NCBI GenBank assembly: GCA_002790835.1
Contig: PFVX01000059.1
Span: 64,723 to 103,692 of the forward strand
Origin: a bacterium CG_4_9_14_3_um_filter_65_15
GTDB lineage: Bacteria; Krumholzibacteriota; Krumholzibacteriia; LZORAL124-64-63
Length of the DNA: 38,970 nt
Direction: 5' to 3'
Of this stretch, positions 1 through 38,970 are shown in pieces. A program made the position numbers and the translations under genes. How positions within the stretch are numbered: the first letter of the stretch is position 1; every line of letters begins with the position of its first letter. The notes beneath the pieces are model-generated. The model had not been told where the DNA came from. It saw only the letters and a list, made by a program, of their open reading frames with translations, and searched no databases.

Positions 1-2714
1 TGCACGAAATGGCGGGTCAGCAACTCGATATCGTCGGCCCGGTCGCGGAGATTGGGAATCGTCAACGGAAAATCGCGCAGACGATAATAGAGATCCTCCA
101 GGAACAACCCATCGGCAGCCATTAGCTTCAGGTCCCGCTTCGAAGCGCAGATAATCCGCACATCAACCCGGGCCTCGATATTGTCCCCGACCCGGCGCAC
201 GCGTCTGGTATCCAGGAACTGCAGCAGCTTGCCCTGCATGGCCAGCGGCATCTTCCCGATTTCATCCAGGAAAACGGTCCCCCCTTCAGCCTCGGCCAGT
301 AAACCCACCTTGTCGCTGTAGGCGCCGGTAAAACTGCCCTTTTTGTGGCCAAAAAGTTCGCTTTCCAATAGGGCTTCCGGAATGGCGGCACAATTGATGG
401 CCATGAACTTGCGGGAGGCCCGGCGACTGAGGGCATGGATGGAATAGGCCAGCAAACCCTTGCCGGTCCCCGTTTCCCCCGTCAGCAGTACCGTCAATTC
501 GCTGGAAGCGACCTTGCGGGCCAGCTCCAGCACCTCCAGCATTCCGGCGTTTCGAGTGATGATATTCTCGAAACTCTCGACATCCTCAAGAGGCGTAATC
601 ACCGCCTCGCCGAGAACCCTCCGGGACCTCTCCTGAAGGAAAAGAGCAAGGAAGCCCATGTAGGTGGCCAGGAAATCCAGGGAGGCCCGGGGAAATCCGG
701 TGCCCTGATTCTTGCGTGAAAGGAACATCACACCAAAGCGACGGTCATAGAGCCCGATGGGCAGGAAAATGCAGGAGGTTGCCGCAGCGGCCAATGCCGG
801 AACGTCCCGAATCAATTGGTCGGATTCGCTCAGCCGGGAATAGAGCACGGGCTTGGCTTCGCCTTCTGAAGCCAGGGCATCCTTGCACCACCGGACCAAC
901 TGCAGGCTCAGGTTTTCGCTCATTCCCCGACGGGCCGCAACCACGAGCGATCCGTCTTCATCATGCATGGCGATGAAGCCGCCGGTAGCGTGGACCCGCT
1001 CCAAACCCGCTTCCAGAATCGAGCCCAAATTCCGGGGTACCGCAGGATCGCTCCCAACCGGCAGGCAAGGGGCCGACGAGAGAGCATCCAGATGCCGCTG
1101 GGTCTCGTGAACCCCGACCAACAGTCCCTTTTCGATGACCCCGCGCAACTCGACGATACGGACTCCGAGATCACGATCCTCAAGGCCCATCCCCAGGCGT
1201 TCGAGCTCAAAAACCGTCAGCAGGGCGTCATCGAACTGACCCAGCCGGGATTGCACCTTGGCCAGCCGCTCCAAAATGGCGCAAAGCACGGCGTCACTGA
1301 CCGACGAAGCCCCGTTTTCCTGGGCGTCCATGAGATATCGCCGCAGGAGCAGAAGCTCGGCCTCGCCTGCGCTATCGAGGCGCTTGTCCCCGAAGAGAAT
1401 GATGGCTTTGCACCACAGGTGAACCAGCCGCTGGTCATGGAAGATTCTGATGGCCTGGCGAAAATGGTGGTCGGATTGTTGGACATCCCTGAGCGCACTG
1501 TATGCCTGACCCAGAGTCAAGTGGCAGAAGCCGATCTCGTAATCCTCGCCGCAGCGCTCGCATATGGAGATCGCGGCCTGGCTGATTGCGATGGCCTGGC
1601 GTTGATCGCCCGCGGCGAGACAGGCCTCGCCCATGCGCCGCTGGAGTTCACCTTCGAGGTCGTTGCCTGCCGCGATGCGGCGGGCCTTTTCCAGGCCGAG
1701 TTCATAGTTGAATCGGGCCTTGGCAAAATCCCCGCGGGCTAGCATCACGTCACCCAGATATTCATCCGCGATGGTCGCTTCTCTCAGGAACCCGTTCTCG
1801 TCCGCCAGGGTCTTTCCCGCAAGGATCAGTTCCTCGGCTCGCGCGAGGCGGCCGGCCAGGATCTCCAACCTCCCGTATGCCAGCTGGATACGGGTACGGC
1901 GGAGGCGATCCCCCAGGCTGACGGCGAGACGCAGGCCTTTCTCCAACATGCCCCGAGCTTCGCCCAGGCGATCGGTTTTTTGCAGGACGATGGCCTGATT
2001 GAGATAGAAGCCGGGCAACAAGTGGCTGGCACCCATGGTGCGGGCCAACTCCACCGCCCGCTCCATCAAATTGAGGGCCTGGTCCCAGCGACAGCGGATC
2101 TTGTGGATCAAGGCCAGGTTGTTCAAGAGGTTGGCAACACCCATATCGTGATTGATCCGGCGGAAGGTAGCCAAACCGTCGCCGAAGAATTCCTCAGCCT
2201 TTTCCAGCTTGCCGAGGCGCATATGGCAGATACCCATACCCACCTGCAGGCGCGCCACATCGGCATGCATGTCGGTCAAGGCCAGGACCGAAAAAGCTCG
2301 TTTCCCCAGGTTCAAAGCTTCGTTCAAGCGACCGCGTTCACGCAGGGCGGTGGCGCGCCGAGCCTGGAAGATGGCCCGATTCACATCCGCGAGCTGAGGA
2401 TCCTCCACCGGAGAGGAGGCCAGGACATCGTCGGCTTGCTGAAGAAGCAGATCGACCAGATTGAAATCACCCTGCAGGATCGCCGCGTCCGTGGCCTTGC
2501 GCAGCAGGCGCAGGGCCTGCGATCTCGTCAACCGGGTGAGCACATCGGGGGAACAAAGCTGGCGATAATAATCCAGGGCGGAAGAATAGGCCGATGCATG
2601 GAAATGAAGGTCGCCGACTTCCTCCAAACGAACACAATCTTCGTCATTGAGAAAGATCGGGTTTGACCCGGTATCCCTACCCAGATTTTTCTGATTCTCA
2701 AAACGTTCTTGCAT
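1..2714 (-). CDS. TPR-GAF-AAA+ sigma-54 activator (3' end beyond window)
   Basis: An open frame of 904 codons runs off the left edge. Residues ~30-540 are helical, TPR-like repeats; ~560-690 resemble a GAF sensor domain; from ~715 there is a sigma-54 AAA+ ATPase domain with Walker A GETGTGKG (746-753), a GSFTGA loop (~residue 790) that contacts sigma-54, and Walker B FLDEIG (~818). There is no receiver domain, so input probably comes through the TPR/GAF part rather than phosphorylation. A C-terminal Fis-type DNA-binding helix is expected outside the window. I chose ATG 2714 because AAGGG lies 9 bases upstream; the in-frame ATG at 2723 overlaps that ribosome site. Upstream and co-oriented are a small secreted protein and an NtrC-type regulator, so the three may form one regulatory unit. 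The domain calls are secure; the signal sensed is unknown. Confidence 0.85.
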   Translation of the reverse strand, partial: MQERFENQKNLGRDTGSNPIFLNDEDCVRLEEVGDLHFHASAYSSALDYYRQLCSPDVLTRLTRSQALRLLRKATDAAILQGDFNLVDLLLQQADDVLASSPVEDPQLADVNRAIFQARRATALRERGRLNEALNLGKRAFSVLALTDMHADVARLQVGMGICHMRLGKLEKAEEFFGDGLATFRRINHDMGVANLLNNLALIHKIRCRWDQALNLMERAVELARTMGASHLLPGFYLNQAIVLQKTDRLGEARGMLEKGLRLAVSLGDRLRRTRIQLAYGRLEILAGRLARAEELILAGKTLADENGFLREATIADEYLGDVMLARGDFAKARFNYELGLEKARRIAAGNDLEGELQRRMGEACLAAGDQRQAIAISQAAISICERCGEDYEIGFCHLTLGQAYSALRDVQQSDHHFRQAIRIFHDQRLVHLWCKAIILFGDKRLDSAGEAELLLLRRYLMDAQENGASSVSDAVLCAILERLAKVQSRLGQFDDALLTVFELERLGMGLEDRDLGVRIVELRGVIEKGLLVGVHETQRHLDALSSAPCLPVGSDPAVPRNLGSILEAGLERVHATGGFIAMHDEDGSLVVAARRGMSENLSLQLVRWCKDALASEGEAKPVLYSRLSESDQLIRDVPALAAAATSCIFLPIGLYDRRFGVMFLSRKNQGTGFPRASLDFLATYMGFLALFLQERSRRVLGEAVITPLEDVESFENIITRNAGMLEVLELARKVASSELTVLLTGETGTGKGLLAYSIHALSRRASRKFMAINCAAIPEALLESELFGHKKGSFTGAYSDKVGLLAEAEGGTVFLDEIGKMPLAMQGKLLQFLDTRRVRRVGDNIEARVDVRIICASKRDLKLMAADGLFLEDLYYRLRDFPLTIPNLRDRADDIELLTRHFV

Positions 2715-2783
2715 CAACCGCATCCCTTGGCGAGGAAGTGGATCGGTGACCCGAAAAAATTCCGTTCACGACTGCAGGGCGAA

Positions 2784-3110
2784 CTAGAAATTCAGCTCCT
2801 GTTCAATAGCGATCATCATCCAGAGAAATTCCAGAACCAACGGGGCCGCGTTTCTTTCACTCTGGATAAGACCCATGTCCAAGGAAAACCCGTAACCATC
2901 ACCGGCATCGCCGGGATCGCCGTCGTTACCGCTGTCGGTTGCGCCATAGGTCGTAATGACATCCAGACCGGATTCGTCACCGTCGGAACTCTTGCTATCA
3001 TCCCGGGCATTGATTTCCCTGTCGCCGGCCCATACGACCCGTGGCTGCACAGCGGTCGCAACCGCGCTCCACAAAACCAGGAACACCATCATCAACATGA
3101 CCCTTTTCAT
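2784..3110 (-). CDS. Small secreted Asp/Gly-rich protein
   Basis: The protein has 108 residues. Residues 1-~27 form a signal peptide (MKRVMLMMVFLVLW core). It continues with an acidic, low-complexity stretch rich in Asp, Gly and Ser (for example DSGNDGDPGDAGDGYG), and ends in a hydrophobic segment (LVLEFLWMMIAI). The start at 3110 is supported by GGAGGAGAA 4 bases upstream; a longer frame begins at 3191 but lacks such a site. It lies 69 bases before the large sigma-54 activator and 112 bases after the NtrC-type regulator. I do not recognise a family. The Asp/Gly runs could bind calcium, but no perfect EF-hand or dockerin loop is visible. Confidence 0.6.
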   Translation of the reverse strand: MKRVMLMMVFLVLWSAVATAVQPRVVWAGDREINARDDSKSSDGDESGLDVITTYGATDSGNDGDPGDAGDGYGFSLDMGLIQSERNAAPLVLEFLWMMIAIEQELNF

Positions 3111-3197
3111 GGCCTTCTCCTCCGGGATTTCAATCCGCCGGCTGATCTCGATACCGGACCGACATGCCCTACCGGTACCCGATTGCCTCATGGAATA

Positions 3198-3226
3198 TAT
3201 GTACGGGAACCCTCACCTTTCGTCAA
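3198..3226 (-). promoter_or_regulatory. Predicted sigma-70-like promoter for the small secreted protein
   Basis: On the minus strand, TTGACG (3226-3221), a 17-base spacer and TACATA (3203-3198) precede the secreted-protein gene by 88 bases. The -35 box overlaps the stop codon of the response regulator gene. The -35 match is good; the -10 is weak and extends into TATATT. Confidence 0.4.
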
Positions 3227-4587
3227 CTGCCGATATCCGGTTGGGTCTGCAGCCCGTACTTGGTGATTTTCTTGTAAAGATTGCTCCTCTGCATGCCCAG
3301 CGCTTCGGCTGTCTTTGAGACATTGTACAGGTTTTCCCGCAGCTTGTGTTGGAGAAATACCGCCTCACTGCGGGCCTTGAAGTCCTGGAAATCACGGCAA
3401 TTCATGAAATCATCGTCTCCTGAGGCTTCCGGCCTGCCCGTTCGCAACAACGGCAAATCGGCAGGACGAACCGGGTCCCCGGAGGCCATAATCAGCAATC
3501 TTTCCACCAGGTTACGCAACTCCCGCACATTTCCGGGCCAGGTGTATTCCCGCAGGATGGCCAGGGTCTCGGGGGCGAACCGCAGGGGTTTGAGCTTGAG
3601 CCTCGCGGCCAGATCAGCCATGAACCAGTTCAGCAGCAATTCGATATCGTCTCCCCGTTCCCGCAAGGGAGGCAGATGGATGGCCAGCACGTTGAGACGA
3701 AAAAACAGATCCTGCCGGAAGCCGGCATCCGGGACGGTCAGATCCCGGTTGGTCGCCGCGACAATGCGCACGTCGACCTCCCTCGTCTCCTCGCCGCCCA
3801 CCCTCTGGAAGCGGCTCTCCTCCACGGCTTTGAGCACCTTCGCCTGGGCCTGTTCGTTCATGTCCCCGATTTCATCCAGGAACAAGGTGCCGCCATCGGC
3901 CTGCTCGAACTTGCCCGTGCGGGGACGATCGGCACCGGTGAAGCTGCCTTTTTCATGCCCGAAGAGTTCGCTCTCGACCAAGTCGCGGGGGATCGCCGCG
4001 CAGTTGACCTCGATCAGGGGATGGTCCGCCCGGGAACTGGCGCGGTGGATCGCCCGGACCACAAGCTCCTTGCCGGTGCCGTTTTCGCCGGTGATCAGAA
4101 CCGTCGCTTCGCTGGGCGCGACCTTGGCGATGAATCCCTTGACCTGCTGCATGGCGGGGCTGTCTCCGACCAGGGGGGGCGCGGACAGCAGCTGGTCCTG
4201 GAGCAGACGATTATCTCGCACGACCTTCTGGTGGCCGAGGCAATTGGCGATGGTCAACAGCAGGCGGGACCGGTCCAAGGGCTTTTCCAGGAAGTCATAA
4301 GCGCCCTTGCGCACGGCTTCGACGGCCGTCTCGATGTTCCCGTGGCCGGAGATCACCACCACCGGGATATCCAGGTTTCCTTCACGCAATCGCTTCTGAA
4401 CCTCGAAGCCGTCCATGCCCGGCATCTTCACATCCAGGAGGATGAGGTCGGGTCGACCATCTGCAGCCATCTGCAATCCTTCGGGCCCCGACCCGGCCTT
4501 CAACACATGGTAGCCCTCGTAACCCAGAATCTGTTCCAGGGTATCGCGGATTGCCGTCTCGTCGTCGACGACCAGGATCTTCTTCAC
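3223..4587 (-). CDS. NtrC-family sigma-54 response regulator
   Basis: A 454-residue protein of classic three-part design. The receiver (1-120) has the acidic pair in VVDDE, phospho-acceptor D52 (LLDVKMPG) and K102 (EKPLD). The AAA+ domain has Walker A GENGTGKE (167-174), GSFTGA (214-219, Ser where the consensus has Ala) and Walker B LFLDEIGD (~235-242). A Fis-type helix-turn-helix ends the protein (~410-448, [19 protein letters not shown]). It should activate sigma-54 promoters after phosphorylation. The start is GTG 4587 with AGGAGAGA upstream; the longer frame to 4659 has 24 extra residues without receiver homology. No histidine kinase gene is adjacent. It is divergent from rlmN and upstream of the secreted protein and the second sigma-54 activator. 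Confidence 0.93.
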
Positions 4588-4649
4588 GTCATTCTCTCCT
4601 GCGGGGTTGGCTTGACTGCGACCGGACCTGCTTGCCACGCAGGGGGCTC

Positions 4650-4669
4650 TTGAGCACATTGTGCCTCAA
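4650..4669. repeat. Imperfect inverted repeat in divergent intergenic region
   Basis: TTGAGCACA and TGTGCCTCAA form an inverted repeat with one unpaired C, lying between the divergent response regulator and rlmN genes. It could be an operator or an RNA hairpin near the rlmN 5' end. No binding protein is indicated by the sequence. Confidence 0.35.
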
Positions 4670-4745
4670 CATGACCGCCGATGCCAGACTGAAACCCAGG
4701 ACGGGCGGTCGGCGTGCTGGCCACCCATTCGGGGAGTATGCGCTG

Positions 4746-5798
4746 GTGAAGGAACTCCTGCACAGCCTCGGCACCGCAGAAATGGATGAACTGACCGCCG
4801 GGTTGGGGCATCCCCGTTACCGTTCGGGTCAGCTGAGGGATTGGCTGTACCGGCATCCGGTGGGCGCCTGGGACGGCATGACCAACCTGCCGGCCCGCTT
4901 CATCGAGCAACTCCAGGAAAGATACGACATCGAGGGGCTGAAGGTCGTTGAACGACGGGTCTCCCGCGACGGGACCCGCAAGTTCCTCTTCGAACTGCGC
5001 GACGGGCAGACCGTCGAGAGTGTGATCATCCCCATGGCCGATCACGCGACCTTCTGCCTGTCCAGCCAGGTGGGCTGCGCCATGGCTTGCCGGTTTTGCG
5101 CTACCGCCCGGGGCGGACTGGTGCGCAACCTAAAGAGCGGGGAGATCGTCCAGCAGGTCATCGCCCTCCAGCAGGACCTTGCCGACGATCCGCTTCCCGG
5201 TTGCCACAGCGCCCACCCCAACGTCGTGTTCATGGGCATGGGCGAGCCTTTGGACAACCTGCCCGCCGTGGCCTCCAGCATTGCGATCATGCTGGATCCG
5301 GCTTGCCTGGGGCTCTCCCGGCGACGGGTCCGGATTTCCACGAGTGGACCCGGAGACGGTCTGCGAAAACTCCTGGACTCCGAACTGAACGTTGGGCTGA
5401 CCCTGAGCCTGGGCGGCAGCAATGACTCCGAACGCAAATCCATCATGCCCGTGCCGGGTCGCACCTCGGTGAGCGACAGCCTGGACCTGGCCGAGCGCTA
5501 CGGAAAACGGATCGGGCGTCGCGGGACGGTGGCCTGGGTGCTGATCGCCGGCAAGACCGATCATCTCGAACAGGCCCGCAATTTGGCCGACCTTCTGGCC
5601 CGCCGTCCGTTCAAGGTGAATCTCATCCCCCTGAATCCCCTGGATGACGATGACTTGGCTGCCCCGGGACAGGAACGGACTCTCGCCTTCCAGAAGGTCC
5701 TGACGGAAGCCGGCGTGGACGCCTTCATCCGCGCAAGCGGGGGTCGCGACATTGCCGCGGCCTGCGGGCAACTGCACCGCCGGCACCAGGCTTCCTGA
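4746..5798 (+). CDS. rlmN: Dual-specificity rRNA/tRNA adenine-C2 methyltransferase RlmN
   Basis: This radical SAM enzyme methylates C2 of A2503 in 23S rRNA and A37 in some tRNAs. The radical SAM motif CAMACRFC places cluster ligands at C111, C115 and C118. The second-strand cysteine near the C-terminus that forms the methyl-enzyme intermediate is present in AACGQL, and the FMGMGEP SAM-binding segment is intact. With GTG 4746 the protein has 350 residues, in line with the family, and GGGGAG lies 9 bases upstream. An in-frame ATG at 4671 would add 25 residues with no family resemblance and no ribosome site; it cannot be excluded. The gene converges on the rrf2-like gene, with a hairpin terminator between them. 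Confidence 0.93.
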   Translation: MKELLHSLGTAEMDELTAGLGHPRYRSGQLRDWLYRHPVGAWDGMTNLPARFIEQLQERYDIEGLKVVERRVSRDGTRKFLFELRDGQTVESVIIPMADHATFCLSSQVGCAMACRFCATARGGLVRNLKSGEIVQQVIALQQDLADDPLPGCHSAHPNVVFMGMGEPLDNLPAVASSIAIMLDPACLGLSRRRVRISTSGPGDGLRKLLDSELNVGLTLSLGGSNDSERKSIMPVPGRTSVSDSLDLAERYGKRIGRRGTVAWVLIAGKTDHLEQARNLADLLARRPFKVNLIPLNPLDDDDLAAPGQERTLAFQKVLTEAGVDAFIRASGGRDIAAACGQLHRRHQAS

Positions 5799-5801
5799 CA
5801 C

Positions 5802-5830
5802 AAAAAAGCCCTCCCCGATCGGGGAGGGCT
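5802..5830 (-). terminator. Intrinsic terminator between rlmN and rrf2-like gene
   Basis: AGCCCTCCCC (5807-5816) pairs with GGGGAGGGCT (5821-5830) around GATC. On the minus strand the stem is followed by six T, so it is a standard terminator for the rrf2-like gene. The plus strand lacks a T run after the stem, so it would stop rlmN transcripts less well. Confidence 0.85.
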
Positions 5831-5847
5831 CAAGGTCCGTTCAATCC

Positions 5848-6246
5848 CTACATGACATCGGCCAAGGACGTCTCCTCCAGGGCACCGGTCAGGGCCTTCT
5901 GGGCCTTGCGCCAGACTTCGGCCACCTGGCAGGTATCGACGTCCTGGCAGGGATCAACCTTGCGCAGGCAGTGATTCAAGGCGATGCCGCCCTCACAGAC
6001 CTCGACGATTTCCCGCAGGGTGATGTCGGCCGCATCCCTGGCCATGCTGAAGCCACCCTTGACTCCTCGATGGGATTTCACGATCCCGGCCTGGGCCAGC
6101 ATCTGGAAAATCTTGGCCAAGAATGCCTCGGAAACTTCACAGGCCGCGGCAATGGATTTCAACTGGACAGGGTTGGTCTGGTCACGACCAGCCAATTCCT
6201 GCAATCCTCGGATGGCGTATTCGGTCTGCCTGGTGACTTGAAGCAT
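5848..6246 (-). CDS. Rrf2/IscR-family transcriptional regulator
   Basis: A 132-residue Rrf2-family repressor. The N-terminal winged helix-turn-helix (LQVTRQTEYAIRGLQEL, then VSEAFLAKIFQML and the wing SHRGVKGGF) matches the family. Three cysteines (CLRKVDPC, then C five residues on) sit where IscR and RsrR bind a [2Fe-2S] cluster, with C-x6-C-x5-C spacing, so it likely senses Fe-S, redox or nitric oxide status. The start at 6246 is chosen because GGAGGT lies 9 bases upstream; the ATG at 6255 directly abuts that site. It sits between rlmN and mutY, both encoding Fe-S enzymes, and no isc or suf genes are adjacent. Confidence 0.9.
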   Translation of the reverse strand: MLQVTRQTEYAIRGLQELAGRDQTNPVQLKSIAAACEVSEAFLAKIFQMLAQAGIVKSHRGVKGGFSMARDAADITLREIVEVCEGGIALNHCLRKVDPCQDVDTCQVAEVWRKAQKALTGALEETSLADVM

Positions 6247-6290
6247 TTCCTGCATACCTCCATGACCGTTTTAGACTTGTATCCAGGCTA

Positions 6291-6318
6291 ATTAGGGCAA
6301 TTCGAGCCTTGTTGTCAA
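6291..6318 (-). promoter_or_regulatory. Predicted promoter of the rrf2-like gene
   Basis: A perfect -35 TTGACA (6318-6313) is followed by a 16-base spacer and CCTAAT (6296-6291) on the minus strand. The -35 box contains the mutY stop codon. The -10 region holds the palindrome CTAATTAG, a possible autoregulatory operator. The gene starts 45 bases downstream. Confidence 0.55.
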
Positions 6319-7469
6319 CCCTCTGTCCTTGCAATGCCCAGGACCTTCGTCGTCAGCCGGCTGATCGGGACACCCGGCGCGGACAGGCCGGCCACTCGCC
6401 ACCCGGGAGGCCAGGTGCGCCCACGGGTCAGGCACGCGCTGTCCACGAGAATCCGATGGACCTGGATCTGGAGGTCGAAGCGGGTGACCGCATGTCGGCA
6501 CGAGCCTGCGAAGTCGATATGTCCAGGGGCCAATATCCCGTGTACCAGCGGCAAGAAGTCGCTCCAGATTTCACCGGGGGCCAATACCTGGTCGGTAGAC
6601 GCGTGCAACCAAGGGGTGGACGGAAGCCCGCACATGCCCCGGAACAATCCTGAAAAATCCTCCCTGGCGACCGCAAACCCGCGAGGGGCCGGTACGGCGG
6701 GAGTCGCCCCGGGGGGCATGAGCAATACCTTTACGCCGTCGGTGATCAGGAGCTGGGCCAGGGTGACACGAACCCGATCCGGCGGAGCCGCCAGCGGGGG
6801 AATGGTTGCGGGGTCGGCGGACTCGGCGGCCCGGCACCAGCGGGACACGGGGCAGTCCGCACACTTCGGATGACGTGCCCTGCAGACCAGGGCGCCCAAT
6901 TCCATGACCGCCTCGTTCCAGTCGCCGGGCGCATCCGGGTCGACGATGTCCTCGGCCCATTCCTTCAACCGGGCCTTTCCCACGGCGGCGGCGCAGGCGC
7001 CGGTAGCGCAAAGCCAGCGCAAGAGGACCCGCCTGGCGTTGGCATCCACGGCGGGAACCCGTTCACCCAGCCCCAGACTGGCGATGGCTCCGCTGGCGTA
7101 GTCGCCCACTCCGGGCAACTGGTGCCATTCCCGGCTCGAAGCGGGAAAGCGACCGCCCCGTTCGGCAACGATGATGCCGGCGGCCCGGTGCAGCATGGCC
7201 GCCCTGCGGTAGTAACCCAGGCCGGACCACAGGGCCATGACCTCATCGACGGAGGACCGGGCCAGAGTCTGGACGTCGGGAAAACGGGCCAGGAAGCGTT
7301 GATAGAAAGGGACGACCGCCTCCACCGTCGTCTGTTGCAGCATGATTTCCGCCACCCAGATTCCGTACAGGGACTCCCGGGAACGCCAGGGCAGATCACG
7401 CCGGGAAGCGACGAACCATGACATCAGCGCAGCCCGCAGGGCATCCCTGTCCTTCCAGCCGGGTATCAT
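6315..7469 (-). CDS. mutY: A/G-specific adenine glycosylase MutY
   Basis: This base-excision enzyme removes adenine paired with 8-oxoguanine. Catalytic residues are visible: E41 in AEIMLQQTT and D142 in VDANARRVL. The helix-hairpin-helix is LPGVGDYASGAI (118-129). The [4Fe-4S] ligands are C196-x6-C203-x2-C206-x5-C212. The C-terminal part from ~residue 235 fits the NUDIX-like 8-oxoG recognition domain, weakly conserved as usual. The length of 384 is typical. ATG 7469 has GGGAGGGAG upstream; the longer frame to 7553 has no ribosome site. It is divergent from the acyl-CoA synthetase gene and upstream of the rrf2-like gene on the same strand. Confidence 0.95.
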   Translation of the reverse strand: MIPGWKDRDALRAALMSWFVASRRDLPWRSRESLYGIWVAEIMLQQTTVEAVVPFYQRFLARFPDVQTLARSSVDEVMALWSGLGYYRRAAMLHRAAGIIVAERGGRFPASSREWHQLPGVGDYASGAIASLGLGERVPAVDANARRVLLRWLCATGACAAAVGKARLKEWAEDIVDPDAPGDWNEAVMELGALVCRARHPKCADCPVSRWCRAAESADPATIPPLAAPPDRVRVTLAQLLITDGVKVLLMPPGATPAVPAPRGFAVAREDFSGLFRGMCGLPSTPWLHASTDQVLAPGEIWSDFLPLVHGILAPGHIDFAGSCRHAVTRFDLQIQVHRILVDSACLTRGRTWPPGWRVAGLSAPGVPISRLTTKVLGIARTEG

Positions 7470-7496
7470 CGCGGGGTCTCCCTCCCATCCGTAGGA

Positions 7497-7525
7497 TTGA
7501 CAAAAGCAGCCTTTCACGGCAGCAT
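7497..7525 (+). promoter_or_regulatory. Predicted promoter of the acyl-CoA synthetase gene
   Basis: TTGACA (7497-7502), a 17-base spacer and CAGCAT (7520-7525) lie 43 bases before the start codon. The -35 is perfect; the -10 is weak, so activator help is possible. Confidence 0.4.
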
Positions 7526-7568
7526 GGGGCTTTCGACCCTTGGCATACCCCAACCCGGAGCTTGCACT

Positions 7569-9377
7569 ATGCCCATCCAGACCATTCCCGAACTCTTCCA
7601 GGCCGCCGTGCGGGATTACCCTAGGCCGGACTGCTTTTCCTATCGGGACGAAAGCGGCAACTACCGGGACGTATCCAGTGAGGAAGCCCTGCGCCGGGTC
7701 CGGGCTTTGCGCCTGGGACTGCGATCCCTGGGACTCAAACCAGGTGAGAAGGTCGCCCTGTTGGCGGAAAATCGCCTGGAGTGGGCCATTACCGACCTCG
7801 GGGTCCTCTGTGCGGGGGGAATCACGGTCCCCATCTACCCCACCCTCTTGACCGAAACCATCGGTTACATCCTCAACGATTGCCAGCCCGCAGCCATCTT
7901 CGTCTCCACGGCCGAGCAGGCCGCCAAGATCGGTTCCCTGCGCGGGCAGATGCCCTTCCTGCGGGAAGTGATCACGTTCGATCCGACCAGCGAGCAGGAC
8001 ACCCTGACTTTCGCCAAGCTCCTACAGATCGGTCAGAACCTGGCGGACCAGAATCCACCATCTCCGGCCGAGGAATGCGACCGGGTCGACCCCCACTCTC
8101 CCTGCAGCATCATCTACACTTCCGGTACCACAGGCAACCCCAAGGGCGTGGTGCTGAGCCACTGGAACTTCGTTTCCAACGTGCAGACCACCCGCAAGCT
8201 GATCGACTTCTTCTACCCCGATGACCGCTGCCTTTCGTTCCTGCCCCTGAGCCACGTTCTCGAACGGATGGCCGGCTTCTACACGACCCTGAGCTCGGGA
8301 GTGGGCATCGCCTTCGCCGCCCGCATGGATTCGGTGCCGGTGGACATCATGGACGTCAAACCGACCCTGATGGTCAGCGTGCCGCGGCTGTACGAGAAAA
8401 TCTACGCCAAGGTCCTGTCGACGGCCATGGCTTCGGGCGGGCTCCGCAAGAACATCTTCTTCTGGGCGCGCGGCCTGGGCATTCAGGCCGCCGAAATGCG
8501 CGCCGCAGGTCGGGAACCGAGTGGGTGGTTCGCCTTCAAGTTGAAGATCGCCGACGCCCTCGTGTTCAAAAAGCTGCGCGCCAAGTTGGGGGGGCGAATC
8601 CGCTTCATGGTTTCCGGGGGCGCACCCCTGAACAGCCGCATCAACAAGTTCTTTCACGGTGCCGGCATGACCATCCTGGAGGGCTATGGGCTGACCGAGA
8701 CCTCCCCCGTGTTGACCTGCAACCATTTCGGCGCCATTCGCTTCGGCAGCGTGGGCAAGGCCATTCCCGGCACCGAGATCCGCATTGCGGAGGATGGGGA
8801 GATCCTCGCGCGCGGTCCCCAGGTCATGCTGGGCTACTTCAACAACGAGGAAGCCACCGCCGAGGTCCTGGATGCCGACGGCTGGTTCTCCACCGGCGAC
8901 ATCGGACACCTGGACGACGACGGTTACCTCTTCATCACTGACCGCAAGAAGGACCTGATCGTGACCGCCGGCGGCAAGAACATCGCGCCTCAGCCCATTG
9001 AGAACGCCTTCGCCACCGACAAGTTCGTGGCCCAGGCCGTGGTCATCGGGGATCGTCGCCCGTACCTGACGGCGATTCTTGTTCCCGACATGGAAAACCT
9101 GCGCGAATACGCCAAAGGCCAGGGACTCACCGTGGAAGACGACGAGCAACTGGTCGCCGACCCGACGATTCGCAACCTGTTCCAGGGCATCGTCGACCGC
9201 CGAAACCAGGACCTGCCCGGGTTCACCCAGATCAAGAAGTTCAACCTGCTACCGCGGGAATTCACGCTGGACGGCGGAGAGTTGACGCCGACGATGAAGG
9301 TCAAGCGCTTCGCCATCACCCGCAAGTACACGGACATCATCGACGCCATGTATCCGGACGCCCGGGAATTGGACTGA
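7569..9377 (+). CDS. Long-chain acyl-CoA synthetase (AMP-forming)
   Basis: A 602-residue member of the adenylate-forming superfamily that activates long-chain fatty acids to acyl-CoA through acyl-AMP. The ATP-binding P-loop YTSGTTGNPKGV begins near residue 182, the YGLTETSPV motif near 372, and the hinge/C-terminal motifs GWFSTGDIG and DRKKDLIVTAGGKNIAPQ follow. The closest named relatives by pattern are FadD15/FAA1-type bacterial synthetases. ATG 7569 has GGAG 8 bases upstream; the longer frame from 7497 overlaps the predicted promoter. A cation efflux gene follows after 6 bases and may be cotranscribed. Chain-length preference cannot be read from the sequence. Confidence 0.92.
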   Translation: MPIQTIPELFQAAVRDYPRPDCFSYRDESGNYRDVSSEEALRRVRALRLGLRSLGLKPGEKVALLAENRLEWAITDLGVLCAGGITVPIYPTLLTETIGYILNDCQPAAIFVSTAEQAAKIGSLRGQMPFLREVITFDPTSEQDTLTFAKLLQIGQNLADQNPPSPAEECDRVDPHSPCSIIYTSGTTGNPKGVVLSHWNFVSNVQTTRKLIDFFYPDDRCLSFLPLSHVLERMAGFYTTLSSGVGIAFAARMDSVPVDIMDVKPTLMVSVPRLYEKIYAKVLSTAMASGGLRKNIFFWARGLGIQAAEMRAAGREPSGWFAFKLKIADALVFKKLRAKLGGRIRFMVSGGAPLNSRINKFFHGAGMTILEGYGLTETSPVLTCNHFGAIRFGSVGKAIPGTEIRIAEDGEILARGPQVMLGYFNNEEATAEVLDADGWFSTGDIGHLDDDGYLFITDRKKDLIVTAGGKNIAPQPIENAFATDKFVAQAVVIGDRRPYLTAILVPDMENLREYAKGQGLTVEDDEQLVADPTIRNLFQGIVDRRNQDLPGFTQIKKFNLLPREFTLDGGELTPTMKVKRFAITRKYTDIIDAMYPDARELD

Positions 9378-9383
9378 GCCGCC

Positions 9384-10373
9384 ATGGAGCAGGATCTTCC
9401 CACTCGAGGGGCAGGACCGGCCCGTGGGTCCTTTCTGATGCAACCGGTGGGTTGTACGGCCGTCGGAATGGCCGGAAACATCGTCTTGACGGCGGGGAAG
9501 ATCGCCCTGGGCTTCCTGGCCGGCAGTTCCGCCCTCATCGCGGACGGTTTCCATAGCCTGGCCGATGTCCTCAGTGACATCGGCATCCTGCTGAGTCTGA
9601 AAGCCGCCTATCGCCCTCCCGACACCAACCATCCCTACGGGCATCACAGCTTCGAAACCCTGGGCGCGGTGATCGTGGCGGGGTTCATGATCCTGACCGC
9701 ATTTCTCATCGGGCGCGGCGCGGTGCTGGAACTCCTCCACGGCGACCATCCCGCTCCGCACATGATCGCCTTCTGGGTGTCATTGGTGTCGGTCGCAGCC
9801 AAGGAACTCATGGCGCGCTACACCATGGTGGTGGGACGACGCTTCAACAGCCCGGCCCTGATGGCCAACGGCCTCATGCACCGCAGCGACGCCATCAGTT
9901 CCACAGCCGCTGCCGCCGGGATCGGCTTGTCTCAACTGGGAATGCCGCAACTTGACAGTGCAGCGGCCCTGGTCATCGCCTTGTTCATCGTCCGCATCGG
10001 GTGGGGATTGTTGCGCGAGAACATCATGACACTCATGGACACCATGCCGGACCCGGAACTGGTCGAAGCGGTCAAGGACGCAGCGGGACGCGTCCCCTGC
10101 GTGCAGGAAGTCCGGGACGTCAAGGCCAGGCAACGGGGGTCACGTTACCTTGCCGATCTGCGCATCGCGGTCCACCCGGAACACACCATCGGGGCCGCCC
10201 ATGACATTTCCCACGCGGTCGTGGATTCGGTCCTCGCACGGGTCGACAACGTCGCCCGGGTGTTTGTCCATGTGGAGCCGGGAGAAGCGGATGCCCCCCA
10301 CGCTTGTCCCCTGGGACAGGACACGGACCAGGCCGTCAGCGCCGTTGCGCCCGATCACCCAGAACCACGGTGA
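9384..10373 (+). CDS. Cation diffusion facilitator family transporter
   Basis: A 329-residue membrane transporter of the CDF family that exports divalent metal ions in exchange for protons. Six transmembrane helices are predicted in residues ~25-215, followed by a cytoplasmic metal-binding domain (~220-300). TM2 carries HSLADVLSD (H57, D61). TM5 carries LMHRSDAISS: D169 is present, but the usual first histidine of the HHRSD motif is M165. The soft Met ligand could change metal choice. The gene starts 6 bases after the acyl-CoA synthetase stop; no strong ribosome site is seen, so translational coupling is likely. Its 3' end overlaps the convergent M28 peptidase gene by 38 bases. Confidence 0.9.
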   Translation: MEQDLPTRGAGPARGSFLMQPVGCTAVGMAGNIVLTAGKIALGFLAGSSALIADGFHSLADVLSDIGILLSLKAAYRPPDTNHPYGHHSFETLGAVIVAGFMILTAFLIGRGAVLELLHGDHPAPHMIAFWVSLVSVAAKELMARYTMVVGRRFNSPALMANGLMHRSDAISSTAAAAGIGLSQLGMPQLDSAAALVIALFIVRIGWGLLRENIMTLMDTMPDPELVEAVKDAAGRVPCVQEVRDVKARQRGSRYLADLRIAVHPEHTIGAAHDISHAVVDSVLARVDNVARVFVHVEPGEADAPHACPLGQDTDQAVSAVAPDHPEPR

Positions 10374-11616
10374 AGTTGAGGGGCCGACCGCCCCGCAACA
10401 GGGTGATTTCGACGGGATCCGCGGGCGCGAACGACCGCAGGGCGCGCGTGAAGGTAGCCAGATCGGTCACTTCCTGGCCCCCGAACCGGATGAGGACATC
10501 CCCAGCGGACAACCCCGCCGCGGCGGCGGGACTCCCCTCGAAAACCGAGCCGATCATGTAGCCGGTGATGCCGGCGGTGAAATCCGGCATGGTGCCCAAC
10601 CAGGTGTTGCGATGGACGGGTTCATCCCCACCTTCACCGGTCGATTCCGGATCAGCCACCTGGACCCACGGCATATCCCCGGGGACCCCACGCACCAGTC
10701 CCGCGAGATCCGTCGCGTAGCGGGCAACGGCCGCAAGAGCTTCCGGGTCGAGGGATTCCCAGCAGTCATCCGGGCGGTTGTACTCCTTGTAGGGGCCGCC
10801 GAAGAGAAAAATGACGGGCACCTCATGGGCCGCGAAAGTCATGTGATCGCTGCCGGACCAGCTTCCGGGAGCAAGGGCCAATTCCAGATCCGGGGAACCG
10901 GCCCGACGAGCCAGTTCGGCGAAAACCGGGGTTGTTCCGATTCCGCTGACGTAGAGTTTTCCCTGCGGCATCTGTCCGACGGAATCCAGATTGATCACCG
11001 CGTCAAGGCTGTCCAACGGTACGGGCATGTGGTCGACCATGAAGGCCGAGCCCTGCAGGCCGACTTCCTCGCCGTCGAAACTCACCACCAGCACACTGCG
11101 TCGGTCGCCGCCGGCAGGCGAGGTTGACGCGATGGTCGCGGCGGCTTCCAACAAAACCGAAACGCCGGAGGCGTTGTCGTTGGCGCCGGGAAAATAGTCG
11201 GCCGCCGCCGGGGGCGCGACAAGGGAGTCCCCGTCACTGCGGCCCAGATGGTCGTAGTGGGCGCAGAGCAGGACATAACGACCGGCCAACCGGCCGGCAC
11301 CCCGCAGGACCCCGCCCACATTGCGTCCGCTGCGGCCGACCAGGGATTGACCGCTCCACCCTTCGCCCTGGAGAGGGAATTCCTGGTGCCATCCTCCCTC
11401 GAAGAGGAGTTCAAGACCGACAGCCGACAGCCAGGCGGCAATCGAGTCTCCCGCAGCCCGGCCCCCGGGGCTGCCCGCTCCCCGTCCCGCCAGCACCGGA
11501 TCCGTCAGGGTGCGCACGCGTTGCAGCATGGCGTCGGCGCCCCCGTCCGGGCCGGCCGCGGCGACGGAGCAGCCGGCGGTCATCAGCAGAGCCAGGGAAA
11601 CCAGCAGAGGCCTCAT
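10336..11616 (-). CDS. M28-family peptidase lipoprotein with C-terminal PDZ domain
   Basis: A 426-residue envelope aminopeptidase-like protein. The signal peptide ends in lipobox TAGC with C16 as the lipid-bearing residue. The di-zinc peptidase domain spans ~95-320. H120 and D122 (AHYDHLG), D147 (GANDNASG), E183/E184 (DGEEVGLQGS) and D211 (NLDSVG) are intact. The final ligand, normally His in a YHxPxD motif, is N280 in EYNRPDD. A PDZ domain follows (~340-420, GSPAAAAGLSAGDVLI). It is the last gene of the BtpA-like/rfbB/B3-B4 operon; its ATG overlaps the previous stop codon as ATGA. It may be a one-metal enzyme or a non-catalytic binder. Confidence 0.9.
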   Translation of the reverse strand: MRPLLVSLALLMTAGCSVAAAGPDGGADAMLQRVRTLTDPVLAGRGAGSPGGRAAGDSIAAWLSAVGLELLFEGGWHQEFPLQGEGWSGQSLVGRSGRNVGGVLRGAGRLAGRYVLLCAHYDHLGRSDGDSLVAPPAAADYFPGANDNASGVSVLLEAAATIASTSPAGGDRRSVLVVSFDGEEVGLQGSAFMVDHMPVPLDSLDAVINLDSVGQMPQGKLYVSGIGTTPVFAELARRAGSPDLELALAPGSWSGSDHMTFAAHEVPVIFLFGGPYKEYNRPDDCWESLDPEALAAVARYATDLAGLVRGVPGDMPWVQVADPESTGEGGDEPVHRNTWLGTMPDFTAGITGYMIGSVFEGSPAAAAGLSAGDVLIRFGGQEVTDLATFTRALRSFAPADPVEITLLRGGRPLNFTVVLGDRAQRR

Positions 11617-12314
11617 GACTCATTCTCCCAGCCCAGGTGTTGTCGGGTGCCTATGGTCGCCATGCAGTGGGTTGCGAAAAGGGCGCCGAACAATTCCAGA
11701 TGATCCCGCATGGCTGAGGATGCATATGTCGCAGGGGCGAAAATCACGGCGAGGACTTCCTTCGTCCTTTCTTCCACGCAGGTGCGGGCCGAGTCGCTGG
11801 TCGGAGAACCGAACGGCCCCAGGTCATCGTAGAGCGCGAGGCGACCGCCCACATTGACATCTCCCTTGCGGATCCCCGCATAGGAATCCCCTTCCCGTCC
11901 CAGACGCAGGGAAACGTCACCCTGGATGCGCCCCGCGTCATACATGCCCACCGGAAGCAGGAATTCCAATGACGCCAGATTGCAGCAGTCCACCGCACTG
12001 TTGATGCGGTAGAGGTCTAGCCCCTTGAGGACGCGCCGCAACAGGGCCTCGCTGCTGGGACGGTGTCGGGATGGGTCCATGCCGAAGGACTTGTAAAGGG
12101 TACGCGCGGCGCCCAGAGGGGCAATGTTCGAAGGCGCCGATCCGGCGTAGAGTTCCCGATAGCGGGCCGCAGTCAGGCGTGTCTGCTCGGCCGCCCCGCT
12201 CCCGTGGTCGACGCGGACGCCGGACAGTTCGACGACACCGCAGCGCAGATCGGCCCGGACCTCGGGAGCCAACGCGAGGGATCGGCCACCGGACAGGTCG
12301 CAAGCCAAGCTCAC
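11613..12314 (-). CDS. B3/B4 tRNA-binding domain protein
   Basis: A 233-residue protein consisting mainly of a B3/B4 domain, the fold that in phenylalanyl-tRNA synthetase beta subunit hosts editing. Supporting patterns are an N-terminal helix region, then PSSEALLRRVLKG, NSAVDCCNLASLEFLLPVG, and the glycine-rich GRIQGDVSLRLGREGDSY. Stand-alone B3/B4 proteins are common but poorly characterised; trans-editing of mischarged tRNA or nucleic-acid binding are possibilities, not shown here. The start is GTG 12314, overlapping the rfbB stop as GTGA, with GGGGAGGG 6 bases upstream. The gene is translationally coupled on both sides. Confidence 0.85.
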   Translation of the reverse strand: MSLACDLSGGRSLALAPEVRADLRCGVVELSGVRVDHGSGAAEQTRLTAARYRELYAGSAPSNIAPLGAARTLYKSFGMDPSRHRPSSEALLRRVLKGLDLYRINSAVDCCNLASLEFLLPVGMYDAGRIQGDVSLRLGREGDSYAGIRKGDVNVGGRLALYDDLGPFGSPTSDSARTCVEERTKEVLAVIFAPATYASSAMRDHLELFGALFATHCMATIGTRQHLGWENES

Positions 12315-13351
12315 CCTTCGCCCTCCCCGGCATCATGTCGCCCACCACGGCCGTACATGTCTTCGTAGTAGGCGCGGTACCGGCCGCTGCGCACCGCCTG
12401 CAACCAGCCCTGATTGTCGAGATACCACTGGACCGTCGCGGCCAACCCCTGGTCGAAGGAAACCTCGGGCTCCCAACCCAGCTGGGCCCGGATGTACCCG
12501 GCGTCGATGGCGTACCGACGATCGTGGCCGGGGCGGTCGGGAACGAAGGTGATCAAATCGCGGCTCTTGCCCAGAATATCCAGAAGCAGACCGACGAGGT
12601 CGAGGTTCTTGAGCTCGTTGCAACCACCGATGTTGTAGACTTCGCCCGCAACGCCGGCACGGCGCACCATATCCACCGCCCGGCAGTGATCCGAGACGTG
12701 CAACCAGTCACGCACGTTTTGACCGTCGCCGTAGACCGGAAGCGGTTTGTCCTCAAGGGCGTTGGCGATCATCAGGGGGATCAGTTTCTCGGGAAACTGG
12801 AAGGGTCCGTAGTTGTTGCTGCAGCGCGTGACCAGCACCGGAAAATCGAAGGTGTGATGGAACGCCCGGCAAAGCAGATCGGCGGACGCCTTGCTGGCTG
12901 CATAGGGAGAATTCGGCGCCAGGGGGGTTCGTTCGGTGAAGGCCCCCGCGTCCCCCAGCGACCCGTAAACCTCGTCGGTGGACACCATGACGAACCGCTC
13001 CACCTCCGCCCGGCGGGCTTCCTCCAGCAGGATCTCCGTGCCCAGGATGTTCGTCGAAACGAAGGCCTCCGGGCCTTCCACCGAACGATCCACGTGGCTC
13101 TCGGCGGCAAAATGGACGACTTCGCTGATGCCTCCCGACGTCAAGGTCTGCCGCACGAGATCCCGATCCCTGATGTCACCCTTGACGAAGCGGTAACGCT
13201 CGTCGTTTTCGCACCCGGACAGGTTCTCGAGGTTGCCGGCGTAGGTCAGGGCGTCATAGTTGACGACCTTGGCCTCCCCAGCCAGAAGCAACTGTCGCAC
13301 GTAATTCGAACCGATGAAACCCGCGCCACCGGTGACCAAGATCGTCTTCAT
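12311..13351 (-). CDS. rfbB: dTDP-glucose 4,6-dehydratase
   Basis: A 346-residue short-chain dehydrogenase/reductase that converts dTDP-glucose to dTDP-4-keto-6-deoxyglucose, the entry to dTDP-rhamnose and other deoxysugars. NAD-binding TGGAGFIG is at 7-14; active-site T125-D126-E127 lies in STDEVYG, and Y150-x3-K154 in SPYAASK. CSNNYGPFQFPEKLIPL and YGDGQNVRDW are RfbB signatures. No rfbA, rfbC or rfbD is in the window, so the rest of the pathway must be elsewhere. The ATG overlaps the BtpA-like stop as ATGA. Its neighbours have no obvious sugar role; the glycosyltransferase at 26.7 kb is too far to be linked. Confidence 0.95.
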   Translation of the reverse strand: MKTILVTGGAGFIGSNYVRQLLLAGEAKVVNYDALTYAGNLENLSGCENDERYRFVKGDIRDRDLVRQTLTSGGISEVVHFAAESHVDRSVEGPEAFVSTNILGTEILLEEARRAEVERFVMVSTDEVYGSLGDAGAFTERTPLAPNSPYAASKASADLLCRAFHHTFDFPVLVTRCSNNYGPFQFPEKLIPLMIANALEDKPLPVYGDGQNVRDWLHVSDHCRAVDMVRRAGVAGEVYNIGGCNELKNLDLVGLLLDILGKSRDLITFVPDRPGHDRRYAIDAGYIRAQLGWEPEVSFDQGLAATVQWYLDNQGWLQAVRSGRYRAYYEDMYGRGGRHDAGEGEG

Positions 13352-14178
13352 GTTGTCTCCCTGTGGGCTTCGGCAGCCTGCCAGGCGGTCACCAGTTCCC
13401 GGGTCCGGCCCTGGTCGACGGGGGCCAACGGTCCTGCGCCCTGCTCCTTGAGCGAAGTCCCCACGATGACCCCGTCGGCCGCCGGAGCAAAGGTTGCGAG
13501 ATTTCCCATCGTCACACCGCTGCCGACCAGAACAGGGCAGTCGGGCAAGGCGCGGCGCACCGTTTCGACTTCAGCGACATCCGCCCCGCTGCCCGTTGCC
13601 GCTCCGGTGACGATGATCGCGTCGGCGAGTCCGCGCAACCGCAGGTCTGCGGCTTCCTCCTCCAGGGGCCGGGCCGCAAGGGGTCGGGCGTGTTTGACCC
13701 GCACATCTGCCAGGATTCCCACCTGGGCGCCCAGGTCCCGCCTCTGCCGCAGGGTATGCCAGGCGCGCCCGGTTATGGTCCCCTGGTCGGTCACCGTCGT
13801 TCCCACGTGGACGTTGACCCGGATGAAGGCCGCGCCCACCGCCACCGCAACCGCAAGGGCGGCCTCGGCATCGTTGCGCAGCACGTTGACTCCCAGGGGC
13901 AGATCGCCGGTTTCAGCCCGCAAGGCGGCGATCACACTGGTCATCGCCGCGATGGTCACCGGCGGCACCCGATCGGAAAAAAAAGGCACGTCATGGTAAT
14001 TCTCGATCATGATTGCGCCCACTCCCCCGTTCCGCAGACGGGCCGCGTCGAGGGCCGCAGCGGCGATCACACCCTCCAGATCGCCCTCCCAGCGGGGCGC
14101 GCCGGGCAAAGCCTGAAGGTGCACCATGCCGATCACGGCGGGCCGGCACAAGGTTTTGAATGCATCTCTTGTCCACAT
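13348..14178 (-). CDS. BtpA/SgcQ-family protein
   Basis: A 276-residue TIM-barrel-like protein of the BtpA family. Characteristic segments are GMVHLQALPGAP near the start, GAIMIENYHDVPFF, the LGVNVLRNDA segment, and the C-terminal phosphate-binding-type loops GSGVT and GVIVGTSLK. BtpA in cyanobacteria stabilises photosystem I; outside phototrophs the function is unknown, with a sugar- or nucleoside-related role often suspected. The start is ATG 14178 with GGAGG 12 bases upstream; the frame extends to 14442 but that part overlaps the tdk gene. It is the first gene of a four-gene coupled operon. Confidence 0.85.
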   Translation of the reverse strand: MWTRDAFKTLCRPAVIGMVHLQALPGAPRWEGDLEGVIAAAALDAARLRNGGVGAIMIENYHDVPFFSDRVPPVTIAAMTSVIAALRAETGDLPLGVNVLRNDAEAALAVAVAVGAAFIRVNVHVGTTVTDQGTITGRAWHTLRQRRDLGAQVGILADVRVKHARPLAARPLEEEAADLRLRGLADAIIVTGAATGSGADVAEVETVRRALPDCPVLVGSGVTMGNLATFAPAADGVIVGTSLKEQGAGPLAPVDQGRTRELVTAWQAAEAHRETT

Positions 14179-14182
14179 GGAC

Positions 14183-14212
14183 TTGAGTTTCCTCCCTGCT
14201 TGCAGGTACATT
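14183..14212 (+). promoter_or_regulatory. Possible promoter of tdk
   Basis: TTGAGT (14183-14188), an 18-base spacer and TACATT (14207-14212) lie 87 bases before the tdk start codon. Each box matches four to five of six consensus bases. No clear promoter was found for the divergent BtpA-like operon. Confidence 0.35.
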
Positions 14213-14299
14213 GGTGCGGTCGATCCGGACGCATGGAGCGCCGGACCGCATTTCCAAGAATAATTGAGGTTTCCGGTCTCGGAAAGAATGGATTGGACA

Positions 14300-14878
14300 A
14301 TGATGCAGATCGTCCACGGCAGGACCGGCTGGATCGAGGTCATTTGCGGCCCCATGTTCAGCGGCAAGAGCGAGGAACTCATCAAACGCACCCGACGCGC
14401 CCAGATTGCGCGCCGGCGTGTGCAGATCTTCAAGCACGGCATCGACGCCCGCTACGACGCCACGGATATCGTTTCGCACAGCCAGCAGAAGATGCCGGGG
14501 ATCGCCTTGACCCGGGTGGAAGACATCATCGATCTGGTGGACGACCGGACCGAGCTGGTCGCCATCGACGAGGGGCAGTTCTTCGACGGCCACCTGGTGG
14601 AAGTTGCCAACAAGCTGGCAAACCTGGGCAAACGCGTGATCATCGCCGGCCTGGATCTGGATTACCGGGGTCTGCCCTTCGGCCCCATGCCCCAGTTGAT
14701 CTGTTCGTCGGAGTATGTCACCAAGCAGTTGGCCATCTGTATGACCTGCGGTGATCCGGCCAATTTCACCCAGCGCCTTACCGGCGCCAAGGACCAGATC
14801 GTCGTCGGCGCATCCGAGACCTACGAGGCACGCTGCCGACGCCATTTCGAACCGCCTGCAGCAGGCGAAGAGGGGTGA
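14300..14878 (+). CDS. tdk: Thymidine kinase (type II)
   Basis: A 192-residue salvage kinase that phosphorylates thymidine to dTMP with ATP. Walker A GPMFSGKS is at 17-24; the lid and Walker B-like VAIDEGQFF follow, and LDLDYRGLPFG is a family signature. The zinc-binding part shows CMTC and a C-terminal CRRH, consistent with the family's treble of Cys/His ligands. ATG 14300 begins MMQIVHGRTGWIEVI, like family N-termini; ATG 14288 with GGAAAG close upstream is an alternative. It stands alone between the BtpA-like operon and the HDOD gene. Confidence 0.93.
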   Translation: MMQIVHGRTGWIEVICGPMFSGKSEELIKRTRRAQIARRRVQIFKHGIDARYDATDIVSHSQQKMPGIALTRVEDIIDLVDDRTELVAIDEGQFFDGHLVEVANKLANLGKRVIIAGLDLDYRGLPFGPMPQLICSSEYVTKQLAICMTCGDPANFTQRLTGAKDQIVVGASETYEARCRRHFEPPAAGEEG

Positions 14879-14911
14879 CCCGGCCAGCGAGTCCCCTCAT
14901 CCCGAATCCGC

Positions 14912-16729
14912 TCAGTTGAAGAAGTGGGGATCGATCTTGAGTTCGGCCGCCCGCCGCTCCAACTCGGCGACCTTCTCAGCCGACAAGCCAAGGAATTGGG
15001 CGGCGGCACTGGGCTCGCCGGAAACGGCTGCCCCCTCCCGGGCTGCTCCGCTGCACCAGGCAATTTCCTCGCCGAGGGATATCATCGCAGCCAGACGGGC
15101 GTTGTGAGCCGAGGGATCGTCGAAGCGATGGTGCCAGCGCACGGCCTCCTCCAGATCCCGGCTCAGGTTCCATTCTCGAATCAGCAAGGCACCCAGCTCA
15201 CCGTGATCGAAGCCCAGGATCTGCCGCTCGATGACGTGGTAGGGCTGTCCGGAACTCGTGCTCTCCAGCAGGATTTCCTGGAACATCTCCGGGTAGCTGC
15301 GCGCCAGGACCAACTGGCCGATGTTCTGCATCAGACCGCCGATGAACACGGACTCGGGGTCCCTGACGCCCGCAGCCTGGGCCACCAGTTGACCGGCCAT
15401 CGCCGACAGGACCGACTGCTGCCAGATCTTGCGATAAAGGGCTCCCGCTCCCGGGGCCAGGAATACCGACCGCGCCGCCGTCACCAGCGTCCAGTTGCGG
15501 ATCGCGACAAACCCCAGCCGAACGATCGATTCGCTGACGGTCTTGATCTCGCGGACCGCGCCGTAGAAGGGACTGTTGGCGATGCGCAGGACCTTGGCCG
15601 TCAGGGTTTGGTCCATGGCCAAGGCCTTTTCCAGGCGCGTGGCCGTGGTGCGCGGGTCTTCGATGACGGCCATGATGTGACAGGCCGCTTTGGGCAAGGC
15701 CGGCAATTCACCGCTGTGGTGCAGGATGTCTTCAGGCGTCAACTTGCCGGCCCCGTCCATGTCCGGCTCCGGCAGGGACGGCCATTCCACGGGAACGGGC
15801 TCCCGCTTTTCGGTAACAGCTGTCGGATCGGAGGCCGGCCCTTGGGCCGACGGCGCTTCACCGAAAGGATTGACCTCGGGTTCTTCCGGAAGATCGCGCC
15901 GAACCTCGGCTCGGACCGTTTCTTCAGCCGGGGATTCCTGTTCCGGTGCCGTGGGCACAACCCGGTTTATTTCCGGTTCCTGCCGCGGACCTTTCTCGGC
16001 CCTGCGGGCGAGTTCGGATTTCAGGATGCTGTCGACCCGACCCTGCCTCAGCACCACCCCTTTTTCCACCAGGAACATGCGACCCAGGGCGTACTGGGCC
16101 AGGATCTCCACCACGTGCATGGCCTGCTGAGTTTTCTTGTCCCCATCCATGTAGATGAATGTGTTCCAGTGGCCCTTGCTCGGCAGAGGCAGGATCACGA
16201 TTCTGCGGTCCCTCGCACCACGTCCCAGCATGAGGGTAAGGTCGAGGGGAAAGTTGCGGACCGGCACCGGACCGGCGTAAACCGCCGTTTCCTCGGATGT
16301 GACTTCGAACACGTCCCCCTTGGCCATGGGGATGGGCGCCCGGCCGTCGGTCCGTTTGCGTCGGGCTTCCGGAGGCAGCTTGACCCCCACTTCCAGATAC
16401 ACCTGCAGGCCGCTGGTCCACCTCTTGAGCAGAAGCAGTCGCAAACCGCTCTGGCGGGCAAAGCGGCTGAAGAATTCGGGAAAATCGCGCTGGTTTTGCA
16501 GGGTATCAAGGATCCGCATGCTCTTGCACAGTCGATCGAGATGGACGGCTTCCAAACCATCCCGAGACAGGGTACGCGTCGGGGCCTCGGCACCCGGGAG
16601 TTGCGAGGAATCAGGCTCCGGGGGCGCGGTGGACGGAGAGACTTCAGCGGAGCTGAGGACCTCAACCCTCTCTTTCAGGCTGTCGAGAGTACTGAGGATT
16701 TCCTGCAGTTCCGGCGTCCTGGTGGTCAC
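14912..16729 (-). CDS. HDOD-domain signalling protein with long N-terminal region
   Basis: A 605-residue protein. An N-terminal coiled coil (ELQEILSTLDSLKERVEVL) leads to a region (~65-255) with a GAF-like feel but no certain family. A charged, Pro/Glu-rich linker (~255-340) follows, then an HDOD domain (~345-540: LPALPKAACHIMAVIEDP, LRIANSPFYG, SESIVRLG, LMQNIGQLVLA). HDOD domains resemble HD phosphohydrolases but lack the metal site, and act as regulatory scaffolds for motility, cell cycle or second messengers. GTG 16729 preceded by GGGAAGTGA is the chosen start. Upstream in-frame GTG codons, such as one at 16810, are possible, but the frame beyond 16922 would cross the divergent queD gene. 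Confidence 0.8.
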   Translation of the reverse strand: MTTRTPELQEILSTLDSLKERVEVLSSAEVSPSTAPPEPDSSQLPGAEAPTRTLSRDGLEAVHLDRLCKSMRILDTLQNQRDFPEFFSRFARQSGLRLLLLKRWTSGLQVYLEVGVKLPPEARRKRTDGRAPIPMAKGDVFEVTSEETAVYAGPVPVRNFPLDLTLMLGRGARDRRIVILPLPSKGHWNTFIYMDGDKKTQQAMHVVEILAQYALGRMFLVEKGVVLRQGRVDSILKSELARRAEKGPRQEPEINRVVPTAPEQESPAEETVRAEVRRDLPEEPEVNPFGEAPSAQGPASDPTAVTEKREPVPVEWPSLPEPDMDGAGKLTPEDILHHSGELPALPKAACHIMAVIEDPRTTATRLEKALAMDQTLTAKVLRIANSPFYGAVREIKTVSESIVRLGFVAIRNWTLVTAARSVFLAPGAGALYRKIWQQSVLSAMAGQLVAQAAGVRDPESVFIGGLMQNIGQLVLARSYPEMFQEILLESTSSGQPYHVIERQILGFDHGELGALLIREWNLSRDLEEAVRWHHRFDDPSAHNARLAAMISLGEEIAWCSGAAREGAAVSGEPSAAAQFLGLSAEKVAELERRAAELKIDPHFFN

Positions 16730-16922
16730 GAGGTCACTTCCCGTTGCTTCGTGTGGAGCATCCTGGTCCCTGTATCGGGCACCCTGGGGTACCTGATCGG
16801 CAAATTGCACGGTCCATTGACCAAAATCTTCTCTGCAGGACACACATTGCGCATTTTGGCCCTGGAAGATAAGCTTGAGCAGGACGATGCAACTGACGGA
16901 CCACAAACCGCGGACGGGAACC

Positions 16923-17276
16923 ATGCGCATCACCAAACGCTTCCGATTCGATGCCGCACACTGGCTACCCATGGTGCCGGAAACCCACAAGTGCCGGCGC
17001 CTGCACGGTCACACCTACGAGGTGGAGCTGGCGCTGGAGGGTAATCTGGACCGGAAAATGGGCTGGGTGGAGGATTACGGCGCGGTTTCTGCCGCGTTCA
17101 AACCCCTGCTGAACGAACTGGACCACAACTGCCTGAACGAATTGTCGGGGTTGAAGAATCCCACCGCGGAGAATCTGGCCGTCTGGGTATTCGAACGGTT
17201 GGCCCCGGCCCTGCCGACCTTGACGGAAGTGACGGTGAGGGAGACTGCCTCCACCTCGGCGGTCTATCGGCCCTGA
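16923..17276 (+). CDS. queD: 6-carboxy-5,6,7,8-tetrahydropterin synthase QueD
   Basis: A 117-residue T-fold enzyme of queuosine/7-deazaguanine synthesis that makes 6-carboxytetrahydropterin from dihydroneopterin triphosphate. Zinc ligands are H13, H28 and H30; the catalytic C24 sits in the CxxxHxH pattern typical of QueD. D67/H68 (LDHNCLNE) and E108 (VRETAS) complete the active site, and NPTAENLAVW is a family signature. The start at ATG 16923 has GGGAA upstream. The gene is divergent from the HDOD gene, and its last 13 bases overlap the convergent Bat operon. No queC, queE or folE genes are near. Confidence 0.93.
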   Translation: MRITKRFRFDAAHWLPMVPETHKCRRLHGHTYEVELALEGNLDRKMGWVEDYGAVSAAFKPLLNELDHNCLNELSGLKNPTAENLAVWVFERLAPALPTLTEVTVRETASTSAVYRP

Positions 17277-19924
17277 GGCGCGTCCTGCGGGTTCACGGCC
17301 ACGATCTGGGCACTCGGAACCCATCCGGTCCAGTCACCCCCGAGGCTGATCCTCACCCAATCGTGCTGGGTCCCATTCAGATGGACCGTCAGGCCGTCGT
17401 GCACCTCAAAAAGCACCGGAAAACCGGAGGCCGGTCCCGAACGGACCGACGCGGCCTCGACGACGATCACACCCTGGTGACGGCCCACGTCCTGGTACCA
17501 GCGCCATCCCGTTGCGGCCGCCGCCAACACCAGGGCCACGCCGACGGACACCAACAGCCGGCGCTGCCGCGCCCGCCACCGCCCCCGCCACAGGAACCAG
17601 GCGGTCATCAGACAGGCCACCCAGATCAAAACCAGAACCGTTACCCCCCAACCTGCCAGGGTCATCAGATCGACGAGGCCGGCCAGCTGGGAGATGAACA
17701 ACGGAAGGGATCCGGAGGACAATTCCAGATCGCGGATGGATGAGCGCACGAATTCAAGGTTGCGCCGAATGTCCTTGTCCCGGGGAGCAAGCCGCCGGGC
17801 GCGCAGGTAATTCGCCACCGCCTCCCCGAGATGTCCCTGACGAGCCTGGGCGTTGCCCAGATTGAAGTACAGGACCGGGTCATCGACACCCTGGGCCACC
17901 GCCTGGCGGTAAAGATCCTCGGCGCCGGTCAGGTCTCCCGCCGTAAAGGCCTGGTTCCCCTGTGCCACCAGCTGTTCGGCAACCGGAACCGCCGGCGGTG
18001 CCTCGGCCCGGACAACCATCGGAAGTCCGCACCACCCCGCACCGCATATCAGACCCGCCACCAGCAGGGCTGTCGCCGACCGGTGCGATCCGGTCCTGCG
18101 GCGCCGGTCTTCCAGGCTCTGCAGATGACCTGCGGTCCGGGATACAAGATCGGGAACCCGCTCGGCATCCAACCCGCCGAATCGGACCTGGTCACAGGAA
18201 GTCAGGATATCCGCCAGTTGATCTCCCACCTCCGCCAATCCCAGGCCGGCAGCCAGATCCCGGACGGCCACGGCTCCAGCCTGGCCCGCAGGCAAACCCA
18301 GACAATCGGCGGCGAATCCGCGCACCGCGTTGGCGAGCAAGGTGCAGGCAGCGGATGGATCGGCGGTTTCGCCCGCCTCGGCCAACAGTCGTTGCGCCTG
18401 GATCCAGGCTTGTTTCCGCCGACGATGGAACGGATCCCGCCCGGCGGCGACCAATTTACCCAAGGTGACCTTCCACCCCCCCAGCAGCACCAGGGGGAGG
18501 ACCAGAAGTACCCACCAGACTGGGCCCGGGACAAGGGCCGACCCGGCCCGGCGCAGATGCCGGGGAACCGGATGGATGAAGGCCAGGTCCTGTCCCATCC
18601 GCTGCAGACCCGTCCGCAGGAAACCCGAAGGGGCCCCTTCAACGTCGAGGTCCTCACCGGCCACCGTCACGGATCCGAACCCGGACCTCGCCGTCCGGTA
18701 GGAGTCGGCTGACGCGTCGAACCACACCACTTCCAGGGCCGGAAGCTTCAATTCTCCCGCACGCTTGGGCACGAGAATCTTTTCCAGGGACATGCGGCTT
18801 GCCAGCCGCCCTCGAGCAGGCTCGGAATGGAAATCCTCCGTGCCGTCGTGAATCTGGACCCCCTCGGGCGCCGTGACCTTCAGCCCCGCGAAGCCCTTGA
18901 GGAACCCGTCGGCGATCAGGGTCGCCTTGAGGGTCAGGGGATCCCCCGTCCCGACGGAATCCGGGGATATGGAAGCCCGCAAATCCAGATCCGTGGCCAC
19001 CAGGCCGCTGAAGCCCTCGGGCCGGGGTTCGGGAAGTTCCTTGACCTTGACCGTCACCGAATTGGTGCGGAAGACCCGCGGCCCGCGGCGACGTCTGGAC
19101 GAATTGAAGAAACCGTCGAACATGTCCTGGGGAAACCGCAACTCGGCCGGTTCGATGACCATGTCTCCACTGCGCGTGGGGAACAGGGCGTAACGCACCT
19201 CGGTGACACTGTAGCTGCGGCCGTCGACAACCCGGCTGAAATTGCGGTCCGTCCCCAGGCGCTCACTCCAGAATCCCTCGGTGCGGGGCTGGGTGTAAGT
19301 GGGATTGTTCCAAGGCCGGACCCCCCAGTAGTATCCGAAGGTCAGGATGACCTGCTGGCCCACGTAGACCTCGTCCCGGTCGGTGGTCAAAGTGACGAAG
19401 ATGTCGTCTCCCGGACGACCCGGACCGCCGGCCTGGGCCGGTGCGGCGGACTGCGGCTGTATTCGGTTTCCCGTGACCGCCGGTGGCAGAGAGGTGTTGT
19501 TCCTCTGGCCGGAAACCTTGATGGTCAGCGGCTCGGTTCGGCATTTCTCCTTGCCGGCGCTGACCGTAATCGGGTCCACCCGGACATCCTTGCTCCCGAC
19601 TATGGTCAAGTACCAGGTTCGGCTCATCGAAGCGGAGGTTATGCCGTTGGCGACCGATACACTCTGGCTGGTACCGCCACTGGCGATGTCCGCGCCGGCA
19701 ACCGGCGGCACCTGGAAGTCGGCCGACCACCCGAACTCCCCCTCCACCGTGACGGTAAGGACAACGACCTCACCGGGAGCCGCCTGCGCGGGTTCGACGC
19801 TGGCCGAACACGTCAGGGCTCCAGCCGTCCCGGGCCGCACGAACGCAGTCACCAGCAGGAGCAGCCCGGCAACGAGACGGATGCCCCGGTCAGCGCACAA
19901 GCCGTTTCCGTTGTGGCTCACCAT
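17264..19924 (-). CDS. batD: BatD-BatE fusion protein (TPR and SH3 domains)
   Basis: An 886-residue protein joining two normally separate Bat proteins. Residues 1-~36 are a signal peptide; the BatD periplasmic beta-rich part (~37-460) follows, then a membrane helix (~WWVLLVLPLVLLGGW) and a cytoplasmic stretch. A second hydrophobic segment near 615-640 (SATALLVAGLICGAGW, ending VRAEA) looks like the old BatE signal peptide. It is followed by TPR repeats (FTAGDLTGAEDLYRQAV, LYFNLGNAQARQGHLGEAV), two more membrane helices and a C-terminal SH3-like domain (~820-880). This order keeps both TPR and SH3 parts in the periplasm. ATG 19924 has AGGAG 9 bases upstream and overlaps the BatB-BatC gene by 7 bases. 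It is the last gene of the operon. Confidence 0.9.
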   Translation of the reverse strand: MVSHNGNGLCADRGIRLVAGLLLLVTAFVRPGTAGALTCSASVEPAQAAPGEVVVLTVTVEGEFGWSADFQVPPVAGADIASGGTSQSVSVANGITSASMSRTWYLTIVGSKDVRVDPITVSAGKEKCRTEPLTIKVSGQRNNTSLPPAVTGNRIQPQSAAPAQAGGPGRPGDDIFVTLTTDRDEVYVGQQVILTFGYYWGVRPWNNPTYTQPRTEGFWSERLGTDRNFSRVVDGRSYSVTEVRYALFPTRSGDMVIEPAELRFPQDMFDGFFNSSRRRRGPRVFRTNSVTVKVKELPEPRPEGFSGLVATDLDLRASISPDSVGTGDPLTLKATLIADGFLKGFAGLKVTAPEGVQIHDGTEDFHSEPARGRLASRMSLEKILVPKRAGELKLPALEVVWFDASADSYRTARSGFGSVTVAGEDLDVEGAPSGFLRTGLQRMGQDLAFIHPVPRHLRRAGSALVPGPVWWVLLVLPLVLLGGWKVTLGKLVAAGRDPFHRRRKQAWIQAQRLLAEAGETADPSAACTLLANAVRGFAADCLGLPAGQAGAVAVRDLAAGLGLAEVGDQLADILTSCDQVRFGGLDAERVPDLVSRTAGHLQSLEDRRRRTGSHRSATALLVAGLICGAGWCGLPMVVRAEAPPAVPVAEQLVAQGNQAFTAGDLTGAEDLYRQAVAQGVDDPVLYFNLGNAQARQGHLGEAVANYLRARRLAPRDKDIRRNLEFVRSSIRDLELSSGSLPLFISQLAGLVDLMTLAGWGVTVLVLIWVACLMTAWFLWRGRWRARQRRLLVSVGVALVLAAAATGWRWYQDVGRHQGVIVVEAASVRSGPASGFPVLFEVHDGLTVHLNGTQHDWVRISLGGDWTGWVPSAQIVAVNPQDAPQGR

Positions 19925-21816
19925 CGTTTCCCGCTCCTGGGTTTCCCGCCTTGCAGACGCTTCTGCACCGATCGTTTGAGTTCCTGTTCATCCTGATCCA
20001 AGGCCTTGAGCACTTGCAGGGCATGCTCCTTGTCCAGTTGTTCCGGATCGACCGGCTTTTCCTCCGGAGATCCCTCCTGCGGGGGTTGCTGGTCCTGCTG
20101 CTGCCCTTGTTGAGCCTTTTCCTGTTCCTGCTGCTGGTCTTTTTGCTGCTGATCTTTTTGTTGCTGGTCCTGTTGCTGGTCTTTTTGCTGCTGGTCCTGC
20201 TGCTGTTGCTGGTCCTGCTGCTGATCTTGTGGCTGCTCCTGGCCCTTATCCTTCTCCTGCTGATCCTGGGGTTGCTGTTGCTGATCCTTCTCCTGACCCT
20301 TCTGGTCGTCCTGCTTATCCTTCTGGCTCTGCTGCTCCTGTTGCTGCTGATCCTGTTGACGTTGGCGCAGGAGTTCCAGCGCGCGCTCCAGGTTGACCAA
20401 GGCGTCCGGTTGATCGGGATCGAGTGCCAGGGATTCCCGCAACATCTGGGCGGCCTCCCGGGGCTTCTTGTTGGCCAGGAGGGTCGTGCCCGCGTTGTAA
20501 AGGGCCTCGGACCGCAAGGCGGGATCCTCGGTCAATTCCAGGGTGCGCCGGAATTCCCGCTCGGCGTCGTCGAATTTTTGCAGCCTGTTCAAGGCCTCGC
20601 CCAGGGCCAGACTGATCCGCGGATCCTCGGGGTCCTGCACCAGAGCCGCGCCGAATTCCGACAAAGCGTTCTGGTAATCCCCATTGAGATAGGCCGTCCG
20701 CCCCCGGTTCATGGCCTCGACTTCGGGCTTGAGAACACCACCACGGGCCGGGGCCGCCAACAGGACGAGCACGAGGACGGCGGAAACACCGTGGACGGAA
20801 CCGGTGCGGGAGCCGAAATCCGTCTCCAGAACCAGGCGCAGGAAAATGCAGAGCAGGGCCAGCAAAAGAGGCCACTGGTAGCGTTCCTGGAAGGCTGCGA
20901 TGCGTCGGTCTTCGAGTTCCCGTTTCCCCAAACGCTCCAGTTCGGTGAAGAGGCGGTCTCCGGCCATGCCGTCGACACCGATGCGGAAGGCCGACCCGTT
21001 CCCCATGTCGGCCAGCTTGTTCAAGGAATCCATGTCCAGTCGGCTCATGACCACCTGACCGTCGCCATCCTTCATGAAGCCGGCCTGCTGCCCCTTGTCG
21101 TCGGTCACGGGGATCAACCCTCCGTCCACCGACCCCACACCCACGGGAATGATGCGGATACCATCGTCGAGGCACGCTTTGGCGGCCTGGTCCCAATTTC
21201 CCTCAAGGTCCTCACCGTCGGTCACCAGCAGGATGGCTTGAAAACCTGGGGATTGGTCGCCCCGGCCCCGGGTCAGGAGTTGATGGGACGTCTCGATGGC
21301 CGCGGCAATGGCGGTGCCCTGCTGGGACAGCATGTCGGGCCCGGCCATATCCAGGAATATGCGCGCGGTGCCGTAGTCGAGGGTCAACGGACACTGGACG
21401 AAGGCCGACCCGGCGAAAAACACCAGGCCGATCCGACTGTCCTGGAGGCGGTCAAGGAAGGCGTCCAGTTCGGCCTTGGCCCGGCCCATGCGGTTGGGCA
21501 CGACGTCCTCGGCCAGCATCGAGTTGGAAATATCCAGGGCCACCACCACGTCGGAGCCGCGCTGCGTGACGGTCACCTCGCTTGCACCCCATTGCGGTCG
21601 GGCCGCCGCCACCAGCAACCAGAACAACCCCGCAAGCAGGAGGAAGCGGCGCCAAGGGCGCAAGCGGGGATGGCCACCTTCTACGTGTCCGGGGCCCATC
21701 GCACCGAGCAGCGACCGCAGGCCAGCCCGCGACCGCGCATCGCTCCACCGCAGCAGCACCCAGAGCAACGGAACCAGCGGGATGACGTACAACCAGATTT
21801 CCCCGGCGAATCTCAT
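19918..21816 (-). CDS. batB: BatB-BatC fusion (VWA domain, TPR, Gln-rich tail)
   Basis: A 632-residue inner-membrane protein. Two N-terminal membrane helices lead to a von Willebrand A domain (~88-300) whose metal-binding site is intact (ALDISNSM and LLVTDGED). A helix (WPLLLALLCIFLRLVL) closes the BatB part. A signal-peptide-like segment (VSAVLVLVLLAAPARG) follows directly, then BatC-type TPR repeats (~370-480), a long Gln/Asp/Lys low-complexity stretch and a short charged end. The Bat proteins form a membrane complex tied to stress or oxygen tolerance in Bacteroides and Leptospira; its mechanism is unclear. The gene starts 16 bases after batA with AAGGGGA upstream. Confidence 0.92.
   Translation of the reverse strand: MRFAGEIWLYVIPLVPLLWVLLRWSDARSRAGLRSLLGAMGPGHVEGGHPRLRPWRRFLLLAGLFWLLVAAARPQWGASEVTVTQRGSDVVVALDISNSMLAEDVVPNRMGRAKAELDAFLDRLQDSRIGLVFFAGSAFVQCPLTLDYGTARIFLDMAGPDMLSQQGTAIAAAIETSHQLLTRGRGDQSPGFQAILLVTDGEDLEGNWDQAAKACLDDGIRIIPVGVGSVDGGLIPVTDDKGQQAGFMKDGDGQVVMSRLDMDSLNKLADMGNGSAFRIGVDGMAGDRLFTELERLGKRELEDRRIAAFQERYQWPLLLALLCIFLRLVLETDFGSRTGSVHGVSAVLVLVLLAAPARGGVLKPEVEAMNRGRTAYLNGDYQNALSEFGAALVQDPEDPRISLALGEALNRLQKFDDAEREFRRTLELTEDPALRSEALYNAGTTLLANKKPREAAQMLRESLALDPDQPDALVNLERALELLRQRQQDQQQQEQQSQKDKQDDQKGQEKDQQQQPQDQQEKDKGQEQPQDQQQDQQQQQDQQQKDQQQDQQQKDQQQKDQQQEQEKAQQGQQQDQQPPQEGSPEEKPVDPEQLDKEHALQVLKALDQDEQELKRSVQKRLQGGKPRSGKRW
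20077..20364 (-). repeat. Gln-rich low-complexity coding repeat
   Basis: About 96 codons made almost only of Gln, Asp, Lys and Glu, with irregular units such as QQQKDQQQ and QQDQQQ. CAG and CAA codons are mixed. On the opposite strand it reads as leucine-rich sequence, which explains a long spurious antisense frame. The short repeats make length variation by slippage likely. Confidence 0.85.
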
Positions 21817-21832
21817 GATTTACGATTCCCCT

Positions 21833-22819
21833 TCAAGGCAGCCTCCTGGCCCACAAGGCCGACAGCATGACTTCCAGCAGCAGCAGCGCCAACGCCGGCA
21901 GGACGAACCAGCCCGCCAGTTCCCGGTACCAGGTGCTGACCACCGTCTCGTAGCGGGCCGTTTCCAGCTTGTTGATGGTGTCGAAGATGTCCTTCAGCAT
22001 ATCCGTGTTGGTGGCCTGGAACATCTGGCCTCCCGTCTGGTCGGCAACCCGCCGCAGAAGGTCGAGATCCAGGTGGGATTCCACCTGACGGGTTCGCCGG
22101 CCGAAGAACGGGTCATCAACCGGATAGGGCACCAACCCCTCCTTGCCGATGGCGATGGTATAGACCCGCACCCCCAGGGTATGAGCCAGGTCGGCGGCGG
22201 TTTCCGGTTCGAGGGTGGCGATGTTGTTGGCCCCGTCGGTCAGAAGCACCACGGTCTTGCTGGGCGAGTCCGAATGCTTCAGCCGGCTGACGGCCGTAGC
22301 CAGACCCAGGCCGATGGCCGTGCCGTCGTCGATGAGCCCCACCTGGACCTCGTCCAGGAAGCGGGTCAGAACCGGGTGGTCCAGGGTCAAGGGACACTGG
22401 GTGAAGGCGCGCGCGGCGAACAGGACCAGCCCGATCCGGTCGTGAGGCCTGCCGGCGATGAAGTCCCGGATGACATCCTTGGCCGATTCCAGCCGGTCCT
22501 TGGGCTGGAAATCCAAGGAGCGCATGCTGCCGCTGATGTCCAATGACAGAACGATGTCGATCCCCCGGCCCTTGACGTTCTCACTGTGGTGCACCATGCG
22601 GGGCCCGGCTGCAGCAACGACCGTCAGCAACATCGCCAACCCCGACAATAGAGGCAGATAGCGGCGAACCCACACCCGGACCGATGGGCGGGCGTCCGCG
22701 ACAAGATCCAGGAAGGAATGCCGCAGCACACCTGTCGCCTCACCGGCACGCAACCGCCACCAAACGACCACCACCACCGGTAAAACCAAGAGCAGCAACC
22801 AGGGTCGGGCCATTTCCAT
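21833..22819 (-). CDS. batA: BatA, VWA-domain aerotolerance protein
   Basis: A 328-residue membrane protein with two N-terminal helices, a VWA domain (~88-290) and a C-terminal helix. The metal-ion-dependent adhesion site is complete: LSLDISGSM, a Thr in the DDGTAIG loop, and LLTDGANN. It pairs with the BatB part encoded by the next gene, and both probably sit together in the periplasm-facing Bat complex with MoxR as ATPase partner. The start ATG 22819 overlaps the stop of the upstream gene as TGATG, with GAGGT 6 bases upstream; a second ATG at 22813 is possible. Confidence 0.95.
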   Translation of the reverse strand: MEMARPWLLLLVLPVVVVVWWRLRAGEATGVLRHSFLDLVADARPSVRVWVRRYLPLLSGLAMLLTVVAAAGPRMVHHSENVKGRGIDIVLSLDISGSMRSLDFQPKDRLESAKDVIRDFIAGRPHDRIGLVLFAARAFTQCPLTLDHPVLTRFLDEVQVGLIDDGTAIGLGLATAVSRLKHSDSPSKTVVLLTDGANNIATLEPETAADLAHTLGVRVYTIAIGKEGLVPYPVDDPFFGRRTRQVESHLDLDLLRRVADQTGGQMFQATNTDMLKDIFDTINKLETARYETVVSTWYRELAGWFVLPALALLLLEVMLSALWARRLP

Positions 22820-23934
22820 CAGGTTACCTCCCCTTTGGTTTCGGCCGCACCGGCCGGTCGGGCACCAAGCTCCCGCTCGAGGTCAGCCAAGGCCCTGTCG
22901 GCCCGCAGCGCCAGGTCCGCCGGGGGTAAGACGAATTTCGGCCGGATCCGCACCTGCTCCAGGACACGGAAAAACGTCGTCGCGGCAGCCCGGCAATTGG
23001 ACCCATCCGGGTCGGCCGGGTGGTATCGGGTCCCGTCGGAGGCGGCGATGACGCCGGCCAGGTCGCGCACAGGACCAGGGTCATAGGCGCGACGCGAGCA
23101 GGCATCGACGATCTCGGCGGCCGTCATCTCGCGCGCGCCGATGAGATATCGGCCGGCGGTGAAGCGGCGCATGAGCCCGGCCAGGGCGTCGAGAAAATCC
23201 CGGTTGTGGCCGCTCTCCAGCAACCCGGCCCGCAGCAGTTCCTGCAATCCGCAGGCGGCATCCATCCAGGCAGGCAGGGCGATCGTCGCATCGGGGGGTG
23301 CCTTGATCCGCAGGCGACGTCGCCGCCAACCCAGCACCCCCAGGGCGATCAGCAGCAAACCGAAAAACACCCACACCAGCCAGACGGCGGGAGACCACCC
23401 CAGGGGGCGGGGATCCCGCACGGGCGACATCGAGCCCTGATCCGCCAAGCGCGGCAGGATGCTCATGACGCGCGAAGTCCAGCCCGGCACCTGCAGCACG
23501 AAGGGGTCCAGACGATAAACCCTCAGCTGGCGCACGAGCCGCCGGTATCCCGGCTCGACCGGTGGCCAGGCGGCTTGAACCCCCGTCCCAGCGCCGCCCC
23601 CGGTTTCGGCCGGTCGCCAGCCGGTCGCCACCAGCCAATCCTGGTCGCCGGCCAGAAGCGAATCCGGCCGGGCTGTGAGGGTATCGGGCACGTCGACCCC
23701 CACCAGCAGTTCGTCCCCCAGGCGCAAGGTATCCGGTCCCACCAGGAACGTCCTGGGCTCCGCCCAAGCGGCCGGCCAGCGAAGGTTGGCCACGACCGTA
23801 TCGATGACCGCCGGCGCAGCTTCGGCCACGGGATCCTGGCCCGGCGGGGGAACTTGGCCCCGTGCAGGCGGAGCGCCCGCCAGCAGGGTCCACCCGATCG
23901 CGAAGCAAGCCGCGAATGCCCATCCGCTGCGCAT
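22819..23934 (-). CDS. BatG-like membrane protein of the Bat operon
   Basis: A 371-residue protein of no firmly assigned family. It has a signal peptide (1-~26), a periplasmic part, one membrane helix (~182-203, VWLVWVFFGLLLIALGVLGW) followed by Arg-rich sequence, and a cytoplasmic helical C-terminus with the segment FLDALAGLMRRFTAGRYLIGAREMTAAEIVDAC. Position between DUF58 and BatA, topology and the C-terminal pattern match the DUF4381/BatG-type proteins found in this slot in other Bat operons. Start and stop overlap neighbours by 1 base on each side. The role in the complex is unknown. Confidence 0.75.
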   Translation of the reverse strand: MRSGWAFAACFAIGWTLLAGAPPARGQVPPPGQDPVAEAAPAVIDTVVANLRWPAAWAEPRTFLVGPDTLRLGDELLVGVDVPDTLTARPDSLLAGDQDWLVATGWRPAETGGGAGTGVQAAWPPVEPGYRRLVRQLRVYRLDPFVLQVPGWTSRVMSILPRLADQGSMSPVRDPRPLGWSPAVWLVWVFFGLLLIALGVLGWRRRRLRIKAPPDATIALPAWMDAACGLQELLRAGLLESGHNRDFLDALAGLMRRFTAGRYLIGAREMTAAEIVDACSRRAYDPGPVRDLAGVIAASDGTRYHPADPDGSNCRAAATTFFRVLEQVRIRPKFVLPPADLALRADRALADLERELGARPAGAAETKGEVT

Positions 23935-24853
23935 CAGGACCGGCCCCTCAGGCGCCGGCCCTCCCGGCGCAGGAAGAATTCACGTAGTGGGGGGACATAC
24001 GAGGCCGTGACATCGATATCGACCAGGTCGACCCCGCGGGAATTCAATTGCAGTTCCAGGTGGCGGTCGCGGGCGGCGACCTGTCCGACAAGTTCGGCGA
24101 CGAGGCGCGGGCTGGAAGTATCCACGACGACCTCGCGGCCCGTTTCGGCATCCCGCCATCCCACCAGGCCGACCGGCGGCAAGGCCGTCTCCCGAGGATC
24201 GCGCACGCGAACAGCGACCAGGTCATGGCGCCGGGCGATCACGCCCAGGCTCACGTCGAAATTCCCCGTCCAGAAATCGGACACCAGAAAGACGGTGGCC
24301 CGGCGCTTGAAAACCGACCCCAGCAGCCGCAATGGATCGTTGAGATCGGTGCCGGTGCCTTCGGGTTTGAAGGTCAGGAGTTCACGGATCAGTCGCAAGA
24401 CGTGGCTCTTGCCCTTGCCGGGGGGAATGAACTTCTCGACGCGGTCGCTGAACAGGATCAGCCCCACCTTGTCCTTGTTGGCGATGGCCGCGAAGGCCAA
24501 CACCCCGCACAACTCTGCGGCGACTTCCACCTTCATCGCTTCGCCCGAGCCGAACCATCCGCTGCGGCTCATGTCCACCGCAAGGACCACGGTCAATTCC
24601 CGTTCTTCCTCGTAGAGTTTGACGAAAGGGTCTCCGGTCCGCGCGGTCACGTTCCAGTCGATGGAGCGGATGTCGTCGCCGGGTACGTATTCGCGCACCT
24701 CGCGAAACTCCATACCCGTGCCCTTGAACACCGAGTGGTACTCCCCGGAAAACACCTCCTCGACCAGGCGACGCGTGCGGATCTCGATCCGACGCACGGC
24801 GGCCAGGATTTCCGGTGGGATCCCTCCCTTGCGCTGCCTGGGTTCCGGCCTGA

Positions 24854-24857
<4 letters not shown>
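23934..24857 (-). CDS. DUF58 domain protein
   Basis: A 307-residue VWA-like cytoplasmic protein that always accompanies MoxR. The hallmark DUF58 segment is REYVPGDDIRSIDWNVTARTGDPFVKLYEEERE (shown here only by its ends: REYVPGDD and YEEERE, residues ~55-87). A VWA-like fold follows (AVDMSRSG, VSDFWTG). The start is GTG 24857, overlapping the moxR stop as GTGA. It probably couples the MoxR ATPase to the membrane Bat proteins. Confidence 0.93.
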
Positions 24858-25840
<983 letters not shown>

Positions 25841-26016
25841 GGCTACCTTCCGTTTCGTTCTCGCGACCGGGTACCCCGCAGAGGGGCGATTCCGGATATC
25901 ATCTGCGCGTTTGCGCGATCGGCCGGCCTATATAACGGGCCAGAGCCCTCCATGTTCCGAATTTTTTACCGGGATCGGACCGGCGGGCCCGTTAACCATA
26001 CGCCACCCGATTTTTC

Positions 26017-26045
26017 TTGCCAACTGCAAGGAAAAGCCTTTCAAT
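26017..26045 (+). promoter_or_regulatory. Predicted promoter of the DUF507 genes
   Basis: TTGCCA (26017-26022), a 17-base spacer and TTCAAT (26040-26045) lie 57 bases before the first DUF507 start. The rest of the 262-base divergent region to moxR holds a TATATA patch and short GC palindromes but no gene. Confidence 0.5.
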
Positions 26046-26102
26046 GGCCCCCAATAAAACCCCGGTCGAGAAAGTCGGACCGGACACCCTGCGGAGGCCC
26101 GA

Positions 26103-26384
26103 TTGAGACTGAGCAAGCACAAGATCGAATACCTTTCCGACCGGATCCTCAAGCTGATCCAGAATCACGGTCAGATCCACATCCTGGCCAACGAGGACCT
26201 TCTGGTGCGCGCCGTCGACGATGCGGTCATGGAGAACATGAGGGCCGAGGACGAGATCGACGCCGAAGTCGAAGGGCTCATCAGCCAGAACGTCGATGAG
26301 ATCCGCGCCATGGACATGGACATGGGCGCCCTGCGCAGCAAGATGAAGCGCGAAATCGCGCGCAAACGGAATTTCACCCTGTGA
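26103..26384 (+). CDS. DUF507 family protein, first copy
   Basis: A 93-residue cytoplasmic, helical, highly charged protein. Typical DUF507 features are the LSKHKIEYLSDRILKLI start, an acidic middle with EDEIDAEVEGLI, and a basic end (MKREIARKRNF). The start codon is TTG with GGAGG 6 bases upstream. A second, diverged DUF507 gene follows after 13 bases. The family has no established function. Confidence 0.85.
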   Translation: MRLSKHKIEYLSDRILKLIQNHGQIHILANEDLLVRAVDDAVMENMRAEDEIDAEVEGLISQNVDEIRAMDMDMGALRSKMKREIARKRNFTL

Positions 26385-26397
26385 CCGGAGGAACCCC

Positions 26398-26682
26398 ATG
26401 CGTCTGACCGAGGAACGCGTCGCGGTGCTGGCCAGGGAAATATGCGACCGGCTGCTGGACGAAGAGGTCATCGATCTGGAAATCGCCGAGAGCGATTTCC
26501 GCCACCTCATCGAAAGCCTGATCATCAGGGACCTGAAAGTCGAAGATGAGATCGACGAGGAAGCCACCGCCTTTCTTCTGCGCACCAAGCCCAACCTCGA
26601 AGAGGGCTCCACGGAGTGGGGTATCGAGCTGGAACGGAAGAAGGAAGATCTCGCCGTCGCCCGCGGCTATGTGGCCTTCTGA
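26398..26682 (+). CDS. DUF507 family protein, second copy
   Basis: A 94-residue paralogue of the preceding gene. Both share the RL-x3-R/K-x3-L start, an acidic EDEID motif (residues ~57-61 here) and a basic, Arg/Lys-rich C-terminal third. GGAGG 6 bases upstream supports ATG 26398. The two may form a heterodimer; that is inference from tandem arrangement. A glycosyltransferase gene follows after 54 bases. Confidence 0.87.
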   Translation: MRLTEERVAVLAREICDRLLDEEVIDLEIAESDFRHLIESLIIRDLKVEDEIDEEATAFLLRTKPNLEEGSTEWGIELERKKEDLAVARGYVAF

Positions 26683-26736
26683 TCCCCATCCCTCCCCGTC
26701 TACCCTCTCCCCTCCGGATCCGAGGGAAGTGTATCC

Positions 26737-27969
26737 ATGAAGGTCATGGTCCTGACACCGTACCTGCCCCACCGCCGGGTGGGACATGGTGGAGGCACGG
26801 CCGTCAGGGATCTTGTGACCTGGCTGGCCCGCAACCATGACGTCCTGGTCGCATCCCTGGTCCGTCCCGGCGAAGCCGACCGGATCGACGAGGTCACGGC
26901 CCTGGGTGTTCGCGTGCTGGCTCTTCCCTTCCGGGACCGGGGAGCAACCGGAACAGACCACCTGGCCTTGATGGCCTCCCGCGCCCGGGCGGCCTCGGCC
27001 GGGCTCATATCCGGGCCACCCTATTACGTGCGCAAGTACTGGTCGGGCGCCCTGGCCGCCCGCCTCAGGGCCGCCGTAGCCGACTTCGCACCCGATGCCA
27101 TCCAGATCGAATACCTGCAAATGGGCCTCTACTGCCGGGATTTGCGGCGGTTGCGGGGCGCGAAACCCCGTCCTCGCCTCATCCTCAACAGCCACGAACT
27201 GGGCTCGACACCCCGGCAACGGCATGCCGCCCTGGCGCGCAATCCCCTGTCCCGCGCCTGGCACCTCTGGGAAGCCGCCCGGTGGCGCCGCTACCAGGTG
27301 GCCGCCAGCGGCTGGGCCGACCACACCCTGTGCGTCACCCCGGAGGATCGCGCGCAGTACGCGGCCCTGGGGGGCAAGAACCTCGTGACGATGCCCCTCG
27401 GCATGGACACCGATGCCCTGGCGGCGGACTGGTCTGCCGCCCCTCCGGAACGCCATCTTTTCGTGGGCGCTTTTCAGCACCGCCCCAACCGCAGCGCGGC
27501 CGAATTCCTGCTGTCGGTGGTCTGGCCCCAGGTCCGCAGGACACGGCCCGAGGCCCGGTTGCTGCTCGCCGGCCGCGGCTCCCGAAACTTCCTTGCTTCC
27601 CGTGACCTGCCCGTCCCCGACGGCGTCGAGGCCTTGGGCTTCGTGGACGACCTCACTCCCCTGTTCCGGGAGGCCCGCCTGTTCGTCGCGCCGTTGACCG
27701 AAGGCGGCGGCATCAAGATCAAGATTCTCGAGGCCATGGCCCGCGGGATCCCGGTGGTCACTTCGGCGGTCGGAGCCGAAGGAATCACCGCCGATCCGGG
27801 CATCCTGGGCATCGCCCCGTGCGACGAATCCTTCGCCGAGCTGGTCACCACCCTGGCGGCCGACCCGGAGTCATGTCGACTGCGCTCCCGGGCGGGTCGG
27901 CGCCTCATCGAAGACCAATTCAGCTGGCGAGCCATCACCGCCAGACTCGCCACGCTCTACGAGGGTTAA
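26737..27969 (+). CDS. GT4-family glycosyltransferase
   Basis: A 410-residue GT-B fold glycosyltransferase, cytoplasmic, likely using a nucleotide sugar. The N-terminal half has the Gly-rich PYLPHRRVGHGGGTAVRDL loop. The C-terminal half has the family-4 signature FVAPLTEGGGIKIKILEAMARGIPVV (given here by its core GGGIKIKILEAMA), in which the first conserved acid is E in the TEGGG turn. The acceptor cannot be read. GAGGGA lies 9 bases upstream of the start. It is probably cotranscribed with the DUF507 genes. Confidence 0.9.
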   Translation: MKVMVLTPYLPHRRVGHGGGTAVRDLVTWLARNHDVLVASLVRPGEADRIDEVTALGVRVLALPFRDRGATGTDHLALMASRARAASAGLISGPPYYVRKYWSGALAARLRAAVADFAPDAIQIEYLQMGLYCRDLRRLRGAKPRPRLILNSHELGSTPRQRHAALARNPLSRAWHLWEAARWRRYQVAASGWADHTLCVTPEDRAQYAALGGKNLVTMPLGMDTDALAADWSAAPPERHLFVGAFQHRPNRSAAEFLLSVVWPQVRRTRPEARLLLAGRGSRNFLASRDLPVPDGVEALGFVDDLTPLFREARLFVAPLTEGGGIKIKILEAMARGIPVVTSAVGAEGITADPGILGIAPCDESFAELVTTLAADPESCRLRSRAGRRLIEDQFSWRAITARLATLYEG

Positions 27970-27994
27970 CAAAACGGCCGTCTTGGCTTAGGAT
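27966..27994 (+). promoter_or_regulatory. Predicted promoter of the amidase operon
   Basis: TTAACA (27966-27971), a 17-base spacer and TAGGAT (27989-27994) lie just after the glycosyltransferase gene; the -35 contains its TAA stop. The amidase start codon follows 68 bases later. Confidence 0.5.
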
Positions 27995-28062
27995 CACCCT
28001 AGGTCGAATCAGAGACCCCACGCACGTGGAGCCCCGCGGCTCCCTGACCCGGGACATACGCC

Positions 28063-30492
28063 ATGACCACCTTGATGCTGAATCGGAGCCGCGCCCTGCC
28101 CGTCGCCATGGCGGCGGCCCTGACGGGGTGCCTCCTGCTGGCCGTCCCCGGCTGCGGCAACCGGCCCCGCCCCGAGACCGCTGCGGATATCCCCGGTTAT
28201 CGGGATATGCTCGAGGATGTCGGCCAGGTCGACACGGCGCCCCTGCGCGGTCGCCTGATCCTGCTGGATCCGGGCCACGGCGGTTTCTTCCGGGGCGCCC
28301 GCGGCCCCAACGGCCTGGAAGAGGCCGACGTCAATCTGGGCGTGTCCCTCTACCTGCGCGGCCTGCTGGAGTGGGCCGGCGCCCGGGTGGTCATGACCCG
28401 CACCAGCGACCGGGATTTCCGTACCCACGCCGACTCCACCCTGGCGTCCGATCTCGCCTTCAGGGTTTCCATGATGGATTCCCTTCAACCTGATGTATTC
28501 ATTTCACTTCACCACAACAGCAATCCAAGCTACGACCCCGTGATCAACGAGACCCAGACGTACTATCCCCTCGGAGATTCGGGGCCTTCCCTGCAGTTGG
28601 CCCGGGCCATCCACCGCCATCTGGCCTTCAATCTCGGCATCACCCCCGCCCGGATCCTGCCGGGCAACTTCCACGTTCTGCGCAACGCCACGGTCCCGGC
28701 GGTCCTGGGCGAACCGGCCATGATATCCAACCCGGTCATCGCCGGTCGGCTGAGCCTTGCGGCCAGCCAGAAGCTCGAAGCCGAATCCTACTTCCTGGGT
28801 CTGCTGGACTATTTCTCCCAGGGGGCGCCCGATTGGGACACCACCCTGGCAGACACGCTGGTCTTGCCGGATCAAAGCGAGCAGCCCGCCCTTTCCTGGA
28901 CCTTCGTTCCGGACCACCGAGGTGGCGTTCCGGACTCCCTGGGCCTGGGCCTGCCGGGAGGAGATCCCGCCACTTTTCGCGTGACCTTCAACGGGGAGCC
29001 GCAGTCCTTCGCCCTCGATCGCGGCGGCCGCAACGTGAGCTGGTATCCGCCGGGGTCCTCGGCCGAGGGAGTGGTCACCATCAGCGGCCGCAATCTGGCG
29101 GGTAACAGCACGCCCGCCCGCAGCACCCGACTCGTCCCGGCCGTGTGCGCCGCGCCCGAAGTCTTCATCCTGCGCGAAGCCGCCGCAGACAGCGCGCATT
29201 CCCTGGTGGGTTGGGCCTTTCCCTCCCCGGTTGCGCCCGCTTCGGTCCATGGCCGGTTGACTTGGACCGGCGGGTTTTCCCTGTCCATTGCCAACCAGAC
29301 ACGGGGCGGCCGGCTGGTGGATCCGGATTCTCTGCCTGCGTTGGCGGAGCAGGCGGTCTGGTCTGTTGACGCAGATGCGACCACTCGCCCCTGCACCGTG
29401 ACCGAGGCCGTCCTGCCGGCCGGCTGGCGCCTGGCAACGGTCACGGGTTATCCCGGGTTACCGGACAATGATCTGCCCCTTCGACAATGGCGCTACCGGG
29501 GCAGTCCCCCGCCTCCTCTTCCGGCGGGGATTCAGCTACCGAACGGTTTTGCCGTCGTCCCGGGAACCGACGCCTGGATGGAGTCCGACGGCATCCTGCC
29601 GGTCCGGGTCGGGTCCGGCGCCGAACAGACGGTCCATCCCTCCTTGCAGGTCGACCTCGTCGAGCCCGCCCTGTGGGGGCGCACCATCATCCTTGATCCC
29701 CGCGGCGGCGGCACCGAAACCGACGGCACCGGGCCGCTGGGCACGCGAGGTGCGGATCTCAATTTCGCGGTGGCCCGTTTCGCCGCAGACATGCTGACCG
29801 GCGCCGGCGCGCGGGTCGTCATGACCCGCGCCCAGGGCCAAACCCCGACCGATCCGGCCAAGGTCCTGCTGGCCCGTGAGACGGGGGCCGACCTTTTCCT
29901 TGTCGTCGGACGCGGCGCGGACGACACCACCAGCCTGCGCCACTATCCCGGCAGCACCACCGGATCCGCATGGGCCCGCACGACCGCAGGATTCCTGCTT
30001 CAGTCCTTCGGCGCCCCGGATTCCTGTCGGGTGGGCCCCGGTTCGGACTACCTGCTCCGGCACACCCACTGCCCGGCCCTGGTGGTGGAGTTGCCGGGCA
30101 TCGCCAAAACCGGGTCGGAACTGGCCCAGGGTGAGCCCTTCAACCAGCGCTGTGAAGCCGCTGCCCTTGTCCTGGCCGTGACGGGGGTCCTGAGCGACGA
30201 AGCGTCCGCTTATCCGGCAACCACCCTTCCACAGGTCATGGACGGTCTGGGGTCTGCGCTCACGGATTTCGATTTTGCCCTCTGGGACGGCAACCTGCCG
30301 GCGACCACCCCGGATACGGCCGCCGCTCCTGGTCCCGCTGGCGGAGAATCCGTAGTTTCATACCGGTTGTTGTTGCCCGCACGAGAAGGTCGCCACCAGC
30401 TTGAACTTCATGCCGCAGGTCGGTGGCAAGTCTGGAGCCTTTTGCGGGAGGGGACAAGCTGGCAGGGAAGGGTGGTGCAGGCCGGACCGTGA
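28063..30492 (+). CDS. N-acetylmuramoyl-L-alanine amidase lipoprotein with degenerate second amidase domain
   Basis: An 809-residue lipoprotein; the lipobox VPGC puts the lipid on C31. The first Amidase_3 domain (~62-252) has all active-site residues: H72 in DPGHGG, E87 in GLEEADVNL, H150 in SLHHN and E217 in LGEPAM, so it should cleave the amide between MurNAc and the stem peptide. An Ig-like region follows (~285-350). A second Amidase_3-like domain (~538-700) keeps the fold pattern (IILDPRGGG, GARVVMTR) but lacks the first three residues: H72 becomes G548, E87 becomes Gly and H150 becomes Gly. A C-terminal beta-rich piece ends the protein. The stop overlaps the TonB-like start as GTGA. A weak ribosome site makes a downstream start (ATG 28075) possible. 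Confidence 0.88.
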   Translation: MTTLMLNRSRALPVAMAAALTGCLLLAVPGCGNRPRPETAADIPGYRDMLEDVGQVDTAPLRGRLILLDPGHGGFFRGARGPNGLEEADVNLGVSLYLRGLLEWAGARVVMTRTSDRDFRTHADSTLASDLAFRVSMMDSLQPDVFISLHHNSNPSYDPVINETQTYYPLGDSGPSLQLARAIHRHLAFNLGITPARILPGNFHVLRNATVPAVLGEPAMISNPVIAGRLSLAASQKLEAESYFLGLLDYFSQGAPDWDTTLADTLVLPDQSEQPALSWTFVPDHRGGVPDSLGLGLPGGDPATFRVTFNGEPQSFALDRGGRNVSWYPPGSSAEGVVTISGRNLAGNSTPARSTRLVPAVCAAPEVFILREAAADSAHSLVGWAFPSPVAPASVHGRLTWTGGFSLSIANQTRGGRLVDPDSLPALAEQAVWSVDADATTRPCTVTEAVLPAGWRLATVTGYPGLPDNDLPLRQWRYRGSPPPPLPAGIQLPNGFAVVPGTDAWMESDGILPVRVGSGAEQTVHPSLQVDLVEPALWGRTIILDPRGGGTETDGTGPLGTRGADLNFAVARFAADMLTGAGARVVMTRAQGQTPTDPAKVLLARETGADLFLVVGRGADDTTSLRHYPGSTTGSAWARTTAGFLLQSFGAPDSCRVGPGSDYLLRHTHCPALVVELPGIAKTGSELAQGEPFNQRCEAAALVLAVTGVLSDEASAYPATTLPQVMDGLGSALTDFDFALWDGNLPATTPDTAAAPGPAGGESVVSYRLLLPAREGRHQLELHAAGRWQVWSLLREGTSWQGRVVQAGP

Positions 30493-31241
30493 GGAAACGT
30501 CGAGATGAGCAACGAGTGGAATCCGCCTACACGACCCGTGCCCAAACGGAGTTCCGCGGCAGCAATTCTCGGCGGCTGGCATGGGCGGCCCTGGCCGCCG
30601 CATCGATCCTGATCCTGCTGGCCTTGCTGGGCCCCGACCGGGAAGCGGTCAAACAGCGCTTCGAATACTACGGCAAACCCGGTGAGCTGAAGATCATGCC
30701 CGAGGTCTCCATCGATGAGGGGAGTGATCAGGTCCACCAGTTGCCCAAATCCCTCCAGCGGCCGCCGCCACCCGCCTTCGAGAACCAGGAAAACGAAGAC
30801 CTCGATCCGAAGGCCAAGGAAGTCGTCCCTGTGCCGAGCAAGGAAGACCCGCGAAAGGTCCTCGACCCCGCGCAGCAGGTGGACCCATCTGCGGAGGTGG
30901 CATCCCAGGAACAGGTGGAACTTCGCCTGCCCAGCCAGTCCAATCCCGACTGGTACATCCTCAAGCAGGTCAATCCCGAGTATCCCCTGAGCGCGTCGGA
31001 GATCGAACGGCGGACACCCATCATCTTCGTCCGGGCCGCCATCTTTGTCGGACCGGACGGCATGGTCCTGGAAAAGATGGTCCTGGGCACCAACGGCAGC
31101 CCGGTGTTCGCCCGTGAAGTCCTTGCCGCCCTGGATAAATGGGTATTTGGTTGGCGGGTCCCCCAGGAACAGGGGCGCTGGATCGAGATGACCTGGAATT
31201 TCAAGAGTCCCTATTTCAGCGTGACTCCAAGCTCCGGTTAG
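30489..31241 (+). CDS. TonB-like energy-transducer protein
   Basis: A 250-residue inner-membrane protein with a basic N-terminus, one membrane helix (30-48, LAWAALAAASILILLALLG), a Pro/Glu-rich periplasmic spacer (PPPP at 92-95) and a TonB C-terminal-like domain (~165-245: NPEYPLSASE, IFVGPDGMVLEKMVLG, ALDKWVFGW). GTG 30489 overlaps the amidase stop, implying translational coupling; the longer frame to 30423 lies inside the amidase gene. No exbB or exbD is present nearby, so energy transduction is not assured and a structural role in the envelope is possible. The 3' end overlaps the convergent LpoA-like gene by 26 bases. Confidence 0.8.
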   Translation: MRKRRDEQRVESAYTTRAQTEFRGSNSRRLAWAALAAASILILLALLGPDREAVKQRFEYYGKPGELKIMPEVSIDEGSDQVHQLPKSLQRPPPPAFENQENEDLDPKAKEVVPVPSKEDPRKVLDPAQQVDPSAEVASQEQVELRLPSQSNPDWYILKQVNPEYPLSASEIERRTPIIFVRAAIFVGPDGMVLEKMVLGTNGSPVFAREVLAALDKWVFGWRVPQEQGRWIEMTWNFKSPYFSVTPSSG

Positions 31242-33093
31242 CCGTGGAATCCGAATCGGGGGACAAGAAGCGCGTCCCGGAACTGTCGGAAGCGGCGGCG
31301 AAGGCTGCGCGGAAAAGTCCAGCCGGGAAGGTCTCCCGCGTACCATTGCGCACCAGGCGCAGGCCCCGCGTCAGAGCCGCCACGTCCCCGTCCCCCATTT
31401 CCTCGACGGTGGAGGCCTGCAGATACTCCGCCAGGGCGCGAGCGATTTCCGCGCGGTTGGGGGCCGTGTCCCCGGCCATCGCCTCGGCCACCCGGCGAAC
31501 GGCGAGATAGGTCATGCGCGCCACGGCCGTCTGATCCCCGCTGTAGGCGTCCTCTTCCCAGGATGCCTCAAACCGGTCGACCCAGGCGGAGGGAAACCGG
31601 GCCTGGCCGTCGGGATAGATTACACCCTCGAATGCCGCAGCCTGCTGGACAGAGGGTTGCCCGGAACTCCAGGCGCTGGTGCCCAGGACCAGGGAACCGA
31701 GGTGGTGGAAATCAAGCTGCGGCCCCAACAGGGTCATCTGTTCGAAACTGGCAGGCACGAAGACGACTTCCGGCATCCGCCGACGCACCTCGAGGATCTG
31801 GGCATGAAAATCGGTGACCGCCGCCGGAAAGTACGCTTCGGCGACCACCTCTCCTCCCAGGCTGTCGACCCGCGCCCGAAAGATGTCGCCCATGCTGTGG
31901 CCCGCAGGATTGTCCGGGCCGAGGATGGCGGTGCGCTTCTTGCCCAGCACGACCACGGCCAGATCAGCAAGATTCCGGATATCCCGCTGGTCGTTCATGT
32001 TGGTCTGGAAGATACCCTCGCCCAGGCTCTCGATGCGCTCGTTGGAGGCGGTGGGAGAAACCAGGGGGACGCCGGCGGCCGAAGCGACAAGGGCGGCGGC
32101 AACCGTAGGCCCGGAAGCCAGCGCGCCTACCAGCACCCCGACCTGGGGTCGAGCACAGAACGTGCGTGCAGCCTGGACGGCCTGAACCGGGTCCCCACCC
32201 GTATCCAGCTCCTCCAGAGTCAGTTCAGGGCCACCAGCTTCCCGGGCATGGGTCAAGGCGAGCCGGGCGGCCTCATCCATGGCGTTGCCGAATCCGGCGT
32301 TTCTCCCGGTCAGGGGCACCAGCAGGCCCACCACCGTGGCCGCCTGCCGGTCTGCGGGCGCCGCAAGGGTTCGCCTCCCAGCCACCAGGTCGGCTGAGGC
32401 CGCAGCCCAGGGATCACCGGGCGTAGCGGCCACCAGGGCGGTGGCCACGATTCGGGCCTGGTCCACGCGACCGGCCAACATCAATCTCCGTACGCGATGG
32501 AAGCCCAACAACCCCTCAACGGGTAGGGGGGCCAGACGTATCTCCAGTTGGCCCAACTGAGCTCGGTTCAGGCCGCTCAGCAGGGGAACCGGCCCGATCA
32601 GGTCGGAGTCGCCCAACACCAGCATAGGATCCTGCCGCCACAGCAGAACCTGGAAGGCCGCCGCGGTCAGGGTATCGCGCTGGCCAAGGGCCAGGTCGCG
32701 GGTTTTGAGGAATGTCGGGCTCAGCAAGGAATCGGCGGCGAATGAGCCCTCGTACAGGCGAGCCCATCCCAGACTGGTGGCCGGGTCGCCCAACTTCATT
32801 GCCGCAGGGATAGCCAGGGCCAAGGCCGTTGCGCATCGCGGGTCATCGCGATGGTAACCGAGCAGGGCGCCGGTGGTCCGCACAACCTGGCCCCACTGAC
32901 CCAGGGAATCGTAGTCCCGGATCTGGGCCAGAAGCGCGGCGGCTTGCTGATCACGGGTACCGGCCAGAGGCTTGGTGTCCGCATTCTTTCCGTCCAAGAC
33001 ACCGCCGCAACCGGCCAGGACAAAAAGGATCGCCCCCACCGCAAGGACCCAGGGCAGGGCCCGAGCTCGCTGCAAGCTAATCTGCATGATCAT
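31216..33093 (-). CDS. LpoA-like lipoprotein with periplasmic-binding fold
   Basis: A 625-residue outer-membrane or periplasmic lipoprotein; lipobox LAGC, C29. Residues ~45-245 are helical, TPR-like; ~250-600 form a type I periplasmic-binding fold (VVGLLVPLTGRNAGFGNAMDEAARLAL, shown by GLLVPLTGRNAGFG and later VLVGALASGPTVAAA and VPLVSPTAS). That two-part layout is the layout of LpoA/LppC, the lipoprotein that activates penicillin-binding protein 1A. A plain amino-acid-transport binding protein is the alternative, but no ABC permease genes are adjacent. ATG 33093 is used; ATG 33087 is also possible. It overlaps the DUF2914 gene by 17 bases, so it belongs to that operon. Confidence 0.8.
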   Translation of the reverse strand: MIMQISLQRARALPWVLAVGAILFVLAGCGGVLDGKNADTKPLAGTRDQQAAALLAQIRDYDSLGQWGQVVRTTGALLGYHRDDPRCATALALAIPAAMKLGDPATSLGWARLYEGSFAADSLLSPTFLKTRDLALGQRDTLTAAAFQVLLWRQDPMLVLGDSDLIGPVPLLSGLNRAQLGQLEIRLAPLPVEGLLGFHRVRRLMLAGRVDQARIVATALVAATPGDPWAAASADLVAGRRTLAAPADRQAATVVGLLVPLTGRNAGFGNAMDEAARLALTHAREAGGPELTLEELDTGGDPVQAVQAARTFCARPQVGVLVGALASGPTVAAALVASAAGVPLVSPTASNERIESLGEGIFQTNMNDQRDIRNLADLAVVVLGKKRTAILGPDNPAGHSMGDIFRARVDSLGGEVVAEAYFPAAVTDFHAQILEVRRRMPEVVFVPASFEQMTLLGPQLDFHHLGSLVLGTSAWSSGQPSVQQAAAFEGVIYPDGQARFPSAWVDRFEASWEEDAYSGDQTAVARMTYLAVRRVAEAMAGDTAPNRAEIARALAEYLQASTVEEMGDGDVAALTRGLRLVRNGTRETFPAGLFRAAFAAASDSSGTRFLSPDSDSTANRSLESR

Positions 33094-33520
33094 CCGGGGA
33101 TTCGGCCGTGATGGTGAACGACGAGGTACCCAGAACGAGTCCCTGGGGATCCAGGACCTTCACTTCCCAGGCACCCGTCCATGCGGGCATGATGTTCTTG
33201 GAGGTCCAGGTGCGGTAGTCCCGCGACCTGACGGGCAGTTCCACGCGGGCCATGGTCCGACCATCGCGGTACCAGACGAAGGTCACGGTGGTCGGAACGG
33301 GGGCGTCCACCACCCGAGCCAGGCAATAGACTATTCCGCAATCGGCCGCAAATTCCTTGCCGACCCCCTGCAGGGAACGGGTGGCGCGGTCGAAACCGAT
33401 CCCGCAAGACAGGTCGGCATGAGCCGCGGCCGGTCCTTCAGCCGCCATCCCGGTTGCGATGGTCGCACCACCGATCAACAACCCCGCAATCAACACGATA
33501 CAGCGTGCTCGCCGGGTCAT
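33077..33520 (-). CDS. Secreted DUF2914 domain protein
   Basis: A 147-residue exported protein with a signal peptide (1-~36) and a beta-rich DUF2914-type domain (~60-137). Diagnostic residues are W83-Y84-R85-D86-G87 and RTWTSKN (103-109), then GAWEVKVLD and VLGTSSFTI. AGGAGG lies 7 bases before ATG 33520, which selects it over the longer frame from 33616 that overlaps the ppiC gene. It sits 10 bases after the PpiC-type gene and overlaps the LpoA-like gene. The family is of unknown function and is often found with envelope or membrane proteins. Confidence 0.8.
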   Translation of the reverse strand: MTRRARCIVLIAGLLIGGATIATGMAAEGPAAAHADLSCGIGFDRATRSLQGVGKEFAADCGIVYCLARVVDAPVPTTVTFVWYRDGRTMARVELPVRSRDYRTWTSKNIMPAWTGAWEVKVLDPQGLVLGTSSFTITAESPDDHAD

Positions 33521-33530
33521 TTCTAGCCTC

Positions 33531-34763
33531 CTATTTTCCGACAGCCCCACCACTGCGCAGTCGACGCAACAACTTCGGATCATTGATATTGTCCCGCAAA
33601 TAGGTCGCATCGTCAATCAACTCGCTGTCGGGATATTCGTCGATGAGCATCTGGAGATAGCGGCCGGCGATCCGGGTGTCATCGAACATCTCGATGGCAA
33701 CCTGGGCGGCCATGAAAAGGGCGTCGTCGGCGCGGTCACTCTCGGGATAATCCGTGTGGATGAGGGTATACAGGTCCAACTTATCCTTGGCCTCCGGTAG
33801 GACCATGGCCCGGGCGAATATCTCCTCAACGGTCATGCCCTGCCCCGGTCCGTACTCCCCGAACATCTGGACTTCGAAATGCTTGCGGGCGTCCAGCAGG
33901 TAATCCTTGATGATGGCGTCCTGGAATCCGGGCATCATGTCCTTGCGCACCTGTTCCCTGGCCTCGGCGAAGGTCTTGGAGCGCGCCGGTTGCCTCTGGT
34001 AGAGCTCCACCACATGCCAGCGATCCCCCACCTGGAAGGGCGGATTGAGTCCGTCCGGAAGGGCGAAGGCCTTGGTGGTGAAAATCTGCGAATTCGGGAT
34101 GATGGGGATGACCCCACCGTCGTTGAACCAACCCAGATCCCCGTCCAATTTCCTGAGTTCCTCGTTGACGCAATAGTCTTTCACAACATAGGGATATTGG
34201 TTCTTTGCTCCGCCCATTTTCAACCGAAGATAGGCTGCTTCCGCATCCGCTTTGGTGGAGGTATCCAAATCCCGCGCCTTGACCAATCCCAACTGCCGAT
34301 ACTTGTCGCGGTGCTCCTGGAAGAATTCCTGCAGCTCCGCGTCCGAGGGCTCCTTGTCCAACAACAATCCGTAGTTTGTCATGGCCGATTCCAGGGTCTC
34401 GCGACGCCGGGAAATGAGCGTCCGCGCGACATCCTGGTCATTGTAGAGTTCCCGCTCAACGGCCCCGAGCGCCAACACGGCCTTGTCCACCATGTGCTTG
34501 AGAGCCAACCGGCGGCCGTCCGCCCCTTCGTACCTGCGATGCATGGCGGGCGGCAACTCTTCCAGAAACATGTCCAGGTCGTCTTGGGTTATCTCGACCT
34601 TACCCACGCGGGCCAGAACGGGAGAATTGTCGTTTCCGCGGTCCCCGAACAAGGGGAGAAAGTCAGAGGGATCCTGCCGGGATCCCGATTGCTGGCATCC
34701 GCCGAGAACTACCAACCCGCACAGGGCAAGCAGGGACAAGACTATGCGGTGACGAGGGGACAT
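33531..34763 (-). CDS. SurA/PpiC-type peptidyl-prolyl isomerase lipoprotein
   Basis: A 410-residue periplasmic lipoprotein; lipobox LGGC, C23. The N-terminal chaperone-like helical part (~45-150, VLARVGKVEITQDDLDMFL) precedes a parvulin-like domain (~155-275, with GDLGWFNDGG and WHVVELYQRQPA). Such proteins help fold outer-membrane proteins. The C-terminal ~100 residues look TPR-like (YPESDRADDALFMAAQVAIE). ATG 34763 has AAGGAG upstream. It is first in the operon with the DUF2914 and LpoA-like genes, and 127 bases downstream of rplI on the same strand. Confidence 0.88.
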   Translation of the reverse strand: MSPRHRIVLSLLALCGLVVLGGCQQSGSRQDPSDFLPLFGDRGNDNSPVLARVGKVEITQDDLDMFLEELPPAMHRRYEGADGRRLALKHMVDKAVLALGAVERELYNDQDVARTLISRRRETLESAMTNYGLLLDKEPSDAELQEFFQEHRDKYRQLGLVKARDLDTSTKADAEAAYLRLKMGGAKNQYPYVVKDYCVNEELRKLDGDLGWFNDGGVIPIIPNSQIFTTKAFALPDGLNPPFQVGDRWHVVELYQRQPARSKTFAEAREQVRKDMMPGFQDAIIKDYLLDARKHFEVQMFGEYGPGQGMTVEEIFARAMVLPEAKDKLDLYTLIHTDYPESDRADDALFMAAQVAIEMFDDTRIAGRYLQMLIDEYPDSELIDDATYLRDNINDPKLLRRLRSGGAVGK

Positions 34764-34829
34764 CTCAACTGCTCCTTGCTGAAATCAATAACCATCGCAC
34801 GGGCGCACACGAACACCTTGCAACCCCCA

Positions 34830-34857
34830 CCAGGTTCGGGAGTTCCCGGTCTCCTGG
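34830..34857 (-). other. Hairpin between rplI and the PpiC-type gene
   Basis: CCAGG and CCTGG enclose a second stem CGGGA/TCCCG in the 127-base gap. No T run follows on the minus strand, so this is not a standard terminator; it might attenuate readthrough from rplI. Confidence 0.3.
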
Positions 34858-34890
34858 CCGCACCCATGTCGGATTCCCCGGCGCTGAGGG

Positions 34891-35334
34891 TCAAGCCTTG
34901 ACGACCCAGACCTTGGCCGTGAGTTCCACTTCCGCGTGCAGCCGCACCGGAACGGAGTAAACGCCCAGCTGCTTGATGGGCTCCTCCAGGACGACCTGCT
35001 TGAGCTCCAGCTCGATATTCTCGTTCGCCAGGGCTTCGACGATGCTCCGAGCGGTGACGGAGCCAAAAAGCTTGTCGTCATCACCGGCCTGGACCGCGAT
35101 GGTGCAGGAAAGCTCGCCCAGCTGGCGGGCACGCTCTTCGGCGCCGGCCTTGCGCAGGTCATCGCGCTTGGCTTCGAGCTTCATATGCTCCTGGAGCACG
35201 TTCCGGTTCCCGGGAGTTGCGGTCAGGGCCAACCCCTGAGGCAACAGGAAGTTGCGGGCATAGCCACGGCTGACATTGACGGTTTGACCCATCTCGCCGA
35301 GTTCCTCTACGTCCTGCATCAGAATCACATCCAT
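34891..35334 (-). CDS. rplI: 50S ribosomal protein L9
   Basis: A 147-residue ribosomal protein, the normal length. The N-terminal rRNA-binding domain has MDVILMQDVEELGEMGQTVNVSRGYARNFLLP (core: GQTVNVSRGYARNFLLP), the central helix is Lys/Glu-rich, and the C-domain follows with KLFGSVT. The start is ATG 35334, one base after the DUF2232 stop, with AGGTGG upstream. It closes the rpsF-rpsR-DUF2232-rplI block. Confidence 0.97.
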   Translation of the reverse strand: MDVILMQDVEELGEMGQTVNVSRGYARNFLLPQGLALTATPGNRNVLQEHMKLEAKRDDLRKAGAEERARQLGELSCTIAVQAGDDDKLFGSVTARSIVEALANENIELELKQVVLEEPIKQLGVYSVPVRLHAEVELTAKVWVVKA

Positions 35335-35335
35335 C

Positions 35336-36331
35336 TCAAACCACCTTTTCCTCATCCTCGGTTTCCGGATGAGCGAGCCTCCGAAAATCGAGCCATTGAT
35401 CCGCGAGCCCCAAAAGGACGCCCGCGGCGACAACCAGGGGCGCGAAGAACACACCCATTACCAACCAGAAAACCATGCGTCCCAGGGGGGACAGGACGCG
35501 GCCGATCACCGCAATCTGAACCGCCACACCCTGGACGCTCAGGATCAGCCCGGCCAGGAGGCTCAGGTTCAACCCGATGGTCCGAGCGGGATCCGTCCGC
35601 GTCAGCATCATGCCCAGCCCGATGATCAGCAACCACACCGTGTAAAACGGTACCTGCAGCCGGGAAAACGACCCGAACCGCAAGCTGGCTGTCAGCCCGC
35701 CGGTCAAGCGGGCGACGAACCAGACCAGACCCAGGATCATGCCGGCCTGGGCCAGCAGGCCCAGAGCAATCATCGCCGGGTAGATCCCGGCAGCCGCATC
35801 CAGCACGACGTCCAGTTCCTCCATCTCCTTGGCCATGGCCTGCCGGTGTTGCTCCGGTGTGGCCGTGGACGGTATGCGGGATTCCATCAGGCCCGTCATG
35901 TCCTGGCGCAGCATGTCCATCTGCTCGGCCACGGGAACTTCGTGGACCGACCACGCGAGCATGGGCACCAGGATTCCCGCACACAGCACCAGCGCAGCAT
36001 CGGGCCTCAACCGCACCCCCAGGGCCCAACCCGCGGCCACTCCCGCAGCCATGTTGGCTGCGGCTTGACCCACCATGGGCCCGGGACGGATGATAACGGC
36101 CGTCACCAGGGCGATCGCAGCGGCCAACACCACATGGCGTCCCGACCGGAAAACCAGCCAGGCCCAGCCCCACAACACCGACAATCCCAAGGGCACCGGG
36201 AGGGCGAGTACGGTCAGAAGACCGTTCGCTTGTCCCTCGCCGCCGCCTCCGGCGGCTACCTGCATCATCACGACAAGAGCGACGGTCAATGCAGCCAACA
36301 ATGCCAAGGGCAAATTACCGAAGCGAGCCAT
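35336..36331 (-). CDS. DUF2232 (YybS-like) membrane protein
   Basis: A 331-residue polytopic inner-membrane protein with about eight hydrophobic helices, a soluble loop near residues ~140-175, and GVFFAPLVVAAGVLLGLADQWLDFR near the end. Position between rpsR and rplI is the conserved site of YybS/DUF2232 proteins in many bacteria, though their function is unknown. AAGG just upstream of ATG 36331 decides the start over GTG 36337. Confidence 0.85.
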   Translation of the reverse strand: MARFGNLPLALLAALTVALVVMMQVAAGGGGEGQANGLLTVLALPVPLGLSVLWGWAWLVFRSGRHVVLAAAIALVTAVIIRPGPMVGQAAANMAAGVAAGWALGVRLRPDAALVLCAGILVPMLAWSVHEVPVAEQMDMLRQDMTGLMESRIPSTATPEQHRQAMAKEMEELDVVLDAAAGIYPAMIALGLLAQAGMILGLVWFVARLTGGLTASLRFGSFSRLQVPFYTVWLLIIGLGMMLTRTDPARTIGLNLSLLAGLILSVQGVAVQIAVIGRVLSPLGRMVFWLVMGVFFAPLVVAAGVLLGLADQWLDFRRLAHPETEDEEKVV

Positions 36332-36365
36332 GACCACCTTGCCTGTCGCGGTTCGGTGCCTTCAC

Positions 36366-36632
36366 CTAGCGATAGTACTCCTTGACGAACGGGAGTATGG
36401 CCAGGTGCCGCGCCCGCTTGATCGCAGTTGCCAGATGGCGCTGGAACTTGGGACTGGTACCCGTGTTGCGCCGGGGAGCGATCTTGCCGCGTTCCGTGAT
36501 GAAACGCCGCAGAAGCTCCTCATCCTTGTAGTCGATGGCGACAAGGCCGTTCTTGGTAAAGAAACAGGCCTTTTGTTTGCCGTGCCGCCTGGTCTTCTTC
36601 TTCTTTTTGATCCGAAGATTCTTGCGAGCCAC
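36366..36632 (-). CDS. rpsR: 30S ribosomal protein S18
   Basis: An 88-residue ribosomal protein. The Lys-rich start, [26 protein letters not shown] (core shown as [17 protein letters not shown]) and the [16 protein letters not shown] end are typical of S18. GTG 36632 has AAGGAG 6 bases upstream; the longer frame to 36776 would overlap rpsF. S18 binds S6 on the 30S platform. Confidence 0.97.
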
Positions 36633-36697
36633 CGGATTCTCCTTATTTGTTGTCCGCACCTCAGCCAGGACCGGACGATGATGAGCCGGCCACGAGA

Positions 36698-37060
36698 CTA
36701 CTGCTCGACGGCAGGCGCCTCCGATTGCTCTGATACCTTCCGCTTGGCGCGAGCCTTGCGGTTTCTTTCTTCCCATTCGTCGTCAACCACGACCAGGTGT
36801 CGCAACACCTTGTCGTCCTGGCGCAGGAAACGATCGAGACCCTCCACCACCGTGCCTTGGCTCCGGAACTTCAGGAACATGTAGTTCCCCTTGTTCTCGT
36901 GGTTGATCTCGTAGGCAAGGCGCCGGACCCCCCAATGGTTTTCTTGGGTAATCTCGCCCTCATGCTGGGACAGGATGTCACGGACACGCTGGACACGCAA
37001 CTCCATCTCGGACTCCGGTTGGTCCGCCTGCATGATAAAAATGAGTTCGTACTTCTTCAC
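36698..37060 (-). CDS. rpsF: 30S ribosomal protein S6
   Basis: A 120-residue S6. [12 protein letters not shown] starts the protein, then the segment [12 protein letters not shown] matches the family. The tail is charged. The start is GTG 37060 because GGGGAGG lies 8 bases upstream and MKKYEL is the family N-terminus; a GTG at 37069 overlaps that site. It leads the operon and is preceded by a 160-base leader and its own promoter. Confidence 0.95.
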
Positions 37061-37227
37061 TGGTTTCACCTCCCCTCGGACAGAATGACCCAGGCCTCCG
37101 TTTGGTCATCGGTGCGGATCGGTTTCGACCGCCGCCGACGCGGGCCCAGGTAGGGATGCGATCACTCAGCTTTGCAGCTGGGATATTGCGTTGTGTCAGC
37201 CTGCCCCGCAGGACGGGCTGATCGGGC
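37061..37227 (-). promoter_or_regulatory. Structured 5' leader of the rpsF operon
   Basis: From the predicted start site to the rpsF ribosome site about 160 bases are untranslated. Small stems are visible on the RNA strand: CCTGC/GCAGG around GGG near 37201-37213, and CGGT/ACCG closing a CGAA loop near 37125. S6:S18 repress their own mRNA through a structured leader in many bacteria. I could not confirm the consensus here; a covariance-model search would decide. Confidence 0.4.
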
Positions 37228-37256
37228 AATATACCGCGTAGAGAACCCCATGGCAA
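37228..37256 (-). promoter_or_regulatory. Predicted promoter of the rpsF-rpsR operon
   Basis: TTGCCA (37256-37251), 17 bases, then TATATT (37233-37228) on the minus strand. The match is good at both boxes, and it lies a few bases after the pth stop codon. Confidence 0.65.
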
Positions 37257-37260
37257 GGAA

Positions 37261-37917
37261 TCAGACCGCCCCGGGCTCCGGATCATCCAACTCGGTTATT
37301 CCCCGCCGGTTGAACCGGGAGGCCGCATGTTCGGTCCCGTGTTCCAACCAGTCTGTGCAGGCGGAGGCGGCGTGGGCGATCATCTCCTCCACGATATCCC
37401 GTTCTGGGGCCATGAACGGTTTCAAGACGAAATCCGCCCAATCCGCCGGTTCCACCTCCCCATCCCGCGGGGCAATTCCCAGGCGCAGACGGCAAACCTC
37501 TTCGGTCCCAAGGACTTCCAGAATATCAGCCAGACCGTTCTGGCCTCCGCTCCCGCCCCGAGCCCTCAATCGCACCGACCCCAAAGGCAGGTTCAGATCG
37601 TCGCAAACCACCAGGATCCGCACGGGAACGCCCTCGGCCTCCCCCTCCGGACCGCAAGGCGCAAGATCATCCTGGCCTTCCATCCAGGCGGACACCGCAC
37701 GGCCGGACCGGTTCATGTAGGTCAGAGGGGCCAGCAGGGTCACTCGACCATCAGGCCCTTGGCCGACGGCCTCCCGATAGAGCTCACCCCCCGATTCGAA
37801 CGTCGTTTTCCTGTCCCGCGCGACCGCCTCCAGCACCCGGAAACCGACGTTGTGCCGGGTATCCCGGTACTCCGGACCGGGATTCCCCAGCCCCACGATC
37901 AGGGTCTGCCGCACCAT
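37261..37917 (-). CDS. pth: Peptidyl-tRNA hydrolase
   Basis: A 218-residue enzyme that frees tRNA from dropped-off peptidyl-tRNA. Conserved residues are N12 (GLGNPG), catalytic H22 (TRHNVG), N69 (YMNRSG), the acid in CDDLNLPLG and N in GGQNGL. An insertion (~80-95, GQDDLAPCGPEGEAEG) makes it longer than E. coli Pth (194). AAAGGG lies upstream of ATG 37917. rplY-pth order is common; here 75 bases with a strong hairpin separate the genes. Confidence 0.96.
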   Translation of the reverse strand: MVRQTLIVGLGNPGPEYRDTRHNVGFRVLEAVARDRKTTFESGGELYREAVGQGPDGRVTLLAPLTYMNRSGRAVSAWMEGQDDLAPCGPEGEAEGVPVRILVVCDDLNLPLGSVRLRARGGSGGQNGLADILEVLGTEEVCRLRLGIAPRDGEVEPADWADFVLKPFMAPERDIVEEMIAHAASACTDWLEHGTEHAASRFNRRGITELDDPEPGAV

Positions 37918-37935
37918 AGGGGTGCCCTTTCCGCA

Positions 37936-37967
37936 AGCGGCCGGTCCCAGAAGAGGAACCGGCCGCT
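37936..37967 (-). other. Strong hairpin between rplY and pth
   Basis: AGCGGCCGGT (37936-37945) pairs with ACCGGCCGCT (37958-37967) around a 12-base loop. There is no T run on either strand, so it is not a canonical intrinsic terminator. It may be an RNA-processing or stability element that sets pth expression below rplY. Confidence 0.55.
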
Positions 37968-37992
37968 AGTCCATACTCGAGAACGATTGCGG

Positions 37993-38658
37993 CTAGTCGC
38001 CGTCCTTGGCCTCGCCGTCGCCTTCGGCCTGATCCGAAGCGCCTTCGCCGTCCTCGGCACCTTCGACGCCCTCAGCCTCTTCGACTTCTTCCACGAAGAC
38101 GACCTGCGGCTTGATGTTCAGGATCAGCTGGTCAGGATCGGTAACCAACTCTCCCACCTCCAGCTTCACATCGCGTGCGAACACCTTGTCATGGAGTTCG
38201 AGCTCGGAGATATCCACCTCGAAAAACTCCGGCAGGTCGCGCGGACGCACGGAGATTTCGATCATATCCAGGGACAGGGAAACGGTGGCCTCGCCGTTCT
38301 TGACCGCAGGGCATTCCCCGATCACCTGGATCTGGATCGGAAGGGTAACGGGCTCACCCCGGGGAATTTCCATCAGATCCACATGCAGGACCATGTCATT
38401 GACGGGATTGCGCTGAACTTCGCGGACCATGGCGGTGATGTCATCGTCTTTGCCGGCCTGCTCCAGGCTGAACAAGGCGGTGCGGCCGCTCAGATGAGTC
38501 ATCAGCACATCGAAATTGTGGGCATCGAGACTGATGAGCTCGCTCGGGCGCTCCTTGCCGTACAACACGGCGGGGATGTGGCCGGCGGCCCGTGCCCGAC
38601 GGTTGGCGTTCTTACCGGTCTCGGACCGGGGCATGATTTCCAGATTGACCAGACCCAT
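37993..38658 (-). CDS. rplY: 50S ribosomal protein L25 / Ctc
   Basis: A 221-residue L25 of the long Ctc/TL5 type: an N-terminal 5S rRNA-binding domain (KNANRRARAAGHIPAVLYG), a beta-rich C-terminal domain (~95-190, with VHVDLMEIPRGEPV), and a very acidic tail (EEVEEAEGVEGAEDGEG). AGGAGAA lies before ATG 38658. It is followed by pth on the same strand. Confidence 0.95.
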   Translation of the reverse strand: MGLVNLEIMPRSETGKNANRRARAAGHIPAVLYGKERPSELISLDAHNFDVLMTHLSGRTALFSLEQAGKDDDITAMVREVQRNPVNDMVLHVDLMEIPRGEPVTLPIQIQVIGECPAVKNGEATVSLSLDMIEISVRPRDLPEFFEVDISELELHDKVFARDVKLEVGELVTDPDQLILNIKPQVVFVEEVEEAEGVEGAEDGEGASDQAEGDGEAKDGD

Positions 38659-38841
38659 GGTGACTTCTCCTGGGGCTCGCGGCCCTGTGGGGCCGGGATA
38701 AGGGCTCGCCGATCATGACGGCAAGGAACCTTTCGGCATCCCTCCGGAGGTCGGAGGGGGAGCACTCGTGGAAACAGGCGACGGACTTCTGCTACGGATA
38801 GCTACTCCGCACCGCCAACCGGCATCCGGCAAAGGAGGGCA
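38659..38841 (-). other. rplY 5' leader with hairpin
   Basis: The 183 bases between the predicted promoter and rplY hold no gene. A hairpin, CGGCCC (38680-38685) with GGGCCG (38690-38695), lies just upstream of the ribosome site and might reduce access to it. CTCCGGAG near 38741 is a second short palindrome. Confidence 0.35.
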
Positions 38842-38871
38842 AAAATAAGCTCCGCCCGGGGGATCTGTCAA
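38842..38871 (-). promoter_or_regulatory. Predicted promoter of rplY
   Basis: TTGACA (38871-38866), an 18-base spacer and TATTTT (38847-38842) on the minus strand. The -35 is perfect and four bases of the -10 match. It is about 20 bases from the end of the insertion element. Confidence 0.65.
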
Positions 38872-38891
38872 GTGACCCGGACCAATCGGCC

Positions 38892-38970
38892 TAGTGCTCT
38901 GTCAGAATTTGCCTTTCGGGTAGAGTGACTTGAGCTTGAGCCGTGCGTCGTTGATGGTGAACTGCCAATC
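38892..38970 (-). mobile_element. Right-edge fragment of an IS630-like element
   Basis: The C-terminus of an IS630-type transposase is followed within about 9 bases by TAGTGCTCTGTCAG, which looks like a terminal inverted repeat beside a TA target. IS630 elements insert at TA and duplicate it. Only one end is inside the window, so the boundary near 38892 is tentative. Confidence 0.5.
38902..38970 (-). CDS. IS630-family transposase, C-terminal fragment (5' part beyond window)
   Basis: Twenty-two codons and a TGA enter from the right edge, reading DWQFTINDARLKLKSLYP near the end. This is the typical tail of IS630/Tc1-mariner-related DDE transposases (WQF-T-DAR-KLK-LYP). The catalytic triad is outside the window, so intactness is unknown. 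Confidence 0.6.
   Translation of the reverse strand, partial: DWQFTINDARLKLKSLYPKGKF

Follow-up and report, generated by a model that had tools for sequence, protein, structure and literature searches.

Cell-wall amidases need restraint, and separate partners, either dead-domain proteins or lipoproteins, are known to provide it. In the inactive LytM-domain activators EnvC, NlpD and DipM it is a dead hydrolase domain that exerts control over these amidases (PMC8416486, PMC10336132), and CwlD, an enzyme of the Amidase_3 family (PF01520), needs the partner GerS (PMC8496864), as LytH depends on ActH (7tj4). Moreover, non-lytic PGRPs lacking zinc ligands bind peptidoglycan (PMC2837410), and carboxypeptidase D combines tandem metallopeptidase domains in one chain, the last of which is inactive (PMC11266112). 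The steering of live hydrolases by dead domains as well as the placement of an inactive domain beside active ones in one chain are known concepts. Literature searches of open-access papers yielded no Amidase_3 case of a pseudoamidase or of tandem amidase domains and no report on amidases of Krumholzibacteriota. To our knowledge, no member of a class of proteins that fuse a dead to a live amidase has been studied.

The window analyzed here, i.e. the whole stretch of 38,970 nucleotides from a genome of the Krumholzibacteriota, encodes a predicted lipoprotein with two Amidase_3 domains, designated D1 and D2. Both domains have the fold common to CwlV, CwlD, LytH and AmiC2, and D1 keeps all catalytic residues; in contrast to these enzymes, none of the three zinc ligands is left in D2, and both domains are united in one lipoprotein. 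The non-lytic PGRPs resemble D2 as evolutionarily retained amidase-like domains without zinc ligands, but they are animal immunity proteins of an Amidase_2-type fold family, and the peptidoglycan binding that they exert is only proposed for D2. EnvC, NlpD and DipM differ from D2 in fold and are usually separate proteins, the control of an amidase again being only proposed for D2. In the CwlD-GerS and LytH-ActH pairs the partner is neither part of the enzyme chain nor a dead amidase, and carboxypeptidase D differs from the tandem in being an animal peptide-processing enzyme of family M14.

Domain organization of the tandem protein

The open reading frame at positions 28063-30492 of the forward strand encodes a protein of 809 amino acids, and all of its features are given below by their positions on that strand. 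The protein starts with a signal peptide (28063..28155) that ends with the lipobox sequence ..LAVPGC, the last residue of which is C31. Across 30 diverse sequences this cysteine never varies, and in a set of 64 it is nearly invariant; the succession of a signal peptide and a lipobox cysteine points to a lipoprotein.

The first-pass annotation had described two Amidase_3-like domains separated by an Ig-like region. The presence of two domains was borne out by Pfam, as the Amidase_3 profile matched the protein in two stretches with 135 bits overall, corresponding to D1 at approximately residues 61-255 (28243..28827) and D2 at approximately residues 537-712 (29671..30198). D1 alone scored 113 bits against a curated cut-off of 27, and its matches among the PDB entries include CwlV and CwlD. 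The residues H72 (28276-28278), E87 (28321-28323), H150 (28510-28512) and E217 (28711-28713), which had been assigned to the first domain, are present as described; the zinc ligands His, Glu and His together with the catalytic Glu are intact in 91 of 91 D1 sequences, including that of the window, with one out-of-frame fragment set aside in these counts. The inserted helix that follows the second His in AmiC-type enzymes is not found in D1, which by sequence is of the CwlV/CwlD-like kind.

The region between the domains comprises residues 256-536 (28828..29670). The AlphaFold model of the full-length protein (pLDDT 86, pTM 0.87 over 809 residues) contains a beta-rich stretch between D1 and D2 according to the DSSP assignment, and Foldseek returned Ig-like matches of weak significance, but the Pfam search of this region gave no match. 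An Ig-like nature of this fast-evolving linker is plausible on the basis of the model. The protein ends with a poorly conserved region consisting of a C-terminal helix and a small beta region (residues 713-809, 30199..30489).

Fold and lost zinc site of the second domain

A predicted structure of residues 530-710 other than an amidase fold had been named in advance as the outcome that would speak against the second domain, and the opposite was found. D2 alone matched the Pfam Amidase_3 profile with 29.9 bits (E 7e-7), which is above the curated cut-off of 27, and among the 64 aligned sequences, 61 had a D2 region that matched as well at an E-value of 0.01. The AlphaFold model of the isolated domain (pLDDT 91.4, pTM 0.87) was compared by Foldseek with solved structures, and the best matches were all Amidase_3 proteins, with 1jwq, 5emi and 7tj4 among them. 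The model superimposes on CwlV (1jwq) with a TM-score of 0.86 at 1.9 A and on AmiC2 of Nostoc with a TM-score of 0.86, normalized by target length, at 2.0 A; further matches included LytH (7tj4, TM-score 0.84), AmiP and CwlD.

A joint alignment of 91 D1 and 83 D2 sequences was used to compare the catalytic positions. In this alignment the residues G548 (29704-29706), G563 (29749-29751), G616 (29908-29910) and E676 (30088-30090) of D2 correspond to H72, E87, H150 and E217 of D1, in agreement with the series Gly, Gly, Gly and Glu that had been read from the sequence of the window. The first His is kept in none of the 83 D2 sequences, nor are all three zinc ligands; 75 sequences have none of them, seven have one and a single sequence (L152) has two. 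Where a Glu or a second His is found at its zinc position (L152, L135, L058, L130, L131, L150, L114 and L142; never the first His), it may be a remnant of the ancestral site or a chance return. The position of the catalytic Glu varies freely in D2, S, R, H, E and Q all being common, and a Glu is present in 11 of the 83 sequences. A decay or a sequencing artefact of D2 in the window was ruled out by the occurrence of the same losses in all relatives.

Conservation and selection

The median pairwise identity amounts to 53-54% for D1, 31-33% for D2, 17-21% for the linker and 15-19% for the C-terminal tail. In close pairs, simple Nei-Gojobori counts gave dN/dS values of about 0.12-0.6 for D2 and of 0.05-0.4 for D1, and D2 is maintained under purifying selection. 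Moreover, D2 has a set of sequence motifs of its own. The DPGHGG motif of D1 is replaced by D545-P-x-G-G-G, and R562-G/A563 precedes the conserved N567; further parts of the signature are T668-x-C670-P-A and the D2-specific motif HxPGSxxG (residues 627-634, 29941..29964), in which S631 and G634 are found in 83 of 83 sequences and H627 in 68. The former zinc site is itself conserved, with G548 in 86% of the sequences and the nearby residues T668 and C670 in 93% and 88%, respectively. Since decay would not be expected to yield such a fixed motif set, these data argue that D2 is maintained and not degenerating.

D2 is a maintained homolog of the amidases that has lost the catalytic residues, and it is very probably a pseudoenzyme. 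The earlier interpretation of the protein as a pseudoenzyme-enzyme tandem in one lipoprotein is upheld by the fold of D2, the loss of ligands in all relatives, the purifying selection and the conserved architecture.

Distribution and origin of the tandem

A survey for the same tandem in other genomes had been suggested, and the tandem does recur. A search with the full alignment detected the protein in 45 of 57 genomes of the phylum with a completeness of at least 85%, nearly always as one copy of full length, and the partial matches run into contig ends. Within this set of 57 genomes the tandem is absent from the families designated f4 and f5 and from some genera; the Amidase_3 proteins retrieved from f4 genomes have one such domain each and are of another kind. 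The best 80 loci in a collection of species representatives carry the labels Krumholzibacteriota, Eisenbacteria, Latescibacterota, Glassbacteria, Gemmatimonas, Cloacimonetes, Poribacteria, Abyssobacteria and a Deltaproteobacterium, although such labels are not always reliable for metagenome-assembled genomes.

In a quick phylogenetic tree, all D2 sequences form one group (SH-aLRT 99) and all D1 sequences another (SH-aLRT 98), and live outgroup amidases join D1 and not D2. The plain reading of this tree is that one ancient tandem, in which the site of D2 would already have been lost, has been inherited since. D2 may have arisen as an internal duplicate of D1; its branches in this quick tree are long. 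The gene is interrupted in locus L079 (about 6984-6986; the same place as G018:C244 and L013) by one in-frame TGA between the linker and D2, which splits the tandem into frames of 488 and 324 amino acids and may stem from faulty sequencing, from disruption of the gene or from a natural split; one in-frame TGA was also observed in each of the genomes G039 and G065.

Gene neighbourhood and paralogues

The gene that follows on the forward strand (30423..31241) encodes a TonB-C-like protein with a weak Pfam match below the cut-off. Beyond it, the reverse strand carries genes for a Peripla_BP_6/LppC-like lipoprotein (31216..33093) and for a PPIC-type protein. LpoA, which activates a peptidoglycan synthase in Escherichia coli, belongs to the LppC family, and this neighbourhood fits an envelope-building role. 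Upstream, two adjacent small open reading frames of the forward strand (26103-26384 and 26398-26682) match positions 1-93 and 95-181 of the 182 positions of the DUF507 profile, as if one two-part family were represented by two genes, and a gene for a MoxR-type AAA ATPase (24854-25840, reverse strand) lies beside further genes of that strand, probably as part of a MoxR operon.

The same genome encodes two additional Amidase_3 proteins, each with one such domain. One of them is AmiC-like with respect to Amidase_3 score and length. The other (L003, G000:C49:48088-48750) contains five LysM repeats and a lower-scoring Amidase_3 domain with catalytic motifs that look intact by eye.

Possible roles of the second domain

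D2 very probably retains some non-enzymatic function, for instance in gripping the cell wall or in controlling D1. The first-pass annotation had named peptidoglycan binding and regulation of the live domain as the two probable roles. Peptidoglycan binding is favoured here by analogy, although we rate it as falling slightly short of an even prospect. D1 would act as a lipid-anchored, active zinc amidase that cleaves the MurNAc-L-Ala bond of peptidoglycan, and D2, an ancient Amidase_3 copy, would hold no zinc and would not cut. It would still recognize peptidoglycan, either a muropeptide or the glycan, and would keep D1 in contact with its substrate, much as non-lytic PGRPs bind without cutting. 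This proposal draws on the ability of these PGRPs to bind peptidoglycan despite their lack of zinc ligands, and on the conservation of positions at the old zinc site of D2. Taken as a whole, a cutting D1 held on its substrate by a non-catalytic D2 is the best explanation at hand and about equally likely to be right or wrong.

The main rival, likewise based on analogy, is control of D1 by D2, followed by docking of a partner. As an intramolecular regulator, D2 would pack onto its own D1 or onto the D1 of a partner molecule and switch it on or off, thereby doing in one chain what the separate proteins EnvC, GerS and ActH do for other Amidase_3 enzymes. This is consistent with the CwlV/CwlD-like D1 that is devoid of the AmiC-type helix, with the partner requirement of other Amidase_3 enzymes such as CwlD (PMC8496864), with the control of amidases by inactive LytM domains (PMC10336132) and with the pTM of the full-length model, which hints at a defined arrangement of the domains. 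The linker, however, is long and fast-evolving, and we consider such regulation rather unlikely. From the usual topology of the fold we assume that the HxPGSxxG motif may sit away from the old groove, and this location would favour contact with a partner or with D1 over substrate binding.

A docking site for an envelope protein, e.g. one of the LppC-like, TonB-like or PPIC-type proteins encoded nearby, appears markedly less probable. Homologs of the LppC-like protein are encoded within about 6 kb of the tandem in 47 of 80 related loci, of the PPIC-type protein in 48 and of the TonB-like protein in 27, despite short contigs, and metallopeptidase pseudoenzymes often act by protein contacts (PMC11266112). 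A shared neighbourhood by itself is nevertheless no proof of contact, and several relatives with the full-length tandem lack these neighbours in the DNA examined.

It is very improbable that D2 is an enzyme with altered chemistry based on H627, C670, S631 or T668. Both H627 and C670 are present in 61 of the 83 D2 sequences, and S631 is invariant, but 15 sequences have Y, F or N instead of H627, 10 lack C670 and the full conserved set of metal ligands is gone. That D2 represents a functionless, decaying relic is scarcely credible, even though it evolves faster than D1 and varies freely at the catalytic Glu, since this reading is largely refuted by its retention across several labelled phyla, by dN/dS values below 1, by a conservation exceeding that of the flanking regions and by the invariant residues S631 and G634.

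Conclusions

A broader reading, according to which the tandem proteins form a widespread class of Amidase_3 pseudoenzymes that is ancestral to several candidate phyla and serves to control or direct the live amidase fused to it, is realistic and at the same time somewhat doubtful. If it is true, D2 would be the built-in counterpart of the separate amidase activators. The tandem itself is a simple system of two domains, either of which can be deleted to probe binding and control.

Follow-up and report, generated by a model that had tools for sequence, protein, structure and literature searches.

LpoA and its docking domain (ODD) are described as confined to the gamma-proteobacteria (PMC3060616). 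Among the matches listed by literature searches (often a small share of the total) there was no paper on TPR-PBP lipoproteins of the phylum studied here, Candidatus Krumholzibacteriota, and those listed for DUF2914 were two unrelated papers only. Similar proteins elsewhere presumably carry the NCBI name "penicillin-binding protein activator". The window analysed here (the whole stretch of DNA, 38,970 nucleotides, from a host genome that is 95.2% complete) encodes a 625-aa lipoprotein with a TPR stalk and a Peripla_BP_6 fold, labelled LPO throughout, with P0001 denoting the window's own LPO.

Gene layout and conservation of the LPO locus

Positions 34763-31216 of the minus strand hold a tight three-gene set in the order SurA-like, DUF2914, LPO. 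The features of the locus are as follows:

28063..30492, plus strand: N-acetylmuramoyl-L-alanine amidase, 809 aa (PF01520, E 3.6e-39)
30423..31241, plus strand: convergent protein with a TonB-C-like end, 272 aa (TonB_C 18.4 bits, cut-off 24.6)
31216..33093, minus strand: LPO lipoprotein, 625 aa (lipobox LAGC; PF13458 125.2 bits, E 6e-36)
31309..32337, minus strand: PBP domain of LPO, residues 253-595 (fold and sequence match to Liv-type proteins)
32383..32955, minus strand: N-terminal TPR-type stalk of LPO, residues 47-237 (AlphaFold2 model; stalk alone pLDDT 93.2)
33077..33520, minus strand: exported DUF2914 protein, 147 aa (PF11141 76.5 bits, E 1.3e-21)
33531..34763, minus strand: SurA/PpiC-like peptidyl-prolyl isomerase lipoprotein, 410 aa (PF13145 Rotamase_2 46.6 bits, E 7.1e-12; lipobox LGGC)
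34891..35334, minus strand: upstream gene for ribosomal protein L9 (rplI), named by resemblance from reading frames without a family scan

A gap of 10 nt separates the SurA-like gene from DUF2914, LPO shares its first 17 nt with the end of DUF2914 (provided that LPO begins at its first ATG), and LPO and the convergent TonB-like gene have 26 nt in common at their 3' ends. The lipoboxes and signal peptides were judged by eye. The DUF2914 protein has a signal-peptide-like N-terminus (its 147 aa being counted from an inferred ATG start), the SurA-like protein ends in a TPR_6-like stretch that scores under the cut-off (23.3 against 26.3 bits), and the end of the TonB-C-like protein gave a second below-cut-off score of 20.3 bits. 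In the amidase, a lipobox-like start is followed by a catalytic domain and then a degenerate second amidase domain. An earlier note on this DNA had read the locus as a tight operon of two lipoproteins and one exported protein, convergent with the amidase/TonB-like pair, and the open reading frames, families and coordinates agree with that description. Farther upstream, rplI is preceded by rpsF-rpsR-DUF2232, an order seen again at related LPO loci. A scan for promoters and terminators returned two promoter-like sites (0.7 expected) and eight terminator-like sites (3.7 expected).

LPO was present in 46 of the 48 phylum genomes of at least 90% completeness, these counts covering one class. The order SurA-DUF2914-LPO was kept in 22 of 26 LPO loci (from 24 genomes), the remaining four starting within LPO at a contig end, and this recurrence across loci indicates that the three-gene arrangement is more than chance. 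At more distant LPO loci a SurA-like gene lay upstream in 16 of 18, the other two being contig ends. A DUF2914 gene stood between the SurA-like gene and LPO in all 22 loci reaching upstream, and one was found at 3 of the 18 distant loci. The TonB-C-like and amidase genes both accompanied all 21 loci reaching beyond LPO; at distant loci the former was found in 12 of 18 and the latter in 9 of 18, with no amidase found near LPO in the other nine. A single-protein scan of genome_contigs returned no match. The constant companion of LPO is the SurA-like gene, and DUF2914 is optional: LPO is retained in seven of eight genomes without DUF2914, and the two genes are unlinked in 9 of the 30 genomes that have it. 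This distribution rules out DUF2914 as a necessary partner of LPO and leaves the partnership proposed in the earlier note a weak one.

Fold, pocket and permeases

Both the sequence and the predicted model of LPO (AlphaFold2, whole protein: mean pLDDT 84.5, pTM 0.58) consist of a lipobox, a helical N-terminal domain and a PBP-fold C-terminal domain, which bears out the helical plus periplasmic-binding layout of LpoA claimed earlier for the last gene of the operon. Against the PBP domain, 3hut aligned with Z 32.4 and rmsd 2.9 over 323 residues (VIA-align). The top sequence and fold matches of LPO are Liv-type proteins and would suit a binding protein for branched-chain amino-acid transport, a role that we nevertheless consider very improbable. 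The host genome yielded a single PF13458 protein and no match to the Liv-type permease family PF02653 (BPD_transp_2), in a search whose control was positive in 12 of 14 known genomes, and the PBP domain is fused to a TPR stalk. Across the phylum set, no PF02653 permease was found in 34 of 48 genomes, 33 of which have LPO. Where both were found (13 of 48 genomes), LPO and the permeases were always apart, with some 300 kb between them in G015 and separate draft contigs in the other genomes, unlike the plain binding protein of G037, which adjoins two permease genes.

The ligand pocket was compared in the LPOs of 34 of a set of 37 genomes. LivJ positions 150, 202 and 226 (LivJ numbering), which we take to be ligand contacts, are replaced in LPOs: an aromatic residue was found at positions 150 and 202 in none of the 34, against six of seven plain binding proteins at each, and P0001 has A, S and S at the three positions. 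Position 226 alone proves little, because the acid there is also missing from four of the seven plain proteins, including the permease-linked proteins of G049 and G050. The loss of the pocket aromatics, together with the finding of no Liv permease, makes LPO unlikely to be a transport protein, and with the TPR fusion added that reading was rejected. The earlier note had set against LpoA-likeness a result in which the best matches were amino-acid binding proteins with ligand residues conserved and permeases linked; the best matches are indeed Liv-type, but no Liv permease was found and the pocket is not kept.

Serine or threonine is kept at the LivJ S79 position in 31 of 34 LPOs and at the T102 position in 30 of 34, and the modelled fold is that of an ordinary two-lobe PBP. 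Both would fit a periplasmic receptor that binds a small molecule of another kind than amino acids, such as a fragment of the cell wall, and relays the signal by protein contact, but the replacement of the contacts at 150, 202 and 226 speaks against it and we judge it unlikely. The PBP domain seems to lack a nutrient pocket, and LPO therefore probably serves envelope building, not uptake.

Similarity to LpoA and BamD

For profile comparisons, 26 LPO genes from the 37-genome set were aligned, leaving out three cut or partial genes (L016, L023 and L024), L019 for its closeness to L018, and seven matches without a locus. P0001 scored 20.2 bits against LppC (PF04348), under the cut-off of 28.8, where the E. 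coli LpoA control scored 451.5 bits. LppC matches at E ≤ 0.01 occurred in 11 of the 26 LPOs, two of them over the cut-off (31.3 and 32.1 bits); the match extends into the stalk in three LPOs and is confined to the PBP part in P0001 and seven others. None of seven plain binding proteins matched LppC at E ≤ 0.1. Using hhalign against E. coli LpoA, the 26-LPO profile reached a probability of 91.9 (E 7.1e-7, 378 columns) and seven LPOs 61.3 (E 8e-5, 181 columns), compared with 2.4 (E 0.02, 95 columns) for the seven plain binding proteins. In Foldseek, H. influenzae LpoA (5vbg, 5kcn and 5vat) aligned with LPO over 587-609 columns, gaps included; among the 50 PDB matches listed, only LpoA entries were long enough for both halves of LPO, the others spanning at most 410 columns. 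The TM-scores of these LpoA matches were low (0.34-0.36 by query length), with rmsd 17-19. No LpoA chain was present in the best 60 of 74 PDB sequence matches to the LPO profile, nor was LpoA among the 50 VIA-align matches listed for the whole model. The stalk alone gave an hhalign probability of 3.3 against LpoA, and the 50 matches listed for it were generic TPR folds, with LpoA absent.

One Transgly protein, a class A PBP encoded at L032:1309-3399, was found in the host genome. The PBP1A OB region (PCB_OB, used as a proxy for the ODD docking insertion, and present in E. coli PBP1A as positive control) was not found in it, so that the known LpoA docking site is not evident; across the phylum, PCB_OB exceeded its cut-off in 0 of 48 genomes, with two weak matches. 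A Transgly match was found in 42 of the 46 LPO-bearing genomes, leaving four with LPO and no such match; in the earlier 37-genome set this held for seven, five of which were at most 87% complete. Since LPO (46 of 48) and Transgly (44 of 48) are both nearly universal, their co-occurrence discriminates little. Some Transgly matches are monofunctional in size, such as the sole one of G008 (a 265-aa frame).

The LPO profile also matched BamD chains (9cmw_D, E 7.4e-14, profile positions 12-172). The best Foldseek match of the stalk, and the sole match of the 50 listed at E ≤ 0.001, was R. marinus BamD (E 3.8e-4), and hhalign aligned the stalk with the host's own BamD at a probability of 85.7 over 70 columns. 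YfiO matches at E ≤ 0.01 were found in 4 of 26 LPOs, and P0001 had none at E ≤ 1. LPO as the host's BamD was ruled out by a separate BamD-type lipoprotein encoded elsewhere in the genome. It is possible, albeit doubtful, that LPO is an adaptor for outer-membrane protein assembly, its BamD-like stalk and the SurA-like chaperone acting on the BAM pathway while the PBP head binds a client or partner. The BamD and YfiO matches point that way, as do the SurA-like gene upstream of LPO in every locus reaching there (22 of 22) and in nearly all distant ones, and the SurA-like protein of G035, whose TPR tail has a YfiO match (27.4 bits). Against it, the host already has its own BamD-type protein, the TPR matches are of a general kind (numerous TPR proteins other than BamD reach similar scores, with Z 10.3-12.1 among 50 listed), and the stalk matched the TPR tail of the window's SurA-like protein weakly (probability 13.5). 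To our knowledge, no part of BAM has a PBP fold.

Proposed role and comparison with known systems

Our best reading, plausible if somewhat short of probable, is that LPO serves envelope biogenesis as a lipid-anchored scaffold similar to LpoA, with a putative target. That it binds proteins rather than takes up solutes is considered probable. Made together with the SurA-like chaperone and anchored, probably, in the outer membrane, LPO would project into the periplasm, where its TPR stalk and a PBP head that no longer takes a ligand would bind enzymes of the envelope in the manner of LpoA. Its most likely function would be to tune peptidoglycan synthesis or remodelling via a class A PBP or via the amidase encoded next to it, and we put forward a peptidoglycan enzyme as its target tentatively. 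A more far-reaching proposal, and one that we regard as speculative, is that LPO could regulate peptidoglycan synthesis as an Lpo-type protein throughout this phylum, outside the gammaproteobacteria, and represent a living intermediate on the way from Liv-type proteins to LpoA, operon-coupled to a SurA-like chaperone and co-tuning outer-membrane assembly and wall growth. If true, this conserved TPR-PBP lipoprotein, which has diverged less from transport proteins, would illustrate a path from solute-binding protein to envelope regulator. For uncultured bacteria, LPO offers a concrete candidate for a regulator of cell-wall growth.

Among known systems, the PBP domain of LPO is nearest to Liv/HAAT proteins (PF13458) by sequence and fold (Peripla_BP_6, 125.2 bits); LPO differs from them in its fused TPR stalk, in the loss of the pocket aromatics and in that no permease was found. 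With BamD/YfiO it shares an N-terminal lipoprotein signal and TPR repeats, but LPO carries a PBP domain and the host has a separate BamD-type protein. The LpoA-like cell-wall control suggested by the earlier note stands in part. P0001 falls under the LppC cut-off, the PBP domain is much closer to Liv proteins, the stalk is nearer to BamD, and no PBP1A OB region was found in the host; the neighbours of E. coli lpoA are rsmI, yraN, diaA and dolP, whereas LPO is fixed beside a SurA-like gene. In its favour, LPO and LpoA both have a lipobox, N-terminal helical repeats and a C-terminal PBP fold, and LPO has a weak similarity to LpoA and LppC that plain binding proteins lack and that, in the 26-member profile, is collinear across both domains.

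The envelope locus and its conservation

The host genome (3.39 Mb, 95.2% complete) carries the window on contig C64. Coordinates and outline of the three-gene envelope set described in the earlier note were correct, with genes for a SurA-like protein, a DUF2914 protein and a lipoprotein (LPO; window copy P0001) on the minus strand, convergent with amidase and TonB-C-like genes:

Upstream of the SurA-like gene, minus strand: rpsF-rpsR-DUF2232-rplI
34763-33531, minus strand: SurA/PpiC-like PPIase lipoprotein
33520-33077, minus strand: exported DUF2914 protein
33093-31216, minus strand: LPO, 625-residue lipoprotein
End against LPO, plus strand: amidase and TonB-C-like gene

The SurA-like and DUF2914 genes are spaced by 10 nt and the DUF2914 and LPO genes overlap by 17 nt. 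Among 26 titled LPO loci from 24 genomes, the SurA-DUF2914-LPO order was kept in all 22 reaching upstream and the convergent TonB-like and amidase genes in all 21 reaching downstream. A distant set of 18 loci sampled the other families of the class, plus those f1 genera that lack DUF2914. Here a SurA-like gene lay upstream of LPO in 16 (the remaining two were at contig ends), and the stretches taken held DUF2914 in 3/18, a TonB-like gene in 12/18 and an amidase in 9/18. By genome, DUF2914 was found in 30/38: adjoining LPO in 18 of family f1, within ~2 kb in three of f5, and unlinked in nine; of the eight genomes lacking DUF2914, seven have LPO. The locus is a genuine feature, conserved class-wide, and these locus counts and the DUF2914 distribution make the SurA-like gene the constant partner of LPO and DUF2914 an optional extra, so DUF2914 was rejected as a necessary partner of LPO.

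Several loci differ in detail. Just 127 nt (34764-34890) separate rplI from the SurA-like gene in the window; at L036 a mannose-1-phosphate guanylyltransferase (ManC) gene, identified with Pfam, stands between them (L036:3118-4221), and ManC-resembling ORFs were seen by eye in L072 and L074. Families f5, f3 and f6 were each read at a single locus, where SurA and LPO are separated by a bifunctional-nuclease (PF02577) gene and, in f5 and f3, also by a hexapeptide-repeat gene. The stretches concerned are L063:4307-4888, L074:5338-5823 and L072:4791-5811, with the hexapeptide-repeat gene in L063 and L072; three of these nuclease and hexapeptide-repeat genes were identified with Pfam and the others by eye. 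In genome G029 (L067:3194-5017) the region upstream of LPO has two successive matches to the SurA-like profile, equal in whole-sequence E-value, probably a single frame with a repeated SurA-like part. In the window amidase (28063-30492) the zinc-site motif DPGHGG occurred in 18/18 covering rows of the first domain and 0/19 of the second (three or four further rows were truncated), and the protein is predicted to pair a catalytic with a pseudo-amidase domain. Elsewhere in the window, two adjoining short genes (26103-26682) matched DUF507 model positions 1-93 and 95-181 of 182, and the domain appears split over both.

LPO architecture and the question of transport

Behind its lipobox (LAGC), the AlphaFold2 model of LPO (27-row alignment; mean pLDDT 84.5, pTM 0.58) has a helical repeat stalk (pLDDT 93.2 when modelled separately) followed by a two-lobe periplasmic-binding domain. 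LPO matched PF13458 (Peripla_BP_6) at 125.2 bits in Pfam and its binding domain aligned with 3hut (Z 32.4, rmsd 2.9, 323 aligned); the nearest relatives of this domain are Liv-type proteins.

LPO is the one PF13458 protein found in the host genome, where no PF02653 (Liv-type) permease was found by a search positive in 12/14 known genomes. Across 48 phylum genomes (each at least 90% complete, all of one class), permeases occurred in 14 and LPO in 46, including 33 of the 34 without a permease; the two genomes without an LPO match, G004 and G050, are assemblies of many contigs, and in G049 LPO was a fragment. Where LPO and permeases occurred in one genome (13 cases), they lay on separate draft contigs, except in G015 (~300 kb apart); in G037 it is a plain binding protein that adjoins two permease genes.

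In LivJ, positions 150, 202 and 226 contact the ligand. At positions 150 and 202 an aromatic residue was found in 0/34 LPOs versus 6/7 plain binding proteins at each, with the G037 protein reading D or Y at 150 depending on the alignment (column uncertain by one residue). Position 226 was acidic in 4/34 LPOs, which proves little since four of the seven plain proteins likewise lack the acid. S/T was kept at positions 79 and 102 in 31/34 and 30/34 LPOs.

Likeness to LpoA

P0001 scored 20.2 bits against LppC, the LpoA family (cut-off 28.8; E. coli LpoA, as positive control, 451.5). Matches at E≤0.01 were found in 11/26 LPOs, of which L022 (31.3 bits) and L025 (32.1 bits) passed the cut-off; the match extended into the stalk in these two and L018 (21.2 bits), and was confined to the binding domain in the other eight, P0001 among them. 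None of seven plain binding proteins (LivJ, LivK and five from the phylum, three adjoining permeases) matched LppC at E≤0.1, despite 179-250 bits to PF13458. In hhalign against E. coli LpoA, 26 LPOs gave prob 91.9 (E 7.1e-7, 378 columns), 11 gave 75.3 (E 2.5e-5) and seven gave 61.3 (E 8e-5, chiefly across the stalk), versus 2.4 (E 0.02) for the seven plain proteins. In structure searches, full-length H. influenzae LpoA entries 5vbg, 5kcn and 5vat aligned over 587-609 columns including gaps (E 3.7e-11 to 2.1e-10), the other structures among the 50 matches listed over at most 410; the low LpoA TM-scores of 0.34-0.36 by query length and the rmsd of 17-19 are expected if the two halves are differently set.

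Candidate functions and known systems

The E. coli LpoA C-terminal domain is described as binding PBP1A (PMC4111904), and the docking insertion ODD of PBP1A as binding LpoA and sharing its distribution in gamma-proteobacteria (PMC3060616; PMC4632607). E. coli PBP1A has PCB_OB within 199 residues between its catalytic matches, whereas the single Transgly match of the host genome, a 696-aa class A PBP, has 115 residues there without PCB_OB; in 48 phylum genomes PCB_OB never exceeded the cut-off (two weak matches). As a PBP activator, LPO would require a different docking surface in this host. Transgly matches, some of monofunctional size, occurred in 44/48 genomes and 42/46 with LPO, and in the first set LPO lacked a Transgly match in 7/37 genomes (five of them at most 87% complete); with Transgly this widespread and LPO also occurring without it, their co-occurrence is compatible with a link but not discriminating.

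The stalk alone, in the close-relative alignment, gave prob 3.3 against LpoA and was closer to the host's BamD (prob 85.7 over 70 columns); Foldseek matched it to R. marinus BamD (E 3.8e-4). That LPO acts in outer-membrane assembly with the SurA-like protein, its constant neighbour, is rather unlikely and ranks below use in peptidoglycan regulation, which we tentatively hold the likeliest role; judged from its layout, LPO may work like an LpoA. The LpoA idea of the earlier note was a fair structural call and survives the controls in weaker form: the layout and a faint LppC likeness absent from plain binding proteins stand, and the sub-threshold P0001 score and BamD-like stalk count against it.

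We read LPO as an LpoA-like, putatively ligand-dead periplasmic-binding lipoprotein. It was not assigned to the LpoA family, given the P0001 score, the stalk and the closer LivJ, which fits the LPO profile better than LpoA does (prob 97.4, E 1.5e-11); that profile matched 74 PDB sequences, and the best 60 include no LpoA chain. Taken together, the LppC, hhalign, PDB and stalk comparisons place LPO between the Liv proteins and LpoA, like LpoA in layout and nearer BamD in its stalk.
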